64,000 nucleotides of DNA from Flavobacteriaceae bacterium MAR_2009_75 (GTDB lineage: Bacteria; Bacteroidota; Bacteroidia; Flavobacteriales; Flavobacteriaceae): the NCBI GenBank assembly GCA_002813285.1, contig PHTZ01000001.1:2417501-2481500 (forward strand), given 5' to 3'. Positions 1-64,000 of the stretch are shown in pieces (position 1 is the first letter of the stretch; each line of letters opens with the position of its first letter). The notes beneath the pieces are model-generated. The model saw only the letters and a list, made by a program, of their open reading frames with translations, was not told the origin of the DNA and did not search any database. A program made the position numbers and the translations under genes.

Positions 1-61
1 GCTGCCGAAGATAAAAGATAATACAATCGCTTCATAACACGTCAATTTTTTTCAATAGATG

Positions 62-88
62 AAAAAAAGACGCAATGGTTGCGTTTTT
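62..88 (-). terminator. Rho-independent terminator downstream of recA
   Basis: A 6-bp stem (ACGCAA / TTGCGT) with a 3-base loop is flanked by an A-run on the left and a T-run on the right. Read on the reverse strand it ends in seven T residues and lies about 100 bp past the recA stop, so it can end recA transcription. The T-run on the forward strand means it could also act for a gene entering from the left. Confidence 0.6.
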
Positions 89-195
89 CGGGTGTTAGGG
101 TTTCAAAATTAACTTCTCTTTAGTAGAATTGAAGTTGATTAGACGTTGAAATACGAAAATTCAAAAAAAAGCTGAAACTAAATGGCATGCCATGC

Positions 196-1209
196 CTATT
201 CTGCTAAGGCTCCAATAGCTTCCCTGATCTTGCCATCCAATTCTTCTAAAAGCTCAGGGTTGTCTAGCAAAAGAGATTTAACAGCATCTCTACCTTGCCC
301 TAGTTTTGTGTCGCCATAGCTGAACCAAGAACCACTTTTCTTGACAATTTCATACTGAACTCCTAAATCGATGATTTCACCAACTTTAGATATTCCCTCC
401 CCGTACATAATGTCGAATTCTGTAGTTCGAAAAGGTGGTGCCACTTTGTTCTTTACTACTTTCACGCGGGTTTTATTACCTTGAACATCACCGTCGGTAT
501 TTTTTATTTGCGTCGACCTTCTAATATCTAATCGTACAGAGGCATAAAATTTTAAGGCGTTACCACCAGTGGTTGTTTCCGGATTACCGAACATTACCCC
601 AATTTTTTCACGCAATTGGTTAATGAAGATAACTGTACAATGTGTTTTACTGATCGACCCCGTCAGTTTACGAAGGGCCTGAGACATCAATCGAGCATGT
701 AGGCCCATTTTTGAATCGCCCATTTCACCTTCAATTTCACTTTTTGGGGTCAGAGCCGCAACGGAGTCAATGACCACAATATCTATAGCGCCTGAGCGAA
801 TAAGGTTATCTGCAATTTCGAGCGCTTGTTCTCCATTATCAGGCTGGGATATAATTAGATTGTCGATATCGACCCCTAATTTTTGAGCATAAAAACGGTC
901 AAAAGCATGTTCCGCATCAATGAAAGCGGCTATGCCTCCTTTTTTTTGCGCTTCGGCCATAGCGTGAAGGGTTAAGGTCGTTTTACCCGATGATTCCGGA
1001 CCATATATTTCAATCACCCTACCTCGCGGATAACCACCAACGCCTAAAGCAATATCAAGACCAAGAGACCCAGATGGTATCACCTCTACATCTGCGACCA
1101 CGCTATCACCCATTTTCATTACGGCTCCTTTGCCGTAGGTTTTATCTAGTTTATCTAGCGTTAATTTTAGTGCTTTAAGTTTAGCGTCTTTTTCCGATTC
1201 CGAGCTCAT
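196..1209 (-). CDS. recA: Recombinase RecA
   Basis: RecA forms filaments on single-stranded DNA, catalyses strand exchange in homologous recombination, and promotes LexA-type self-cleavage in the SOS response. The product is 337 aa, normal for the family. The Walker A motif GPESSGKT (about residues 70-77), the Walker B segment VVIDSVAAL, the L1/L2 DNA-binding loop region and the segment [20 protein letters not shown] are intact. I start at the ATG giving MSSESEK; an in-frame TTG three codons upstream lies in the stretch TAATTTG, which looks like a -7 promoter element rather than coding sequence. It stands alone with its own terminator. No LexA-type operator was recognised in front of it. Confidence 0.98.
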
Positions 1210-1498
1210 ATTTTTCAAATTAGGGACGCTAAATTACCATTTCTTTTTGCATTAAACCAGTCATCTACTACATTTTCTATGGCCTTGCTGTTTATTGGGA
1301 TTGGCACGATTTTAATAAAATTTCTTCCGCTTTACGCAACCTTTTTAAGTTAATGTCATCTATACTGTAAACACTATTCCGATTTATCGGGAACTAACTC
1401 AAACATCATTTCCCATTTAGTGTTGGGAGCAACGATGGCCACTTCCTTTATTGTGTTTTCGAAAGAATGCTATGAAGAAGATGAACGGAATGGCCGAT

Positions 1499-1532
1499 AA
1501 AGAGCCTTGATAGTCTATCGGGGCTCTTTTTT
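1499..1532 (+). terminator. Rho-independent terminator
   Basis: The stem AAAGAGCC / GGCTCTTT encloses a 15-base loop and is followed by TTT. It points in the forward direction and lies between divergent genes, so what it terminates is unknown. Confidence 0.6.
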
Positions 1533-1533
1533 A

Positions 1534-1564
1534 TTGGTTTAAAGCCTTGAATTGGTTAGTTTTG
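1534..1564 (+). promoter_or_regulatory. Bacteroidota-type promoter of trhO
   Basis: TTG at 1534-1536, a 20-base spacer, then TAGTTTTG at 1557-1564 match the Bacteroidota consensus TTG-N17-23-TAnnTTTG. The trhO ATG lies 47 bp downstream. Confidence 0.65.
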
Positions 1565-1611
1565 CAACCAATTTTTGAATCCTTTAAATAACTTAAAATC
1601 GTTCGTATAGC

Positions 1612-2643
1612 ATGCAACTGTACAATACTTTAAGTGCTAAGGAAAGAGCTGCGCTTATCGAAGAAGCCGGGCAAGATCGCCTGACTATCTCTTTCTATCA
1701 ATATGCACACATTGGCAACCCTGAAATTTTTAGAAATCATCTTTTCATTACATGGAACGAACTTGACGTTTTAGGCCGTATTTATGTGGCCCACGAAGGT
1801 ATAAATGCTCAACTATCGATTCCTGCTGAGAATTTCGAATCTTTTAAAGTGCATTTAGATAGCATCTCTTTTTTAGAAAATGTACGCCTGAACATAGCCA
1901 TTGAGCAAGACAATCTTTCTTTTTTGAAGTTAAAAGTCAAGGTCAGAAAAAAGATTGTAGCTGACGGACTTAACGACAATTCTTTTGATGTAACGGACAA
2001 AGGAATTCACGTTGGTGCTGAACAATTTAATGAGTTGCTAGAAGACCCCGATACGATTTTGGTCGATATGCGTAACCATTATGAAAGTGAAATAGGTCAC
2101 TTTAAAAATGCGATTACCCCAGATGTCGATACCTTTAGAGCCTCTTTGGATATTATTGAAAAAGACCTAAAAAATCATAAAGAAGACAAGAAGCTGGTCA
2201 TGTATTGCACCGGTGGTATACGATGTGAAAAAGCCAGCGCCTACTATAAATACAAAGGTTTCAAGCAGGTTTATCAATTAGAGGGCGGTATCATTGATTA
2301 CGCAAGGCAAGTCGAAAGCAAAAACCTTGAAAATAAATTCTTGGGTAAAAATTTTGTTTTCGACCACCGTAGGAGTGAACGTATTTCTGAAGATGTTATC
2401 GCGCAATGTCATCAATGCGGTAAGGCTTGTGATACGCATGTGAACTGTGCCAATGAGGCTTGCCATTTACTTTTTATTCAATGTGAAGAATGTGGTTCAA
2501 AAATGGACAATTGTTGTTCTGACCCCTGTAAAGAGGTGAATGCGCTACCCTTTGAAGAGCAGAAAAAACTGAGAAAAGGTAGAGGTGCAAGCAATAAAAT
2601 TTTTAAGAAAGGTCGTTCTGAGGTTTTAAAGTTTAAGCAATAG
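1612..2643 (+). CDS. trhO: tRNA uridine(34) hydroxylase TrhO (rhodanese family)
   Basis: TrhO (YceA) hydroxylates U34 of certain tRNAs using molecular oxygen, the first step to 5-methoxyuridine or 5-carboxymethoxyuridine at the wobble base. The product is 343 aa. An N-terminal acylphosphatase-like region is followed by a rhodanese domain with the catalytic loop CTGGIRCEKAS (cysteine near residue 199) and a C-terminal cysteine-rich segment (CHQCGKACDTHVNC, then CEECGSKMDNCCSDPC), all typical of the family. The family is well established; the function in this organism is by homology. Monocistronic, with its own promoter. Confidence 0.95.
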   Translation: MQLYNTLSAKERAALIEEAGQDRLTISFYQYAHIGNPEIFRNHLFITWNELDVLGRIYVAHEGINAQLSIPAENFESFKVHLDSISFLENVRLNIAIEQDNLSFLKLKVKVRKKIVADGLNDNSFDVTDKGIHVGAEQFNELLEDPDTILVDMRNHYESEIGHFKNAITPDVDTFRASLDIIEKDLKNHKEDKKLVMYCTGGIRCEKASAYYKYKGFKQVYQLEGGIIDYARQVESKNLENKFLGKNFVFDHRRSERISEDVIAQCHQCGKACDTHVNCANEACHLLFIQCEECGSKMDNCCSDPCKEVNALPFEEQKKLRKGRGASNKIFKKGRSEVLKFKQ

Positions 2644-2720
2644 CTTACTTGAATACTTAACTTTCTTCACAACGAGTTAAAAATTTGATACCTTTACATG
2701 TAAATTTAATATGAACCCCT

Positions 2721-2749
2721 TCCCGATATTCCCTTCGAAATAATCGGGA
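2721..2749 (+). other. Hairpin in the leader of ricT
   Basis: A perfect 7-bp stem TCCCGAT / ATCGGGA with a 15-base loop ends 14 bp before the ricT start codon. There is no T-run, so it is not a terminator. It could affect translation of ricT-gldH-PBP1A or be a remnant of a small repeat; no function is shown. Confidence 0.35.
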
Positions 2750-2763
2750 TCAAGATATAAAAT

Positions 2764-4020
2764 ATGGGCTGTAGCAGTTGTTCGACCGGTAAGGACGGAC
2801 AACCTCGTGGATGCAAGAATAACGGAACTTGTGGTACCGATGGTTGTAATAAATTAACGGTCTTTGATTGGCTTTCCAACATGTCGCTTCCTAGTGGCCA
2901 AAAACCTTTTGATTGTGTAGAAGTCCGTTTTAAGAACAGTCGAAAAGAGTTTTTTCGGAATACTGAAAACCTTTCCCTTTCTATTGGTGATGTCGTAGCG
3001 ACACAGGCCCAATCCGGTCACGATATCGGTATGGTCACTCTGGTCGGTGAATTGGTCAAAGTACAGATGAAACGTAAAAAGGTAGACTTCAAAGATGAAG
3101 CGCTTCCTAAGGTGTACCGTAAAGCATCTCAAAGCGATATCGACAAGTGGCAGAAATGTCGTGACAGAGAAGAAGAGATAAAAAAGCGGGCGCGTGAAAT
3201 TGCCATTATTCTTAAACTTCAGATGAAAATTTCTGATGTTGAATTTCAAGGCGACGGGTCTAAGGCCACATTTTTTTACACCGCTGAAGAACGGGTCGAT
3301 TTTAGGCAGTTGATCAAAGATATGGCCAAAGCTTTCGGTATTCGTATCGAGATGCGACAAATTGGTTATCGTCAAGAAGCGCAGCGTTTGGGTGGTATCG
3401 GCTCATGTGGCCGTGAACTTTGTTGCTCGACCTGGCTTACCGATTTCAGATCTGTTTCTACCTCGGCGGCGCGATATCAGCAACTGTCTTTGAACCCACA
3501 GAAACTGGCCGGTCAATGCGGAAAGCTGAAATGTTGCCTCAACTATGAGCTAGATATGTACCTCGAGGCATTGAAAGATTTTCCTTCCCAAGACACTAAG
3601 CTTTTTACCGAAAAAGGGTTGGCCTTTTGCCAAAAGACCGATATTTTTAAAGAGATGCTTTGGTTCTCTTACAAAGATGACCCATCGAATTGGCATGTGT
3701 TATCGAAAGACCAAGTGATCGAAATTCTTCAAAAGAACAAGAAAAAAGAAAAAGTTGCCAGCTTAGAGGAATATACGGTCGATAACTTCGTTAAAGAAGA
3801 AAAGGTATTCGAGAATGTGGTGGGTCAAGATAGCTTGACACGTTTTGATAGGCCCAAAAAGTCAAGAAATAGAAAGCGTAACCGCAATAAACAAAAAACC
3901 AATGACAGTGGTGGTAACGGTAATGCCGATTCCAAAACTCAGAACAACCAAAAAAATCAAAGCGGTCAACGAAACAAGAAGAGGAGAAACAACAATAAAA
4001 GGCGACAAAATAATGGGTAA
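2764..4020 (+). CDS. ricT: PSP1 domain protein RicT-like
   Basis: The family is related to Bacillus RicT (YaaT), part of an Fe-S-containing complex that affects RNA processing and development. The 418-aa product has a cysteine-rich N-terminus (MGCSSCSTG), a central PSP1 domain (about residues 100-270) with the paired motifs CGRELCCSTW and CGKLKCCLNYELDMY, and a basic Lys/Arg/Asn-rich tail of about 60 residues that may bind nucleic acid. It overlaps gldH by 8 bp and is followed by PBP1A, which suggests a three-gene operon. The role in Flavobacteriaceae is not established; the overlap implies coupled translation with GldH. Confidence 0.85.
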   Translation: MGCSSCSTGKDGQPRGCKNNGTCGTDGCNKLTVFDWLSNMSLPSGQKPFDCVEVRFKNSRKEFFRNTENLSLSIGDVVATQAQSGHDIGMVTLVGELVKVQMKRKKVDFKDEALPKVYRKASQSDIDKWQKCRDREEEIKKRAREIAIILKLQMKISDVEFQGDGSKATFFYTAEERVDFRQLIKDMAKAFGIRIEMRQIGYRQEAQRLGGIGSCGRELCCSTWLTDFRSVSTSAARYQQLSLNPQKLAGQCGKLKCCLNYELDMYLEALKDFPSQDTKLFTEKGLAFCQKTDIFKEMLWFSYKDDPSNWHVLSKDQVIEILQKNKKKEKVASLEEYTVDNFVKEEKVFENVVGQDSLTRFDRPKKSRNRKRNRNKQKTNDSGGNGNADSKTQNNQKNQSGQRNKKRRNNNKRRQNNG

Positions 4021-4495
4021 ATATTGGGGCGCTATTTGTGCGACAGTCTTACTTTTTTCCTGCAACGATAATTTAATCAAATCAGAATTTCGAGCTACCG
4101 ATAACGGTGCTTGGAACAAAGATAGCATCTACCAATTTACTTTTGAAAAACTTGATACCGTTCAAAAGCACAACATGTTCATTACGGTTCGTAATGATGC
4201 TTCATTTCCATATAACAACTTATTTTTAATTGCCGAACTTGAATTCCCGAACGGCGAAACCGTGAAAGATACCTTAGAGTATGAAATGGCATTGCCTGAC
4301 GGCACTTGGCTGGGCAAGGGGTATGGTAGCATTAAAGAAAATAAATTATGGTATAGGGAAAACATCGTTTTCCCCGGCTCTGGCGTATATAATTTAAGTT
4401 TATCGCATGCCATGCGTAAGAATGGTAGCGTAAACGGTGTTGAAAACCTTAAGGGTATTACAGATGTAGGTTTCCAAATAGAAAAAAGTAATTAA
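4013..4495 (+). CDS. gldH: Gliding motility lipoprotein GldH
   Basis: GldH is an outer-membrane-associated lipoprotein required for gliding in Flavobacterium; it acts with the Gld proteins that power the type IX secretion and gliding machinery. I start at the ATG giving MGKYWGAICATVLLFSC, which supplies a lipoprotein signal peptide with the lipobox LFSC (160 aa). A longer frame reaching further upstream lies inside ricT and lacks a signal peptide at its start. The C-terminal part with LKGITDVGFQIEK fits the GldH family. The start overlaps the ricT stop, and PBP1A begins 6 bp after its stop. Confidence 0.9.
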   Translation: MGKYWGAICATVLLFSCNDNLIKSEFRATDNGAWNKDSIYQFTFEKLDTVQKHNMFITVRNDASFPYNNLFLIAELEFPNGETVKDTLEYEMALPDGTWLGKGYGSIKENKLWYRENIVFPGSGVYNLSLSHAMRKNGSVNGVENLKGITDVGFQIEKSN

Positions 4496-4501
4496 TAGAA
4501 T

Positions 4502-6853
4502 ATGGCAAAGGCTGCTAAAAAGAAAAAGCCGACTACAGGGTTTTTCAAATACATCAAATGGTTCTGGATCCTATTTGTGGGAGGGGTGCTTACCGTGGCA
4601 CTCATTTTTCTACTGGCCTCTTGGGGGCTTTTGGGCATTGATATGCCAGAGTACGAATACCTCGAAAACCCACAGACCAATTTAGCTACTGAAATTATTT
4701 CTTCTGACGGAAAGACTCTTGGTAAATTTTATTTGGATGATAACCGCACCCCAGTGCCCTACGATAGTCTTCCGAACAATTTGGTAAACGCTTTGATTGC
4801 CACTGAAGATGCACGCTTTTATAGCCATTCAGGTATCGATGCTTACGGTTTTATGCGAGCCCTTGCTTATTTAGGCAGTAAAGGTGGGGCAAGTACCATT
4901 ACCCAACAGTTGGCAAGACAGTTGTTCGTTGGTGTACGTTCGAAAAATAAAGTTGAGGCCATTCGTCAGAAAATCATGGAATGGGTTCTGGCAACTCGCC
5001 TAGAACGGCAGTATACCAAAGAGGAAATTATTGCCATGTACCTTAATCAGTACGATTTTTTGAACAATGCGGATGGTATCAGATCAGCGGCAAAAATCTA
5101 TTTCGGTAAAGAACCTCAAGAGCTCAAGGTCGAAGAATCGGCAGTGCTGGTGGGCATGCTTAAAAACTCCTCTTATTTCAATCCGATTCGAAGAGAAGAA
5201 TTGGTGACCAATCGTAGAAATACAGTGTTGGGCCAGATGGCGAAATATGATTATATCACCGAAAAGGAGAAAGATTCATTGCAGGCATTGAAAATGGATA
5301 TTAATTACAATCCGGAATCGCATAGAGAGGGTCTAGCGACTTATTTTAGAATGTATCTGCAGGGTTTTATGAACGATTGGATTTCCAAAAACCCAAAACC
5401 GGCACTTGAAGGTGGTCGTGACAAGTGGAGTCTTTGGTTAGACGGACTCAAAATTTACACTACAATCGATTCTCGCATGCAGGCCAATGCCGAAGATGCC
5501 GTGCGTAAGCATATGACAAAGCTTCAGGCTGAATTCTTTCATCAAAATACACCTGATAGAAACCCTACTGCACCCTTTCTCGATTTGGATAAATCGGAGA
5601 TTAATTCCATTATGGAAAGGGCAATGAAGAGCTCCCCCCGATGGCGTAAAATGAAAGATGAGGGTAAATCGGAAAAAGATATACGGGCCTCGTTTACCAA
5701 AAAAACGGAGATGACCGTTTTTGATTGGAACAGTGATGGCCGTGAGCGCGATACGATTATGACACCTATGGATTCAATCCGTTATTATAAGACTTTTCTA
5801 AGGGCGGCCATGATGTCTATGGAGCCTCAAACAGGCCATGTTAAGGCATGGGTTGGCGGTATAGATTATCGACACTTTCAATATGATAATGTTATTCAAG
5901 GGTCACGACAAGCTGGTTCCACTTTTAAACCTTTTGTTTATGCCGCGGCAATTGACCAGTTGCGGTTATCGCCCTGTGACGAATTGCCCGATACCCAGTA
6001 CTGTATAGAGGCCCATAAACATGGTAACCCAGAGTCCTGGTGCCCAAAAAATGCTGTGGGGCAGTATTCTGGTAAAATGTACACGCTAAAAGATGCCTTG
6101 GCGAATTCGGTCAATACGGTCACGGCACAGCTAATAGACAGAGTAGGCCCCCGATCCGTGGTGTCGATTGTGAAGAATTTAGGACTTACGAGAGAAATTC
6201 CTGAAGTACCATCCATTGCTCTAGGTACGCCAGATTTTAATGTATATGAAATGGTGGGGGCCTATGGTGCTTTTGCCAATCAAGGTGTATACGTTAAACC
6301 GGTAATGGTTACCCGTATAGAAGATAAAAACGGAACGGTGCTCTATGAGTACGTTCCTGAGACAAAAGATGTGCTTAGTAAAGATGTAGCTTACGCCATG
6401 GTTAATCTTATGGAGGGTGTTACTCATGGGGGCTCAGGCACGAGATTACGACATAGTTATCAAAAGAACGCAACGGAGTATAAAGAAATAATTACTGGTT
6501 ACCCTTACGGTTTTACGAACCCTATTGCGGGTAAAACGGGTACCACTCAAAACCAAAGTGATGGTTGGTTCATGGGTATGGTGCCTAACCTTGTCACAGG
6601 TGTTTGGGTAGGCGGCGAAAATAGGTCTGTACATTTTAAATCGATTACCTATGGTCAGGGTGCTTCTATGGCCTTGCCTATTTGGGGTATGTATATGAAA
6701 AAGAACTACGAGAATGAAGATTTGGGTATTTCAGACGGTGCTTTCGAGAAACCTGAAAATCTTTCTATTAGGGTCGATTGTAGTATTGTTGAAGAAGATA
6801 AAGAGGAAAATGATATAGAACCTGAAGATGATTTAGAAGACATCAACTTCTAA
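4502..6853 (+). CDS. mrcA: Penicillin-binding protein 1A (bifunctional glycosyltransferase/transpeptidase)
   Basis: This class A PBP polymerises lipid II and crosslinks peptidoglycan in the periplasm. The 783-aa product has a Lys-rich cytoplasmic start, one membrane span (about 19-45), and a glycosyltransferase domain with the catalytic EDARFYSHSG (Glu102) and STITQQ (131-136). The transpeptidase domain has STFK (473-476), SVN (536-538) and KTGT (678-681). All catalytic residues are present. An acidic C-terminal tail follows. It is the last gene of ricT-gldH-PBP1A and is followed by a terminator at 6880-6914. Confidence 0.96.
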   Translation: MAKAAKKKKPTTGFFKYIKWFWILFVGGVLTVALIFLLASWGLLGIDMPEYEYLENPQTNLATEIISSDGKTLGKFYLDDNRTPVPYDSLPNNLVNALIATEDARFYSHSGIDAYGFMRALAYLGSKGGASTITQQLARQLFVGVRSKNKVEAIRQKIMEWVLATRLERQYTKEEIIAMYLNQYDFLNNADGIRSAAKIYFGKEPQELKVEESAVLVGMLKNSSYFNPIRREELVTNRRNTVLGQMAKYDYITEKEKDSLQALKMDINYNPESHREGLATYFRMYLQGFMNDWISKNPKPALEGGRDKWSLWLDGLKIYTTIDSRMQANAEDAVRKHMTKLQAEFFHQNTPDRNPTAPFLDLDKSEINSIMERAMKSSPRWRKMKDEGKSEKDIRASFTKKTEMTVFDWNSDGRERDTIMTPMDSIRYYKTFLRAAMMSMEPQTGHVKAWVGGIDYRHFQYDNVIQGSRQAGSTFKPFVYAAAIDQLRLSPCDELPDTQYCIEAHKHGNPESWCPKNAVGQYSGKMYTLKDALANSVNTVTAQLIDRVGPRSVVSIVKNLGLTREIPEVPSIALGTPDFNVYEMVGAYGAFANQGVYVKPVMVTRIEDKNGTVLYEYVPETKDVLSKDVAYAMVNLMEGVTHGGSGTRLRHSYQKNATEYKEIITGYPYGFTNPIAGKTGTTQNQSDGWFMGMVPNLVTGVWVGGENRSVHFKSITYGQGASMALPIWGMYMKKNYENEDLGISDGAFEKPENLSIRVDCSIVEEDKEENDIEPEDDLEDINF

Positions 6854-6879
6854 ACGACCTTTTAAAAAATAATAATAAC

Positions 6880-6914
6880 GCCCCTTGGCTTTTTAAAAAG
6901 TCAGGGGCTTTTTT
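6880..6914 (+). terminator. Terminator after the ricT-gldH-PBP1A operon
   Basis: GCCCC-TGGCTTTTT pairs with AAAAAGTCA-GGGGC around a very short loop and is followed by six T residues. It lies 27 bp past the PBP1A stop. Confidence 0.75.
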
Positions 6915-6965
6915 GTTTATAAAATTGTAAATTGAACACAACGTAAATCTTTCAAGGCAAACAGT

Positions 6966-7667
6966 ATGATTTCAAAAAAGGTAGATGGTGTTCAAGTGGC
7001 CCTACAGGGCGTAAAAGATGATATGACCTTTATGTTAGGTGGTTTTGGTCTCTGCGGAATTCCTGAAAATGCCATCGCTGAATTGGTAAGAATCGGTGTA
7101 AAAGAAATAACATGCATTTCTAATAATGCGGGAGTTGATGATTTTGGTTTAGGACTTCTGTTACAAAAACATCAAATAAAGAAAATGATATCTTCTTATG
7201 TGGGTGAAAATGAAGAATTTGAACGTCAGATGCTTAGTGGCGAATTGGAGGTCGAGTTGACTCCGCAAGGTACTTTGGCCGAAAAATGTCGAGCGGCACA
7301 GGCAGGTTTCCCCGCATTTTATACACCGGCGGGCTACGGTACCGAAGTTGCGATGGGTAAAGAAACCAGAGAATTTAACGGTAAAATGTACGTTTTAGAA
7401 GAAGCCTTTAAAGCCGATTTCTCTTTTGTTAAAGCTTGGAAAGGTGACGAAGCCGGTAATCTTATTTTTAAAGGAACGGCGAGAAACTTTAATCCGTGTA
7501 TGTGTGGGGCGGCCAATATTACCGTTGCCGAAGTAGAGGAGCTAGTACCTGCCGGAGAATTAGACCCCAATCAGATTCATGTACCGGGTATTTTCGTACA
7601 ACGAATATTTCAGGGTAAAAATTACGAGAAAAGAATTGAACAGCGTACCGTTAGAGAAAGGTCATAA
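6966..7667 (+). CDS. scoA: 3-oxoacid CoA-transferase subunit A
   Basis: Subunit A of succinyl-CoA:3-ketoacid CoA-transferase moves CoA from succinyl-CoA to acetoacetate in ketone-body and short-chain acid use. The 233-aa product has the N-terminal family motif [13 protein letters not shown] and the segment [16 protein letters not shown] typical of subunit A. The partner subunit scoB is present but displaced by 422 bp; a small unrelated gene lies between them. Confidence 0.95.
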
Positions 7668-7673
7668 TACAAT

Positions 7674-8048
7674 TTGGAAATTACTCAATTTGAAGATGAG
7701 AAACGACAAGAGAATTTAATTGTAAAATTGACTTTTGACTTAGCTCTTGAAGTCGTGACATTTTCAGAAAAAATTAGGGCTGATAATCGCTTTGAAATGG
7801 CCTCGCAAATTTTCAGAAGTGGAACTTCGATAGGTGCAAATATCAGAGAGGCTCAAAACGCAGAAAGTAAATTAGACTTTATTCATAAATTTAAAATTTC
7901 AGCTAAAGAAGCAGATGAACTTAAGTATTGGCTTGAGATATGTAATTCTTCGGAGTTTTATCCAAATCCGAAAGAAAGCTTGATGAAGAATTTAAATTCT
8001 ACGATTTTAATTATTTCAAAAATTATATCAACAAGTAAAAAATCGTAA
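7674..8048 (+). CDS. Four-helix-bundle protein (23S rRNA intervening-sequence / S23 family)
   Basis: The 124-aa product matches the small four-helix-bundle family first known from open reading frames in rRNA intervening sequences. Landmarks are LTFDLALEVVTFSEKI, the conserved FRSGTSIGANIREAQNAESKLDFIHKFKISAKEADELKYWLEI, and a C-terminal helix. The start is a TTG 6 bp after the scoA stop; there is no in-frame ATG before the conserved core. Members are scattered through Bacteroidota genomes, often as insertions between unrelated genes, and their function is unknown. It interrupts the normally adjacent scoA-scoB pair and is probably co-transcribed with it. No rRNA gene is nearby. Confidence 0.85.
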   Translation: MEITQFEDEKRQENLIVKLTFDLALEVVTFSEKIRADNRFEMASQIFRSGTSIGANIREAQNAESKLDFIHKFKISAKEADELKYWLEICNSSEFYPNPKESLMKNLNSTILIISKIISTSKKS

Positions 8049-8089
8049 TTGTCATATTTTCAAATCAATCCATTTTCAAATAAACCATT

Positions 8090-8743
8090 ATGTTAGATAA
8101 AAACGGAATTGCAAAACGAATTGCCAAAGAGGTAAAAGATGGCTATTACGTTAACTTAGGTATAGGCATACCCACATTGGTGGCTAATTTTGTCAGAGAC
8201 GATATCGATGTTGAATTTCAAAGTGAAAATGGTGTTTTGGGCATGGGCCCTTTTCCGTTTGAGGGTGAAGAAGATGCTGATATTATTAATGCAGGAAAAC
8301 AGACGATTACGACCTTGCCGGGCGCTTCTTTTTTCGACTCGGCAACCAGCTTTGGAATGATTCGGGGCAAACACGTTGATCTTACCATTTTAGGTGCTAT
8401 GGAAGTTGCTGAAAACGGTGACATCGCCAATTGGAAGATACCTGGAAAAATGGTCAAAGGTATGGGTGGCGCTATGGATTTAGTGGCATCCGCAGAAAAT
8501 ATAATAGTGGCTATGATGCATACCAACCGAGCGGGACAATCAAAACTTCTAAAAAAATGCAGTTTACCCCTTACGGGAGTGGGCTGCGTTACCAAGATTG
8601 TCACCAACCTTGCGGTACTTGAGGTTACAGCTGACGGATTTATTTTAAAGGAACGTGCGCCGGGCATCACTGTCGAAGAAATTCAAGGGGCGACCGAAGG
8701 TACATTGATTGTAGATGGTGATATACCTGAAATGGTCATTTGA
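8090..8743 (+). CDS. scoB: 3-oxoacid CoA-transferase subunit B
   Basis: Subunit B carries the catalytic glutamate of the CoA-transferase: SENGVLGMGP contains the expected Glu-Asn-Gly motif (near residue 45). The 217-aa length is normal. It works with ScoA to form acetoacetyl-CoA from acetoacetate and succinyl-CoA. An intergenic repeat fragment begins 45 bp after its stop. Confidence 0.95.
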   Translation: MLDKNGIAKRIAKEVKDGYYVNLGIGIPTLVANFVRDDIDVEFQSENGVLGMGPFPFEGEEDADIINAGKQTITTLPGASFFDSATSFGMIRGKHVDLTILGAMEVAENGDIANWKIPGKMVKGMGGAMDLVASAENIIVAMMHTNRAGQSKLLKKCSLPLTGVGCVTKIVTNLAVLEVTADGFILKERAPGITVEEIQGATEGTLIVDGDIPEMVI

Positions 8744-8788
8744 AACCTTTCACATGGTTCCGACAGAAAGATTGGTCAATGTCGTACG

Positions 8789-8850
8789 TCGATAAAATTG
8801 GCCATTCATAATTTTCACAACATTTTAAAGTAGGTTCACAACAAGAATTT
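8789..8850 (+). repeat. Diverged partial copy of the dispersed intergenic repeat
   Basis: TCGATAAAATTG at 8789-8800 and GGTTCACAACAA at 8833-8844 match the copy at 19473 exactly, with the same 44-bp spacing between the two blocks. The sequence between them is similar but decayed. It is in the same orientation as scoB. The right part of the repeat seen in the other copies is not recognisable here. Confidence 0.6.
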
Positions 8851-8947
8851 TATTCCTTCGGGTATCAAGTGTACTTTTATATTGTTATTAATTGCAAAGA
8901 CCACGAGTCCCGAACCGAATCATATTTTTGAACTAAACCTACAGACT

Positions 8948-9049
8948 ATGGAAGCCCAAATGAATCAAACACAAGAAGATATTCAAGTGTACCGAAACGA
9001 ATTCTTTAGCGGAATCGTTATGCTGACCAAAAAGCTATTTATGTTATAA
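8948..9049 (+). CDS. Possible 33-aa small protein
   Basis: The reading frame MEAQMNQTQEDIQVYRNEFF continues with a short hydrophobic segment SGIVMLTKKLFML. It lies between a possible -7 box (TATTTTTG, 8923-8930) and a strong terminator 22 bp after the stop, an arrangement expected for a small expressed gene. The product is not recognised. It could instead be chance coding capacity within a small RNA. Confidence 0.35.
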   Translation: MEAQMNQTQEDIQVYRNEFFSGIVMLTKKLFML

Positions 9050-9070
9050 TACCTTTTTGAAAAACATTTG

Positions 9071-9104
9071 AAAAAGAGCAACTTCCCCAAAGGTTGCTCT
9101 TTTT
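9071..9104 (+). terminator. Rho-independent terminator
   Basis: A 12-bp stem, AAAAAGAGCAAC (9071-9082) with GTTGCTCTTTTT (9093-9104), encloses a 10-base loop. It ends the transcript of the possible small gene, or of scoB. Confidence 0.8.
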
Positions 9105-9146
9105 ATTTGTCCATTTTTTTAAATTTAAGGGTTACAATACCCTAAT

Positions 9147-9665
9147 ATGGCGCTATCGCTTAAAATATGCACTTCCGACGAGCTAAAAATCTTAGTTGAT
9201 ATTTCTAGAAAAACGTTTGTTGATGCTTTTGAGGAGCAAAACAATCCGGAAGATTTCAAAACCTATATAGATTCTGCTTTCTCGGAAGAAGTGCTCTCCA
9301 AAGAATTGTCAAATAACGATTCAGCTTTCTTTTTTGTTTATAAGGATGATAAGCTCGCCGGATACATTAAAATTAATGAAGGTCAGGCGCAGACCGATAT
9401 AAAAGATCCAGAAGCTCTTGAACTTGAACGCATCTATGTTTTAGAAGCTTTTCAGGGTCAAAAAATTGGAAAATGGTTGCTCGAGAAGATCAAGAACTTG
9501 GCTATAGAAAAAAGAAAGGGCCTTATTTGGCTCGGGGTTTGGGAAAAGAACACCGACGCCATTAAGTTCTATCAAAACTATGGCTTTTCAAAGTTCGGCA
9601 CACACCCGTATATTATAGGTAGTGATAAGCAAACCGATTGGTTGATGCGCTACAAATTAGATTAA
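9147..9665 (+). CDS. GNAT family N-acetyltransferase
   Basis: The 172-aa product has the acetyl-CoA-binding motif A in LERIYVLEAFQGQKIGKWLLEKI (Q-x-x-G-x-G/A type loop near 106-118) and the motif B segment WEKNTDAIKFYQNYGFSKFG. It transfers an acetyl group to an amine; the substrate cannot be told. It resembles the PaiA/RimI-like group of small-molecule or peptide acetyltransferases. It converges with the aminotransferase gene, whose stop is 4 bp away. Confidence 0.88.
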   Translation: MALSLKICTSDELKILVDISRKTFVDAFEEQNNPEDFKTYIDSAFSEEVLSKELSNNDSAFFFVYKDDKLAGYIKINEGQAQTDIKDPEALELERIYVLEAFQGQKIGKWLLEKIKNLAIEKRKGLIWLGVWEKNTDAIKFYQNYGFSKFGTHPYIIGSDKQTDWLMRYKLD

Positions 9666-9669
9666 AACA

Positions 9670-10827
9670 TTACAGCTGACATAAAATTTCAGCGGCCTTT
9701 TCTAAAGTTTCCCTTTTTTTGGCAAAACAAAAACGCAAGACCCCATCTTGGCGATTATTCATATTAAAAGACGAAATAGGAATACAGGCCAATTTATTTT
9801 CTGTTATCAAACGCAGGGCTAGGTCTTCATCTTTTTCATTTGATATTTCGGTATAGTCTAACAACTGAAAATAAGTGCCTTCAGAAGGCTTGAACTTAAA
9901 CCTTGAAGTTTTTAGCGAACTCAAAAAGATATCTCGTTTTTCTTGGTAAATGTCGTTGAGCTGCATATAATGTTCTTCATTTTTCAGATATTCTGCCATG
10001 GCTCTTTGGGTGGGGTGGTCAACACAAAAGACTGCAAATTGATGGGTTTTTCTAAACTCGTGCATCAAATCTTTAGGGGCTACGCAATATCCCATTTTCC
10101 AACCCGTAACATGAAAGGTCTTCCCGAAAGAAGCACAAATAAAACTACGTTGGGCCAAGTCGTCAAAACGTGAGGCACTTTGGTGTTCACATCCGTCAAA
10201 AACAATATGCTCATAGACCTCGTCACTTACCAAAAGTATGTTTGTATCTCGTAAAATATCCTGTAATTGAAGCATATCGTCTTTGGTGATAATTTTTCCG
10301 CTTGGGTTGTGTGGGGTATTTAAAACTACCATGCGTGTTTTTGAGGTTATTTTGTTCCGAAATTCCTCCCAATCAACCTTGTAATTATTAGCATTCAATT
10401 GAACATAAACCGCTTTTCCTCCATTAAGTGCAATGGCCGGCTCATAGCAGTCATAAGCAGGTTTCATCACAATAACCTCATCACCAGGGTGAACGAAAGC
10501 GGTAATTGCGGTAAAGATGGCCTGCGTGGCACCAACGGTAACTGTTATTTCACTTTCTATATCATAACTTCGGCCATGCAACTGTTCTATTTTTTCTGAG
10601 ATAACCTCTCTTAGGCCATAATAACCTTGCATGGCAGCATATTGATTGTGGCCTTGCTTCATAGCTTGTGTAACCAACTGCATTAGTTTTGGGTCTGCTT
10701 CGAAATTTGGGAAGCCCTGCGAGAGATCAATGGCCTTATGTTTTCTTGCCAAGTTGCCCACGGTGGTAAAAATGGTGGTCTTGACATCGGGAAGTTTCGA
10801 TTTTGATTGTAAAATTTGAGATTTCAT
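9670..10827 (-). CDS. Methionine aminotransferase (class I/II PLP enzyme, YbdL-like)
   Basis: The 385-aa fold-type I aminotransferase has the PLP-binding lysine in SFGKTFHVTGWKMGY, the Asp/Tyr pair in VSDEVYEHIVFD, the Asn in NTPHNPSG, and the C-terminal Arg in DGVLRFCFAKK. The sequence around the lysine is characteristic of the YbdL/methionine aminotransferase group, which transaminates methionine to 2-oxo-4-methylthiobutanoate, relevant to methionine salvage. Kynurenine-oxoglutarate transaminase is a related possibility. Confidence 0.88.
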   Translation of the reverse strand: MKSQILQSKSKLPDVKTTIFTTVGNLARKHKAIDLSQGFPNFEADPKLMQLVTQAMKQGHNQYAAMQGYYGLREVISEKIEQLHGRSYDIESEITVTVGATQAIFTAITAFVHPGDEVIVMKPAYDCYEPAIALNGGKAVYVQLNANNYKVDWEEFRNKITSKTRMVVLNTPHNPSGKIITKDDMLQLQDILRDTNILLVSDEVYEHIVFDGCEHQSASRFDDLAQRSFICASFGKTFHVTGWKMGYCVAPKDLMHEFRKTHQFAVFCVDHPTQRAMAEYLKNEEHYMQLNDIYQEKRDIFLSSLKTSRFKFKPSEGTYFQLLDYTEISNEKDEDLALRLITENKLACIPISSFNMNNRQDGVLRFCFAKKRETLEKAAEILCQL

Positions 10828-10921
10828 TTTTTGTATTTGTAGTAGGCATCAATTTACAACAATGTTGAAGATAGTTTTTACTTCATCTGAATCACTTATA
10901 TTTATAGAACAAAATCTAATT

Positions 10922-11905
10922 ATGAGAACACTTAAAATTATATTATCGCTTATATCGATACCCTTGCTGAGCGTGCCTTCTTTTTCCCAATCAAATAAAA
11001 ATATGTCGAAGGATAAAATAAAGACCCTGATTGTAGATGGTCAGAACAACCATGAGCACTGGCCTAAAATCACGTATATGTTAAAGATGGAAATGGAAAA
11101 ATCAGGTCTTTTTACCGTAGATGTGGAAAGATCTGCCTTTACTTGGAAGGGAGAAGAATTTCTTTCTGATTATACCATTATAGGAATGGATGAGACAGAG
11201 GCGACGAAAGAACCCAAGGCCGACCCAGATTATAGTCCTGACTTTTCAGCATATGACTTGGTAATCTGCAATTTTGGATGGAATGCAGCCCCATGGCCCG
11301 AGAAAACCAAGAAAGATTTTGAGAAATTTATTAAAAAAGGTGGCGGACTCGTAGTTTTTCATGCAGCCGATAACTCCTTTCCCGAGTGGGAAGCTTATAA
11401 TCAAATGATTGGTATTGGTGGATGGGGCGACCGAACCGAGAAAGTTGGCCCGTATGTGTTTTATGATGATAACGGTAAACTAATTAGAGATAATACTGCC
11501 GGAAAGGCGGGTTCTCATGGTCCACAACACGAATACCAAATTCAAATTCGAAATTCGAACCACCCGATAACCAAAGGCATGCCGAAAAAATGGCTTCAAA
11601 CCAAAGATGAGCTGTATGACAGGTTACGAGGTCCAGCTGAAAATATGGAAATATTGGCCACCGCCTATTCCGCAGAAGAGCAAAAAGGTACGGGAAGGCA
11701 TGAGCCAGCATTAATGGTATTGAATTATGGTAAAGGGCGTATTTTTCACAACATTATGGGCCATGCCGATTACTCGGTTGAAAGTGTAGGTTTTATGACC
11801 AGTATGCTTCGAGGTTCAGAATGGGCGGCTACGGGTAAGGTAACTCAAGAAATACCAGAAAACTTTCCAACGGCTGACAAATCGAGTTCAGTAAAATTCG
11901 ATTAA
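10922..11905 (+). CDS. Secreted ThuA domain protein
   Basis: The product (327 aa from the chosen start MRTLKIILSLISIPLLSVPSF) has a signal peptide followed by a ThuA domain, a class-I-glutamine-amidotransferase-like fold named after trehalose utilisation protein ThuA. Recognisable segments are KTLIVDGQNNHEHWP, FVVFHAADNSFPEW and MGHADYSVESVGF. A start 20 codons upstream is possible but would put the signal peptide internally. Proteins of this type in Bacteroidota are usually exported and linked to carbohydrate metabolism; the substrate is unknown. DUF2721 follows 3 bp downstream. Confidence 0.85.
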   Translation: MRTLKIILSLISIPLLSVPSFSQSNKNMSKDKIKTLIVDGQNNHEHWPKITYMLKMEMEKSGLFTVDVERSAFTWKGEEFLSDYTIIGMDETEATKEPKADPDYSPDFSAYDLVICNFGWNAAPWPEKTKKDFEKFIKKGGGLVVFHAADNSFPEWEAYNQMIGIGGWGDRTEKVGPYVFYDDNGKLIRDNTAGKAGSHGPQHEYQIQIRNSNHPITKGMPKKWLQTKDELYDRLRGPAENMEILATAYSAEEQKGTGRHEPALMVLNYGKGRIFHNIMGHADYSVESVGFMTSMLRGSEWAATGKVTQEIPENFPTADKSSSVKFD

Positions 11906-11908
11906 ACA

Positions 11909-12298
11909 ATGGAGCTCACGCTAAGCATACCTGCATTACTCTTTCCGGCAATTTCATTGACAATGCTGGCCTATAATGCTAGATATTTGGCCATAGCGGC
12001 ATTGATTCGGCAACTGCACCAGAAATATCAAGAAACGGAATCTGCTGCAATAGCCCTTCAAGTTAAACAGCTTCGAAAACGTTTATCCATTATTAAAAAT
12101 ATGCAGGCCACCGCCATCTTCAGTTTTCTGCTGGCGGTTATTACCATGTCATTAATTTACATAGAACTGACTTTTTGGGCCAACCTGATTTTTGGTATTA
12201 GCCTTCTTGCGCTAATGGTGTCTTTGATACTTTCATTGATAGAAGTTCAGCTATCTACAAGGGCTCTTTCCATTCAATTGGAGAATATGGAAAGTTAA
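11909..12298 (+). CDS. DUF2721 membrane protein
   Basis: The 129-aa protein has three predicted membrane spans: one N-terminal (about 5-30) and two C-terminal (about 68-87 and 93-112), separated by a charged helical segment (HQKYQETESAAIALQVKQLRKRL). The opening TLSIPALLFPAISLTMLAYNARYLAIAALIR fits DUF2721. Function unknown. It starts 3 bp after the ThuA gene and is probably co-transcribed with it. Confidence 0.75.
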   Translation: MELTLSIPALLFPAISLTMLAYNARYLAIAALIRQLHQKYQETESAAIALQVKQLRKRLSIIKNMQATAIFSFLLAVITMSLIYIELTFWANLIFGISLLALMVSLILSLIEVQLSTRALSIQLENMES

Positions 12299-12323
12299 AC
12301 CTAAGTTTTTTGAGCTTTTTTGA

Positions 12324-12345
12324 AAACAGACCAGCTGGTCGGTTT
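12324..12345. promoter_or_regulatory. TetR-operator-like palindrome 1
   Basis: A 22-bp dyad with half-sites AAACAGACCAG and CTGGTCGGTTT matches at 10 of 11 positions. This is the form bound by many TetR-family regulators. It lies 48 bp upstream of a TetR-like N-terminal fragment. Confidence 0.6.
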
Positions 12346-12392
12346 GGTTGCAACTGGGGTGATTGGCTCAATTCTTTTCTCTAGATTATCGA

Positions 12393-12443
12393 ATGAGTAA
12401 ATCAGGTAAACAGCAAATATTAGCAGCTTATCAATTGTCATGA
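12393..12443 (+). pseudogene. Remnant of a TetR-family regulator (N-terminus only)
   Basis: A 16-codon frame reads MSKSGKQQILAAYQLS and then stops. KQQILAAYQL matches the first helix of TetR-family DNA-binding domains, in which a phenylalanine and the rest of the HTH would follow. It stops where the motif should continue, and no further TetR sequence is present in any frame. Two TetR-operator-like palindromes flank it. I infer a deletion that removed the rest of the gene; a chance resemblance over so few residues cannot be excluded. Confidence 0.45.
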
Positions 12444-12492
12444 ATCTGAAACCGACCGCCAGGTCGGTTTATTTCTTGGTTGACAATGATAA
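12428..12492. repeat. Long imperfect inverted repeat containing TetR-operator-like palindrome 2
   Basis: The central 22-bp dyad (12449-12470) has arms AAACCGACC and GGTCGGTTT. The symmetry extends outward: TTATCAATTGTCA (12428-12440) mirrors TGACAATGATAA (12481-12492), with the same centre near 12460. The whole is a 65-bp palindromic structure. It overlaps the end of the TetR-like fragment. Confidence 0.6.
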
Positions 12493-12521
12493 TTGTTGGG
12501 GCTAAATGTCTTAAACACTCC

Positions 12522-13490
12522 TCAATTTCGCATGCCTACATGAAATAGAGCTTCCCCTTGGTTGATTACAGCTTGGTGGTTAATGCAGAAAACCACTCCG
12601 TCGAACGGAGCTTTAATATTCTTTGTTCGCCTGCCAAAAGTGTCTGAGACAATACCAATAATTTGTCCCTTTTTGATTTCACTTCCGTTCGTAATTTTGG
12701 GAATGAACATTCCGGCGGTGGGTGCACGAAGCCATTTTCTATTCTGAAGACGAACAGAAACTTTATCATTTAAATTCGCATTATCCGAAGGGGGCAACAT
12801 TTCAAAATGCTCGAGAACATTTAAAATACCTTTTGTTCCCTCTAAAATCGAGTAATCATCAAAACGCATACTTTCACCTGCTTCGTACACAATCATGGGT
12901 TTGTTCATTCTATAAGCGGCATTACGAAACGAACCCTTAATTAAGGATGAAGGAAAAGAAATTGGGGCATTGAAAATTTCCGCCAATCGGGCGCTATTTT
13001 CATCTTCTTCGGTAAAACGTATCTGCGGGTAATTGTGCCGTTGACCTCCTCCCGTATGTAAATCGATGCCCATATCGACATGCGGAAGTATTTCTGAAGT
13101 ATAATGATAGGCTATGCGACTCGCCATCGACCCAGATTTGGTGCCCGGAAAACTGCGGTTCACATCTTTACCGTCAGGTACATCTCTAGAGAAATGTATA
13201 AATCCGAATATATTGAGAATGGGTACCGCTATAACTGCGCCTTTTATAATATTGAGTTGTTTTTCGGCTAGCAGGCGACGAACAATTTCAATTCCGTTAA
13301 TTTCATCACCGTGCAGCCCTGCCTGTATTAAAATGGTAGGCCCTGGTTTTTTTGAATTGAATACATACACCGGTATGTCGATCATCGTTCCGGTTGGTAA
13401 ACGATCAATGCCGATTTGCACCAATTTGTGTTGTCCGGGTTTTACCGTTGTTCCACCGATGGTAATATTTTTGTTGGTTTCTACTTCCAT
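12522..13490 (-). CDS. M14 carboxypeptidase-like protein (succinylglutamate desuccinylase/aspartoacylase family)
   Basis: The 322-aa product is a zinc-dependent AstE/AspA-type hydrolase. The metal ligands are visible in GLHGDEINGIEI (His60, Glu63) and DLHTGGG (His145), and NRSFPG supplies the substrate-binding Arg. The C-terminal domain (about 250-322, beta-rich) is typical of the family. It overlaps rimK by 10 bp, so the two are co-translated. Known relatives remove acyl groups from amino acids. Next to RimK, a role in trimming or recycling glutamate-containing peptides is an inference. Confidence 0.85.
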   Translation of the reverse strand: MEVETNKNITIGGTTVKPGQHKLVQIGIDRLPTGTMIDIPVYVFNSKKPGPTILIQAGLHGDEINGIEIVRRLLAEKQLNIIKGAVIAVPILNIFGFIHFSRDVPDGKDVNRSFPGTKSGSMASRIAYHYTSEILPHVDMGIDLHTGGGQRHNYPQIRFTEEDENSARLAEIFNAPISFPSSLIKGSFRNAAYRMNKPMIVYEAGESMRFDDYSILEGTKGILNVLEHFEMLPPSDNANLNDKVSVRLQNRKWLRAPTAGMFIPKITNGSEIKKGQIIGIVSDTFGRRTKNIKAPFDGVVFCINHQAVINQGEALFHVGMRN

Positions 13491-14374
13491 CTTCTTTTGC
13501 TACAATTGCGCTCTAAGTAGAGGATAATTTCTTTCGCTACATTAACTCCTGTCGCAGCTTCTATACCTCTCAAACCTGGTGATGCATTGACCTCTATAAG
13601 TAACGGACCGTTTTTAGAACGTATTAAATCTATACCTGCCACACCAAGACCAATGTGTTTGGCGGCACCAAGGGCTATTTCTTTCTCTTTTTTTGACAAT
13701 TTCACTTTTTCGGTAGTACCTCCACGATGTACATTGGATCTAAATTCTTCGAGGGCACTGGTACGCTTCATGCTCGCTACTATCTTATCGCCAACGACCA
13801 AAATTCGAATGTCTTCACCGTTACTTTCCTCAATATATTTCTGAAGAAGAATGCTGGTGTCCATTTTATAGAAAGTATCAATAATCGATTTCGCCGATTT
13901 TTTCGATTCGGCAAGTATAACCCCGAGTCCGTGGGTGCCCTCTTGAATTTTAATGATGACCGGTGCGCCCCCTAAAATCTCGATTTGTTCCTCGATATTA
14001 TGGGGGTTGATCGAGAAAAGAGTTTCGGGTACAGGTATACCTTTCTGCGACATTACTTGAAGGGTACGCACTTTATTTCGTGCCCTTGCGATACTTAAAG
14101 ATCGTGCGGCACTGAAAACCCCATTAATTTCAAATTGCTTTACTATGGCGACCCCATGGCGTGTAACTTTCGCACCTATTCTGGGAATGATGGCGTCAAA
14201 TTCGTTGGTGATATTCTCTTCCCTTATATAGATTTCAGGCTTAGGGCCTCCGAGCTTTACCGAGCATTGGGTATGATCGATTTGCTCTATGTAATGGCCA
14301 AGGTTTTTGGCCTCTTCGGCTATCCGTTGTGTAGAATAAACACTATTACTTACCGATAGTAAGCCAATATCCAT
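13481..14374 (-). CDS. rimK: RimK-type ATP-grasp glutamate ligase
   Basis: RimK adds glutamate residues to the C-terminus of ribosomal protein S6 in other bacteria. The 297-aa product has an N-terminal RimK domain, an ATP-grasp domain with GTHGLGVILAESKKSA (glycine-rich loop) and the metal/ATP segment LLIEVNASPGLRGIEAATGVNVA. The next gene encodes an M14 hydrolase and overlaps it, which suggests a linked job. Related ATP-grasp ligases act on other substrates, so S6 as target is by homology only. Confidence 0.88.
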   Translation of the reverse strand: MDIGLLSVSNSVYSTQRIAEEAKNLGHYIEQIDHTQCSVKLGGPKPEIYIREENITNEFDAIIPRIGAKVTRHGVAIVKQFEINGVFSAARSLSIARARNKVRTLQVMSQKGIPVPETLFSINPHNIEEQIEILGGAPVIIKIQEGTHGLGVILAESKKSAKSIIDTFYKMDTSILLQKYIEESNGEDIRILVVGDKIVASMKRTSALEEFRSNVHRGGTTEKVKLSKKEKEIALGAAKHIGLGVAGIDLIRSKNGPLLIEVNASPGLRGIEAATGVNVAKEIILYLERNCSKRRWK

Positions 14375-14681
14375 CTTGCTGAAAGGGGTTTAAGTTTTCG
14401 AATGCTAAAAATACAATTTGTTAAGAAAGTTATACTAAAAAATTGAGGAGCTTGTTTTTAGCTTTACAACTCACTGATAATGAAAATGAATTTGTATTTT
14501 TAGTTTTATCTTATTCAAGAAAAATCGGATCAGATATCGATTTTGGAATCCGAAGTTCAAACAAGATATTTCACTTCCTTAAAATGGGTCTAAATACCTG
14601 AGTAAAGAGTTGTAAAGTTTGTTAAAGCCAAGCCTATACCCTAATTTTGTAGACCGTCTAAAAACTAATTGATACATTATA
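14375..14681. other. Intergenic region between rimK and sdhC
   Basis: This 307-bp gap between divergent genes holds the sdh promoter (14619-14649) and a 7-bp hairpin AAAATCG / CGATTTT (14521-14544) without a T-run. Nothing else was recognised. Confidence 0.4.
14619..14649 (+). promoter_or_regulatory. Promoter of sdhCAB
   Basis: TTG at 14619-14621, 20 bases, then TAATTTTG at 14642-14649: an excellent match to the Bacteroidota promoter. The sdhC start is 32 bp downstream. Confidence 0.75.
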
Positions 14682-15350
14682 ATGAGCGGATTGATAAAAT
14701 CTTCGATAGCCCGAAAAGTCGTAATGGCCTTATCGGGTCTTTTTTTGGTCTTCTTTCTGGCCCAACACTTTACCATTAACGTAACTTCTGTTATAGCTCC
14801 CGACACTTTCAATGAGTGGTCACATTTTATGGGTTATAATGGGTTAGTGCAGTTTATTCTTCAGCCGATATTGATTGCTGGGGTTATTGTGCATTTTGTT
14901 ATGGGTATTGCCTTAGAGATTAAAAACAACAAGGCTAGGGCGATTAAGTACAAGAAATACAGTGGTGGCGCCAATGCCTCTTGGATGTCGAGAAACATGA
15001 TCATTACCGGTCTTGTCGTTTTGGCATTTCTTGGTCTTCATTTTTATGATTTTTGGATCCATGAAATGGATTACAAATACATAGCGGGCAATGCCGAAGA
15101 CCCTACGCGATATTATCAAGAAACCGTAGAAAAGTTTGAGCCTTTCTGGCGTACTGTTATTTACGTAATATCCTTTGTGTTGTTGTCTTTGCACCTATGG
15201 CATGGCTTTGCCTCTTCTTTTCAGAGTATGGGGGTGAACAACAAATACACTCCGGCAATACAGACTTTTACTAAAATCTACGCGATAGGTATTCCTTTGG
15301 GGTTCATATTTATTGCAGTTTACCATCATCTTAACCCAATAACACATTAA
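14682..15350 (+). CDS. sdhC: Succinate dehydrogenase/fumarate reductase cytochrome b subunit
   Basis: The 222-aa membrane anchor has five predicted spans and the conserved histidines expected to ligate two b haems (for example in [40 protein letters not shown] and YHHLNP). It matches the Bacteroidota b558 family. No sdhD is present, as expected for a type-B enzyme with a single di-haem cytochrome. It is first in sdhCAB and exchanges electrons with menaquinone. Confidence 0.95.
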
Positions 15351-15351
15351 T

Positions 15352-17355
15352 ATGGGCATATTGGATTCTAAAGTTCCATCAGGGCCGTTGGCCGAAAAAT
15401 GGACTAAGCATAAGAACAAAATCAACCTGGTTAACCCTGCCAACAAGCGTAATATAGATATTATCGTTGTAGGTACAGGTCTTGCAGGGGGTTCGGCCGC
15501 AGCGACTTTGGCCGAGCTGGGCTATAATGTAAAAACATTCTGTTATCAAGATTCTCCTCGTAGGGCGCACTCCATTGCAGCTCAAGGGGGCATCAACGCG
15601 GCAAAAAATTACCAAGGTGATGGCGATAGCGCCTACCGCCTTTTTTACGATACGATCAAAGGGGGCGATTATCGCTCACGTGAGGCCAACGTTCACCGTT
15701 TGGCTGAAGAATCGGCAAATATCATTGACCAATGTGTAGCACAAGGTGTTCCATTCGCAAGAGATTACGGGGGTCTTTTAGATAACCGTTCGTTCGGAGG
15801 GGTTTTGGTATCTAGAACATTCTATGCCAAAGGCCAGACAGGGCAACAATTGCTATTGGGTGCTTACTCGGCTATGAACCGACAGATCAATAGAGGTAAG
15901 ATCAAGCCTTACAACCGTCATGAAATGATGGATATGGTTTTGGTGGATGGAAAGGCCAGAGGTATCATTGCCCGTAATTTGGTTACCGGTGAAATAGAAC
16001 GACATTCGGCACATGCCGTAGTTTTGGCTACTGGCGGTTACGGAAATGTGTTCTTTCTTTCAACCAACGCTATGGGAAGTAATGTAATGGCGGCGTGGCG
16101 AGCGCATCGAAGGGGAGCTTTCTTTGCTAACCCATGCTTTACACAAATTCACCCTACATGCATTCCGGTTTCAGGCGACCATCAATCTAAATTGACCTTG
16201 ATGTCTGAGTCGTTGCGTAATGATGGGCGTATTTGGGTACCAAAGAGAATTGAAGATGCACAAGCCATTCGTGAAGGAAAATTAAAGCCTACCCAGTTAA
16301 AAGAAGAAGATAGAGATTACTACTTGGAAAGACGTTACCCAGCGTTCGGAAACTTGGTGCCGCGTGATGTTGCATCGAGAGCCGCGAAAGAACGTTGTGA
16401 TGCCGGTTTCGGAGTAAACAAAACAGGAGAAGCCGTTTATTTGGATTTTGCTTCTGCAGTTCAGCGTTACGGTAAAGAAGAAGCCTTGACCAGAGGCATG
16501 AAAAATGCCGATAGCAAAACTATCACCCAATTAGGTAAAGACATTATCGAAGCCAAATACGGAAACCTTTTTCAGATGTACGAGAAAATCGTAGATGAGA
16601 ATCCGTATGAGACGCCAATGATGATTTACCCAGCTGTACACTATACTATGGGCGGTCTTTGGGTAGATTACAACTTACAGACGACCATTGAGGGTTGCTA
16701 TTGTGCCGGTGAGGCGAATTTCAGCGACCACGGTGCGAACCGCTTAGGGGCTTCTGCATTAATGCAAGGTCTGGCAGATGGTTATTTCGTGCTTCCGTAC
16801 ACTATTGGTGATTACCTCTCGAACGATATTAGAACCGGTGCTATCTCTACAGATTCGCCCGAGTTTGAATATGCTGAGAAAGAAGTAAAAGACCGTATCA
16901 ATAAACTAATGTCCGCAAAGGGGCAGCATTCCGTTGATTATTACCATAAGAAATTGGGAAAAATTATGTGGGATAAATGCGGAATGGCAAGAAACGCCCA
17001 AGGTCTTGAAGAAGCAATTGTAGAAATATCTGCTTTAAGGGCCGATTTCTGGGAGAATGTAAAAATTCCGGGTGGTACAGATGGTATGAACGCCGAATTG
17101 GAGAAAGCGGGTCGAGTGGCCGATTTCTTGGAGTTGGGTGAACTTTTTGCTAAAGATGCATTGACCAGACAAGAATCGTGTGGTGGTCATTTCAGGGAAG
17201 AATACCAAACCGAAGAAGGTGAGGCCCTTCGTGACGATGAGAACTTTAAATTCGTATCTGCTTGGGAATATAAGGGAGAGCCAAAAGACGCGGTTCTTCA
17301 CAAAGAAGATTTGGTCTACGAGAATATTGAATTAAAAACTAGAAGTTATAAGTAG
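15352..17355 (+). CDS. sdhA: Succinate dehydrogenase/fumarate reductase flavoprotein subunit
   Basis: The 667-aa catalytic subunit oxidises succinate to fumarate. It has the FAD dinucleotide-binding motif [21 protein letters not shown], the covalent flavin site [14 protein letters not shown] (His), and the active-site region around HPTC and [16 protein letters not shown]. It starts 1 bp after sdhC. Type-B SQR/QFR architecture. Confidence 0.97.
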
Positions 17356-17430
17356 TTTATAGTTGAAGGTTTATGGTCACTGTCGAAAGCAGTTTACTAT
17401 TAACAGTCAACCCCAACTAAAATAAAAACT

Positions 17431-18177
17431 ATGAAGTTAAACTTAAAAATATGGCGTCAAAAAGATGCCAACACCAAAGGGGAAATGGTCGATTACACTA
17501 TCAACGGTGTAGAAGGCGATATGTCTTTTTTGGAAATGTTAGACGTGCTTAATGAAGATCTTATAAACAAGGGTAAAGAACCGGTACAGTTCGATCATGA
17601 CTGTCGTGAGGGTATCTGCGGGTCTTGTTCGTTACAAATCAACGGTGAGCCACATGGTCCAGACCGTTTGGTGACCACTTGTCAGTTGCACATGAGAAAA
17701 TTCAACGATGGCGATACTATCGTAATCGAACCTTTTAGAGCGACCGCTTTTCCGGTTATCAAAGATTTGGTGGTCGATCGCACCGCTTTCGATAGAATAC
17801 AACAAGCAGGGGGTTATATATCGGTGAATACCTCTGGTAATACTGTTGATGCCAATGCAACACCGATAGAAAAAGATAAGGCTGATGATTCTTTCTATGC
17901 CGCTACGTGTATTGGTTGCGGAGCCTGTGTTGCAGCTTGTAAGAATGCCAGTGCGATGTTGTTTACATCTGCTAAGGTTTCTCAGTTCGCATTGCTTCCC
18001 CAAGGTAGGGTCGAGGCTACAGAACGTGTTGAGAATATGGTTCGTCAAATGGATTTGGAAGGTTTTGGAAACTGTACCAATACCGGTGCCTGTGAGGTTG
18101 AGTGCCCTAAAGGTATTTCATTGGAGAACATTGCACGTATGAATCGCGAATATCTTAGCGCTACCGTAAAAGGATAA
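17431..18177 (+). CDS. sdhB: Succinate dehydrogenase/fumarate reductase iron-sulfur subunit
   Basis: The 248-aa subunit relays electrons from FAD to the membrane haems. An N-terminal 2Fe-2S ferredoxin domain has [13 protein letters not shown] and a further Cys in TTCQLH. The C-terminal part binds the other clusters through [11 protein letters not shown] and [15 protein letters not shown]. All expected cysteines are present. It is last in sdhCAB; the 75-bp gap after sdhA has no terminator. Confidence 0.96.
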
Positions 18178-18236
18178 TTTATTCTAAGCAAAGAGACTCA
18201 AATCGAGTTATCTTTCCTTTTAATTGAGATAAAATC

Positions 18237-18272
18237 AATCCCAAGCTCTTTATTTAGAGTTTGGGATTTTTT
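18237..18272 (+). terminator. Terminator of sdhCAB
   Basis: A stem of AATCCCAAGCTCT with AGAGTTTGGGATT (one G-U pair) and a 6-base loop is followed by TTTT. It lies 60 bp after sdhB and only 14 bp before vsr. Confidence 0.8.
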
Positions 18273-18285
18273 GTTATTTTAAAAC

Positions 18286-18762
18286 ATGCCAAAAGAGTAT
18301 TCCGAAGAACGTATAAAGGTTCCCCGCTTCAACGAAGAATCGGGCTTCTACACCACTCCAAAACGTTCTAAGATCATGAGCAAGATACGTGGTAAGAACA
18401 CCAAGCCTGAGCTTGCCTTTCGAAAAGCTCTGTATGCCGCGGGTTACCGGTATCGAATAGACTATAAAAAACTTATTGGCAAACCCGACATCCTTTTAAA
18501 AAAGTATAAGACTGCCATTTTCATAGACGGAGAATATTGGCATGGACATAATTGGGATGAACGAAAACCCAAAATAAAAACGAATCGTGAATTTTGGATT
18601 GCCAAAATCGAACGAAACATGCAACGTGATAGAGAAGTAAATACAGAACTGGAACGTTTGGGCTATAAAGTCTTTCGATTCTGGGAAACGGAAATCAAGA
18701 AGGAACTTGGCCGTTGCCTGGCCGAAGTAACCGAGCACCTTCAATCTCTTCAAACGAGCTAA
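18286..18762 (+). CDS. vsr: Very short patch repair endonuclease Vsr (orphan)
   Basis: Vsr nicks 5' of the T in T:G mismatches produced by deamination of 5-methylcytosine. The 158-aa product has the family start MSKIRGKNTKPELAFRKALY, the catalytic region GKPDILLKKYKTAIFIDGEYWHGH (Asp plus His residues), and FWIAKIERNMQRD...LGYKVFRFWETEI. Vsr genes normally accompany a cytosine-5 methyltransferase, but none lies in this window. It starts directly after the sdh terminator. It may act with a methyltransferase elsewhere or be a relic of a lost restriction-modification system. Confidence 0.9.
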   Translation: MPKEYSEERIKVPRFNEESGFYTTPKRSKIMSKIRGKNTKPELAFRKALYAAGYRYRIDYKKLIGKPDILLKKYKTAIFIDGEYWHGHNWDERKPKIKTNREFWIAKIERNMQRDREVNTELERLGYKVFRFWETEIKKELGRCLAEVTEHLQSLQTS

Positions 18763-18847
18763 GATCTCCCTGAATTCCGTCAATTGAAGCGTTTGATTGA
18801 TGGTATATTGCGAGTGAATCAATTAATAATCATTTAAAAATATATAT

Positions 18848-19393
18848 ATGAAAAAGGTAGCAATATTAGCCACAAACGGATTTGAAGAAAGTGAATTGAA
18901 ATCACCTAAAGAGGCAATGGAGAAAGAAGGCTTTCAAGTAGATGTTGTGAGTTTTGAGGCTGGTGAAATAAAAGGATGGGCCGATGGAAATTGGTCAAAT
19001 TCTTATAAAGTAGATAAAACATTAGGTCAAGTAAGCGCATCTGATTACAATGCATTAATGTTGCCGGGTGGGGTTATCAATCCTGATTTGGTTAGACGTG
19101 AAGAAAAGGCACTAACTTTTGTTCGTGATTTCTTCAAGCAAGAAAAACCGGTAGCCGCTATATGCCATGCACCACAAATTTTAATTAGTGCAGGCGTAGT
19201 GGAAGGTAGAAAACTAACATCGTTCAAATCTATTAAAGACGACTTGGTTAATGCCGGTGCTAATTGGGTAGACCAAGAAGTAGTAGTAGACCAAGGTTTC
19301 GTAACCAGTAGAAACCCTGACGATTTACCTGCATTCAATAGCAAGTTGATCGAAGAGGTAAAAGAAGGTAAGCATGAAGAACAACATGCATAA
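18848..19393 (+). CDS. DJ-1/PfpI family protein (YhbO-like)
   Basis: The 181-aa product has the nucleophile elbow AAICHAPQILISAG (Cys near 105), an N-terminal acidic residue in GFEESELKSP, and the family segment TSRNPDDLPAF. Relatives (YhbO, PfpI, HchA-like) protect against stress and are reported as deglycases or glyoxalases. The sequence fits the PfpI/YhbO group. A strong terminator follows. Confidence 0.9.
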   Translation: MKKVAILATNGFEESELKSPKEAMEKEGFQVDVVSFEAGEIKGWADGNWSNSYKVDKTLGQVSASDYNALMLPGGVINPDLVRREEKALTFVRDFFKQEKPVAAICHAPQILISAGVVEGRKLTSFKSIKDDLVNAGANWVDQEVVVDQGFVTSRNPDDLPAFNSKLIEEVKEGKHEEQHA

Positions 19394-19412
19394 TACTTAA
19401 AGAACCAAATCG

Positions 19413-19447
19413 AAAAAATCCTGATAAACATATCAGGATTTTTTTTT
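19413..19447 (+). terminator. Terminator of the DJ-1/PfpI gene
   Basis: A perfect 10-bp stem AATCCTGATA (19417-19426) with TATCAGGATT (19431-19440) and a 4-base loop is followed by seven T residues. Confidence 0.9.
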
Positions 19448-19472
19448 GCCCTATGATTTTGTGGGCAATTCA

Positions 19473-19651
19473 TCGATAAAATTGACCCCTTGTATTTTTC
19501 ACCACAGTAAAGGATCGGTTCACAACAATAATTTAGAAAGTCGGAATGCGCAGCGTAGATTTACAATGTAATTAAGTGATAGTGTTGACCCCAAATCGCC
19601 CCTTGAACTTGACCGAAAAAATTTCGATCCCAAATCGAAAATTCTACCTAC
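19473..19651 (+). repeat. Dispersed intergenic repeat, copy B
   Basis: About 180 bp matches, in inverted orientation, the copy at 44340-44523. Shared blocks are CTTGTATTTTTCAC, GTTCACAACAATAATTTAGA (then one more A), TTACAATGTAATTAAGTGAT plus the next 30 bp or so through GACCCCAAATCGCCCC, GAACTT-ACCGAAA, CCCAAATCG and ACCTAC. It can form a 7-bp hairpin TTTCGAT (19622-19628) / ATCGAAA (19634-19640). No reading frame or transposase is seen. It could be a non-autonomous mobile element, a transposon remnant or a transcribed structured RNA. Confidence 0.8.
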
Positions 19652-19708
19652 AAAATATTACACCGACCCCAATCGGTAACCAAATTAACAGTGTACCTAC
19701 TTAACAAG

Positions 19709-19733
19709 AAAAGCCCTTTTAAAGGGCTTTTTT
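19709..19733. terminator. Bidirectional terminator
   Basis: A perfect stem AAAAGCCCTTT / AAAGGGCTTTT with almost no loop and T-runs on both sides. It lies 20 bp past the stop of the reverse-strand VPS10 gene and also ends forward transcription from the repeat. Confidence 0.8.
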
Positions 19734-19752
19734 GTATTCGTTCGTTTTCTTG

Positions 19753-22599
19753 TTATTTGACGATGAATTCTTTTTCCGTTTTATCGTCACCTGAAATACG
19801 AACAAGATAATCCCCTTTCGGTAAATAGGTCTTGCCGTCTTTAGCGGTTTTAAGCTTTTCTTTGTTTTTCTTAAGATAGGCAGCTTTTCCAGCTTTTGAA
19901 AAAGCTAGATCATAAGAAAGAATGTTCATGCCTTTATCAGCTTTGATTTCGGTGCTACTTACGGTAACTCCATTTTTGGTTTGAATTTCCGCAGTTATAG
20001 ATTGTTCTTTTTTACTGTAAAAGAATACGTCGATCCCAGGTGTACTAGGCTTGCTCCATGGGCTGGGGGCGTTGCCCCAATCTTTAGAGTGTGTAACGTC
20101 ATCCAACTCGAAAACAACAAGATTCTTATCGAGAATATCAGTAGTTATTTGTTGTAAATATTTGATATCTGCTTGGTAGATGCTTCTGCCATGTGTGCCC
20201 ACAAGTAAGTGTTTTGCTTCTGGCTGTATGGCCAAGTCGTGTACGGCAACATTGGGCATACCATTTTGAAAAGCTTCCCAAGAAGAACCTTGGTTAAAGG
20301 AGAGGTAAAGTCCGTTATCGGTACCTACGAACAAGAGATTTTCATTGACAGGGTCTTCTATTATCGTATTAACGGATGAAGCAGGAATATTTTCTGCGAT
20401 GCTTTGCCAAGTTTTTCCATAGTCGTCACTTTTATAGAGATAGGTAGTAAAATCGTCCCAGCGATACCCATTTAAAGCTAGATAAACCCGTTCTTTTTTA
20501 TGTTTTGATGCAATCACCCTACTCACCCACATATTTTTTAGTAGCGAAGACGAAATAAGCTGCCAATCAGCCCCCCCATTTTGCGAAATATGCACCAGTC
20601 CATCATCACTTCCGGTATACAGTAGTCCGAATTTTAAGGGTGATTCTGAAATGGTCGTGAGGGTACCATAAGCGACATTACCTTTTTTACCTCCCTGGGT
20701 AAGATCATCGGAAATGGTTTCCCAATCGTCACCTTTATTTAAAGAGCGATGTAATTTGTTGCTGCCTAGATAGAGAATATCTTGATTATGCGTAGAAAGT
20801 GATATAGGGGTCTGCCAATTGAAACGAAAGGGTTTCTCACCAAGCTCGTGTTTGGGTTGAATGTACTTTTTCTTATTGTTTTTTCTATCGAGGCGATAGT
20901 AATTTCCGAATTGATATCCTGTATAAACCGTATGGTGGTCTCTGTTGTCAATTTCGATTTGCATGCCGTCACCACCCATGATTGATTTCCAGGGGTATTC
21001 GCCCATTTGGTGCCAACTGCGGTCTTCTTTGGCGTTGTGAGCACCTTCCCAGACACCGTTATCTTGCAAGCCACCATAAACATGGTAAGGCTCTTGACGG
21101 TCTACGTTGATGGCATAAAACTGACCTACGCTCGGTGAGTTGTTTTTTATCCATGTTTCTCCATCATCGTAGGTGATATTCACGCCACCATCGTTACCAT
21201 TGATCAAATGGCCGGGCATTTTTGGGTTTATCCATAGGGCATGGTGGTCGGCGTGTACGTTTTCTTGACTTATAGAGGTAAAGGTTTTTCCGCTATTTGC
21301 AGATTTTAATAAGGGCACACCGCCTACATATACTTTTTCGCTATCGTTGGGGTCTACTCGAATTTCACCAAAATAATAGCCATAGCTGTAGTAGAGCGCA
21401 TCGATATAATCGGTGTTTTGCTTTGCCCAACTAGTGCCGCCATTATCACTGCGATACACCTCGGCGCCTATGACCGGGGTATCGAAAAGCATCGAGTTGG
21501 CATCTTCAAGGTGTTTTGCCAAATCTATAGGTTTGGCCACGTTACTTCGTATAAGTTGTTTGACATTTTCAGCTCGATATTTTTCTTGGAAACCGTTCTT
21601 TTTAAGGAATGCATTCAATTTTTTATCCTCTAGTTCGAGGAATTCAGACGTTGACATTTTCTTAAAGTCAGAAGCGGAAAGAATCTCAGGGTCTTTATCT
21701 TTTTCTTCGGATGCTTCGCGACGGTCTTGATTATCGTGCAGGGCGTAGACGATGTTCTCGTCATAAACGGCCAGACCAATACGACCTACGCCGTAACCTG
21801 TGGGGAAACCACTGCCCTCTGTTGAAATCTTCTTCCATGCACTGCCGCCATCGACACTTTTGTAAATGCCAGACCCGAATCCACTACCTAGAAAATCCCA
21901 AGCCTTTCGGTCTTTTTCCCAAGCAGCGGCGTACATAATATCAAAGTTTTTGGGGGCATGGGCCACATCGATTATTCCGGTATCAGAATTAATAAAAAGT
22001 GTTTTTTTCCAAGTTTTGCCTCCATCCGTAGTTTTATAAATACCTCGTTCTTCATTGGAAGAGTAAAGATGGCCTGTAGCACCCACTACTACTTCGTTAG
22101 GGTTTTCTGGGTTGATTAAGATACGACCGATGTGATGTGAGTCCATTAGCCCCATGTGCATCCACGATTTACCCTTGTCAAGCGATTTTAAAATACCGAT
22201 GCCGGCGTATGAAGACCGTGAAGCGTTGTTTTCGCCAGTACCGACCCAAATAGTGCCCGAGGGCCAGTCGACCGCAATATCCCCTAAATTTTGGGTTTGA
22301 GACTGGTCCATTACCGGAGTGAAAGAAGCACCATTGTTATTGGTGTACCAGAGTCCGCCAGAGGCATAGGCCACATAAAATTCAATGGTATTTTCGGGGT
22401 TTACATCTAAATCGACCACCCTACCGCTCATAACCGTCGGCCCGATATTTTTTAGGGGAATATTCTTCACCAAAGATTCGGTTTCCATACGCTGCTTCTG
22501 AAGCAGTGCACTTTTCACCTGTTCTGTACCGGTGGGTACAATTTGAGAGGTTCCTGTAAAGTATAGGGAGAGAACAAGAAAAAAAGAAAGGTACTTCAT
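19753..22599 (-). CDS. Secreted VPS10/BNR-repeat beta-propeller protein
   Basis: The 948-aa product starts with a signal peptide (MKYLSFFLVLSLYFTGTSQ) and carries many BNR-type Asp-box motifs of the form S-x-D-x-G-x-x-W (for example KSLDKGKSWMHMG, KTTDGGKTWKKT, KSVDGGSAWKK, RSLNKGDDWETI, KSDDYGKTWQS, LSFNQGSSWEA). These build one or two large beta-propellers as in sortilin/VPS10 and xyloglucanase-like proteins. The C-terminal 120 residues form a separate beta domain. No T9SS sorting domain was recognised. Often annotated as glycosyl hydrolase; no catalytic pair is evident, so enzymatic activity is uncertain. Confidence 0.85.
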   Translation of the reverse strand: MKYLSFFLVLSLYFTGTSQIVPTGTEQVKSALLQKQRMETESLVKNIPLKNIGPTVMSGRVVDLDVNPENTIEFYVAYASGGLWYTNNNGASFTPVMDQSQTQNLGDIAVDWPSGTIWVGTGENNASRSSYAGIGILKSLDKGKSWMHMGLMDSHHIGRILINPENPNEVVVGATGHLYSSNEERGIYKTTDGGKTWKKTLFINSDTGIIDVAHAPKNFDIMYAAAWEKDRKAWDFLGSGFGSGIYKSVDGGSAWKKISTEGSGFPTGYGVGRIGLAVYDENIVYALHDNQDRREASEEKDKDPEILSASDFKKMSTSEFLELEDKKLNAFLKKNGFQEKYRAENVKQLIRSNVAKPIDLAKHLEDANSMLFDTPVIGAEVYRSDNGGTSWAKQNTDYIDALYYSYGYYFGEIRVDPNDSEKVYVGGVPLLKSANSGKTFTSISQENVHADHHALWINPKMPGHLINGNDGGVNITYDDGETWIKNNSPSVGQFYAINVDRQEPYHVYGGLQDNGVWEGAHNAKEDRSWHQMGEYPWKSIMGGDGMQIEIDNRDHHTVYTGYQFGNYYRLDRKNNKKKYIQPKHELGEKPFRFNWQTPISLSTHNQDILYLGSNKLHRSLNKGDDWETISDDLTQGGKKGNVAYGTLTTISESPLKFGLLYTGSDDGLVHISQNGGADWQLISSSLLKNMWVSRVIASKHKKERVYLALNGYRWDDFTTYLYKSDDYGKTWQSIAENIPASSVNTIIEDPVNENLLFVGTDNGLYLSFNQGSSWEAFQNGMPNVAVHDLAIQPEAKHLLVGTHGRSIYQADIKYLQQITTDILDKNLVVFELDDVTHSKDWGNAPSPWSKPSTPGIDVFFYSKKEQSITAEIQTKNGVTVSSTEIKADKGMNILSYDLAFSKAGKAAYLKKNKEKLKTAKDGKTYLPKGDYLVRISGDDKTEKEFIVK

Positions 22600-22767
22600 G
22601 GTGCCTATTGTTGTACTTTTAACAAAGGAAAGTTAACAATTCTTAGCGTGGCAATTTAAAATTAACAGCCTGCATAATTGCGCATCAACTTAATATTTTG
22701 TTAATTTATGCCATACTAAAGTTACGCTCACTCAAACTACAAGAGTAACATAACCAACTTTAATTGA

Positions 22768-22800
22768 GGAAGAGGCCTAGAAATGGGTCTCTTTCTTTTT
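22768..22800 (+). terminator. Probable rho-independent terminator
   Basis: AAGAGGCC pairs with GGGTCTCTT (with one bulge) around a 7-base loop, followed by TCTTTTT. What it terminates is unknown. Confidence 0.5.
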
Positions 22801-22877
22801 GTCCTAAATTAGACAAGAAAGCCAATCGTTTCTTAGGATTATAGTCTATACCGCACTACTATTTTTTGTAGAATCGC

Positions 22878-22885
22878 TATTTTTG
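22878..22885 (+). promoter_or_regulatory. -7 box of pepP
   Basis: TATTTTTG matches TAnnTTTG and lies 18 bp before the pepP start. No TTG is found at the ideal upstream distance. Confidence 0.5.
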
Positions 22886-22903
22886 AAAAAACGAAGAAAC
22901 TAG

Positions 22904-24196
22904 ATGAAATACGAGCAGATCAGTAATACACTTTTCACTAAAAACCGTAAAAAATTTATGGCTCAAATGCAGCCGAAAAGTATAGCGGTTTTTAATTCTA
23001 ACGATATTTACCCCATAGGTGCAGATAGCGTACTGCCTTTTGAACAGCACAGAGATATATTTTATTTAAGTGGGGCCGACCAAGAAGAGACACGCTTGCT
23101 TCTTTTTCCTGATTCTATCAATAAAAAACATCGAGAAATACTTTTTGTTCGCGAAACGAACGACCACATTGCGGTTTGGGAAGGGGAAAAACTGACCAAA
23201 GAAAAAGCGACCGAGGTCTCAGGTATAGAAACCATATACTGGCTTCAAGATTTCGATAAGGTCTTTTTTGACCTAATGACCGAGGCCGAAACTATTTACT
23301 TCAATACCAATGAGCATTACCGTCAGGCAGTGGAGACGCAAACCCGTGAAGATCGTTTTATCTTAGAGTGCAAGAGCAAATTTCCCGCGCATAAGGTCGC
23401 CAAGAGCAACCCTATTTTACAAAAGATTCGTGGTGTAAAAGAGCCCGAAGAAATAGAATTGATGCAAACGGCCTGTAATATTACAGAAAAGGGTTTTAGA
23501 CGGGTTCTTGAATTTGTTGAGCCTGGGGTTTGGGAACATGAGATAGAAGCCGAACTGTTACATCAGTTTGTACGAAATCGCTCGAAGGGTTTTGCCTATC
23601 CACCGATTATTGCCGCGGGTAACAATGCTAACGTTTTGCATTATCTGGAAAACAACAAACAATGCGAAGCAGGAGATTTGATTTTGATGGATACTGCTGC
23701 CGAATACGCAAATTACTCTAGTGATTTGACCCGAACCATTCCCGTAAGCGGAAAATTCAACAAACGCCAGAAAGAGGTGTATGAGGCGGTGCTACGTGTG
23801 AAAGTCGAAGCCACCAAAATGTTGGTGCCAGGCACCATTTGGGCCGATTATCATGTAGAGTGCGGTAAACTCATGACCTCTGAGCTTTTGGGCCTCGGAC
23901 TTCTAGATAAGACCGATGTTCAAAATGAAGATAAAAATTGGCCCGCCTATAAAAAGTACTTTATGCACGGCACTAGCCACCATATCGGGTTGAACACCCA
24001 TGATTATGGCGAATTGAAAAAGCCCATGGAACCTAATATGGTATTTACCGTTGAACCGGGTATTTATATTCCCGAAGAGAAAATGGGAGTGCGTTTAGAA
24101 GATGATGTAGTCATTCAAGAAACAGGAGAGCCATTCAATCTCATGGCCAATATTCCTATTAAAGTAGAGGAAATTGAAGAGTTGATGAATAAATAA
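22904..24196 (+). CDS. pepP: Xaa-Pro aminopeptidase (aminopeptidase P, M24B)
   Basis: This enzyme removes an N-terminal residue preceding proline. The 430-aa product has the N-terminal creatinase-like domain and a pita-bread catalytic domain with dinuclear-metal ligands: Asp in LMDTAAEYANYSSDLTRT (two Asp), His in MHGTSHHIGLNTHDYG, Glu in TVEPGIYIPEE and Glu in VRLEDDVVI. It is followed by xth 31 bp downstream. Confidence 0.94.
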   Translation: MKYEQISNTLFTKNRKKFMAQMQPKSIAVFNSNDIYPIGADSVLPFEQHRDIFYLSGADQEETRLLLFPDSINKKHREILFVRETNDHIAVWEGEKLTKEKATEVSGIETIYWLQDFDKVFFDLMTEAETIYFNTNEHYRQAVETQTREDRFILECKSKFPAHKVAKSNPILQKIRGVKEPEEIELMQTACNITEKGFRRVLEFVEPGVWEHEIEAELLHQFVRNRSKGFAYPPIIAAGNNANVLHYLENNKQCEAGDLILMDTAAEYANYSSDLTRTIPVSGKFNKRQKEVYEAVLRVKVEATKMLVPGTIWADYHVECGKLMTSELLGLGLLDKTDVQNEDKNWPAYKKYFMHGTSHHIGLNTHDYGELKKPMEPNMVFTVEPGIYIPEEKMGVRLEDDVVIQETGEPFNLMANIPIKVEEIEELMNK

Positions 24197-24227
24197 CCAT
24201 CATTTCAATAAATTTTAAATTACTATC

Positions 24228-24998
24228 ATGAAATTAGTTTCTTGGAATGTGAACGGAATTCGTGCTTCCATAAAGAAAGGTTTTGGGGAAGTGGTGTCCA
24301 ACTTTGATGCGGATGTCTTTTGTGTTCAAGAGACCAAAGCTCAAGACGACCAAGTTTCGGAAGCGTTAAAGGAAATCACTGGCTACGAAGTTTTTAGTAA
24401 CAGTGCCGAAAGAAAGGGATATTCCGGTACGGGAATTCTATCAAAGAAAAAACCACTTTCATTCTTTGCCAATATTGGTGTTGAAGACCATGATGTCGAA
24501 GGCAGGGTTACTTGTGCAGAGTATGATGCTTTTTATTTGGTGAACGTATATGTGCCCAATAGTGGTAACGGACTCAAAAGGTTGGATTATCGTTCGGAGT
24601 GGGATAAAGACTTCACCAATTATTTGTTTAACCTGCAAAAAAAGAAACCGCTTATAGTTACGGGTGATTTTAATGTGGCGCATACGGCGAACGATTTGGC
24701 GAACCCGAAATCGAATTACAATAAAACATCTGGTTTTACCCAGGTGGAAATCGATGGTCTAGACCATATGCTTCATACTTTGAAATTGGTAGATAGTTTT
24801 AGAACCCTGCACCCCGATGAATTTGACAAATACACTTTTTGGAGTATGCGCGGGGGTGCGAGATCTCGAAATGTGGGTTGGCGCATCGATTATTTTTTGG
24901 TGAGTGAATCGCTTTGGCCTAAAGTAAAGTCGGCAGAAATTCATGACCAAGTTATGGGTAGTGACCATTGCCCTATTAGTTTGGAAATTGAACTTTGA
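24228..24998 (+). CDS. xth: Exodeoxyribonuclease III (AP endonuclease)
   Basis: This enzyme incises at abasic sites and trims 3' blocking groups in base-excision repair. The 256-aa product has all exonuclease III motifs: WNVNGIRASI, QETKAQ (catalytic Glu), NVYVPNSG (Tyr), GDFNVAH (Asp/Asn), and GSDHCPI (Asp-His). It lies just downstream of pepP. Confidence 0.96.
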   Translation: MKLVSWNVNGIRASIKKGFGEVVSNFDADVFCVQETKAQDDQVSEALKEITGYEVFSNSAERKGYSGTGILSKKKPLSFFANIGVEDHDVEGRVTCAEYDAFYLVNVYVPNSGNGLKRLDYRSEWDKDFTNYLFNLQKKKPLIVTGDFNVAHTANDLANPKSNYNKTSGFTQVEIDGLDHMLHTLKLVDSFRTLHPDEFDKYTFWSMRGGARSRNVGWRIDYFLVSESLWPKVKSAEIHDQVMGSDHCPISLEIEL

Positions 24999-25151
24999 TT
25001 ATAAAAGTTCTTTGTCGCTTCAGGCGGTTTCGGAAACTGAAAAGAAATAGGAAGAAGTACCAGACAGTTCCAATGAAAATATGGGCCACTGGCACACACC
25101 CTCCTTATGTGGTATTGGTAGATGACCTGATTTTTACTACTTCAAGAAGAA

Positions 25152-25200
25152 GGCAAAATTTAAAAATTCGATTCTTAGACCGGTTTTTTTAAATTTTGCC
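25152..25200. repeat. Perfect 15-bp inverted repeat after xth
   Basis: GGCAAAATTTAAAAA (25152-25166) is exactly mirrored at 25186-25200, with a 19-base loop. T- and A-runs inside the stem make it a possible two-way terminator between xth and the convergent lipoprotein gene. Confidence 0.55.
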
Positions 25201-25209
25201 TAACTTATA

Positions 25210-25785
25210 TTATTTCATGACCTTAATGTCTACGGTCATAAATTCTCCATCATTGCTTTTCATCTTGATAATTCCCTTTTTCCCATCTGCATTTTCAAAA
25301 AGAATGGCCAAGGGGTAATTTACCGGTCCCATTGCGGAATTTGAATTTTCTACCGTTAAGCTCATAAGTTGATCACTATTTTCAATATTGTCGAAATCAT
25401 CTGGACTCATCGAAGGCTCATAGTTTTCAATTTTAATGGCCCTAGCACCAGGCATTGACAAATCTCCAAAAAGATCGTTTGGTTCCTCCCAAAACAAAAA
25501 ACCTGAATTAGTTGGGCTCATATCGTACCAAATTAAGTCAACTGTATAGCCTATTTCTTCATCTATTTCGCTAAACGTATAAAGTTGCCCACTAGAAGTA
25601 GAGAAAAACCGTTTGCTATCAACTCCATCTTCATCAACTGCAAACTTTATGTCTTCGTAAACGACAATCGTAGACTCATCTTCAATTACCTCTTCCTCGG
25701 TGTTATTATCGTCTTTAGAACAGGAAATAAAAAGAAATGAAAAAATGAAAAATGATTTTAAGATTGTACTGCTTTTAATATGCAT
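25210..25785 (-). CDS. Hypothetical lipoprotein
   Basis: The product is 191 aa from the chosen start MHIKSSTILKSFFIFSFLFI; this gives a lipoprotein signal peptide with lipobox FISC followed by SKDDN, as in many Bacteroidota lipoproteins. The mature part is acidic and beta-rich (for example TIVVYEDIKFAVDEDGV, MTVDIKVMK at the end). The family is not recognised. A slightly longer frame with eight extra residues exists. It sits alone between xth and brnQ. Confidence 0.7.
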   Translation of the reverse strand: MHIKSSTILKSFFIFSFLFISCSKDDNNTEEEVIEDESTIVVYEDIKFAVDEDGVDSKRFFSTSSGQLYTFSEIDEEIGYTVDLIWYDMSPTNSGFLFWEEPNDLFGDLSMPGARAIKIENYEPSMSPDDFDNIENSDQLMSLTVENSNSAMGPVNYPLAILFENADGKKGIIKMKSNDGEFMTVDIKVMK

Positions 25786-25865
25786 AATTATCAATTTAAG
25801 TGAATGCAATTAACGCCCTCCTTAGGAATATATTATTGATAAATGCTTAGAATGTATTGCGAGAG

Positions 25866-27185
25866 TTATAGCTTTTTTGCTGATTTAGTAGACCTTAGTA
25901 TGTAAATGTTACTCAACACAAAAACAACCCCTGCCGGTAAAACCCATCCTAAGCTGAACTTGCTTAAAGGAATATAGCCTTGAAGGCTAACTAAAGCTTC
26001 TTGAAACCCTAAACTGCCCAAAAAGTCGGGAATGCTAAAAATAATGGTGGTCAAGACCACGGCTTTAAATACTATCGAAGAAGCATATTTTTCAGGTACT
26101 ACATTTAGAAGAATTAATATGATGGTAATGGGATAAATGAACATCAACACGGGTAGCGCCACAGCAATGATGTAGGCAACATCAAATTGTCCCATTAGAA
26201 CGCCAAGCACACATCCTATGAATGCGGTGATTATAAATACGTTCTTTGAATCTTCAAATCGCGATTGTAAAAAGTCCGATGTTCCGGTTACAATGCCTAC
26301 CGCGGTAGTGAAACAGGCCAGGCTTACCAATACACTTAAAAATAGCTGCCCTGCATTGCCCAAAGTTTCTATACTAATTCCATTCAATAAAGCTGTGCGA
26401 GTACTATCTGCCTCGAACATACTATGAGTAATTGCACCGGTAAAAATGAGTCCGGCATAGAGTAAGAAGAGTCCAGAACCAGCTAAAAATCCGGCTCGCC
26501 TGATCAGCAACCTCTTTTCTGCATAAGGCGCATTTTTCTTTTTCAAGTTGATGGAAATAATAATAACCCCGCCTACTACCACGGCACCTATGGCATCAAA
26601 AGTTTGGTAACCCTCAAGTATACCTTTTGAAAACGGACTAGCCATTACAACCTTACCAAAATCGAACTCAAAAGAAAAAGCCCCTATTATTATGATGCAT
26701 AGCAAAATGAGAATGATTGCAGGGGTGAGTGCCTTACCTAGAACATTCAATAGTTTTGAACGGTTAATGGCGAATACAAACACCAACGAAAAATAAATTA
26801 TACTGGTCAACCACGAAGGCGAATCAAAAATGGGGGCAATGGCCATTTCATGGGTGACCGATGCCGTACGTGGTGAGGGAAGGCTAACGGAGATAATATA
26901 AATTAGCGATGAGTAGACCAAGCTAAAGGTAGGGGAGACTTTCTTGCCAAAGTCGAAAATAGTGCCCTGTAATTTGGCATGGGCCAAAATACCCAGAATA
27001 GGAATCAAGACCGCAGAAACACAAAAGCCTAATGCGACCAGCCACCAAAGGCTTCCCGATTGAAAGCCTAACAATGGGGGAAGAATCAAATTTCCCGCAC
27101 CGAAAAATAAAGAAAAGAGGGCAAAGGCTGTGACAAGGGTTTCTTTTGCATTCAATTTGTAAGATTTGGTCTGGGTATCATCCAT
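25866..27185 (-). CDS. brnQ: Branched-chain amino acid transporter BrnQ
   Basis: LIVCS-family cation symporter for leucine, isoleucine and valine. The 439-aa product (start MDDTQTKSYKL chosen over a hydrophobic-rich upstream extension) has about 12 membrane spans and the family segments LFFGAGNLILPPLLGFQSG, SLPSPRTASVTHEMAIAP and YQTFDAIGAVVVGGVIIISI. It is in the inner membrane and appears monocistronic. Confidence 0.94.
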   Translation of the reverse strand: MDDTQTKSYKLNAKETLVTAFALFSLFFGAGNLILPPLLGFQSGSLWWLVALGFCVSAVLIPILGILAHAKLQGTIFDFGKKVSPTFSLVYSSLIYIISVSLPSPRTASVTHEMAIAPIFDSPSWLTSIIYFSLVFVFAINRSKLLNVLGKALTPAIILILLCIIIIGAFSFEFDFGKVVMASPFSKGILEGYQTFDAIGAVVVGGVIIISINLKKKNAPYAEKRLLIRRAGFLAGSGLFLLYAGLIFTGAITHSMFEADSTRTALLNGISIETLGNAGQLFLSVLVSLACFTTAVGIVTGTSDFLQSRFEDSKNVFIITAFIGCVLGVLMGQFDVAYIIAVALPVLMFIYPITIILILLNVVPEKYASSIVFKAVVLTTIIFSIPDFLGSLGFQEALVSLQGYIPLSKFSLGWVLPAGVVFVLSNIYILRSTKSAKKL

Positions 27186-27543
27186 ACTTAAAAAGAAAAA
27201 TAGCAATTCAACAAATTACCATTAAAGAGTTGTTATTCATCGAATTCGATGAACGGCCTCAAGAATGGAAATAAGGGCAGTTCTTTTTTTAAAACATCGG
27301 AAAGATACCGCAAATTCACCTGATAACAAATGAAGCGATGAGGGTCGAAAAAGTGGTCTTTCATCGAAAAAAGTGTATTTCGTCGAAAAAAGACCCCTAT
27401 TGATAAAGCACACCCAATAAACAAAGAGGTGTGTGCGTTCAGATATGGAAAGTGGTTTAAATCACTTGAGTTTTTCACCCAATTTATCATCTAGCAATTA
27501 GCGGTTTCCCAAATGACCAATGATGCGTTAAAAACCTACAACC
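27186..27543. other. Intergenic region with tandem repeats upstream of a small zinc-ribbon-like gene
   Basis: This 358-bp gap contains three imperfect 19-bp direct repeats (27344-27400). An 85-codon reverse frame (27233-27490) overlaps the repeats and is low in complexity; I do not treat it as a gene. Confidence 0.4.
27344..27400. repeat. Three imperfect 19-bp direct repeats
   Basis: Units starting at 27344, 27363 and 27382 share (G/A)TCGAAAAA-AG followed by GT-TTTC. The regular 19-bp spacing, about two helical turns, is like that of tandem transcription-factor sites. The 9-mer TTTCGTCGA at 27378 recurs inverted at 63420, upstream of the FN3 lipoprotein gene. Confidence 0.5.
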
Positions 27544-27762
27544 ATGAAAAGATTCTTTTGCAGCCTTTTTGGCCACCACTACTCAGTTTCAAAAAAAGTG
27601 ACCCATCATATCAAAGAATATAAATGCATTCATTGTAGTAAAGAAGTAACTACAGATGTTAGCGGTAACCTGTCTACGCTTACCCCAGAGCTACAGGATA
27701 TTAATAAAACTCTAGAAAATATATTTCAGAAAAGACATAGAGCGGCACAACATGCTGCCTAA
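27544..27762 (+). CDS. Small hypothetical zinc-ribbon-like protein
   Basis: The 72-aa product starts MKRFFCSLFGHHYSVSKKVT and contains C...GHHY near the N-terminus and YKCIHCSKEVTTD, giving a possible Cys/His metal site (Cys6, His11/12, Cys28, Cys31). The C-terminal half is helical (LTPELQDINKTLENIFQKR). The pattern resembles small DUF1660-like proteins, but I do not assign it. A structured non-coding stretch follows. Confidence 0.6.
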   Translation: MKRFFCSLFGHHYSVSKKVTHHIKEYKCIHCSKEVTTDVSGNLSTLTPELQDINKTLENIFQKRHRAAQHAA

Positions 27763-27801
27763 CCCTGAGCTTGATTCAGCGTTAACTATGCTTTGGCAAC
27801 C

Positions 27802-27928
27802 AAATCCTGAGTCCTAAGGGCATCAGGATTTAAATTATATTCCCGAAAATTAAGTTGCAACCTCGTTCTCCACTGTCGTTCGCCCCACAACAGTAAAGTT
27901 AGGTTTGCCTTTTTCGGGAATTTTTTTT
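27802..27928 (+). other. Possible structured RNA or 3' UTR with terminator-like fold
   Basis: A perfect 9-bp stem AAATCCTGA (27802-27810) / TCAGGATTT (27823-27831) is followed by a 10-bp stem TTCCCGAAAA (27840-27849) / TTTTCGGGAA (27911-27920) spanning a 61-base loop and ending in eight T residues. The second stem is terminator-like but has an unusually long loop. No reading frame lies in it. Confidence 0.4.
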
Positions 27929-27967
27929 GTTCGAAACCGAACGATGCTCAAGGCGATGGTTTAGAAC

Positions 27968-29017
27968 CTAATCGTCAGAAAAAGAATTCCAACCCTGTGC
28001 GGTCAAAGGTATTTTAGTATTCGCCCGTGTAACCAAATGGGCTCCTTCGCTCACTTCTGTCATGTGGCCGATTACCGTAAGATTGGGGTTTCCCTTTATG
28101 TTGTCAAAATCTTTTTGGTCAATGGTAAATAGAAGTTCATAATCTTCACCACCACTGAGGGCCACCATCGTACCATCCATCTTGAACTCTTCACAACTAG
28201 AGATAACTGTGGGATCTAAAGGTATCTTTTCCTCAAAAAGATTGCAGCCCACATTACTGTGTTTTGTTAGATGTAATATTTCAGATGATAGTCCGTCACT
28301 AATATCGATCATTGAAGTGGGTTTCACCTCAAGTTTCTCCAAGAGTTCGACGATATCTTTTCGTGCCTCTGGTTTAAGTTGACGTTCGACAATATAAGAG
28401 TAGGGTGAAAGATCAGGTTGATTGTTGGGGTTCACCTTGAAAACTTCTTTTTCACGCTCTAAGACCTGAAGGCCCATATATGCGGCGCCCAAATCACCGC
28501 TAACGACTAAAAGGTCGTTAGGTTTTGCACCACTACGATAGGTGAGTTTTTCATCGGTAGCTTCCCCTAGAGCGGTAATGCTAATGAGCATACCTTTAGT
28601 AGATGAGGTCGTATCGCCACCTACCAGATCTACATTGAACATTTTACAGGCCAGCGCGATTCCATCATAGAGTTCTTCCAAGGCCTCCAACGGAAATCGG
28701 TTAGATACGGCTAGCGATACAGTAATTTGTGTAGCCTTCGCATTCATTGCGTATACATCGGAAAGGTTGACCATCACCGACTTGTAGCCTAAGTGTTTTA
28801 AGGGCATATAGCTGAGGTCAAAATGTACACCTTCTATCAATAGATCCGTGGTAAGAACGGTCTTATTAGAGGAGTAATCTAATACGGCGGCATCATCGCC
28901 TATGCCCTTTACCGATGATTTATGATTGAGGGAAAAGTTTTGGGTCAAATGTTCAATAAGTCCGAACTCGCCCAATTTTTCCAAAGCGGTTTTCTCTTGG
29001 TTCTTGTCTTCTAGCAT
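27968..29017 (-). CDS. thiL: Thiamine-monophosphate kinase
   Basis: ThiL phosphorylates thiamine monophosphate to the cofactor thiamine diphosphate. The 349-aa product (start MLEDKNQEKTALEKLG; a 15-residue upstream extension is not conserved-looking) has GIGDDAAVLDYS, TTDLLIEGVHFDLSYMPLKHLGYK, GGDTTSS and MIDISDGLSSEI, the Asp-rich metal/ATP sites of the PurM-like fold. No TPP riboswitch or other thiamine gene is next to it. Confidence 0.95.
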   Translation of the reverse strand: MLEDKNQEKTALEKLGEFGLIEHLTQNFSLNHKSSVKGIGDDAAVLDYSSNKTVLTTDLLIEGVHFDLSYMPLKHLGYKSVMVNLSDVYAMNAKATQITVSLAVSNRFPLEALEELYDGIALACKMFNVDLVGGDTTSSTKGMLISITALGEATDEKLTYRSGAKPNDLLVVSGDLGAAYMGLQVLEREKEVFKVNPNNQPDLSPYSYIVERQLKPEARKDIVELLEKLEVKPTSMIDISDGLSSEILHLTKHSNVGCNLFEEKIPLDPTVISSCEEFKMDGTMVALSGGEDYELLFTIDQKDFDNIKGNPNLTVIGHMTEVSEGAHLVTRANTKIPLTAQGWNSFSDD

Positions 29018-29199
29018 TCCGCAAAAATACGGGTATTTTCTGTGATAGGCACAAGCTCTCATTTACTGGGTCGAAGAATCGATATTTAAATTGAAAATAA
29101 TAATCGGGTATAATTTTTGATGTGTTTTCTTACAGGCCCACGGGTCATTTGTTCATTTTCAAGTAACTAAGTGATATATTTACATAAAAATTTATAGTT

Positions 29200-30450
29200 A
29201 TGAAAAACAGTACCTTGCTATATGCTATTGGCATTAGTTTTTTGGTCGCACTATCATCTTGCTCGTCAGATGGATCGGTCGATGATGTTGATATGGAGGA
29301 AGAGATGGACACCGATGAGGAAGCGGTTGGTTTTATGCCTTGCGAAAACGGAATGGCCGGTATCTACCCCTGCGCTGGCTATGACCTTATGGCAATTATG
29401 CCGCTTTCTGACTTTGATGCAAATTCTACCAATGATATTTGGGGGTGGACAGATGTCACCACAGACCGCGAATATGCGATATTAGGTCTTGATAACGGCA
29501 CTGCGTTTATTGACATTACCGACACCGAAAACCTAGTTTACTTGGGTAAATTGCCTACTGCTACCGACCCTAGTTCTTGGCGAGACATAAAAGTATATAG
29601 TAACCATGCATTCGTAGTCGCAGAGGCTAGCTCACATGGCATGCAGGTTTTTGACCTGACCCGGTTGCGAAATGTGGATAATGCGCCGGAGACCTTTGAT
29701 GCCGATGCGCGTTATACCGGTTTTGGTAATGCACACAATATTGTGATTAATGAAGAAAGCGGATTTGCCTATCCGGTAGGTACAGCTCGTAATGATGCTT
29801 TTTTAGGAGGAGCACATTTTATCGATATTTCTGACCCTACAAACCCAATAGGGGTAGGTGGTTATGCACAAAACGGTTACACCCATGATGCCCAGGTCGT
29901 AAACTATAACGGGCCTGATACAGATTATACCGGTCGGGAGATTTTTATAGGTGCCAATGAGAACCAAGTGGTTATTGCCGATGTAACCGATAAGAACAAT
30001 CCTTTTGAAATCAGTACGATTGAGTATCCAAATTTTAGGTACACCCACCAAGGATGGTTTACAGAAGACCAGCGCTATTTTATATTAGGGGATGAATTGG
30101 ATGAACAAAACTTCGGATTCAATTCACGAACTTTGTTTTTCGATTTTGCGGATTTAGACAACCCGGTTTTACATCAATCGTATTCTGGCCCTACTGCTGC
30201 AATTGACCATAATGGGTATGTGAAGGGTGATGAATATTTTCTATCGAATTATACAGCGGGTCTGCGGGTCTTAGATATTTCCGATATTGAGGGTGGGGCT
30301 ATTGTTGAGACTTCCTATTTCGATACTTACCCCAGTTCTGATAACACCAATTTTGATGGTGTATGGAGCAATTACCCCTATTTCTCAAGTGGAAATATTG
30401 TGTTGAGCGATATTGGTTCAGGACTCTTCATCGTTAAAAAAAATAATTGA
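29200..30450 (+). CDS. LVIVD-repeat lipoprotein (choice-of-anchor B family)
   Basis: The 416-aa product has a lipoprotein signal (lipobox LSSC) followed by an acidic linker. A propeller of LVIVD-type repeats follows (for example NGTAFIDITDTENLVYLGKL, HGMQVFDLTRLRNV, GAHFIDISDPTNPIGVGG, NQVVIADVTDKNNPFEI, AGLRVLDISDIEGG). The family is surface-exposed in Bacteroidota; its function is not established. It is first in a same-strand run with another propeller lipoprotein, an MbnP-family protein and a di-haem peroxidase. Confidence 0.85.
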   Translation: MKNSTLLYAIGISFLVALSSCSSDGSVDDVDMEEEMDTDEEAVGFMPCENGMAGIYPCAGYDLMAIMPLSDFDANSTNDIWGWTDVTTDREYAILGLDNGTAFIDITDTENLVYLGKLPTATDPSSWRDIKVYSNHAFVVAEASSHGMQVFDLTRLRNVDNAPETFDADARYTGFGNAHNIVINEESGFAYPVGTARNDAFLGGAHFIDISDPTNPIGVGGYAQNGYTHDAQVVNYNGPDTDYTGREIFIGANENQVVIADVTDKNNPFEISTIEYPNFRYTHQGWFTEDQRYFILGDELDEQNFGFNSRTLFFDFADLDNPVLHQSYSGPTAAIDHNGYVKGDEYFLSNYTAGLRVLDISDIEGGAIVETSYFDTYPSSDNTNFDGVWSNYPYFSSGNIVLSDIGSGLFIVKKNN

Positions 30451-30501
30451 TTTTTTAATCTTTTACACGAATAGGCTATCCAATATTTGGCAGAAGTATT
30501 C

Positions 30502-31851
30502 ATGAAGAAACGTATACGATTTAATGGTAGAGCTATATGTAATTGGGTTTTGGGTATCTTGATTATTTCTAGTTGCTCTGAGAATGATAATAGTCCAGAT
30601 AATGTCATTCCGATCAATTTTGATGTGAAAGCGGCAACTTACGGAGGTAGCTTGAATGATAATGCAAATTCTGTTGTAGCCACTTCTGATGGCGGTTATG
30701 CCGTGCTAGGGTATACACAAAGCAATGATGGGGATGTTTTGGGTAAAACCACTACAGATTTCGATTTTTGGATGTTAAAATTCGATAGTACGAGTAGCTT
30801 ACAGTGGCAGAAAAGTTATGGTGGTAGCGGTAATGATAGGGGCAATGCTTTGATACAGACTTCGGATGGAGGTTATGCGCTATTGGGTTTTAGTGAAAGC
30901 AATGATGGTGATGTTACCGAAAATGCCGGGGCTCAAGATTATTGGTTGGCCAAAACTGATGGTAACGGAAATCTCGCATGGCAGAAATCTTTTGGATTTA
31001 AAGGGCGAGATGAAGGCATCTCCCTAATTCAGACCAACGATTCCGGTTTTCTTTTAGTGGGGGTTTTAGATGTTACGGCATCCGAGGGTCAAGGTATTGT
31101 TACGGCAAAAAATCACGCCGGGGGCGATTATTGGGCAATTAAACTGTCAGAAGATGGTGTTTTGCAGTGGAGCCAATACTTTGGCGGAACTTTTACCGAT
31201 ACTGCTTATGGTGTCGTCGAGCTTGACGGGGGCGGATTTCTTATTGCAGGTTCTTCTGATAGTTTTGATGTTGACATTAGTAATAATAAAGGCACTTATG
31301 ATTTTTGGGTAGTGCGCATTTCCGATACCGGGCAGTTATTATGGGAAAAAAATTATGGCGGTAACGAAATTGATGAACCCCATAGTATCATTCCAACGAT
31401 CGATGGTAATTTTTTGATTGTTGGCGATACCAGAAGCGCAGATATCGATATAGCTTCGAACAATGGTGCTGCCGATGTTTGGGCGGTAAAAATAAATCCT
31501 GAAGGGGAAATTATTTGGGAGATTGCCTACGGTGGCAGCGGCTTTGATGCTGGTAGGGGAGTTGAAGCAATTAAAGATGGTGGTTTTTTGCTTGTAGGAA
31601 GCTCAAGAAGTGGTGATAAAGATGTTACAGAAAATAATGGTCAGAACGATGCTTGGCTTATCAAGATTGATGCGGATGGAATTCTAGAGTGGGAGCAATC
31701 GATAGGTGGATCTGAAATTGAAGTGGGTTATGGTGTTATAGAACTCGCAAACGGAACAATAGTTGCAGTAGGAGAGTCGGCAAGCTCAGACTTTGATGTA
31801 TCGGTGAATAAAGGTTTTACAGATGTTCTGATAATTTCCGTTGAAAAATAA
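30502..31851 (+). CDS. Seven-repeat beta-propeller lipoprotein
   Basis: The product is 449 aa from the start MKKRIRFNGRA; a TTG five codons earlier is less likely. The lipobox is ISSC. Seven repeats of about 55-60 residues follow, each with a core like YGGSGNDRGNALIQTSDGGY, then A-LLG-S-SNDGDV, then DYWLAK-D-G-L-WQK. Seven blades predict a closed beta-propeller. I do not know its ligand. It lies 51 bp after the LVIVD gene and 31 bp before the MbnP gene, so it is probably in their operon. Confidence 0.8.
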   Translation: MKKRIRFNGRAICNWVLGILIISSCSENDNSPDNVIPINFDVKAATYGGSLNDNANSVVATSDGGYAVLGYTQSNDGDVLGKTTTDFDFWMLKFDSTSSLQWQKSYGGSGNDRGNALIQTSDGGYALLGFSESNDGDVTENAGAQDYWLAKTDGNGNLAWQKSFGFKGRDEGISLIQTNDSGFLLVGVLDVTASEGQGIVTAKNHAGGDYWAIKLSEDGVLQWSQYFGGTFTDTAYGVVELDGGGFLIAGSSDSFDVDISNNKGTYDFWVVRISDTGQLLWEKNYGGNEIDEPHSIIPTIDGNFLIVGDTRSADIDIASNNGAADVWAVKINPEGEIIWEIAYGGSGFDAGRGVEAIKDGGFLLVGSSRSGDKDVTENNGQNDAWLIKIDADGILEWEQSIGGSEIEVGYGVIELANGTIVAVGESASSDFDVSVNKGFTDVLIISVEK

Positions 31852-31882
31852 TTTTTAAATACCAATTGTTATAAAAATTAAC

Positions 31883-32656
31883 ATGAAGAGCATATTTCCT
31901 TTTCTTTTACTGTTGGCGACTTTAGGGGTGAGCTGTTCTGATGACGATGTTTCTGGCCAAGTTGCAGCACAGGTGAGTTTACGGTTTAATCATAATTGGG
32001 ATGGAGAAGAGTTTCAGACATCCGATTTTAATACCGTTGGGTATGCAAATCTAAATGGAGAAAAAATGAGTGTTGAGCGACTTCGCTACCTTATTTCAGA
32101 CGTTACTTTCGAAAGTTCAGATGGCAGTAGTTTTACAGTAGAAGGCTATAACCTCGTTGACCTGACCAACGAAAAGGGATTATCTTATCAACTTTCAGAT
32201 AGCGTGCCAGTCGGTAATTACACCAATGTATATTTCACGTTTGGTTTTGATAATGATAATAATCAAAACGGAATCTATCCTGACTTGAATACCGCCTTAT
32301 GGAATGTTCCCGAAATGTTGGGCGGAGGTTATCATTATATGCAATTGGAAGGTAAGTTCATAGACTCTACCCAGACCGAAACTGGCTATCAATATCATGC
32401 CATTAGAGCTGTAGATAACTCTGGCGAAGAACTAGTATTTGAAGACACTTTTTTTCAAGTTGATTTAGGGCCGGTGGAAATTCAACAAAATTCGACTATT
32501 GCAATTTCAATGAACATTGCAGAATGGTTTAAAAATCCGAATCAATGGAATTTGAACCAATTACATTCGATGATGATGCCAAATTTTGAGGCTCAAAAAG
32601 CAATTTCACAAAATGGTAAAACCGTTTTCGGCTTAGAAGGGGTCTTCCAAGAATAA
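31883..32656 (+). CDS. MbnP-family lipoprotein (copper-associated)
   Basis: The 257-aa product has a lipoprotein signal with lipobox GVSC (Cys18). The mature part fits the MbnP family: VSLRFNHNWDGEEF, the central RLRYLISDVTFESSDGSSF, VEGYNLVDLTNEKGLS, FGFDNDNNQNG, ALWNVPEMLGGGYHYMQLEGKF and a histidine in YQYHAIRA. In characterised systems MbnP is modified at a tryptophan by its di-haem partner MbnH and binds copper. Tryptophans here are at 39, 140, 215 and 222. The neighbouring di-haem peroxidase 14 bp downstream supports the pairing; copper binding here is inferred. Confidence 0.82.
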   Translation: MKSIFPFLLLLATLGVSCSDDDVSGQVAAQVSLRFNHNWDGEEFQTSDFNTVGYANLNGEKMSVERLRYLISDVTFESSDGSSFTVEGYNLVDLTNEKGLSYQLSDSVPVGNYTNVYFTFGFDNDNNQNGIYPDLNTALWNVPEMLGGGYHYMQLEGKFIDSTQTETGYQYHAIRAVDNSGEELVFEDTFFQVDLGPVEIQQNSTIAISMNIAEWFKNPNQWNLNQLHSMMMPNFEAQKAISQNGKTVFGLEGVFQE

Positions 32657-32670
32657 ATCATTTAATACTG

Positions 32671-33741
32671 ATGAAGCGACCTATTATATTGGTTCTATTA
32701 ATTATGCTATCGGTTGCTTGCTCTAAAAGTGAGGGCGGTGAACCACCGGAATACACAGCCACGCCTCTTTCGCTCGATGTACCTGCTTTTTTTCAAGAGA
32801 ATATTTTAGCCCCGGTTATACCGATTACCAATCCGCTGACCGAAGAAGGGGTGGCTTTGGGCAAAAAGCTGTTTTTCGACCCTATTCTCTCTGCTGATAA
32901 TTCAATATCATGCGCCGAATGTCATGCGCCATCAAGTGCTTTTACCGATACTGACCGCTTCAGTGATGGAGTTAATGGTGTATTGGGAAATAGAAATGCA
33001 ATGCCCCTTTTCAATCTTGCATGGAATTTTGATGAACGTTTTTTCTGGGATGGCTCTGCGACCAGTTTAGAAGACCAGGTTTTTCACCCCATTACCGATG
33101 CTACAGAAATGGCTAATACGTGGGATAAAGTTATAAGCGCGCTGGAGGCAAGCAGTGAATATACCGATATGTTTTTAAGCGCTTTTGGGGAAGGTAAAAT
33201 TGATAGCCTCAAAGTAGCTCGAGCCATAGCCCAATTTGAGCGTACCTTGATTTCCGGAAACTCAAAGTTTGATAAATTTTTGGCGGGAGAACTAGAACTT
33301 ACCGAAGCCGAACTCAATGGTCGTGATATTTTTATGGATGAGACTCGTGGCGATTGCTTTCATTGCCATGGCAACCCCAACAACCCTTTATGGACCGATA
33401 ACCTCTTTCACAATAATGGTTTAGATAGCACCTTTGTAGATTTAGGTCTGGGCAGGTTAACGGGTGACCCGGCCGATAACGGTAAATTTAAGAGTCCTTC
33501 ATTGCGAAATCTTGCCTTTACCGCTCCCTATATGCATGACGGCAGATTCGCTACTTTAGAAGAGGTTATCAACCATTATAGTGAAGGTTTGCAAAATTCA
33601 GCAACTGTAGACCCGTTGATGAAGAAAGTGGCCCAGGGCGGGGTTCAACTCACTGAACAAGATAAGACAGATTTAAAGGCCTTTTTATTGACCCTCTCTG
33701 ATGATGAGTTTATTTCTAATACTGCATTTCGAGAGCAATAG
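32671..33741 (+). CDS. Di-haem cytochrome c peroxidase / MauG-MbnH-like lipoprotein
   Basis: The 356-aa product has a lipobox (SVAC), then two c-type haem sites, CAECH (in SCAECHAPSSAF) and CFHCH (in DCFHCHGNP), the pattern of bacterial di-haem peroxidases. Other family marks are EGVALGKKLFFDP, SLRNLAFTAPYMHDGRFATLEEVINHYSEG. Members either reduce hydrogen peroxide or, like MauG and MbnH, oxidise residues in a partner protein. Its position directly after the MbnP gene favours the second role; this is an inference. It is the last gene of the run. Confidence 0.9.
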   Translation: MKRPIILVLLIMLSVACSKSEGGEPPEYTATPLSLDVPAFFQENILAPVIPITNPLTEEGVALGKKLFFDPILSADNSISCAECHAPSSAFTDTDRFSDGVNGVLGNRNAMPLFNLAWNFDERFFWDGSATSLEDQVFHPITDATEMANTWDKVISALEASSEYTDMFLSAFGEGKIDSLKVARAIAQFERTLISGNSKFDKFLAGELELTEAELNGRDIFMDETRGDCFHCHGNPNNPLWTDNLFHNNGLDSTFVDLGLGRLTGDPADNGKFKSPSLRNLAFTAPYMHDGRFATLEEVINHYSEGLQNSATVDPLMKKVAQGGVQLTEQDKTDLKAFLLTLSDDEFISNTAFREQ

Positions 33742-33744
33742 CGG

Positions 33745-34698
33745 TTAAGCAAACTTTAAAAAATCTTTTTGCCCTGAAAGCCTAGCGTATTTTTCTAGCA
33801 CCAAGAAGCAGAGTAAATCTTCCCTCTTTCGATTTTTAAACTGTGCTACATGTCGATGAGCGTTATCTATGATATATTGGGCTTTCTTGGGGTGCTGAAT
33901 ATAATAATTCATCTTATCTTCCATATTCGAGAAATCGGGTTTTACTTCAACATAATGTTTTTCGGCTTCGAGAACCCCTTCCATAAACCAAGTTTCGCGA
34001 GTGGGCTTGGGCATGATACATAACGAGTTACTAGACATGGCCCATTTAAGGTTCGTAGCAACATCAAAACCTTCGAGACATGCAATAAACTTATGGTCAA
34101 GTTGGGTATTTATGGCCATAAATTCTTTCGTGAACTGCCCATCGGTGTTTTTACCGTCCGATAGGCCAACATCAAAGCTAGGGTTGTCCCAGAATTTAAT
34201 AACGAAATTTCTTCGCTGCTCTTGGTGCGACCTGCCCCGCCAAACGACCGAATCCATTTTATCTGTAAAAGATTTAGTGTCTTTCACCCATTTAAAATGC
34301 CGGCGCTTATTCAATTTAAAAAGTACCGAATTGGCATTTTTGTCGTTCAGGGGCCTGGCCTTGAAAAGTGTGGGATTTGGATTGATATGTAGTTCATCAC
34401 CAAAATGATATGCAAATTTGGTATGCGGTGAGAAGTAATGTAGAAATTCTTTTAGATCTAAATAATAACCCGTGCCTTTGTTTCGCTTATAGTCTTTAAC
34501 CGCGATGGCATCTGCAGATAGTTCGAAATCAGAGTCCGATTTTAAATAATAATCAACTCTTTGTTGCAGATACCCGGCATAACATTTGGCTTGATAGGCC
34601 TTTAATTTTTTGTAGTTGTTTTTGAAATAGAACTCGGGTAGCGCGTTTTTCCCAAAGTTCTTGGCATAGTAATAAGCGTTTATGTCGTCTAGTCGCAT
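33745..34698 (-). CDS. Glycosyltransferase family 90 (CAP10/LpsA-like)
   Basis: The 317-aa product resembles CAP10-type sugar transferases of family GT90 (lipopolysaccharide core or capsule). Segments include SVVWRGRSHQEQRRNFV, the central YLDLKEFLHYFSPHTKF and the C-terminal KYVEVKPDFSNMEDKMNYY-like region (H-V-E-V-K-P-D-F). I start at the ATG giving MRLDDINAYY. A TTG ten codons upstream is the last three bases of the -7 box TAACTTTG (34726-34733), so it is not the start. The acceptor is unknown; no other LPS gene is nearby. Confidence 0.75.
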   Translation of the reverse strand: MRLDDINAYYYAKNFGKNALPEFYFKNNYKKLKAYQAKCYAGYLQQRVDYYLKSDSDFELSADAIAVKDYKRNKGTGYYLDLKEFLHYFSPHTKFAYHFGDELHINPNPTLFKARPLNDKNANSVLFKLNKRRHFKWVKDTKSFTDKMDSVVWRGRSHQEQRRNFVIKFWDNPSFDVGLSDGKNTDGQFTKEFMAINTQLDHKFIACLEGFDVATNLKWAMSSNSLCIMPKPTRETWFMEGVLEAEKHYVEVKPDFSNMEDKMNYYIQHPKKAQYIIDNAHRHVAQFKNRKREDLLCFLVLEKYARLSGQKDFLKFA

Positions 34699-34725
34699 GT
34701 GTCGTATGACTGATGAAGTGGTTGT

Positions 34726-34733
34726 CAAAGTTA
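34726..34733 (-). promoter_or_regulatory. -7 box of the GT90 gene
   Basis: TAACTTTG on the reverse strand lies 27 bp before the chosen ATG. Its TTG is in frame with the gene and creates a false upstream start. Confidence 0.55.
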
Positions 34734-34862
34734 AGAAATCTATGTGGTTGAAAAGAGGCGGTATAACTCGAGTTGATTTAAAGCTGCTGAACTATAGAAA
34801 GCGCTTATTAACTCATTCGTTATAATAATGTTAGTATTCATGGTTAAACACTACTAATGACG

Positions 34863-34870
34863 TATATTTG
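34863..34870 (+). promoter_or_regulatory. -7 box of the suf operon
   Basis: TATATTTG matches TAnnTTTG and lies 28 bp before sufA. The upstream element is only TTA-like. Confidence 0.5.
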
Positions 34871-34898
34871 TGAACTATTTAGAATAAACTAAAATGCA

Positions 34899-35228
34899 AT
34901 GATACAAGTATCTGAAACAGCTAAAAAGAAGGTCGTAGACCTGATGACAGAAGAGGGTTTTGATGCTACTAAAGACTATGTTCGTGTCGGCGTAAAAAGC
35001 GGCGGTTGTAGTGGTCTGTCTTATGAATTGAATTTTGACAACAATGTCGGTGATGCCGATAAGTTGTTCGAAGATAACAATGTGCGAATCATTGTAGATA
35101 AAAAGAGCTTTCTATACTTAGTGGGTACGACTCTCGAGTACTCTGGGGGACTTAACGGAAAGGGTTTTGTTTTTAACAACCCAAATGCACAGCGTACCTG
35201 CGGATGTGGAGAAAGTTTTTCACTGTAA
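34899..35228 (+). CDS. sufA: Iron-sulfur assembly scaffold/carrier SufA (IscA family)
   Basis: This A-type carrier accepts Fe-S clusters from SufBCD and passes them to target proteins. The 109-aa product has the three conserved cysteines: one in GGCSGLSYEL and two in TCGCGESF. It is first in the SUF cluster, 9 bp before sufB. Confidence 0.95.
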   Translation: MIQVSETAKKKVVDLMTEEGFDATKDYVRVGVKSGGCSGLSYELNFDNNVGDADKLFEDNNVRIIVDKKSFLYLVGTTLEYSGGLNGKGFVFNNPNAQRTCGCGESFSL

Positions 35229-35237
35229 AACGAAAAT

Positions 35238-36683
35238 ATGGCATATACTGAAGAAGAGTTAAAGAAAGAGCTCGAAACCAAGGAGTACGAGTACGGATTT
35301 TATACCGATATAGAATCTGATACCCTACCCGTGGGATTGAACGAAGATATAGTTATTGCTATCTCGAAGAAGAAAGAAGAGCCTGAATGGATGACTTTAT
35401 GGCGTTTAGAGGCTTTCAAGTATTGGAAAGAGATGGAAGAGCCTGAATGGGCGAATGTGCAATACAAAAAACCCGATTTTCAGGACATCTCGTATTATTC
35501 GGCACCTAATAATAAGCCGAAGTACGAAAGTCTTGATGAGGTAGACCCAGAGTTGCTGGAAACTTTTAAGAAACTGGGGATTTCCATTGATGAACAGAAG
35601 AAATTGGCGGGTGTAGCGGTCGATATTGTAATGGATTCCGTTTCAGTGGCCACCACGTTTAAAAAAACCTTGGCGGAAAAAGGCATTATTTTCTGCTCAA
35701 TATCCGAAGCGATAAAGGAACACCCCGAGTTGGTGAAGAAATATATCGGTTCGGTGGTTCCGAAGAGAGATAATTTTTATGCGGCATTGAATTCAGCAGT
35801 ATTTTCTGATGGGTCTTTCTGTTACATTCCGAAAGGCGTGAAATGCCCAATGGAACTTTCGACTTATTTTAGAATTAACCAGGCAGGTACCGGGCAGTTC
35901 GAAAGAACTTTGGTGATTGCAGACGAGGGCAGTTATGTAAGTTACCTAGAGGGTTGTACGGCACCTTCGCGTGATGAAAATCAATTGCATGCAGCCGTTG
36001 TAGAGCTTATTGCACTTGATGATGCCGAGATTAAATACTCAACGGTACAAAACTGGTTTCCTGGGAATAAAGAAGGAAAGGGCGGTGTTTTCAATTTTGT
36101 GACCAAAAGAGGCATCTGCGAGAAAAACGCTAAAATTTCTTGGACACAGGTAGAGACCGGGTCGGCCGTTACGTGGAAATATCCTTCATGTATCTTGAAA
36201 GGTGATAATTCTATCGGAGAATTTTATTCGATTGCGGTTACCAATAATTACCAGCAAGCCGATACGGGTACAAAAATGGTACACTTGGGTAAAAATACCC
36301 GAAGTACCATTATATCAAAAGGTATTTCTGCGGGTAAATCACAGAACAGTTACCGTGGTTTGGTGCAGGTGAACAGCAGGGCCGAAAACGCTAGAAACTT
36401 CTCGCAGTGTGATTCGTTATTGATGGGCAATGAGTGTGGCGCACATACCTTCCCCTATATCGAAGCCAAGAACAAGACCGCACAAATAGAACACGAAGCG
36501 ACTACCAGTAAAATTGGTGAAGACCAGATTTTCTATTGCAACCAGCGGGGTATCGATACCGAAAAAGCGATTGCCTTGATTGTTAACGGCTTCAGTAAAG
36601 AAGTGTTGAACAAATTACCAATGGAGTTTGCGGTAGAGGCCCAAAAATTATTGGAAATTAGCTTAGAGGGTTCAGTAGGTTAA
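35238..36683 (+). CDS. sufB: Fe-S cluster assembly protein SufB
   Basis: SufB is the scaffold on which clusters are built in the SufBC2D complex. The 481-aa product shows the family regions [66 protein letters not shown], the beta-helix core, and [41 protein letters not shown]. It lies between sufA and sufC. Confidence 0.97.
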
Positions 36684-36765
36684 TTGTTCACAGTAACAGG
36701 TATTTAAATTGATATATGAAAGTCTTTATGGCTTTCGATTAGTAGAGACTTTAAGAAAAGAATAT

Positions 36766-37518
36766 ATGCTTAAGATTAAAAATTTACACGCTAGTGTAGA
36801 GGGTAAGGAAATATTAAAAGGAATTAACCTAGAGGTGAAGGCCGGTGAGGTACATGCTATCATGGGCCCGAACGGTTCAGGTAAAAGTACGTTGTCTGCC
36901 GTAATTGCAGGTAAAGAAGAATTCGAGGTTACCGAGGGCTCTGTTGAACTTGAAGGTGAAGATTTGGAAGAGGTGTCACCTGAAGAGCGTGCTCATAAAG
37001 GTGTTTTTCTTTCTTTTCAATATCCTATTGAAATCCCTGGGGTGTCGGTAACTAACTTTATTAAAACCGCCATCAACGAATCTAGAAAGGCTCGTGGTCT
37101 TGAAGATATGCCTGCCAATGAGATGTTGAAGCTCATTCGTGAGAAATCTGATATGTTAGATATAGATCGCAAATTTTTGTCTCGATCTTTGAACGAAGGT
37201 TTTTCAGGGGGTGAGAAAAAGCGTAACGAAATCTTTCAGTTGGCCATGTTAGAGCCAAAGTTGGCCATTCTTGACGAGACTGACTCAGGTCTTGATATTG
37301 ATGCATTGCGTATCGTATCGAATGGTGTCAACAAATTAAAAAGTAAAGATAATGCCGTAATAGTGATAACACATTACCAACGATTGCTGGAATATATCGT
37401 ACCTGATTTTGTACATGTATTGCACAATGGTAAAATTGTGAAATCTGGAGGGAAGGAATTGGCAGTTGAACTTGAGGAAAAAGGGTACGACTGGTTGAAG
37501 AATGAAGCGGTAGTTTAA
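36766..37518 (+). CDS. sufC: Fe-S cluster assembly ATPase SufC
   Basis: This ABC-type ATPase energises the SufBCD scaffold. The 250-aa product has Walker A GPNGSGKST, the signature NEGFSGGEKKRNE, Walker B KLAILDETDSGLD and the switch histidine in VITHYQR. I start at the ATG giving MLKIKNLHAS, standard for SufC; a frame 19 codons longer reads a non-conserved sequence. Confidence 0.97.
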   Translation: MLKIKNLHASVEGKEILKGINLEVKAGEVHAIMGPNGSGKSTLSAVIAGKEEFEVTEGSVELEGEDLEEVSPEERAHKGVFLSFQYPIEIPGVSVTNFIKTAINESRKARGLEDMPANEMLKLIREKSDMLDIDRKFLSRSLNEGFSGGEKKRNEIFQLAMLEPKLAILDETDSGLDIDALRIVSNGVNKLKSKDNAVIVITHYQRLLEYIVPDFVHVLHNGKIVKSGGKELAVELEEKGYDWLKNEAVV

Positions 37519-37577
37519 TAGCAGTACTTTGTATATATCATGAGAGATTAACAAAAGGTACAAGCAATTAGAAAAAT

Positions 37578-38894
37578 ATGGATTTAAAAGATAAACTGAT
37601 ATCATCATTTATGGCATTTGAAAGTAATGTCGACATCGAAAATTCGGTGCACGACGTTAGAACCGAGGCCATGAAAAATTTTGAGCTTAAAGGTTTCCCT
37701 ACTAAAAAAGAGGAAGCTTGGAAATACACTTCGTTAAAGGGCTTGCAGAAGACTGATTTTAGTATTTTTCCTAAAGAGGAGAATGCGCTCGAATACAAAG
37801 ACGTAAAAAAATATTTTTTACACGAAATCGATTCATATAAAATCGTTTTCATTGATGGTATTTATAGTTCATATCTTTCGGAAACCACCCACGATGGTGT
37901 CGATATCTGTTTGATGAGTTCTGCATTGACCAAACCGATGTATAAGCCGGTAATCGATGTGTACTTCAACAAAGTAGCTTCTAAAGATGAGTCACTTACC
38001 TCATTGAACACTGCGTTTAGTAGAGAAGGTGCCTATATCTATATTCCAAAGAACAAAATGCCTAAGAAGCCGGTTGAAATAATACATTTTGCTACGGGTA
38101 ACGAGGCTTCTTTGTTGTTGCAGCCACGTAACTTGATTGTTGTTGAAGAAAATGCGGAGTTGCAAGTAATCGAGCGGCATCAGAGCTTGACCTCTAATGA
38201 GGTGCTGACCAATTCGGTAACCGAAATTTTCGCTGCTGATTCTGCTATTGTAGATTACTACAAAATTCAGAATGATTCTGAGAGCGCGTCATTTATTGAC
38301 AATACATACATCGATCAAAAAAACAAAAGTGTGGTCAAGGTTCATACCTTTTCTTTTGGTGGTAAATTGACCCGTAACAACTTGAACTTCTATCAAAATG
38401 GCGAATATATAGACTCGACTATGAAAGGGGTTACTATAATCGGTAACAAACAGCATGTAGATCACCATACTTTGGTGCATCATATTGAGCCCAATTGCGA
38501 AAGTCACCAAGATTATAAGGGTATTTACGGCGAGAATTCGACAGGTGTCTTTAACGGCAAGATTATCGTTGATAAAATTGCCCAGAAAACCAATGCTTTT
38601 CAGCAAAACAATAATGTTCTGGTGAGCGATAAGGCTACCATTAATTCAAAGCCTCAATTAGAGATTTTTGCAGACGATGTAAAATGCTCTCATGGTTGTA
38701 CTATTGGGCAGTTAGATGAAGATGCTCTCTTCTATATGCAATCTCGAGGTATACCTAAAAAAGAGGCTCGTGCCTTGCTTATGTACGCTTTTGCCAATAA
38801 TGTTTTGGCGAGTGTTCGTATTCCGGAATTAAAAACACGTATCAACAAAATAATCGCAAAGAAACTGGGCGTAAACCTGGGGTTTGACTTGTAG
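37578..38894 (+). CDS. sufD: Fe-S cluster assembly protein SufD
   Basis: SufD pairs with SufB in the scaffold complex and is needed for iron entry. The 438-aa product has KKEEAWKYTSLKGLQK, the beta-helix middle, VDHHTLVHHIEPNCESHQDYKGIYGENSTGVFNGKIIVDK, and DDVKCSHGCTIGQLDEDALFYMQSRGIPKKEARALL. All are typical. Confidence 0.97.
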   Translation: MDLKDKLISSFMAFESNVDIENSVHDVRTEAMKNFELKGFPTKKEEAWKYTSLKGLQKTDFSIFPKEENALEYKDVKKYFLHEIDSYKIVFIDGIYSSYLSETTHDGVDICLMSSALTKPMYKPVIDVYFNKVASKDESLTSLNTAFSREGAYIYIPKNKMPKKPVEIIHFATGNEASLLLQPRNLIVVEENAELQVIERHQSLTSNEVLTNSVTEIFAADSAIVDYYKIQNDSESASFIDNTYIDQKNKSVVKVHTFSFGGKLTRNNLNFYQNGEYIDSTMKGVTIIGNKQHVDHHTLVHHIEPNCESHQDYKGIYGENSTGVFNGKIIVDKIAQKTNAFQQNNNVLVSDKATINSKPQLEIFADDVKCSHGCTIGQLDEDALFYMQSRGIPKKEARALLMYAFANNVLASVRIPELKTRINKIIAKKLGVNLGFDL

Positions 38895-39020
38895 TTTGAT
38901 TCTTAATTTATTGTAGGTTTTTATCAAAACTTTGGGGGCTATTAACAGTTCCTTAAAAATTATAGTGCTGTATTTAATCTAATTTGGTCAGAATTAAAAC
39001 GCTAACCAATAATATACAGC

Positions 39021-39644
39021 ATGAATTCAAAATTACTTTTTTGCACACTGTTCTTAGCTACGTTTTGCCTCTTCGCCCAAGATGAAAAATGGAGTATCGA
39101 AGCCAATTACCCTCACACTCTAGGAGGGCATGAAAGTGATATCGATGCTTTAAATTCAATAATCGACGTTGGGGTCAAGTATAGATTTCTCAAGTTAGGT
39201 CCTGTTCGATTAGGAACCAGCATCAGCTCTAGCCTGTTTTCAAAATCAGAAAACTTTTTATACGGTAATTCAACTGCCAATGATTTAGAGTTCGACTCTA
39301 AGTTTACAAAAGTACTGCTACAACCAAGGGTTTTCGCGGAACTTGATATTCCCGTAATACCAAGGCTTAAACCTCAAGTCGGTGTGGGGTATTCGATTAT
39401 CTTTAGCGATTTTCAATTTAGTGATGGTAACGGTAGCAGCACGGATGACTACAACACCACGGGCGGCGTTAATTTGAATGTTGGATTAGCATATAATTTC
39501 ACCAAAAGGTTTTTTGTGCAGATACAATACGATTATACCCGTGAGAAAGGAGACGTTATATATGAGAACATTAACTCTATGGAGGAATTTAATTTTAAGA
39601 GCAATATAGACATGCTGAAGATAGGTGTCGGTTTTCGGTTTTGA
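39021..39644 (+). CDS. Outer-membrane beta-barrel protein
   Basis: The 207-aa product has a signal peptide (MNSKLLFCTLFLATFCLFAQ). Alternating amphipathic strands follow, ending in MLKIGVGFRF with a terminal phenylalanine, as in OmpW/OmpA-type barrels of Bacteroidota. Segments such as GVKYRFLKLGPVRLGTSISSS and RFFVQIQYDYTREKG fit transmembrane strands. It lies between sufD and sufS, where it is not part of the usual cluster. Its link to Fe-S assembly is unknown. Confidence 0.7.
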   Translation: MNSKLLFCTLFLATFCLFAQDEKWSIEANYPHTLGGHESDIDALNSIIDVGVKYRFLKLGPVRLGTSISSSLFSKSENFLYGNSTANDLEFDSKFTKVLLQPRVFAELDIPVIPRLKPQVGVGYSIIFSDFQFSDGNGSSTDDYNTTGGVNLNVGLAYNFTKRFFVQIQYDYTREKGDVIYENINSMEEFNFKSNIDMLKIGVGFRF

Positions 39645-39693
39645 ATGTATAAAAAAGCGTGGTTTCTAAGCTAAGGGTCTATAGCTAAACTGG

Positions 39694-39701
39694 TATCTTT
39701 G
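39694..39701 (+). promoter_or_regulatory. -7 box of sufS
   Basis: TATCTTTG matches TAnnTTTG and lies 18 bp before the sufS ATG. Its TTG (39699-39701) is in frame with sufS and creates a false start. Confidence 0.6.
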
Positions 39702-39719
39702 CAGTTCAATAAGAATGCT

Positions 39720-40934
39720 ATGTTAGATGTACTTAAAATCCGTAATGATTTCCCCATATTAAATCGTGAAGTAAACGGCAAACCCTTGGTTTACTTAGAT
39801 AATGCTGCTACCTCGCAGACCCCTCAGCAGGTAATTGATGTCATTGTCGATTACTATTCAAGGTACAATGCGAACATTCATAGAGGGGTGCACGCACTTT
39901 CGCAAGAGGCGACCGATATGTATGAACAGGCGCGTCTAAAAATTCAGGCCCATTTTAATATTGAGAAGTATAATGAAGTTATTTTCACTTCTGGCACGAC
40001 TCATGGCATCAATTTAATAGCGAACGGCTTTTCATCCATAATAAAAGAGAGAGATGAGATATTGGTCTCGGCAATGGAGCATCATTCTAATATTGTGCCT
40101 TGGCAAATGTTGGCAGAACGTACGGGAGCTGTTTTAAAAGTGATTCCAATGAATGATGAAGGAGAGCTTTTAATGACAGAATATGATCAACTTTTGTCGA
40201 ATAATACCAAATTGGTGTTTTGCAATCACGTTTCCAATGCTTTGGGCACGGTAAACCCAATCGCTGAAATAATAAAAAAGGCACATGAGGTAGGGGCCGC
40301 TGTCTTGGTAGATGGTGCGCAGGCTTCGCCACATATCAAAGCAGATGTTCAGCAGTTGGATGTTGATTTTTATACGGTTTCAGCTCATAAAATGTGTGGG
40401 CCAACTGGTGTCGGCGTCTTATACGGAAAGGAAGAATGGTTGAACAAGTTGCCACCCTATCAAGGTGGTGGTGAAATGATTGCGGAGGTAACTTTCGAGA
40501 AAACCACCTATGCTGATTTACCCCATAAATTTGAGGCAGGTACACCTAATATCTGCGGAGGCATCGCTTTTGGTGCGGCTTTAGATTATATGAACAATTT
40601 GGGCTTCGATGAAATAGCGGCCTATGAAAATGAGTTGCTTGAATATGCTACGCAAAAGCTTTTGCAGATTGAAGGGTTGCGCATTTATGGTACGGCCAAA
40701 GAGAAGACTTCGGTTATTTCCTTTAATATAAAAGGTATTCACCCTTATGATATCGGTACTATTCTGGACAAATTGGGTATTGCCGTTCGAACCGGTCATC
40801 ACTGTGCACAACCGATTATGGATTTTTACGATATTCCGGGAACGGTCAGGGCAAGTTTTAGTTTCTATAATACTAAAGAAGAGGTAGATAAACTTGCCGA
40901 AGGTGTCGAACGTGCCAGAACGATGCTTGTCTAA
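39720..40934 (+). CDS. sufS: Cysteine desulfurase SufS
   Basis: This PLP enzyme takes sulfur from cysteine for cluster assembly. The 404-aa product (start MLDVLKIRNDFP) has YLDNAATSQTP, the PLP lysine in VSAHKMCGPTGVGVLYG and the persulfide-forming cysteine in RTGHHCAQP. It has its own promoter signal, so it may be expressed apart from sufABCD. SufE follows. Confidence 0.97.
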   Translation: MLDVLKIRNDFPILNREVNGKPLVYLDNAATSQTPQQVIDVIVDYYSRYNANIHRGVHALSQEATDMYEQARLKIQAHFNIEKYNEVIFTSGTTHGINLIANGFSSIIKERDEILVSAMEHHSNIVPWQMLAERTGAVLKVIPMNDEGELLMTEYDQLLSNNTKLVFCNHVSNALGTVNPIAEIIKKAHEVGAAVLVDGAQASPHIKADVQQLDVDFYTVSAHKMCGPTGVGVLYGKEEWLNKLPPYQGGGEMIAEVTFEKTTYADLPHKFEAGTPNICGGIAFGAALDYMNNLGFDEIAAYENELLEYATQKLLQIEGLRIYGTAKEKTSVISFNIKGIHPYDIGTILDKLGIAVRTGHHCAQPIMDFYDIPGTVRASFSFYNTKEEVDKLAEGVERARTMLV

Positions 40935-40963
40935 ATAAGCGTTCTTAACTTTCCCCCAAAGAA

Positions 40964-40994
40964 TTGATAAGCAGCAAGACTTATCGTATTTTTG
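40964..40994 (+). promoter_or_regulatory. Promoter of sufE
   Basis: TTG at 40964-40966, a 20-base spacer, then TATTTTTG at 40987-40994: a full match to the Bacteroidota promoter, 15 bp before the sufE ATG. Confidence 0.75.
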
Positions 40995-41009
40995 TTGAAA
41001 ATTGATACA

Positions 41010-41432
41010 ATGGGTATTAAAGCTATACAGGAAGAAATTGTTGACGAGTTTTCAATGTTTGAAGATTGGATGCAACGCTATGAATATATGATAGAGTTGG
41101 GCAAATCGCTTCCATTGATAAATGAAAAATATAAGACTGAAGATAATATCATCAAAGGTTGTCAAAGCAAGGTTTGGGTGCATGCTGAATTAGAAGAAGA
41201 CAAGTTGGTCTTTACTGCAGATAGCGATGCAATTATAACAAAAGGTATAATTGCAATTTTGATTAGGGCTTTCAGTAATCAAAAACCTCAAGATATTATA
41301 GATGCAGATACCGACTTTATTGATGAGATAGGGCTTAAAGAGCATCTCTCGCCCACACGGGCCAATGGTTTGGTAAGTATGGTTAAGCAACTAAAATTAT
41401 ATGCAGTGGCCTACCAAACGCAGTTAAATTAG
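41010..41432 (+). CDS. sufE: Sulfur acceptor protein SufE
   Basis: SufE takes persulfide sulfur from SufS and hands it to SufB. The 140-aa product has the acceptor cysteine in IIKGCQSKVWV and the C-terminal LSPTRANGLVSMVKQLKLYA. I start at the ATG giving MGIKAIQ; an in-frame TTG six codons upstream is part of the -7 box. Confidence 0.95.
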   Translation: MGIKAIQEEIVDEFSMFEDWMQRYEYMIELGKSLPLINEKYKTEDNIIKGCQSKVWVHAELEEDKLVFTADSDAIITKGIIAILIRAFSNQKPQDIIDADTDFIDEIGLKEHLSPTRANGLVSMVKQLKLYAVAYQTQLN

Positions 41433-41478
41433 TTTAGGGCCTCGACTTAAGCGAGCCTCGATTTAAAAATGAATTACT

Positions 41479-41811
41479 ATGAGCGAAGAAACAACAACAG
41501 TAGATACAAGCGAATTAGGTGAAAAGATAGTGAAGGTTTTAAAGACCATCTATGATCCTGAAATTCCTGTTGATATTTACGAATTGGGCTTAATTTACGA
41601 TGTATTGGTCAATGAAGATAACGAAGTTCGTATTTTAATGACACTGACTTCACCAAACTGCCCGGTTGCCGAAACTTTGCCTGTTGAGGTAGAGGAAAAG
41701 GTGAAATCTTTAGATATGGTCAAAGATGCAGAGGTTGAGATTACTTTTGATCCACCGTGGACACAAGATTTGATGAGCGAGGAAGCTAAATTAGAGCTCG
41801 GTCTGCTCTAG
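41479..41811 (+). CDS. DUF59/MIP18-family Fe-S maturation protein (SufT-like)
   Basis: The 110-aa product is a MIP18-family protein with VLKTIYDPEIPVDIYELGLIYDV, the conserved cysteine in LTSPNCPVAETLP, and VEITFDPPWTQDLMSEEAKLELGLL. Relatives (SufT, YitW) help mature Fe-S proteins. Location 46 bp after sufE supports this. Confidence 0.93.
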   Translation: MSEETTTVDTSELGEKIVKVLKTIYDPEIPVDIYELGLIYDVLVNEDNEVRILMTLTSPNCPVAETLPVEVEEKVKSLDMVKDAEVEITFDPPWTQDLMSEEAKLELGLL

Positions 41812-41835
41812 AGAGGTATAACTAGAAAACACACC

Positions 41836-42351
41836 ATGTCAGAAAATATAGAACCAATCGTAAATAGGGTTGCCCAGAGCAAACTTATCACCTTTGATCT
41901 CGAAGATTACTACCCTAATGGTCGAAGGGTGTCGTTCGATATCGCTGATTGGCTTTATGAGGGCATCATACTTAAAGAAAAAGAGTTTAGGGCTTCAGCA
42001 GAAGCCCACGATTGGTCACAATATCAAGACAGTTATGTTGCACTTTATTGCTCTACCGATGCAATTATACCCGGTTGGGCCTATATGTTCTTGGCAGCTA
42101 AATTGGCATCCTATGCGAAACTTACTGTTCAGGGCGATTTAGAAGCTCTGGAAACTTCACTGTACCAATCGGTTTTGGAAACACTTGATTTATCGCCATT
42201 TAAAGACAAACCGGTCATAGTAAAAGGGTGTAGTAAAAAGCCAGTGCCTTCTAATGCTTATTTGTTGATAACTCAACGATTACAACCTATCGCAAGGTCT
42301 GTAATGTACGGTGAGGCATGCTCTTCGGTGCCACTTTTCAAGAGAAAATAA
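41836..42351 (+). CDS. DUF2480 family protein
   Basis: The 171-aa product matches the DUF2480 family found next to suf genes in Bacteroidota: LITFDLEDYYPNGRRVSFDIADWLYEGIILKEKEFR, SVALYCSTDAIIPGWAYM-like segment (YVALYCSTDAI), and VIVKGCSKKPVPSNAYLLITQRL. Function unknown; context suggests a part in Fe-S biogenesis. It follows the DUF59 gene by 24 bp. Confidence 0.88.
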   Translation: MSENIEPIVNRVAQSKLITFDLEDYYPNGRRVSFDIADWLYEGIILKEKEFRASAEAHDWSQYQDSYVALYCSTDAIIPGWAYMFLAAKLASYAKLTVQGDLEALETSLYQSVLETLDLSPFKDKPVIVKGCSKKPVPSNAYLLITQRLQPIARSVMYGEACSSVPLFKRK

Positions 42352-42363
42352 TCGTTGATAAAC

Positions 42364-42395
42364 TTGTTTATTAAATGTTAGCATCGTTAACTTTG
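42364..42395 (+). promoter_or_regulatory. Promoter of the DUF3078 gene
   Basis: TTG at 42364-42366, a 21-base spacer, then TAACTTTG at 42388-42395. The gene starts 35 bp downstream. Confidence 0.7.
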
Positions 42396-42430
42396 CAGTT
42401 AATAAACACTTAATCACTAACATTAACATT

Positions 42431-43363
42431 ATGAAAAGATTAGTAATTTCTTGCTTTGCTATGCTTGCTTTTTCAGCAAGTTTTGCACAAACGATTGACG
42501 ATCTTAAAGCCGAGCAAGCGGTTAAAAAAGATTCGATCAAAGCCATTCAAGGCAGGGTGAACGCACTTCAATCTCAAATTGATGCTTTTCCAGGGTGGAA
42601 AACAGGTGCTTTTGGTACTATTGGCGCCAACCTTTCAAAATTCAATAACTGGTATTCGCAAGGTACCCCTAATAATTCTTCAGGAAATATTGGTGTTACC
42701 GTAAACGCATTCGCCAATTTAGATAGAGAGAAGTATTTCTGGAGAAACTCTGCAAATATCAACCTACAGTGGGTGAAACTTGATAACAAAGATGATCCTA
42801 CCGATAAAGAAGGCTTCAACGGTACGACTGACGTCTTCAACGTTACTTCATTGTATGGTTATAAACTGAGCCCTAAGTTCGCTATCTCGGCTTTAGGTGA
42901 GTATCGTACTTCAATCATCAACAATTTTAATGATCCTGGTTATCTAGATCTTGGTGTTGGTGCTACTTGGACCCCGATTACCGATATGGTAGTGGTGATA
43001 CACCCGTTGAACTATAACTTTGTTTTTGCTGATAACGATGCTGCTTACGAATCTTCGACCGGTGCCAAAATTGTAGTTGATTATACTAAACAATTAGGCG
43101 CTATTAATTTTAAAACCAATTTCTCTACATTTCAGAGCTATAAGGATGGAGATCTTTCTAACTGGACATGGATCAACTCTTTCGGTTACACCTTATGGAA
43201 GGGTATTGGTGTAGGTTTTGAATTTGGCCTAAGAAGTAACAAACAAGAAGCATTGGGTAATGCTTTGGGGCTAGTACCGGTACCAACTCCTGCTCCAACA
43301 CTTAACAATGTTGATAATGACTTGCAAAGTTATTACCTATTAGGTTTGAACTACTCGTTCTAA
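42431..43363 (+). CDS. DUF3078 outer-membrane protein
   Basis: The 310-aa product has a signal peptide (MKRLVISCFAMLAFSASFAQ), a short coiled-coil-like stretch (DLKAEQAVKKDSIKAIQGRVNALQ), and a DUF3078 barrel-like domain (WKTGAFGTIGANLSKFNNW, YFWRNSANINLQWVKLDNKD, LGLNYSF at the end). Function unknown. It has its own promoter and a terminator, so it is transcribed apart from suf. Confidence 0.85.
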   Translation: MKRLVISCFAMLAFSASFAQTIDDLKAEQAVKKDSIKAIQGRVNALQSQIDAFPGWKTGAFGTIGANLSKFNNWYSQGTPNNSSGNIGVTVNAFANLDREKYFWRNSANINLQWVKLDNKDDPTDKEGFNGTTDVFNVTSLYGYKLSPKFAISALGEYRTSIINNFNDPGYLDLGVGATWTPITDMVVVIHPLNYNFVFADNDAAYESSTGAKIVVDYTKQLGAINFKTNFSTFQSYKDGDLSNWTWINSFGYTLWKGIGVGFEFGLRSNKQEALGNALGLVPVPTPAPTLNNVDNDLQSYYLLGLNYSF

Positions 43364-43386
43364 ACTATTTAAACATTATATAATTG

Positions 43387-43419
43387 AAATGCCCTAACGA
43401 AAGTCAGGGCATTTTTTTT
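43387..43419 (+). terminator. Terminator of the DUF3078 gene
   Basis: AAATGCCCT (43387-43395) pairs with AGGGCATTT (43406-43414) around a 10-base loop and is followed by T residues. Confidence 0.85.
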
Positions 43420-43470
43420 GTTAAGTAGGTCAATTAGTTTGGTACGATCAAATAATAATCACATTAGAGG

Positions 43471-43647
43471 TTAAGCAGCTTTAATTTGGGCTCGAACACT
43501 AAATTTCAAATACAATGCTAATGTATGAGCCAAGCTCTTATCCTCGAAAAATTTGTTGCGAAGTGCTTCAAAGTTGTGGTAAAATAAGTTAAAACGCTCT
43601 TTTTTTCGATGAACGGGGGCAATAAGGCTATTGTTAGGGGTTTTCAT
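43471..43647 (-). CDS. Possible 58-aa basic hypothetical protein
   Basis: The frame from MKTPNNSLIAPVHRKKERFN to a C-terminus FSVRAQIKAA is rich in Lys/Arg and Phe. No domain is recognised and no clear promoter precedes it. A start six codons upstream (MGKNRY) is possible. It may be non-coding. Confidence 0.3.
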   Translation of the reverse strand: MKTPNNSLIAPVHRKKERFNLFYHNFEALRNKFFEDKSLAHTLALYLKFSVRAQIKAA

Positions 43648-43933
43648 ATATCGGTTTTTGCCCAATTTGAAAAGTTACAACTTATCTTCGGCGCTTCCAT
43701 TCTCACATAAATCATTAACATCACTCTTAGTACTTCAAACGAACTTCAAAAAATATTTTTTGCCAACTTGAACATTTAATTGATGAGTATTTTAGTAAAA
43801 AACTACGTTCCTAAAAACGTTTAACGTGTAAGTGGAGTAAATTAATTGCAAATATTGCCAAAAGGGATATTGGTTTTCTATGAGCTGAAAACGTAACTGA
43901 CTGATAAGATAATTTGAAAATCTTGAATAAATC

Positions 43934-44080
43934 TTAAAGATTAGACTGTTTCCTAGCCCTCTTATTTCTGCTGCTTCTGAAGTCTCTACTGCTTTTAGTT
44001 AGGTAACCGACGAGGGCCACTGCTCCAGCCAGTAAAATAGTTGGAACCATTATATCGAGTATCTCCGGTGAGAAGTCCAT
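43934..44080 (-). CDS. Small single-span membrane protein
   Basis: The 48-aa frame has an acidic start (MDFSPEILDIM), one hydrophobic span (about residues 12-27, VPTILLAGAVALVGYL) and a strongly basic tail (TKSSRDFRSSRNKRARKQ). This arrangement is typical of real small membrane proteins with the positive end inside. No homologue is recalled. It lies downstream of the hflX terminator on the same strand. Confidence 0.5.
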   Translation of the reverse strand: MDFSPEILDIMVPTILLAGAVALVGYLTKSSRDFRSSRNKRARKQSNL

Positions 44081-44269
44081 ATCCTAATATACAAAAAATC
44101 ATTAGAGTTCTAAAAGGTTTGAAGAGAGTCGAAGGGACCGATTGAAGTTCATTTTGATCAAAACTTAAACCCAATATTGAAACCCTAAAGTTTAATAATG
44201 CTTTCCATCATTTGTTTTAGGGCATTGTGCTTATACATTGGGGTCGCAATTATTACTGACTGTTCCCAT

Positions 44270-44303
44270 AAAAAAAACCCTCCTTGTGGGAGGGTGATTT
44301 TAT
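44270..44303 (-). terminator. Strong terminator, reverse strand
   Basis: ACCCTCC (44277-44283) pairs with GGGAGGGT (44288-44295) around a 4-base loop; on the reverse strand it is followed by eight T residues. It lies 250 bp past the hflX stop, with the repeat in between, so it may end an hflX transcript that includes the repeat. Confidence 0.85.
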
Positions 44304-44339
44304 CAAGTAGGTTTGGATAAGGTTGAGGTTAAGCTTTTC

Positions 44340-44523
44340 GTAGGTCAAGTTCCGATTTGGGATTCGTAACTTTTAATTTCGGTTAAGTTCAAGGGGGCGA
44401 TTTGGGGTCAACACTATCACTTAATTACAATGTAAAACTACGGCGCTAGTTCACATTTTCTAAATTATTGTTGTGAACTAGCGCCGTATTGTTGTGAAAA
44501 ATACAAGCTGTTTTATTTCTTCG
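44340..44523 (-). repeat. Dispersed intergenic repeat, copy C
   Basis: This is the inverted counterpart of 19473-19651. In addition it has a perfect 16-bp inverted repeat: ACGGCGCTAGTTCACA (44441-44456) / TGTGAACTAGCGCCGT (44472-44487) with a 15-base loop, which copy B lacks. A second stem of nine pairs with one mismatch (AAGTTACGA / TCGGAACTT on the reverse strand) sits where copy B has its own TTTCGAT hairpin. The repeat lies directly after hflX, in the sense direction of hflX. Confidence 0.8.
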
Positions 44524-44554
44524 ACGAACTGCGCCCATACGCTACGAAAAGGGC

Positions 44555-45766
44555 TTAATATTCATCTAAATGCTCCGGATACAAAAAATTGTTATACGGA
44601 AAACGTGTTACATGAATATCACGAACCTCATTATAGACCCGTTTTCTAAATTCATCTAGATTTTCTTTGTTCAGGGCAGAAATGAAAAGTGCCTTGTCAC
44701 CAACTCTCTGCATCCAAGTTCTCTTCCATTCTTCAATTGTGAAATGTCTTTCCGTTTTTTCAGTCACAAGATCGTCAGACTCGATTTCTTCATGTTTGTA
44801 CTGATCGATTTTATTGAACACCATGATGGTATTTTTTTCGGCGCTTCCTATTTCATCTAAAATTTTATTCACCGAATTGATGTGTTCTTCGAACTGGGGA
44901 TGCGAAATGTCAACCACATGCAACAATAGGTCTGCCTCTCGTACTTCATCTAAGGTGCTTTTAAAGCTCTCGACGAGCTGTGTGGGCAGCTTACGAATAA
45001 ATCCAACGGTGTCACTCAACAAAAACGGTAAATTGCCTAAAACGACTTTACGAACAGTAGTGTCTAAAGTCGCAAATAGCTTGTTCTCGGCAAAAACCTC
45101 ACTTTTACTGATGACGTTCATAAGGGTCGATTTGCCCACATTGGTATAACCGACCAAGGCTACACGTACCAAAGCGCCACGGTTACCTCTTTGGGTTTCC
45201 ATTTGACGGTCGATTTTTTGCAATTTCTTTTTCAACAAAGTAATACGGTCTCGAACGATACGTCTATCCGTTTCAATTTCGGTTTCCCCTGGCCCTCTCA
45301 TGCCGATACCACCACGTTGTCTCTCCAAGTGTGTCCATAATCCGGTCAGTCTTGGCAATAAATATTCATATTGTGCCAATTCTACTTGGGTACGCGCATA
45401 GCTGGTCTGTGCTCTTTGGGCGAAGATGTCAAGAATAAGACTGGTACGATCAACAATTTTACATCGTAGTTGTTTTTCGATATTTCGTTGCTGGGCGGGT
45501 GTAAGTTCATCATCAAAAATTACCGAGCCCACTTCATTTTCTTTAACGAATTCTTGCACCTCTTCCATCTTACCACTACCGATAAGTGTTTTGGGGTTCG
45601 GTACATCCATACGTTGTACAAAGCGTTTGACCACTTCGCCCCCCGCCGTATAGGTTAAAAATTCAAGTTCGTCTAGAAACTCAGTAACTTTCTCTTCATT
45701 TTGTTCACGATTTAAGACGCCTATAAGTACGGCCCTTTCGTGCTCTATGGTATTCTTTTCTATCAT
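44555..45766 (-). CDS. hflX: GTPase HflX
   Basis: HflX is a ribosome-binding GTPase that splits stalled ribosomes after stress. The 403-aa product has the N-terminal HflX domain (GGEVVKRFVQRMDVPNPKTLIGSGKMEEV, FDDELTPAQQRNIEKQL, LERQRGGIGMRGPGETEIE) and a G domain with GYTNVGKST (G1), DTVGFIRKLP (G3) and NKID (G4). I start at the ATG giving MIEKNTIEHE; an in-frame TTG six codons upstream is part of the -7 box. It is divergent from the EEP gene. Confidence 0.95.
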   Translation of the reverse strand: MIEKNTIEHERAVLIGVLNREQNEEKVTEFLDELEFLTYTAGGEVVKRFVQRMDVPNPKTLIGSGKMEEVQEFVKENEVGSVIFDDELTPAQQRNIEKQLRCKIVDRTSLILDIFAQRAQTSYARTQVELAQYEYLLPRLTGLWTHLERQRGGIGMRGPGETEIETDRRIVRDRITLLKKKLQKIDRQMETQRGNRGALVRVALVGYTNVGKSTLMNVISKSEVFAENKLFATLDTTVRKVVLGNLPFLLSDTVGFIRKLPTQLVESFKSTLDEVREADLLLHVVDISHPQFEEHINSVNKILDEIGSAEKNTIMVFNKIDQYKHEEIESDDLVTEKTERHFTIEEWKRTWMQRVGDKALFISALNKENLDEFRKRVYNEVRDIHVTRFPYNNFLYPEHLDEY

Positions 45767-45781
45767 ATAGGTTGTAAATTG

Positions 45782-45789
45782 CAAAGTTA
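45782..45789 (-). promoter_or_regulatory. -7 box of hflX
   Basis: TAACTTTG on the reverse strand, 15 bp before the hflX ATG. Its TTG is in frame with hflX. Confidence 0.6.
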
Positions 45790-45843
45790 AACAATACTGG
45801 CCGACCTATTTTGGTAATATTAGTGGCCCAAAACGTAAATACC

Positions 45844-46821
45844 ATGATTTTTTCGTTCCGAAAGAAAAAAAAGAAAGAAAGTACCCTCAATACCGTCGCA
45901 TTTTACAATCTAGAAAATCTTTTCGATACACATAACGATAATTATACATTAGATGAGGATTTCACACCGCAGGGGGCAAAAAGATGGACACCCAAACGGT
46001 ATAAGAGCAAACTTAAAAAAATAGCCAAAACCGTTGCCCGCTTAGGTGAGGGAGAGACGAGCAGCCCACCGGTCATAGTTGGTGTGGCCGAGGTTGAGAA
46101 CAAAAAAGTTGTACAAGACTTAATCGCCATTGATCCTCTGCATAAAATTGATTATGGATGCGTTCACTATGATTCACCAGATGAGCGAGGTATTGATTGT
46201 GCTCTCATCTACCACCGCAAGCATTTTATTGTTGAGCATTCTGAACCAATTAATTTGTTGGTTTATCAAGAGGATGGCACCCTCGATGCCACACGCGACA
46301 TTCTCTATGTCAAAGGTCTACTGAATAAAGAACCGGTACATATTTTTATCAATCACTGGCCTTCGCGAAGAGATGGAGACGTACAGACCGAATATAAACG
46401 CATAAAGGCTGCGGAGACCCTGCTTAATTTTATGTCAAAGATCGAAGAGACGGATCCCAACCCGAATTATATCGTAATGGGAGATTTTAACGATGACCCC
46501 AAATCGAAAAGTATAAAAACACTGATGGAAAATAAAGGGCTCTATAATCCTATGGAAAAACTATTAACCCCTGAAAGAGGCAGCGCAAGCTATAAGAGGG
46601 CATGGTTACTTTTTGATCAAATCATGATTTCACATAGCTTTTTAAATTTTGAAAAGCGTACTCATAGTTTTGCCCATGCGAATATTTTCGATGAGCATTT
46701 TCTGAAAGAATATAAAGGCAAATACAAGGGTTCGCCCTACCGCACTTACGCCGGAAAAAAGTATTTAGGGGGGTATAGCGACCATTTTCCGGTCTATATA
46801 CAACTCAGGTACAATTCTTAA
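45844..46821 (+). CDS. Endonuclease/exonuclease/phosphatase family protein
   Basis: The 325-aa product has the EEP fold motifs: VAFYNLENLFDTHN, VGVAEVENKKV (catalytic Glu), FINHWPSRRDG, VMGDFNDDPKSKS and GGYSDHFPVYIQL (Asp-His). I start at MIFSFRKKKKK, which gives a very basic N-terminus without a signal peptide; an in-frame start 11 codons upstream exists. It may be a phosphodiesterase or nuclease; the substrate cannot be told. Confidence 0.88.
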   Translation: MIFSFRKKKKKESTLNTVAFYNLENLFDTHNDNYTLDEDFTPQGAKRWTPKRYKSKLKKIAKTVARLGEGETSSPPVIVGVAEVENKKVVQDLIAIDPLHKIDYGCVHYDSPDERGIDCALIYHRKHFIVEHSEPINLLVYQEDGTLDATRDILYVKGLLNKEPVHIFINHWPSRRDGDVQTEYKRIKAAETLLNFMSKIEETDPNPNYIVMGDFNDDPKSKSIKTLMENKGLYNPMEKLLTPERGSASYKRAWLLFDQIMISHSFLNFEKRTHSFAHANIFDEHFLKEYKGKYKGSPYRTYAGKKYLGGYSDHFPVYIQLRYNS

Positions 46822-46845
46822 TAGTGATTGCTCTTTTATCGTGGG

Positions 46846-47319
46846 CTAGTTCACATCGATTAGATTGACCTCAAAGATAAGAACCGAACCGCCGGGTATA
46901 CCGTTATAGTCGAAGCTGCCGTAGGCAAGGTGGGCCGGCACTAAAAGCAGTCCGTTGCCACCTTCTTTGAAATAAGTCATTCCTTCTGTCCAACCTGCAA
47001 TTACCTGTTGAAGATTAAAAGTGATACCGTTAGAGTCACTTTCGTCAAAAACAGATTCATTTAAAAAATAGCCTTTATAGGCTACTGTAACATCTGAAGA
47101 GCTTGTTGGCTGTTCACCGGTGCCCTGTTCATTAATAATGTAATGTAGTCCGGTCTCGCTGATCTGAGCCTGTAAATCGTTCTCTTCAAGGTAGATCTGA
47201 ATGTCTTCTTCGTTTTGAGCACTATAATCGATAGCCTCGGCAGGTTCAGGGTTCGCATTGTTGTCGTCTAAACATGAAACTAGAGAAACGAACATCAGGG
47301 GAATTAAAAAATATTTCAT
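46846..47319 (-). CDS. FKBP-type peptidyl-prolyl isomerase lipoprotein
   Basis: The product is 157 aa from the start MKYFLIPLMFVSLVSC, which gives a lipoprotein signal (lipobox LVSC). An FKBP domain follows (VTVAYKGYFLNESVFDESDS, QVIAGWTEGMTYFKEGGNGLLLVPAHLAYG, SVLIFEVNLIDV). It catalyses proline isomerisation on the outer face of the cell. The gliding protein GldI is a related lipoprotein, but this one is shorter and I do not claim that identity. A longer frame (to 47442) overlaps the upstream exonuclease gene and has no signal peptide. Confidence 0.9.
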   Translation of the reverse strand: MKYFLIPLMFVSLVSCLDDNNANPEPAEAIDYSAQNEEDIQIYLEENDLQAQISETGLHYIINEQGTGEQPTSSSDVTVAYKGYFLNESVFDESDSNGITFNLQQVIAGWTEGMTYFKEGGNGLLLVPAHLAYGSFDYNGIPGGSVLIFEVNLIDVN

Positions 47320-47359
47320 AGCATAATTTGGTGTAAATATAAAAAAGAAGAGGGTTACA

Positions 47360-48073
47360 TCATACTTTTTTAATTTCATCCTCATGCAGAAGATTATCTC
47401 CGCGTAAGCGTAAAAAGACTTGGGCAGTGGTAACAACATCAAGCTCGCAATAAGTAATTATACGATCTAAGTCTTTTTCTTCGTAATAGACTTGTCGAAC
47501 CATACTACCATCAATATCTTGTTTGGGTGAAGGTATTCCCAAAATATTGGCCAACAACTTTAATGAGGTAAAGTGTTTGTAATCTCCGAATTTCCACAGC
47601 TCCATGGTATCCAAATGGGGTACTTCCCATGGTTTTTTCCCGAATAGATTGAGTTTGTAGGGTAGTTCTACACCATGAATAATCATTCTTCTGGCGATAT
47701 AAGGAAAATCGAATTCTTTTGCATTGTGCCCACAGAGCAAATATTTTGAAGCATTAAAGTGTCCGTCGAGTAAATTTTTAAACTCTTTTAAAAGTTGAGG
47801 TTCTTTACCGTGAAAAGAGGTGGTGCGAAAAGTTCGTCCATCGCCCTTGATGTGAAAATATCCCACAGAAATACAAACAATTTTTCCGAACTCTGCCCAA
47901 ATGCCCGCTCTTTCATAAAATTCTTCAGGGGTATATTCTTCTTTACGCTGATATCTAGATTTTTGTTCCCATAGTTCTTTTTTATCGTCATCGAGAAATG
48001 AATAATCTTCTTGCTCCGGTACAGTCTCAATATCTAAAAAAAGTATGTGCTCTAGGCTAATCTTGTTCAACAT
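47360..48073 (-). CDS. 3'-5' exonuclease (DNA polymerase B-like exonuclease fold)
   Basis: The 237-aa product has the three exonuclease motifs: ILFLDIETVPEQ (Exo I, Asp/Glu), CGHNAKEFDFPYIARRM (Exo II) and ITYCELDVVTTAQVFLRL (Exo III). It fits the predicted PolB-like exonuclease family (PF10108-like), found as a free-standing protein in Bacteroidota. Role in repair or RNA/DNA processing is inferred. It overlaps the DUF4153 gene upstream by 17 bp. Confidence 0.88.
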   Translation of the reverse strand: MLNKISLEHILFLDIETVPEQEDYSFLDDDKKELWEQKSRYQRKEEYTPEEFYERAGIWAEFGKIVCISVGYFHIKGDGRTFRTTSFHGKEPQLLKEFKNLLDGHFNASKYLLCGHNAKEFDFPYIARRMIIHGVELPYKLNLFGKKPWEVPHLDTMELWKFGDYKHFTSLKLLANILGIPSPKQDIDGSMVRQVYYEEKDLDRIITYCELDVVTTAQVFLRLRGDNLLHEDEIKKV

Positions 48074-49868
48074 GATCTATTCTTTTAATCAATATATAGG
48101 CGGATGCATTATGAAGGTTTACCGAATCATTTTTGTGAATATTAAATGATAGCTCTGTAAAAATAATTTTGGTTCTAAGTGAATCGTTCTCTAGCTCAAT
48201 ACTTTTTTCATCTTCTGGCAGGTCATTCAGATTCGGCCCACGTTCGGCCAGTTTCAATAAATATTCTTTCAACCTCATTTCTAATATTGCTTCTTTAGCG
48301 GTGAACTTCAAGCTTTGATTATCACGACTATACATCAAGTCAAAATCACCAACTTTCATGCCCGTTTCCGTATAAGCACCAAAGTAAATGGGTGTAAAAT
48401 ATGAAAATTTAGAAATATCATAAGTTTGAGACTTGTTTCGGTTATCATAAAATGAAAAGTTCGTTCCATAATTTGGAGCATTATTTTCATCGGCGGGGTT
48501 TAATTTTATTCCTAATGAGTCCATCACGGCACTTGTATCCACCCATTTATAACTTTTCCACTTACTTTTAACGGTATCGAGCATTGCCGCTTGCATCGAA
48601 ATACCGGTTATAGCATCTAGTTGAGATATAGCCTCTCTTTTATCTAAATAATTGATGATGGAAGTAAGTTGATTGAATTCGGCATATGTGGCCAAGTGGT
48701 CGTTACTCATGGTTTTTTCATATATTTTTTTAAATTGGTTGGCTTGGCTTCGGTTCGATATCGAAAATACTCCCCAAAACCCAAAAGAAGATAATAGTGC
48801 CAGACCAAAGAGAGACAATGGCAACAAAATAAGTCTTCTGTTTTTAGCTATTAAAAGGTATAGGGCCATACCTAATATCCAGAAAGCGATAAGTACTATG
48901 AAATAGCGGTTTTCAGTAATACCGTAATCGTTTATTCTTCTGAATATTGCTACAAAGAGCAAGGCGATCATAGGTAGCAGTGCCACATAGAACCAAGGGT
49001 AGAATCTTTTTATGGTCCAAGCTTGGGCCATTTCTTGAATAGGGTTGATAATTACCTGCACTAAAAACCCTATTAGCGCCAAGGCGGTAACGAGATAAGA
49101 GACCCAGCCTTTTGGTAGTTGCCATTCAATGAGAATCTTAGAGCCATATGCATAAAGAATAATTATATAAAGTATGACCAACGGAATCAAAATAAACTTT
49201 ACGAAGACCTCTAGGGCCTTGTCGAAGTAGATTTGCGTTTGACCATGAATTTTGTCTGGAAAATCGGATAGATAAATCCAAGTGTTGACAATGCCCAAAC
49301 AGAATATAAACAATTGCCCATAGCGCTCACCTTTAATTCTAACGTCAAACAGAGCATTAACAGCTACAAGTGCGAGTACTAGACCTAAATATAGAAACCC
49401 TGAAAAGAGGCTACTTCTAGTGATGGCAACACCAACAGATTTTAAGTAGTTCCAGTAGGCTGTTTTACTCCATTTCTTGATAAATGGTGCGAATAATAAA
49501 AATAAGTGGCCCGCAATTAGGTAAAGAAAAAAGCGTGCGAGATATATAGGGTTTTGATCCAATTCTTTCGAATCGGGCAGGTGCCAAAAGAAGACGAAAA
49601 GAAGCAAAACGATCAAGCCCTTTATCCATATCCATTTATTTGCTTTTGTTTGCTGCTCGATAAAGAATTGAGCACCAATAAACCAACTAATTCCCAAAGC
49701 TAGAGTAGGTATTATATCAAGGTTTTTCTCAATTTCTTGGGAAGAATCGAGACCTATTATGTGCATTATATAAAAGCTGCCTAAAATGGCCCATATAAGA
49801 GTTACTGGAAAACGCTTAAAGGCATTTTCAGCTTTACTTGTAATTTCTTTTAGTGAAAGTAACTGCAT
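48057..49868 (-). CDS. DUF4153 membrane protein
   Basis: The 603-aa product has about 12 hydrophobic spans in its first 390 residues (for example FPVTLIWAILGSFYIMHIIG, WIKGLIVLLLFVFFWHL, LVTALALIGFLVQVII). A soluble C-terminal domain of about 210 residues follows, containing TYDISKFSYFTPIYFGAYTETGMKVG. This matches DUF4153; function unknown. It overlaps the exonuclease gene, suggesting coupled expression. Confidence 0.82.
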   Translation of the reverse strand: MQLLSLKEITSKAENAFKRFPVTLIWAILGSFYIMHIIGLDSSQEIEKNLDIIPTLALGISWFIGAQFFIEQQTKANKWIWIKGLIVLLLFVFFWHLPDSKELDQNPIYLARFFLYLIAGHLFLLFAPFIKKWSKTAYWNYLKSVGVAITRSSLFSGFLYLGLVLALVAVNALFDVRIKGERYGQLFIFCLGIVNTWIYLSDFPDKIHGQTQIYFDKALEVFVKFILIPLVILYIIILYAYGSKILIEWQLPKGWVSYLVTALALIGFLVQVIINPIQEMAQAWTIKRFYPWFYVALLPMIALLFVAIFRRINDYGITENRYFIVLIAFWILGMALYLLIAKNRRLILLPLSLFGLALLSSFGFWGVFSISNRSQANQFKKIYEKTMSNDHLATYAEFNQLTSIINYLDKREAISQLDAITGISMQAAMLDTVKSKWKSYKWVDTSAVMDSLGIKLNPADENNAPNYGTNFSFYDNRNKSQTYDISKFSYFTPIYFGAYTETGMKVGDFDLMYSRDNQSLKFTAKEAILEMRLKEYLLKLAERGPNLNDLPEDEKSIELENDSLRTKIIFTELSFNIHKNDSVNLHNASAYILIKRIDHVEQD

Positions 49869-49969
49869 AATCCTTAATTTTCTTTACCAAACTAGGTGGA
49901 TGGTTAATCGAACGCATCTCTGAAAACGGGGAAATTGATCTAATCTTATTCGAATACCTACAAATGCAA

Positions 49970-49991
49970 AAACTGACCGCGCAGTCGGTCT
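49970..49991. promoter_or_regulatory. TetR-operator-like palindrome 3
   Basis: Half-sites AAACTGACCGC and GCAGTCGGTCT match at 8 of 11 positions. It has the same length and core (GACC...GGTC type) as the pair at 12324-12470. It lies 102 bp before the DUF4153 start on the reverse strand. Confidence 0.45.
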
Positions 49992-50084
49992 AGTATTTGA
50001 CTTCTATCTTTCAACCGATTATGAAATGCTAAATTGTTCTATAAGATGTAAAAAGGAAACATTTTTTATGCAATTATATTGTTG

Positions 50085-50106
50085 CTACAGACCGAACAGT
50101 CTGTAA
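50085..50106. promoter_or_regulatory. TetR-operator-like palindrome 4
   Basis: TACAGAC and GTCTGTA form a perfect 7-bp dyad with a 6-base centre, giving a 20-22 bp site of the same type. It ends 5 bp before the ogt stop codon, so it lies just 3' of ogt. Confidence 0.5.
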
Positions 50107-50110
50107 ATGT

Positions 50111-50587
50111 TTAAAACAGGCTTTGTTGTTTTACGGGATTTTCATGCTCCAACAACCATTTTTTACGGGGTAGACCCCCAGCATAACCTGTTAGCGAACC
50201 GTCGCTGCCGATGACCCTATGACAGGGTACGATAATCCAAAGTGGATTCTTCCCGTTTGCCGATGCTACGGCACGAATGGCCTTCACATCACCCAGGGTT
50301 TTTGAAAGACCTAAATAAGAGACCGTTTTACCAAAGGGAATTTTTGTTAAGGCATTCCACACCCGTTTTTGAAAATCTGTTCCCTGTGGATTTAACTTTA
50401 GAGTAAATTCTGTACGACCGCCATTGAAATATTCGGCCAATTGACCAACGGCATTTTTGAGTGTATGGGGCACCTGCTGTGAAGGTAAAATATCGGTATC
50501 ATCTAAAACTAGTATCGACGAAACACCTTCAGAATCTCCTTCTAATTTGGCCATGCCCAGGGGCGTTTGCACATACGCGACATCCAC
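50111..50587 (-). CDS. ogt: Methylated-DNA-protein-cysteine methyltransferase
   Basis: This protein removes alkyl groups from O6-alkylguanine by suicidal transfer to its cysteine. The 158-aa product has FQKRVWNALTKIPFGKTVSYLGL and the active site IIVPCHRVIGSDGSLTGYAGG. The start codon is GTG, directly adjacent to the stop of the CNNM gene; the next in-frame ATG is 11 codons in and would remove conserved N-terminal residues. Confidence 0.94.
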   Translation of the reverse strand: MDVAYVQTPLGMAKLEGDSEGVSSILVLDDTDILPSQQVPHTLKNAVGQLAEYFNGGRTEFTLKLNPQGTDFQKRVWNALTKIPFGKTVSYLGLSKTLGDVKAIRAVASANGKNPLWIIVPCHRVIGSDGSLTGYAGGLPRKKWLLEHENPVKQQSLF

Positions 50588-51709
50588 TTATTTCTTCTTT
50601 GTTTTTTGGTCAAGAATACCAACGCGCTGTGCTCGGTTTTCCCAATTTTTTCTGGCAAGGTCTTGTAAATCGGCCACACTATCGCTCTCATCCATAATTT
50701 CGAGGCCTAGCAAGGTTTCGATAACATCTTCCATAGTAACAAGTCCACTAACCGAACCGTACTCATCGACTACCAAGGCGATATGTTCGCGTTTTGCAAT
50801 CAAGGTTTCGAACAATTTGGGTATGGGAGTATTTCTTTCGGTCACCAATATATCACGCTTGATTTCAGAAAGTGGTACTTGGCCATTTTCATTGACCATT
50901 TCTTCGAGTATATTGTCTTTTAGAACAAAACCATCTATATGATCCATTTTTTCTCCGTGTACCGGTATCCGCGAAAAGCGCATTTTCGGATTGGCCTCAA
51001 AAAATTCACTAATCGTTTTCTTTTCAGAAGCAATTTTCATCACGGCCCTTGGGGTCATAATGTCTTTTACCAAGACCTCGTCAAAACGTAGCAGATTTTT
51101 GATAATGGTAGATTCTGATTTTTCGAAAACTCCTTCTTCATGTGCAATATCGGTCATGGCGGTAAAATCTTCACGACTTAACACACTGCCTTCGTGCCCT
51201 TTGCCACCTACCAGTTTCGTGAACAACTGTAAAAGCCAAAGTAGCCCTGTGTATTTAAGGGCAAGTACCATAATTCTTAAAGTTTTAGAGGTGAAGTTCG
51301 CCAACGATCTCCAATAGGTCGCACCAATGGTCTTAGGTATGATTTCAGAGGCAACCAAAATTAAAATGGTCATTACGGTAGAAACTAGCCCCACCATTAA
51401 ATCTTCAGTGAACTGAATACCTAGCACTGTTCTTTCGGTCGTACCATATATTTGTGCATATGCCACCTTTGCCTGAACCCCAACTAAAATAGCCCCTACA
51501 GTATGGGCGACAGTATTCAGAGTTAGAATAGCTATTAACGGCTTGTCTACGTCTTGTTTTAATTCTTCAAGAACTATGGCATAAGCCTTACCTTCCTTCT
51601 TTTTTACATTGATGAAGGTTGGTGTAATACTTAAAAGAACGGCCTCCAATACAGAACACAGAAAGGAGAAAAAAATGGATATAACGGCGTAAAAAATTAG
51701 CAGACCCAT
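50588..51709 (-). CDS. CNNM/CorC-type transporter with CBS domains (DUF21)
   Basis: The 373-aa product (start MGLLIFYAVISIFF) has an N-terminal DUF21/CNNM membrane domain with about four spans (LCSVLEAVLLSITPTFI, ILTLNTVAHTVGAILVG, VSTVMTILILVASEIIPKTIG) and a pair of CBS domains (VKDIMTPRAVMKIA, EHIALVVDEYGSVSGLVTMEDVIETLLGLEI). The C-terminal CorC/HlyC domain of many relatives is absent. Relatives are linked to magnesium/cobalt efflux; here inferred. Adjacent to ogt without a gap. Confidence 0.88.
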   Translation of the reverse strand: MGLLIFYAVISIFFSFLCSVLEAVLLSITPTFINVKKKEGKAYAIVLEELKQDVDKPLIAILTLNTVAHTVGAILVGVQAKVAYAQIYGTTERTVLGIQFTEDLMVGLVSTVMTILILVASEIIPKTIGATYWRSLANFTSKTLRIMVLALKYTGLLWLLQLFTKLVGGKGHEGSVLSREDFTAMTDIAHEEGVFEKSESTIIKNLLRFDEVLVKDIMTPRAVMKIASEKKTISEFFEANPKMRFSRIPVHGEKMDHIDGFVLKDNILEEMVNENGQVPLSEIKRDILVTERNTPIPKLFETLIAKREHIALVVDEYGSVSGLVTMEDVIETLLGLEIMDESDSVADLQDLARKNWENRAQRVGILDQKTKKK

Positions 51710-51760
51710 ACATTGGTTGTTTACGCACGAATATACCAATAATTGAATAACCTTTTGATC

Positions 51761-53092
51761 TTATTCGCTAGGCAAAATTGCTTGATAAAATACTTGTTGT
51801 ACCGCTGATCGAATATTCAGACGGTATAGATTTCGATTGTCTCTAGTTGGGTTAACACGATTGGATAAAAATATATATACCATTTGGTTTTTTGGGTCTG
51901 CCCAAATGAAAGTGCCCGTAAAACCGGCATGACCAAAACTATCGGCGCTTACCTCAGGTGCAGGGTAGCTATCTTCTAAACTTAATTCTGAATTATTGAG
52001 CAAGGGTTTATCGAACCCCAGACCTCTTCGGTTTTCGTTTTCAGGAAACTGAATTTTTGTAAATTCTTTTACGGTTTCTTCAGATAGGTAACGTTTGCCG
52101 TCGTAAACACCAAACTGCATATACATTTGCATCAACTTTGCTAAATCGGTTGCCGTAGCAAAAAGACCAGCATTACCCGAAACACCACCAAGCAACGATG
52201 CATTCTCATCATGTACCCAACCGTGGGTGAGTGTACGGCGAAAAAGGGTATCTATTTCTGTAGGAACAATTTTATTGGAGAACCCCTTAGCTTTTGGTTT
52301 AAAGCCCATGGTAGGTGTTCCCAAAGGCAGGTAAAAGTTTTTTTCTAGATAATAATCATAAGAATCACCCGTCAATTGTTCTACCAATTCGGGAAAAATC
52401 AAAAAGGTAAGCCCAGAATACTTGTATTTTTTTTCTTTCGACACTTCAGAACGGTCGATAAGTCTATACATTTTTTTGTTGAACTTGTTTTTAATGTACA
52501 GACCATCGTAAGCCTGATTTGAAAATCGGCGGTTTGCAGAAGATTTGACAAATCGCTTTTTAACCTTACCATTTTTTTTCATTACCTCATTAAGAAAAAT
52601 GATATAGGGTACCAGCCCTGCTTGATGTGCTAAAATCTCTCTCAACGTCAAATCTTTCTTGTCGTCAATGTTCTGCCATCTGGTCCAGTACTTACTAAAA
52701 GGTTCATCAAGATGAAGTTGCCCCTCATCGACCAGTTTCATTACTGCGGGAAGGGCAGCTGTAATTTTAGTTACGGAAGCCAGATCGTAGATATCATCTA
52801 GAGCGACCGGTTGAATACTATCATAGGTGTGAAAACCGTAAGCTTTGTGAAATATTATTTTGCCGTTTTTGGCTACCAGTACCTGTGCACCAGGGAAGGC
52901 TTCTTTTTTTATACCATTAGTTATAATATCGCCTACTTTTCTATCAATAGCTTCTGAGTCTAGCCCCACTTCCTCGAGCTCGCCGTACGACAAAGCATCT
53001 GTTCTGCCGAAATTTAAATCTACAGGGGAGTCTTCCTGTGCATAGAGAGTGATAACTGTAAACGCGAATACTATAAATAAGTATAATCTCAT
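51761..53092 (-). CDS. Secreted serine hydrolase (beta-lactamase/PBP4* family)
   Basis: The 443-aa product has a signal peptide (MRLYLFIVFAFTVITLYAQ) and a class C beta-lactamase-like domain with the active site DLASVTKITAALPAV (SxxK), the tyrosine in YKYSGLTFLIF and the HAGFTGT box near the C-terminus. Relatives include D-aminopeptidases, esterases and transpeptidase-like enzymes; the substrate is not predictable. It lies downstream of hemB on the same strand. Confidence 0.88.
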   Translation of the reverse strand: MRLYLFIVFAFTVITLYAQEDSPVDLNFGRTDALSYGELEEVGLDSEAIDRKVGDIITNGIKKEAFPGAQVLVAKNGKIIFHKAYGFHTYDSIQPVALDDIYDLASVTKITAALPAVMKLVDEGQLHLDEPFSKYWTRWQNIDDKKDLTLREILAHQAGLVPYIIFLNEVMKKNGKVKKRFVKSSANRRFSNQAYDGLYIKNKFNKKMYRLIDRSEVSKEKKYKYSGLTFLIFPELVEQLTGDSYDYYLEKNFYLPLGTPTMGFKPKAKGFSNKIVPTEIDTLFRRTLTHGWVHDENASLLGGVSGNAGLFATATDLAKLMQMYMQFGVYDGKRYLSEETVKEFTKIQFPENENRRGLGFDKPLLNNSELSLEDSYPAPEVSADSFGHAGFTGTFIWADPKNQMVYIFLSNRVNPTRDNRNLYRLNIRSAVQQVFYQAILPSE

Positions 53093-53123
53093 TGGTAATC
53101 GGTATGGGTTGGTTATTTAATTT

Positions 53124-54113
53124 TTAGCCTAGCATCTTGACTGCATCTTTGGCAAAATAAGTGGCGATGATATTGGCCCCTGCTCTTTTAATTGCCATTA
53201 ATTGTTCCATCACGACCGCATCATGTTCTAGCCATCCTTTTTCGGCTGCAGCTTTGACCATGGCGTATTCACCAGAAACCTGGTAAACAGCAACGGGCAC
53301 ATCGACCTCATTTTTTATCTCCCGTACAATATCTAGGTAGCACAGCCCTGGTTTGACCATGACGATATCGGCGCCTTCATCTATATCCATCTCGGTCTCT
53401 TTTATAGCCTCGAACCGATTGGCATAATCCATTTGATAGGTTTTCTTATCCTTAGGAATGTTCTGTATATCTACAGGTGCCGAATCGAGGGCATCTCTAA
53501 ACGGGCCATAAAAAGCACTGGCGTATTTGGCGCTATAGCTCATAATGGCGGTATTCAAATGACCTTCATCTTCAAGCGCTTCGCGAATTGTAAGTATACG
53601 GCCGTCCATCATATCACTGGGCGCTACCACGTCCGCACCCGCATGGGCATGTGAAACACTCATTGCTGCAAGAACATCAGCCGTTTCGTCGTTTAATATT
53701 TGTCCGTTTTCGATAATACCGTCATGACCGTATGAAGAAAACGGGTCTAAGGCCACATCGGTCATCACTAACATTTCGGGACATGCATCTTTCACGGTTT
53801 TAATGGCCCGTTGCATGAGTCCGTTCGGATTGAGTGCTTCGCTGCCTTTATTGTCCTTAAGACTGTCATCGACTTTCACAAAAAGCAAAACCGATTTTAG
53901 GCCCATTTTCCAAAGTTCTTTTACTTCTTTTTCTAAATTATCAAGGCTCAGACGAAAGTAATCGGGCATAGATGCAATCTCTTCTTTTATGGCCTTTCCT
54001 TCCACCACAAAAAGTGGGACCAAAAAATCGTTAGGGGTCAAGAAAGTTTCTTGCACCAATTTTCGCATACTATGAGAAGTTCTCAGACGTCGGTTTCTTC
54101 GAAGTGGATACAT
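53124..54113 (-). CDS. hemB: Delta-aminolevulinic acid dehydratase (porphobilinogen synthase)
   Basis: HemB joins two ALA molecules to porphobilinogen. The 329-aa product has both Schiff-base lysines, in IMSYSAKYASAFYGPFRDA and MVKPGLCYLDIVREI, and the DVALDPFSSYGHDGI region. That region has DPFSSYGHDG rather than a cysteine cluster, so the enzyme is of the magnesium-type rather than the zinc-type. Part of the haem cluster. Confidence 0.97.
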   Translation of the reverse strand: MYPLRRNRRLRTSHSMRKLVQETFLTPNDFLVPLFVVEGKAIKEEIASMPDYFRLSLDNLEKEVKELWKMGLKSVLLFVKVDDSLKDNKGSEALNPNGLMQRAIKTVKDACPEMLVMTDVALDPFSSYGHDGIIENGQILNDETADVLAAMSVSHAHAGADVVAPSDMMDGRILTIREALEDEGHLNTAIMSYSAKYASAFYGPFRDALDSAPVDIQNIPKDKKTYQMDYANRFEAIKETEMDIDEGADIVMVKPGLCYLDIVREIKNEVDVPVAVYQVSGEYAMVKAAAEKGWLEHDAVVMEQLMAIKRAGANIIATYFAKDAVKMLG

Positions 54114-54225
54114 AAATTATCTGTTCAATTTATCAATTAATTATCTCAAAATTTTCAATGTTGAAAATTACCGTCAATGACCGTAATATCAAAGTTTGAA
54201 TACTTAAAAGTAATACTAGTTTTAG

Positions 54226-54828
54226 TTAAAGTGGATTTTCTTTACACCGAATGTGTTGAGCTAACTTTTCGCCAAAACCATAGGCTCCCCAAAGTGTACT
54301 GTCTTTCTCTATGGCTAACGGGTCTTGGTTTTCGTGAATGTAGGTTTTAATTGATTTGACCAAGGGGTGTTCTAAACCACCAATGTCAATAATGCAGGAG
54401 CCTCCCGCAATACTGAAGCCATCTTCGTACTCGTAGCAAAATACTAGCACTTTATCACCTACGGTTAAATCAAGACCGTAAAAGCAATCGGTAGTTACGT
54501 AACCTTGACTAATATATTCTTGAGAGTTCGGATTGTCGATTTTCAACACTTTTTCTAAGGCAATTGTACCTCGTTTAGAATGGTATAAGGGGCCTGCGTC
54601 TTTGTTTTCAGTTTCTAGGTCAGTAATTGTGCCTACAAAGACAAGACTGTAATTTTCTCCGCAATAGCCGATGAAAGGGCCAGATTCTTCCCACCAGTAT
54701 GTAAAGGGTACTTGAAGTGTGTCTTGGGTAAATTCGATTTCTATATCGGTATTCGAATTCGAATTTTTACAGGCGGTAAGGCACAGGCATCCAAGGATAA
54801 ATGATAGCAATAGAAATCTTACACCCAC
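54226..54828 (-). CDS. Hypothetical lipoprotein in the haem cluster
   Basis: The 200-aa product starts at GTG and has a lipoprotein signal (LLLSFILGCLCLTAC). The mature part has DTLQVPFTYWWEESGPFIGYCGENYSLVFVG and LTVGDKVLVFCYEYEDGFSIAGGSCIIDIGG, with several cysteines (FIGYCGEN, TDCFYG, VFCYEY, GSCI). The family is not recognised. It overlaps the end of hemF by 10 bp and so is probably co-translated with it. Confidence 0.7.
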   Translation of the reverse strand: MGVRFLLLSFILGCLCLTACKNSNSNTDIEIEFTQDTLQVPFTYWWEESGPFIGYCGENYSLVFVGTITDLETENKDAGPLYHSKRGTIALEKVLKIDNPNSQEYISQGYVTTDCFYGLDLTVGDKVLVFCYEYEDGFSIAGGSCIIDIGGLEHPLVKSIKTYIHENQDPLAIEKDSTLWGAYGFGEKLAQHIRCKENPL

Positions 54829-55721
54829 GCTTTTGGGTTTTTTAATACCTCTAATATGCGCTCTTCTTCACTGCCTTTTTCTGTTTGGTGGTCGTAACGC
54901 CATTGCACATGAGGGGGAAGGCTCATCAAAATACTTTCGATACGACCATTGGTTTTTAGACCAAATAAAGTGCCCTTGTCATGTACAAGGTTGAACTCGA
55001 CGTAGCGACCGCGACGAATTTCTTGCCAATCTCTCTGCTTTTGCGTGAAATCGGTATCCTTTCTTTGTAAGACAATCGGAACATAACTATCGAGAAAACT
55101 ATTGCCTACACCTGTGACAAAATTATACCAGTCTTCGATAGACATGGTATCGGTAATTTTACAATAATCGAAGAAGAGGCCGCCTATGCCTCTAGCCTCA
55201 TTTCTGTGGGCATTCCAAAAATATTCGTCGCACTTTTTCTTGTAAGTGGAATAAAAATCAGGATGATGCTCATCGCAAACAGTTTTGCAGGTTGAATGAA
55301 AATGCGTTGCATCTTCATCGAACAAATAATACGGAGTTAAATCTTGACCGCCACCGAACCATTGATCAACGAGTTTACCTTGCTTATCGTACATTTCAAA
55401 ATAACGCCAATTGGCATGAACTGTTGGCACCATGGGGTTCTTCGGATGCAGCACCAAGCTAAGCCCACACGCAAAAAAATCGGCATCATCAACACCGAAA
55501 TACTGCTGCATGCTTTTAGGTAGTTCACCATGAACGCCTGAAATATTTACGCCTCCTTTCTCAAATACAGCGCCGTTTTCAATTACACGGGTTCTTCCAC
55601 CCCCACCTTCGGGCCTAGTCCACTGATCTTCATGAAATCTAGCCTTTCCATCAACTTCTTCAAGTTTGGAAGTAATAGTGTCTTGTAGTTTTTGAATATA
55701 ATTGAAGAATTTATCTTTCAT
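54819..55721 (-). CDS. hemF: Oxygen-dependent coproporphyrinogen III oxidase
   Basis: HemF converts coproporphyrinogen III to protoporphyrinogen IX using oxygen. The 300-aa product has FACGLSLVLHPKNPMVPTVHANWRYFE (catalytic His), WFGGGQDLTPYYLFDEDATHFH, and RRGRYVEFNLVHDKGTLFGLKTNGRIESILMSLPPHVQWRYDH. It is next to a membrane protein gene on the 5' side and a lipoprotein gene on the 3' side. Confidence 0.97.
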   Translation of the reverse strand: MKDKFFNYIQKLQDTITSKLEEVDGKARFHEDQWTRPEGGGGRTRVIENGAVFEKGGVNISGVHGELPKSMQQYFGVDDADFFACGLSLVLHPKNPMVPTVHANWRYFEMYDKQGKLVDQWFGGGQDLTPYYLFDEDATHFHSTCKTVCDEHHPDFYSTYKKKCDEYFWNAHRNEARGIGGLFFDYCKITDTMSIEDWYNFVTGVGNSFLDSYVPIVLQRKDTDFTQKQRDWQEIRRGRYVEFNLVHDKGTLFGLKTNGRIESILMSLPPHVQWRYDHQTEKGSEEERILEVLKNPKAWV

Positions 55722-56348
55722 TTAATTGTGCTTAATAAATGGAGCGCCGAAATTAGCCTGCATGGCAAAAGCCTCGATAATAGCTAATATGCAATGGTAG
55801 GCAAAACCGAAAGAAATAGCAACATGAGGCATTTCAACAAAAAGACCTGATGCCCCGGTCTCACCTGGGTACCCGATAGCGTTCATCTTTTCTGGTGCCA
55901 TACCACCAACTGGTATATATTCGGCACCGAATGCAAAGGGAAAAATAAGAACAAAATAGGCTAATGCGGCCAATACCGATTTAAAAATGTTCTGTTCCTT
56001 TATTTTTTTTGATACGTCGGCAAAAGCAAAACGCATTCTATTAAAAATAGCCACTAAATATAGAATCAATATGCTATGGTCTTCCGTAGCAAAATTAAAA
56101 GCTAGGGCAAACAGAAGGTAAAAGGGAAAAAGAATATATAATGAAATCTTTTTTGGCATCACGGCCATAAATACTCCGGAGTGAACCATAATGAATTCAA
56201 AAGCCATTAAAAGGCTCATTGTAGCTATTTTTGGCCCATCGTCAATTTGAGGGTATTGCCAAAGCCGATAAAACTGAAAGGCAATGATAATGGTTATCAA
56301 TAAACCGGCATATTCAAATTGCCTGTTGAATTTTTCAATAATACGCAT
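55722..56348 (-). CDS. Hypothetical membrane protein in the haem cluster
   Basis: The 208-aa product has about five hydrophobic spans (for example AGLLITIIIAFQFYRLW, LLMAFEFIMVHSGVFMAVM, LYILFPFYLLFALAFNF, VLAALAYFVLIFPFAFGAEY). No family is recognised. It lies between the GNAT gene (1-bp overlap) and hemF (directly adjacent), so it is part of the haem transcription unit. Histidines in the spans could be haem or metal ligands, but this is not shown. Confidence 0.7.
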   Translation of the reverse strand: MRIIEKFNRQFEYAGLLITIIIAFQFYRLWQYPQIDDGPKIATMSLLMAFEFIMVHSGVFMAVMPKKISLYILFPFYLLFALAFNFATEDHSILILYLVAIFNRMRFAFADVSKKIKEQNIFKSVLAALAYFVLIFPFAFGAEYIPVGGMAPEKMNAIGYPGETGASGLFVEMPHVAISFGFAYHCILAIIEAFAMQANFGAPFIKHN

Positions 56349-56884
56349 TACTCTTCTCTTGAAAGTTCATACAACTGCATATCTAACGGTTTTTCGTTAG
56401 GGGGCGTATGTTCAGCTTTTAAAACCTTTATGTGGGTAAATCCACATTTTTCGGCTACTCGTATGCTTGCATAATTGCTTTCATGGACCAAAATCTCTAG
56501 CGTTTTCAGCTGTAATTTCTCAAAGGCAAACTGTGAAATTTGTATTACGGCCCGACTGGTCCAACCTCGGCCAGCGTATTTCTCGCCTATGCAATAGGCA
56601 ATCTCGGCCCGACTCTTTTCTCGGTCAATATTTTTTATAATGATGAGTCCGCAAACTATGCCATCAACACTTTTTCGTAGAGCAAACGTGAATTCCGATT
56701 TGTACTCGAACTCTATATTTTTGAGAAGGATGAAGGCTTTCGAAGCTTCTTCAGACTGATTCTGCGCTAAGGTCATGGGAAAAAAGCGAGCAAATCGCTC
56801 TTGATTATCGACCATTAGCCGTGAAAGTGTTTGGGCATCTTCGGCAGTAAGCTGATTTAGAAGAAATGATTTGTCTTGAGTCAT
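56348..56884 (-). CDS. GNAT family N-acetyltransferase (RimJ/RimL type)
   Basis: The 178-aa product has RAEIAYCIGEKYAGRGWTSRAVIQISQFAFEKL (acetyl-CoA binding, GRGW-S) and VHESNYASIRVAEKCGFTHI, typical of RimJ/RimL-like protein or small-molecule acetyltransferases. It overlaps the membrane protein gene by 1 bp and starts 4 bp after trkH. Confidence 0.88.
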   Translation of the reverse strand: MTQDKSFLLNQLTAEDAQTLSRLMVDNQERFARFFPMTLAQNQSEEASKAFILLKNIEFEYKSEFTFALRKSVDGIVCGLIIIKNIDREKSRAEIAYCIGEKYAGRGWTSRAVIQISQFAFEKLQLKTLEILVHESNYASIRVAEKCGFTHIKVLKAEHTPPNEKPLDMQLYELSREE

Positions 56885-56887
56885 GGG

Positions 56888-58240
56888 TTAAACGGCAATA
56901 TCTTCTTTGAGAGGCTTGTTTTCGGGTGAGTGTTGGTGTTTTGCCCAAATGGCCAGCCCGAAAGTAAGTACACCCAAACGACCAATGAACATGAGTATAA
57001 TGATAACCAACTTGCCCCAATCTCCCAAATTACCAGTTATTCCGGTACTGAGTCCGACCGTGCCCAAGGCAGAGGCTACTTCGAAAAGCAAATCTTCTAA
57101 ATGAAAATCTTCAAGAAAAGAAAGAACAAAAGTTCCTAGGGCAATCAGACTGGTATAAAATATAAAAGATGAGGTAGCCACAAACAGCCTTTCATAGGGA
57201 ATAATTCTGCCGAAAAACGTAATACGGGAATGGTTTTTCAACCGACTTTTCATTATGGCGATTATAGCGGTTAGTGTCGTAATCTTCATTCCCCCGGCCG
57301 TACCCGATGGTGATGCGCCGACGTACATTAAAAAAATGGTAACGAGAAGCATAGGCATAATGAAGGCCCCGTAGTCAACAGTGTTGAAACCGACGGTAGT
57401 CATGGCCGACATACCTTGAAAAAAAGCGGCCCAAACGCGGCCAGCACCTTTCAAAGAACTGATGGTAGGCTCGTAAACATAGAAGAAAACGAAGCCCAAT
57501 GTCAGCAAAACCAAAGAGCCCATTAGAATAATCTTCGTGGTAAAACTAAGTTGATGCGTTCTTTTCTTTAAGAACAGTGCAAAATCGGTTACTACAATAA
57601 AACCCATAGAACCGGCAATGGCCAATACCGAGGTTGTGGTATTGATAAGTCCATTGCCCGTGAAGTTGGCAAATCCGTTTTCAAAAAGACTGAAGCCTGC
57701 CGTACAAAATGCGCTAACACTATGAAAGATTGCAAACCAGAGTGTTTCAAACGAACCGAGATTTAGATTTTTGAACGCGAAAAAATAGAGAACAGTGCCT
57801 AATACCTCCATGGCCAAGGTGAAAAAAACCACCGCCTTAAGGAAATCTTTAATTTCAATCGTTTTGGGCAATGTAAATTCTGTTTTGAGCAAATTTTGAT
57901 GCCAATGGGTCATTTTTCTTGTGGTAGAAAGAATCATGAAAGTGGTAAAGGTAAGGTAACCGATACCACCCAATTGAATGAGCACTAATATGATCAATTG
58001 CCCAAAAAAGTTATAAGAATCAATAACTGAAACGGTAGCTAGCCCTGTTGTTGAAACGGCTGAGGTAGCTATAAAAAGATTGTCTAAAAAGGAAACCGAG
58101 TTTTTATGAAACCATGGTATGCATAATAGTAAGCTACCAATCAATACATAGGTTAAAAAGCCATAGAAAAGATTCTGCTGAGGGGTCAGGCCCAGTTTGA
58201 AACGCAGATATTTCCCAGAGATAACACTATAAAGGCTCAT
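56888..58240 (-). CDS. trkH: TrkH/KtrB-family potassium transporter
   Basis: The 450-aa inner-membrane protein has four pore-loop repeats: AVSTTGLATVS, AFCTAGFSLFENG, AMTTVGFNTVDYG and LGTVGLSTGITG. It conducts potassium and usually works with a cytoplasmic TrkA/KtrA protein, which is not encoded in this window. It sits between hemE and the GNAT gene in the haem cluster. Confidence 0.92.
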   Translation of the reverse strand: MSLYSVISGKYLRFKLGLTPQQNLFYGFLTYVLIGSLLLCIPWFHKNSVSFLDNLFIATSAVSTTGLATVSVIDSYNFFGQLIILVLIQLGGIGYLTFTTFMILSTTRKMTHWHQNLLKTEFTLPKTIEIKDFLKAVVFFTLAMEVLGTVLYFFAFKNLNLGSFETLWFAIFHSVSAFCTAGFSLFENGFANFTGNGLINTTTSVLAIAGSMGFIVVTDFALFLKKRTHQLSFTTKIILMGSLVLLTLGFVFFYVYEPTISSLKGAGRVWAAFFQGMSAMTTVGFNTVDYGAFIMPMLLVTIFLMYVGASPSGTAGGMKITTLTAIIAIMKSRLKNHSRITFFGRIIPYERLFVATSSFIFYTSLIALGTFVLSFLEDFHLEDLLFEVASALGTVGLSTGITGNLGDWGKLVIIILMFIGRLGVLTFGLAIWAKHQHSPENKPLKEDIAV

Positions 58241-58249
58241 ATGCTGAGC

Positions 58250-59275
58250 TTATTGATGGTATTCTTTAACGGCATCAACAAAGGCTTTTGCATTTTCTAC
58301 TGGAATATTGGGTAATATGCCATGACCCAAATTGACCACATATTTGTCCTTCCCGAACTCATTGATCATTTGGGTGACCATTTTTTTGATTTCTGATGGA
58401 GGCGAGAGTAGTCGTGAGGGGTCAAAATTACCTTGTAACGTGATGTTGCCACCGCTAAGGTAACGCGCATTTTTTGCTGAACAGGTCCAATCTACACCCA
58501 GTGCCGACGCTCCTGATTTGGCCATATCGCCCAAGGCGAACCAACAGCCTTTTCCGAATACGATAACGGGAGCATCATCTTTCAAGGCATCAATAATTTG
58601 TTGAATATATTGCCATGAAAATTCTTTATAGTCAACGGGTGATAACATGCCGCCCCAAGAATCAAAAACCTGAACGGCATTCACACCGGCCTTTACTTTA
58701 GCCTTTAAATAGGCGATTGTAGTATCGGTAATTTTCTGTAGTAGGGCATGCGCGGCTACGGGGTCGGTAAAGCAGAATTCTTTAGCCTTGTCAAAAGTTT
58801 TGCTGCCTTGGCCTTGTACACAGTAACACAGAATAGTCCACGGTGAGCCCGCAAACCCGATCAAAGGAATATCATCATTCAACTTTTCTTTGGTAGCCTG
58901 TATGGCCTGCATCACATAATCTAAGGCTTCATCTACATCGGGAACTATAACATTATCTACATCTTTCTGCGAACGGATAGGATTCGGAAGATAGGGCCCG
59001 AAGTTGAGTTTCATCTGTACTTCGATATTCATTGCTTGTGGAATCACCAAAATATCGGAGAATAATATGGCGGCATCCATACCGTAACGTCTAATGGGCT
59101 GAACGGTAATTTCAGAAGCCAGTTCGGGGGTTTGACAGCGTGTGAAGAAATCATATTTTTTTTTGATTTCCATAAACTCCGGAAGATAACGACCTGCTTG
59201 ACGCATCATCCAAACGGGTGGTCGTTCAACAGTTTCCCCTTTTAATGCCCTTAGGAATAAATCGTTGTTTATCAT
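58250..59275 (-). CDS. hemE: Uroporphyrinogen decarboxylase
   Basis: HemE converts uroporphyrinogen III to coproporphyrinogen III. The 341-aa product has the signature [16 protein letters not shown], the catalytic Asp in [30 protein letters not shown], and [18 protein letters not shown]. Downstream of hemCD. Confidence 0.97.
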
Positions 59276-59382
59276 GATTATTTAGTTACTAGTGCTTAGT
59301 TAGAAGTCAATAGTTTTAAGTTGGTAGCAAAGTGCCGTTTCATCATACCCATCAATACGCTGTTTACTCTGCTAAACCCTCG

Positions 59383-60957
59383 TTAGTAGGCAGAGTTCAC
59401 TAACTCAACCACACTTTCGACCGTTGGAATCTTGGCCACCCGTACATCGTTAAAGTGCTTTCGCGCTTCAGTTGCCGTAGTTTCCCCTATACAGTATGCT
59501 ACCTTATCAGATGTGTTTTTCAATAAATAACTTTCAACGGTAGACGGACTAAAAAACAGGATGCCCTCTACATCTTCATCTACTTCTGCAGGTGCATGTT
59601 TTGTCGTATAGGCTTCCACTTCGTTAACCGCGATATTATTTTCTTCCAGTATATCTGGAAGGTCGTCTAGTCGCAAATTGCTACAAAAATAAGTGACCTC
59701 TGTACCGTCGATAAATTCTACCAAGTACTCTGCAAGTTTTTTGGCACTCTTTTCTTGATGTTTCACGGGGCCTATTCTACGTTCAATAAGACGCTTGGTT
59801 TTTCGGCCTACGCAATATATGTTTTCAAATTGAAGTTCATCGACAGACACTTGCGTCAAAAGCGATTCAACAGCATTCTTACTGGTCAGAATTACATTCT
59901 GGTGTTTATTTTTCAAAATCTTTTTGGAAATCCGGTTCGGAGACACCTTGATAAAATCTTCACCCTTGACCTTTACATCATTTTTGAACAATTGCATTTG
60001 GTCGGGAGTCAGGTTCTTGGTAGAGAATATATGGGTTCGAAGTGTGCCTTCTTGAGTTTGGCTTACCAATAGTTTTCCGCCACGGGCGAGAATACTGTTG
60101 GCGCAATCTCTACCCAATTGCTCATGCTTACCAAGTGGAGCGGAGAATTCTGCTTCCAATTTTTTCTTTCCATCCACAGAGAGCAAGACACCTTTGAGGG
60201 TAACCTTGTTATCTTCGTCGATTGTAGCGTGAGCACCTATAGGAGCGGAGCAACCGCCCTCTAGAACACGCAAGAATTCACGTTCTAATTTCGTGCAAAC
60301 ATCGGTTATTTCATGATTTAGGGTGGCACAGGCATCAAGAACAAAATCATCATTTTCTATAGCTACGACCATAACTGCACCTTGCGCCGGTGCGGGTACC
60401 ATCCAGGTAAGTCCGATCGTATTTTCAGGTTCTAGTCCGATACGCTCGATGCCCGCAGCGGCAAAGATAGCACCGTTCCATTCGTTGTTTTGAAGTTTTT
60501 CGTAACGACTGTTGACGTTACCACGTAAATCGACCACGGTATGGGTCGGGTAGCGGTTGAGCCACTGAGCTTTTCTTCGCAAGCTTCCCGTGGCAATTAT
60601 GCCTTCACGTTCAGCAAGAAATTCTTCGTTGTTCTTATAAGCTAGAATATCGAAATGATTTCCGCGCTCAAGAACAGCAGCTTGAACGATACCTTTCGGT
60701 AAGGCGGTAGGCACATCTTTCATGCTGTGCACGGCGATGTCAATTTCGCCCTTTAGCATGGCGACATCTAGCGTTTTGGTGAATATGCCGGTTATGCCCA
60801 ATTCGTACAAAGGCTTGTCAAGAATAAGGTCGCCAGTTGATTTTACGGGTACAAGTGTAGTGCTAAAACCTAAGGCTTCAAGCTTGTCCTTTACGGTATT
60901 GGCCTGCCATAACGCTAATTCGCTATCGCGGGTACCGATTCGGATGACTTTGCTCAT
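59383..60957 (-). CDS. hemCD: Fused hydroxymethylbilane synthase / uroporphyrinogen III synthase
   Basis: The 524-aa protein has HemC in its first 310 residues: HSMKDVPT (78-85), RRKAQWLNRYP, and the dipyrromethane-cofactor cysteine in LEGGCSAPIGAHA (Cys236). The last 210 residues fit HemD (NVILTSKNAVESLL, YCVGRKTKRLIE, EVEAYTTKHAPAEV, FFSPSTVESYL, AYCIGETTATEARKHF). HemC builds hydroxymethylbilane and HemD closes it to uroporphyrinogen III, so the fusion couples two successive steps. The reading frame is uninterrupted. Its start overlaps the hemA stop by 4 bp. Confidence 0.95.
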   Translation of the reverse strand: MSKVIRIGTRDSELALWQANTVKDKLEALGFSTTLVPVKSTGDLILDKPLYELGITGIFTKTLDVAMLKGEIDIAVHSMKDVPTALPKGIVQAAVLERGNHFDILAYKNNEEFLAEREGIIATGSLRRKAQWLNRYPTHTVVDLRGNVNSRYEKLQNNEWNGAIFAAAGIERIGLEPENTIGLTWMVPAPAQGAVMVVAIENDDFVLDACATLNHEITDVCTKLEREFLRVLEGGCSAPIGAHATIDEDNKVTLKGVLLSVDGKKKLEAEFSAPLGKHEQLGRDCANSILARGGKLLVSQTQEGTLRTHIFSTKNLTPDQMQLFKNDVKVKGEDFIKVSPNRISKKILKNKHQNVILTSKNAVESLLTQVSVDELQFENIYCVGRKTKRLIERRIGPVKHQEKSAKKLAEYLVEFIDGTEVTYFCSNLRLDDLPDILEENNIAVNEVEAYTTKHAPAEVDEDVEGILFFSPSTVESYLLKNTSDKVAYCIGETTATEARKHFNDVRVAKIPTVESVVELVNSAY

Positions 60958-62210
60958 GGAGTTTCTATTTCGAGTTGAAAAACTTTTTGAATAAGTTCAA
61001 GACTGGTGTCTGCATCGATATCACCGTCTTTGAGGTGGTTGGCAAATTGTTTGGTAATTTTTTGAATGATGCGGGTAGAGATTACCTCGGCATGTTGTTC
61101 GTTAAAGTCAGATAGTTTTTTTGATTGATAATCCATCTCTTCGTCTTTCATCGTCCTTAACTTCTTGTTGAGGGCCTTAATGACGGGCGCGAACTTTCGG
61201 GTTTCGAGCCATTGGATAAAATCATGCTTCACCTCTTCTATAATTTCCTCAGCTTCGGGTATAAAACGTTTTCTGCGCTCTAAAGTGTCATCTGTAATCT
61301 GTGAAAGATGATCTAAATGAACCAAGGTTACATTTTCCTTTTCCGAAACATTGTCCGCCACATTTTTAGGAATGGAAAGGTCTAGGATCAAAAGTGGTTT
61401 TTTGGTGTAAATGAGTTCTTTTGATATGGTAGGTGATTGGGCACTGGTGGCCACGATCAGTACATCGGTATTTCTTATTTCCGTTTGAAGATCGCCATAA
61501 TCTTTGACGATAAGATTGAACTTGCCCGCAATTTTTTCCGCTTTGTTCTTAGTGCGGTTAATCAGGGTAATATGATTGTTTTTAGTATGTTTGATGAGGT
61601 TTTCACAAGTATTACGCCCAATTTTACCAGTCCCGAATAGTAAAATATTCTTTTCTGATACCTCAGGAACGTTTTCCATAATATACCTTACCGAAGCAAA
61701 AGCGACAGAGGTGGCACCCGATGATATTTCGGTTTCATTCTTAATGCGCTTACTGGCCTGTATTACAGAATTGCACAGTCTTTCTATGAAAGGATTGGCA
61801 ATACCGAATTTTTTAGAACGCGCAAAACTTTGTTTTAGTTGGCTGATAATTTCAAAATCACCTAAGATTTGACTGTCTAGCCCTGTGCCAACTCTAAATA
61901 GGTGGCTAATGGCATCTTTGTTCTTGAATACATACGCTACCTCTTGAAATTCTTCAACAGAGCCAATGGCATTGTCACAAAGAAGCTTAATCAATTGAAA
62001 TGGGTGCTGAGCAAAACCGTGTAGTTCGGTACGATTACAAGTAGATGTAACTAAAAGACCATCAATGCCTTGGGCCTTGGCCTGCATCAAAACCTGATCT
62101 ATAGCGGTAGGGTCTAGGCTAAATTTGCCGCGGACTTCGGCATCGGCCTTTTGGTAACTTAGACCAATGGTGTAGAACGAGTTATGTTTTGAAATGTGGT
62201 AATCTTTCAT
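60954..62210 (-). CDS. hemA: Glutamyl-tRNA reductase
   Basis: HemA reduces glutamyl-tRNA to glutamate-1-semialdehyde, the first committed step of C5-pathway haem synthesis. The 418-aa product has the catalytic cysteine in TSTCNRTELHGF (Cys58), the NADPH fold LLFGTGKIGRNTCENL, and a C-terminal dimerisation region. I start at the ATG giving MKDYHISKHN; a TTG four codons upstream is less likely. It is the first gene of the haem unit, divergent from an AraC regulator. Confidence 0.96.
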   Translation of the reverse strand: MKDYHISKHNSFYTIGLSYQKADAEVRGKFSLDPTAIDQVLMQAKAQGIDGLLVTSTCNRTELHGFAQHPFQLIKLLCDNAIGSVEEFQEVAYVFKNKDAISHLFRVGTGLDSQILGDFEIISQLKQSFARSKKFGIANPFIERLCNSVIQASKRIKNETEISSGATSVAFASVRYIMENVPEVSEKNILLFGTGKIGRNTCENLIKHTKNNHITLINRTKNKAEKIAGKFNLIVKDYGDLQTEIRNTDVLIVATSAQSPTISKELIYTKKPLLILDLSIPKNVADNVSEKENVTLVHLDHLSQITDDTLERRKRFIPEAEEIIEEVKHDFIQWLETRKFAPVIKALNKKLRTMKDEEMDYQSKKLSDFNEQHAEVISTRIIQKITKQFANHLKDGDIDADTSLELIQKVFQLEIETP

Positions 62211-62230
62211 GAAAGCCTTCAAAGCGGGAA

Positions 62231-62238
62231 CAAAAATA
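62231..62238 (-). promoter_or_regulatory. -7 box of hemA
   Basis: TATTTTTG on the reverse strand, 20 bp before the hemA ATG. Confidence 0.5.
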
Positions 62239-62340
62239 AAGGGCTATTGCCTATAAAAATAACGCTAGCGGTACAATTAATGTCGTTTCGGGTTTTTTTA
62301 GATGTATTAAGATGTAAATCCGCTGAAAACCAATATTTTT

Positions 62341-62390
62341 GTAGTAAGTACTACGCTTCACGAATTATCTATTTAGAAGCGTTCTAAATA
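62341..62390. promoter_or_regulatory. Two palindromes in the hemA-araC intergenic region
   Basis: The first is GTAGTA-AG-TACTAC (62341-62354). The second has perfect 9-bp arms, TATTTAGAA (62370-62378) and TTCTAAATA (62382-62390), with centre GCG. Both lie within 75 bp upstream of the AraC-type gene and about 100-150 bp upstream of the hemA promoter. They are candidate sites for an iron- or haem-responsive regulator; which one is unknown. Confidence 0.45.
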
Positions 62391-62414
62391 AATTGATCTT
62401 AAATTGTTTGGCTT

Positions 62415-63305
62415 ATGGCTGATAAAAATGTCGCTGAAGGTTCGTTTCAAGAAGTTTTGATTGAAGATGGTTTTTTTGTGCTGAAGATTCAAAACGATGG
62501 GCCCCAGATACAGAAAGTAGTACGAGATATCAATAGTTCGTTCATTCAATTTCATTTTTGTCTGAAGGGCAGTGCCAAATTTATTTTCAATGATGGACGC
62601 TATGCTCTAGACGTGTCAGAAGAGAATTCACTTTTGCTGTATAATACTCAAATGGATTTACCGATGAACCTAGAACTTAATCCCAATTCATGGTTGGTTT
62701 CAGTGGTGATGACCATACGTAAATTCCATTCACTTTTTTCAAAAGAGGCCGATTATATCCCTTTTCTAAGTGCAGATAATAAAGACAAGAAGTACTATTC
62801 TCAAGAAGGTGTGAACCCGGCTATTGCAGTGGTTCTAAGTCAAGTGATGAATTACAACCTGCATCCCTCTATAAAAGAACTATACATCAAGGGCAAAGTG
62901 TACGAACTTATCGCCCTCTATTTTAATAAAAGTGACGATGCCGATATAGAACAGTGTCCTTTTCTTGTAGACGAAGATAATGTAAGGCGCATCCGCAAAG
63001 CAAAAGAAATTATTATTTCGAGAATGGCAGAGCCACCAACACTTAGCGAACTATCGGAAGAAATAGGGCTGTCGCTCAAAAAACTAAAAGAGGGCTTTAA
63101 ACAGATTTACGGTGATTCGGTCTTTAGTTTTCTTTTTGATTATAAAATGGAGTATGCCCGAAAAATGCTGGAAACTGGTCAGCATAACGTTAATGAAGTG
63201 GGACTAAAAGTGGGGTATAGTACGGCGAGCCATTTTATTTCGGCTTTTAAAAAGAAGTATGGTACTACACCCAAGAAATATTTAATGGCGCTGGCGAATG
63301 GCTAA
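62415..63305 (+). CDS. AraC-family transcriptional regulator (PchR-like)
   Basis: The 296-aa product has an N-terminal sensing domain (FIQFHFCLKGSAKFIFNDGRYALDV, MDLPMNLELNPNSWLVSVVMTIRKFHSLF) and a C-terminal AraC double HTH (PPTLSELSEEIGLSLKKLKEGFKQIYGDSVFSFLFDYKMEYARKMLETG, then VNEVGLKVGYSTASHFISAFKKKYGTTPKKYL). The sensing domain resembles PchR, which responds to iron-siderophore complexes. Divergent location next to hemA suggests control of haem synthesis by iron status; this is inference. Confidence 0.9.
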   Translation: MADKNVAEGSFQEVLIEDGFFVLKIQNDGPQIQKVVRDINSSFIQFHFCLKGSAKFIFNDGRYALDVSEENSLLLYNTQMDLPMNLELNPNSWLVSVVMTIRKFHSLFSKEADYIPFLSADNKDKKYYSQEGVNPAIAVVLSQVMNYNLHPSIKELYIKGKVYELIALYFNKSDDADIEQCPFLVDEDNVRRIRKAKEIIISRMAEPPTLSELSEEIGLSLKKLKEGFKQIYGDSVFSFLFDYKMEYARKMLETGQHNVNEVGLKVGYSTASHFISAFKKKYGTTPKKYLMALANG

Positions 63306-63492
63306 ATCTTGAAAAAAAAGTTATATGTTCACTTTTTTGATGATTAGTTGCTGATTTTCAATTATTTCAGCACCAAATTATTTTTTCGTCAAAAAAATTA
63401 GCTATAAGGTTAGTTTTTATCGACGAAATTCAGACCTTCGTATTCCGAGAAACTATAGCTTGGTATTTATCCCCTAAACCCTCCACTTGAGA

Positions 63493-64000
63493 ATGAAAGA
63501 AAGACCTTTCTTTGGCCTGCTTTCCCTAACACTTATTTTATTGTCCATACTCTTTTTTGCCGCATGCGAAAAAGACGAAGAAGTAGTTCCTGAGTCGGTA
63601 GTCAAGCCCGATAGGGTAGCCCCTGAGCCTCCAAGAGAATTGATAGCCACAGATATTACCGATTCTTCGGCAGTCGTATCATGGCAAAAGGCAAAAGACA
63701 ATATCAAAGTAAAGGATTACGTAGTTTTCCGCGATAGCACCGAAGTTTTCCGTGATACGGTTACTACTTATCTAGCTAATAAATTGGAGCCTGATACGTC
63801 ATACATGTTTTCGGTTCGTGCTACCGATGAGGCCGGTAACATCTCTGATTTCAGTGAAGCGGTCGAGATAGTAACTAAGGCGGCGGACACTATTGACATT
63901 GATAGTTTAAACCCTTATAGTTTGATATTACTAAGGCCGAAACTAGAACTGGATAGTGTTTCTTCTACATCTGTTGATTTAAGCTGGAAATCGGAATCAA
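63493..64000 (+). CDS. FN3-domain lipoprotein (partial, runs off the right edge)
   Basis: The first 169 residues are visible. A lipoprotein signal (LLSLTLILLSILFFAAC) is followed by an acidic linker and a fibronectin type III domain (APEPPRELIATDITDSSAVVSW ... SYMFSVRATDEAGNISDFSEAV). A second FN3-like domain begins at the end (DSVSSTSVDLSWKSES). FN3 repeats are common on surface proteins that bind or degrade polysaccharides. The C-terminus, and any catalytic domain, lies outside the window. Confidence 0.8.
   Translation, partial: MKERPFFGLLSLTLILLSILFFAACEKDEEVVPESVVKPDRVAPEPPRELIATDITDSSAVVSWQKAKDNIKVKDYVVFRDSTEVFRDTVTTYLANKLEPDTSYMFSVRATDEAGNISDFSEAVEIVTKAADTIDIDSLNPYSLILLRPKLELDSVSSTSVDLSWKSES

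Follow-up and report, generated by a model that had tools for sequence, protein, structure and literature searches.

What does an MbnP-MbnH pair do where no methanobactin is made? Such pairs occur far outside the methanobactin producers, and their roles there are unclear (PMC3621798). A stretch of DNA of 64,000 nucleotides (hereafter the window) from a flavobacterium close to Pseudozobellia holds a pair of this kind behind two genes for propeller lipoproteins, here called ANCB and PROP, which raises the question of whether the pair and the propellers belong together. The reading that we favour, to which we give about an even chance, is that a MauG/MbnH-type enzyme matures a copper MbnP, which in turn would serve the metallo-propeller ANCB and PROP.

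Organisation and conservation of the four-gene unit

Four co-directed open reading frames (ORFs) span positions 29200-33741 of the window, and the genes flanking them on either side lie on the opposite strand. The four genes are as follows.

29200..30450, + strand: ANCB, TIGR04312 'choice-of-anchor B'/LVIVD lipoprotein, seven-bladed propeller, 416 aa; TIGR04312 580 bits, AF2 pLDDT 89.6, lipobox Cys21
30502..31851, + strand: PROP, seven-repeat propeller lipoprotein, 449 aa; ATG start, TTG at 30487 possible
31883..32656, + strand: MbnP-family lipoprotein, GGGYH subtype, 257 aa; PF20243 112 bits, AF2 pLDDT 91.0, Foldseek match to 7L6G with E 4.7e-8
32671..33741, + strand: MauG/MbnH-type di-haem enzyme, lipoprotein, 356 aa; CCP_MauG 198 bits, best PDB match 6e1c with E 2.2e-54

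The gaps between them are 51 bp (36 bp if PROP starts at TTG 30487), 31 bp and 14 bp, and the genes would form a co-transcribed operon; no copper genes were seen within the unit. Read by eye, the N-termini of all four products consist of a signal peptide and a lipobox Cys, with the endings ...ALSSC (ANCB), ...IISSC (PROP), ...LGVSC (MbnP) and ...LSVAC (enzyme); a lipobox script picked up three of the four and missed that of MbnP. All four products are probably anchored in the outer membrane and would face outwards. The preliminary description of this DNA had proposed a unit of two propellers, an MbnP-family protein and a di-haem enzyme, all predicted lipoproteins, and it is confirmed in these respects by the ORFs, the family matches, the N-termini and the recurrence of the gene order elsewhere.

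That description had made its idea of a surface complex depend on the propellers co-occurring with MbnP in other genomes, which is indeed the case, as the four-gene order was found in 29 of 90 family genomes. All 29 fetched loci have the order ANCB-PROP-MbnP-enzyme on one strand with median gaps of 10, 6 and 7 bp (an over-400-aa di-haem ORF of locus L039 was left out of the gap counts, the lipobox counts and the trees), and the recurrence of order, strand and tight spacing makes the unit more than a chance arrangement. The same order is present in two genomes of the class sample (G461 and G419) and, among 80 loci from named genomes, in 76, a set that favours four-gene loci because it comprises the best 80 of 117 loci found with the window's own PROP as the query. 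The set is thus found across many related genera. Outside the family, no TIGR04312 gene adjoining an MbnP gene was seen by eye among the matches listed. Within the family, 13 further loci have ANCB and PROP only, with no MbnP gene beside them, although G076, one of the pair-only genomes, encodes an MbnP of the classical type at another place. Neither these loci nor the gene content of the unit lend support to the copper capture proposed in the preliminary description, which is a putative role.

PROP and the probable exchange of gene blocks

The second gene encodes a propeller, as had been proposed: GG repeats occur in PROP seven times, no more and no fewer, at intervals of about 58 aa, and its alignment A4 matches CylK chains in the PDB (7fh6, E 1.4e-34). 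No credible family was found for it in Pfam; matches to DUF2064, DUF1391 and ASST were judged spurious.

The co-occurrence of PROP with MbnP may be explained in another way, which we consider rather unlikely, namely that MbnP and MbnH make up a copper or redox module of the usual kind, lodged in a stable slot beside unrelated surface propellers, so that co-occurrence reflects ancestry and co-transcription. Consistent with this, all 29 four-gene loci and 11 of the 13 pair-only loci share one site between thiL and suf genes, classical and f48 MbnP-enzyme pairs exist elsewhere without propellers, and the four-gene and pair-only states differ by one change on the unrooted PROP tree. Shared ancestry explains much of the co-occurrence, but not all of it. 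In the tree of thiL, sufB and sufC, the window's genus falls within the pair-only clade (100/99), and a tree joining it to the four-gene rows is rejected (AU test, p 2.7e-4, 25 of 42 loci). The PROP tree, on the other hand, places this genus with the four-gene rows (100/99), and joining it to the pair clade is rejected with p 4e-10, and again with p 1.3e-4 on 25 of 42 loci; the groups in these AU tests were named after the trees had been inspected. As PROP, MbnP and the enzyme of the window's genus agree with one another against the flanking genes, we infer that the three genes entered this genus by block transfer. A quick-tree flank test does not reject a single four-gene clade (p 0.47; 0.38 without G088). 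For ANCB, of which only the copy nearest PROP was used in comparisons and trees, neither placement of the genus is rejected (p 0.078 with the four-gene rows, 0.31 with the pair clade, 25 of 42 loci), and a quick ANCB tree with outgroups (SH-aLRT only) is disturbed by long branches and has no usable root.

Genome G088 likewise speaks against a stable slot with unrelated contents. Its PROP groups with the four-gene rows, whereas the classical clade takes in both its MbnP and its enzyme (support 99 for either), with those of G080 as their neighbours (94 and 95; quick trees, SH-aLRT only), so the same slot is filled jointly by an MbnP and an enzyme of another subtype. It seems, then, that parts of the unit have been exchanged in blocks, and this hints at joint work of their products.

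A further point concerns PROP itself. The PROP orthologues of the pair-only loci hold their own cluster of conserved His residues, which is missing exactly where the MbnP-enzyme pair is present, as seen at the following site.

31006..31014, + strand: PROP R169-D170-E171, which is H-D-H in pair-only orthologues; HxH in 13/13 pair-only and 0/29 four-gene loci

It is as if a PROP metal site and MbnP excluded each other, with the pair-only PROP as a putative metal binder. Because the two states are separated by a single change on an unrooted tree, this contrast amounts in effect to one or two events, and the direction of the change is indicated only within the window's genus.

ANCB as a candidate metallo-propeller

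The match of ANCB to TIGR04312 covers positions 1-364 of the 364 of the model at a cut-off of 100 bits; that to LVIVD reaches 24.2 bits. The AlphaFold model of ANCB can be read as a seven-bladed propeller, and thus both of the first two genes encode propellers. Five residues of ANCB form a strictly conserved set.

29734..29736, + strand: His179, start of the inner strand of blade 3; 62/62, and 16/17 further homologues, the remaining one having a gap; invariant in 21/21 (alignment A8)
29884..29886, + strand: His229, start of the inner strand of blade 4; 62/62, and 16/17, the remaining one having a gap; invariant in A8
30046..30048, + strand: His283, inner strand of blade 5; 62/62 and 17/17; invariant in A8
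30094..30096, + strand: Glu299, end of the second strand of blade 5; 62/62 and 17/17; invariant in A8
30208..30210, + strand: His337, start of the inner strand of blade 6; 62/62 and 17/17; invariant in A8

Alignment A8, in which these residues are invariant down to 25% identity, contains 21 sequences (6 close and 15 other rows, with L125 and one L122 ORF left out). In the predicted model, the four His residues of blades 3-6 and Glu299 sit at one end of the central propeller channel. The top Foldseek match of the model is 5hrm (E 7e-13; next other protein 9.6e-10), which also heads the profile matches in the PDB (E 9.4e-7, a value that adds up weak repeats, the best single stretch having an i-E of 0.25). 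This entry, like 5ioj, is the haloalkylphosphorus hydrolase/phosphotriesterase of Sphingobium TCM1, described as a seven-bladed propeller with a binuclear metal centre. ANCB shares 15-17% identity with 5hrm, and some His columns align. In the Sphingobium enzyme, the axial ligands to the metal are presumably Glu201, His258, His389, Glu407 and His475. ANCB His229 aligns with His258, the His179 column falls on His204 or His389 depending on the alignment, and His283...Glu299 resembles His389...Glu407 in spacing only; this ambiguity stems from the propeller repeats.

With four invariant His residues, a Glu and a metallo-hydrolase as its best structural match, ANCB is likelier to be a metalloprotein than a scaffold, and most likely it is a metallo-propeller with a putative bound metal. 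The earlier suggestion that the propellers act as scaffold or receptor is therefore less likely for ANCB, given this invariant set on its inner strands. The His ring is equally conserved in loci without MbnP, including the 13 pair-only loci, which argues that ANCB is independent of MbnP, and no ANCB column separates four-gene from pair-only loci (copy nearest PROP in each locus). We also considered the WGW of ANCB as the substrate of the di-haem enzyme and set the idea aside, since W81 and W83 are kept in 62/62 sequences with or without the enzyme. TIGR04312 is a large family, with matches that pass its cut-off in 173 of the 325 genomes sampled from the class, and its members can now be flagged as probable metalloproteins. 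T9SS sorting tails were found in 11 of 47 scanned ANCB homologues (set A7, 47 of the 53 found, six long ANCBs being left out).

A metal site in ANCB opens a second alternative, which we regard as unlikely: the MauG-like enzyme and MbnP, as copper donor, might mature ANCB, the surface enzyme, as has been proposed for SCO1 and MauG with the copper enzyme methanethiol oxidase (MtoX). The genes mtoX, SCO1/senC and mauG are grouped in a conserved, operon-like arrangement, with four conserved His residues proposed for the copper of MtoX (PMC5739008), and a model of the human MtoX relative SELENBP1 shows a propeller of seven blades whose cavity holds copper ligands (PMC10362175). In both cases a four-His protein, with a propeller fold that MtoX would share through SELENBP1, comes together with a handler of copper, putative in the case of MbnP, and an enzyme resembling MauG, and the four-His set of ANCB lies on the inner strands; unlike the mtoX cluster, however, the unit described here has MbnP where that cluster has SCO1, and it comprises two propellers, and lipoproteins. 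Against maturation of ANCB stand the same His residues in the pair-only loci, with no column that splits the two groups, and the lack of any sequence or fold link to MtoX/SBP56 among the Foldseek and VIA matches listed, which are mostly WD40 propellers and are headed by 5hrm.

The di-haem enzyme and its MbnP

In enzymes of the MauG/MbnH pattern, Tyr replaces Met at the six-coordinate haem, the distal His is missing and two CxxCH motifs are present. The window enzyme has all of these features.

32911..32925, + strand: haem motif 1, CAECH, residues 81-85; C, C and H in 43/43
33355..33369, + strand: haem motif 2, CFHCH, residues 229-233; C, C and H in 43/43
33577..33579, + strand: Tyr303, in the column of the Met of the bCCP 1iqc; Tyr in 41/43, Met in 0; aligned with a Tyr in 6e1c and with that Met in 1iqc

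The distal His (position 101) is absent in 43/43 enzymes, and the ligand set of an ordinary bCCP, which would have told against the earlier proposal, is not found. Judged from its residues, the enzyme is of the MauG/MbnH type; 6e1c is, we take it, MbnH of Methylosinus trichosporium OB3b. With TIGR04039 (MbnH) it scores 250.8 bits, under the curated cut-off of 362.85, as do five comparison enzymes (216-264 bits), and it is also under the cut-off of the MauG model.

The earlier assignment of the third product to the MbnP family holds, in that it matches PF20243 with 112.3 bits (cut-off 27) and its model finds six chains of 7L6G, the M. trichosporium MbnP, as the sole Foldseek matches at E <= 0.001. 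It is not, however, of the described WxW type: TIGR04052 (MbnP_like_WxW, curated cut-off 140 bits) gives no match even at E <= 10, and its second Trp and Met are lost; two classical-type relatives reach 54-55 bits with this model. In searches of the PDB, the window MbnP as a lone query found no relative, and a classical profile (A5) found 7L6G with E 0.007; a mixed profile (A2) gave chiefly signal-peptide matches and was discarded. The residues of interest are listed below, the counts over 30 four-gene proteins leaving out G088.

32300..32302, + strand: Trp140, first Trp of WxW, predicted kynurenine; 28/30 four-gene, with Phe in L054 and L104 (genomes G010 and G419)
32333..32335, + strand: His151, invariant in the GGGYH subtype; 30/30 four-gene, 12/12 f48, 0/11 classical
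32396..32398, + strand: His172, conserved throughout; invariant in 46/46 (A3), 30/30 four-gene
32576..32578, + strand: Met232; 30/30 four-gene, 12/12 f48, 3/11 classical

Trp140 shares its column with the leading W of the classical proteins, and these in turn align to MAWNW in 7L6G. The second Trp is Val in 24 and Trp in 6 of the 30 four-gene proteins, the window having W-N-V, and a Met two before position 140 is found in none of the 30 as against 12/12 classical proteins. A structural study of MbnP, published in PNAS in 2021, reportedly found the first Trp of WxW oxidised, with His, Met, solvent and Kyn at the copper. We take the copper ligands to be His and Met, the Met two before the first Trp being presumably the one concerned, as judged from its conservation. 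Trp222 is also invariant and could be an alternative substrate. In a quick tree (SH-aLRT only), 24 of the four-gene MbnPs make up a main clade, from which the other six are separated by f48 proteins. A role of the enzyme as a di-haem peroxidase that detoxifies peroxide, with MbnP as a partner that has no part in copper handling, agrees with its CCP_MauG membership and with the altered copper Met and WxW, but is very improbable given a distal His in 0/43 and Tyr for Met in 41/43 enzymes, like 6e1c and unlike 1iqc.

Proposed function and comparison with known systems

In the reading that we favour, the di-haem enzyme would turn a tryptophan of MbnP into kynurenine with peroxide as the oxidant, Trp140 being the likeliest target, and the matured MbnP would hold one Cu(I) via His172 and a substitute for the lost Met, either His151 or Met232. 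ANCB would be the metallo-propeller and PROP its partner propeller, and the MbnP-MbnH pair would have taken over the metal-binding task of PROP, thereby serving the ANCB-PROP unit. The formation of kynurenine from Trp, the choice of copper as metal and contact between the proteins are putative elements of this scheme. More tentatively, it is possible that TIGR04312 as a whole comprises unrecognised surface metallo-propeller enzymes with a four-His-plus-Glu site, that in one Flavobacteriaceae lineage the metal task of PROP passed to a kynurenine-copper MbnP, and that the PROP-MbnP-enzyme block is a replaceable cassette beside ANCB.

The unit binds one MbnP subtype to fixed partners, with signs of block transfer, of pair replacement and of a matching absence of His in PROP, so that the purpose of an MbnP-MbnH pair can be put to the test in genera that have names, among them Winogradskyella, Tenacibaculum, Polaribacter and Algibacter. 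Adjacent genes, the MbnP fold, an enzyme that has the Tyr but no distal His, and the first Trp and conserved His of MbnP are shared with the methanobactin operons of M. trichosporium OB3b. Unlike there, the window-type MbnP lacks the second Trp and the Met and has His151 and Met232 as invariant residues, the unit is free of methanobactin and TonB genes, and the MbnP pair is fixed to two propeller genes.

BtuG proteins have a propeller fold. They are surface lipoproteins of Bacteroides tied to vitamin B12 uptake, and ANCB and PROP, as probable surface lipoproteins of Bacteroidota with a putative link to a metal, would resemble these proteins for uptake of a metal cofactor, although the four-gene unit has no TonB-dependent transporter. 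In MopE/SACCP and CorA/CorB of methanotrophs, a kynurenine copper protein stands beside a MauG-like enzyme. The copper of CorA is described as bound by two His with Kyn nearby (PMC3912023), and a His151/His172 site in the window MbnP would resemble it.

Gene organization of the four-gene unit

The unit consists of four closely spaced genes on one strand, lying between a thiL-like gene (so named by our own reading) and the suf genes:

Genes of the unit and its flanks in the window
27968-29062, strand opposite to the unit: thiL-like gene, AIRS domain
29200-30450, + strand: ANCB, propeller lipoprotein (TIGR04312, 580 bits)
30502-31851, + strand: PROP, second propeller lipoprotein with seven GG repeats; the PROP alignment matches CylK at E 1.4e-34
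31883-32656, + strand: MbnP (PF20243, 112 bits)
32671-33741, + strand: di-haem enzyme (CCP_MauG, 198 bits)
33745-34728, - strand: Glyco_transf_90 gene, between the enzyme gene and sufA
from 34899 on: suf genes, with Fe-S_biosyn, SUFBD_core and ABC domains

The Glyco_transf_90 gene is found at this place in the window and in another genome of the same genus (G001), and was not seen there in any of the 27 further four-gene loci that were mapped. By profile search, the nearest solved relatives of PROP (30502-31851) are CylK and several chains labelled Bagel or cell surface protein.

Conservation of the gene order

We examined 149 genomes, 90 of which, the window's own counted, belong to the window's family. 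PF20243 was detected by profile search in 77 of the 149, including 39 of the 90. Orthologues of PROP (E below 1e-90) occur in 42 of the 90 family genomes, and every one adjoins an ANCB; in 29 of these loci MbnP and then the enzyme are present in the order of the window, and the other 13 carry the ANCB-PROP pair alone. Genomes that carry ANCB-PROP encode an MbnP of any type in 30 of 42 cases, as against 9 of 48 for the others (Fisher p 5.6e-7, by a test that ignores relatedness). As the difference between four-gene and pair-only loci corresponds to a single change on the PROP tree (support 100/99), the 29 four-gene loci are not 29 independent cases. The location is shared: thiL upstream and suf genes downstream flank every one of the 29 four-gene loci and 11 of the 13 pair-only ones, one or two other genes intervening in a few. 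Among 80 loci from named genomes, the best of 117 retrieved with the window's PROP as query, 76 hold all four genes in the order of the window; no enzyme was found in the remaining four, three of which are short stretches. Across 325 genomes sampled from the class, the four-gene order was seen, among the matches listed, in the window's genome, G461 and G419, all of one family.

Outside the family, the closest MbnPs belong to another subtype (f48) and adjoin an enzyme gene. None of ten such loci that were fetched contains a propeller gene, and the protein families f20 and f16 are present in nine and six of the ten, respectively. A passage of a 2013 genome-mining paper describes the MbnP-MbnH pair as conserved far beyond the methanobactin producers (PMC3621798), and in the literature, searched mainly outside subscription journals, we found no link to propellers, TIGR04312 or LVIVD.

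Several further genes recur around these loci. The MbnP-enzyme loci of the classical, WxW-containing type are often bracketed by two families that have no Pfam match: f16, whose small proteins carry a CDGKC motif, and f20, whose proteins of 300-340 aa begin with a Cys-rich stretch (for example L075:8061-8483 and L075:4940-5956). A small gene for a lipoprotein-like product of ~140 aa without a Pfam match (f10; e.g. L033:14001-14417), which is absent from the window, occurs in 29 of 61 clustered stretches, in most cases with sufB on one side and sufC on the other, and a metallo-beta-lactamase-fold gene (f19) lies in the same suf region in seven stretches. In four pair-only loci (L041, L044, L048 and L049), thiL is adjoined by a membrane gene (f24) that, in our reading, resembles ZIP metal transporters.

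MbnP and the di-haem enzyme

At E <= 0.001, the AlphaFold model of the window's MbnP (pLDDT 91.0) matches only 7L6G, the MbnP of M. trichosporium (six chains). The classical flavobacterial MbnPs share an invariant M-x-W-x-W motif and a His (12/12), whose aligned counterparts in 7L6G are MAWNW and VHVG. In MbnP, kynurenine is reportedly formed from the first Trp, with copper bound by one His and one Met. Among 30 four-gene MbnPs (G088, discussed below, excluded), the first Trp is kept in 28 and the conserved His in all, the Met two positions ahead of the first Trp is found in none, and the second Trp is Val in 24; if the reported chemistry holds, these proteins keep the modified residue and need a substitute for the Met. 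His151, Trp222 and Met232 are each present in 30/30 four-gene MbnPs and in 12/12 of the f48 proteins, which retain both Trp residues, and His151 or Met232 are candidates, from the alignment, for the replacement of the copper-binding Met. In the model, His151 and His172 stand at adjoining ends of the hairpin that strands 153-160 and 166-173 form, a predicted closeness that is suggestive only; CorA and MopE are described, in a passage of one paper, as using two His plus Kyn (PMC3912023). One of the 24 proteins with Val (L067) has an extra Trp two positions ahead of Trp140. Six GGGYH-type MbnPs of other families (L089, L090, L091, L101, L102 and L110) show the reverse of the window's subtype, with Met in the column of the first Trp and only the second Trp retained.

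The best PDB match of the enzyme is 6e1c, a chain named di-heme enzyme (E 2.2e-54), ahead of bCCPs and MauG. Both CxxCH motifs are present in all 43 sequences aligned, Tyr303 in 41 and Met at this position in none, and the distal position is never His. We take a Tyr without a distal His, together with two CxxCH motifs, to be the MauG/MbnH pattern. The preliminary description named the distal ligand set of an ordinary H2O2-reducing enzyme as a finding that would refute it, and the outcome of this check favours the description.

Predicted cellular location

At least two acidic residues at positions +2 to +6, counted where a lipobox was found by our script, resemble the lipoprotein export signal of Bacteroidetes as outlined in one account (PMC5080379). 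They are present in 25 of 26 such MbnPs from four-gene loci, 17 of 24 PROPs and 10 of 19 enzymes (29 proteins examined in each case), and in 12 of 17 ANCBs (38 examined). T9SS sorting tails were found in 11 of 47 scanned ANCB homologues. These signals support a location of ANCB and MbnP on the outer surface, and less so of the enzyme.

The two propellers as candidate metal-binding proteins

The ANCB model (pLDDT 89.6), which we read as a seven-bladed propeller, matches WD40 proteins across residues 58-416. His179, His229, His283, His337 and Glu299 are invariant in 62 homologues, and make up five of the ten invariant columns in a wider alignment of 21 sequences with identities down to 25%; as a rough guide, the chance of at least four His in ten such columns is 1.1e-5 for a random draw from ANCB columns. 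The four His start the inner strands of blades 3-6 in the model (strands from 180, 230, 281 and 338). In the Sphingobium phosphotriesterase structure 5ioj, His258 and His204 or His389, presumably metal ligands, align with ANCB His columns. The top Foldseek match is another structure of this enzyme, 5hrm (E 7e-13; next other protein 9.6e-10); its Z of 30.5 by VIA-align is equalled by many WD40 proteins. It is also the top PDB sequence match of the wide profile (E 9.4e-7 summed over weak repeats, the best single stretch having 0.25). The title of its publication refers to a seven-bladed propeller that holds a binuclear metal centre. Because of the invariant His and Glu and the matches to 5hrm, ANCB is probably a metalloprotein.

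No ANCB column separates the four-gene from the pair-only group, whereas PROP differs: an H-D-H motif is present in 13/13 pair-only PROPs versus 0/29 four-gene ones, and a further His in 13/13 versus 6/29, one His being common to all 42. None of the 75 PROPs readable by pattern among the 80 named-genome loci, the best of 117, has both His of the motif. At the two outer positions of the motif, 11 and 10 kinds of residue occur among the four-gene PROPs, as if constraint had been relaxed. Our reading of these alignments, taken with an unrooted PROP tree, is that a putative metal site of PROP may have been given up where MbnP is present.

Evolutionary history of the locus

On a tree of thiL, sufB and sufC, the window's genus falls inside the pair-only clade (100/99), and a tree constrained to join it to the four-gene rows is worse by 52.6 log units (AU p 2.7e-4). 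On the PROP tree it groups with the four-gene rows, and forcing it to the pair clade gives p 4e-10, and 1.3e-4 on 25 rows. The window's MbnP and enzyme lie in four-gene clades of 24 (99) and 30 rows (96), respectively, and the ANCB of the genus leans to the pair rows, with neither placement rejected (p 0.078 for the four-gene and 0.31 for the pair clade). The simplest reading of these trees is that PROP, MbnP and the enzyme moved as a block into the window's genus, displacing a resident PROP. A test on quick trees did not reject a grouping of all four-gene rows (p 0.47 and 0.38); since its log-likelihood gaps, 1.8 and 9.8, are mutually inconsistent, we give more weight to the AU test on the flanking genes. 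If the block transfer is right, a PROP with the HxH motif would have been replaced in this genus by one without it as MbnP arrived.

Of the four-gene MbnPs, six are placed outside the clade of 24 and have f48 proteins in between, which counts against a simple account. In one genome (G088), PROP is of the four-gene type, and MbnP and the enzyme both fall in the classical clade with a support of 99, where those of genome G080 are their neighbours on both trees (94 and 95); therefore, a different MbnP-enzyme pair occupies the same slot.
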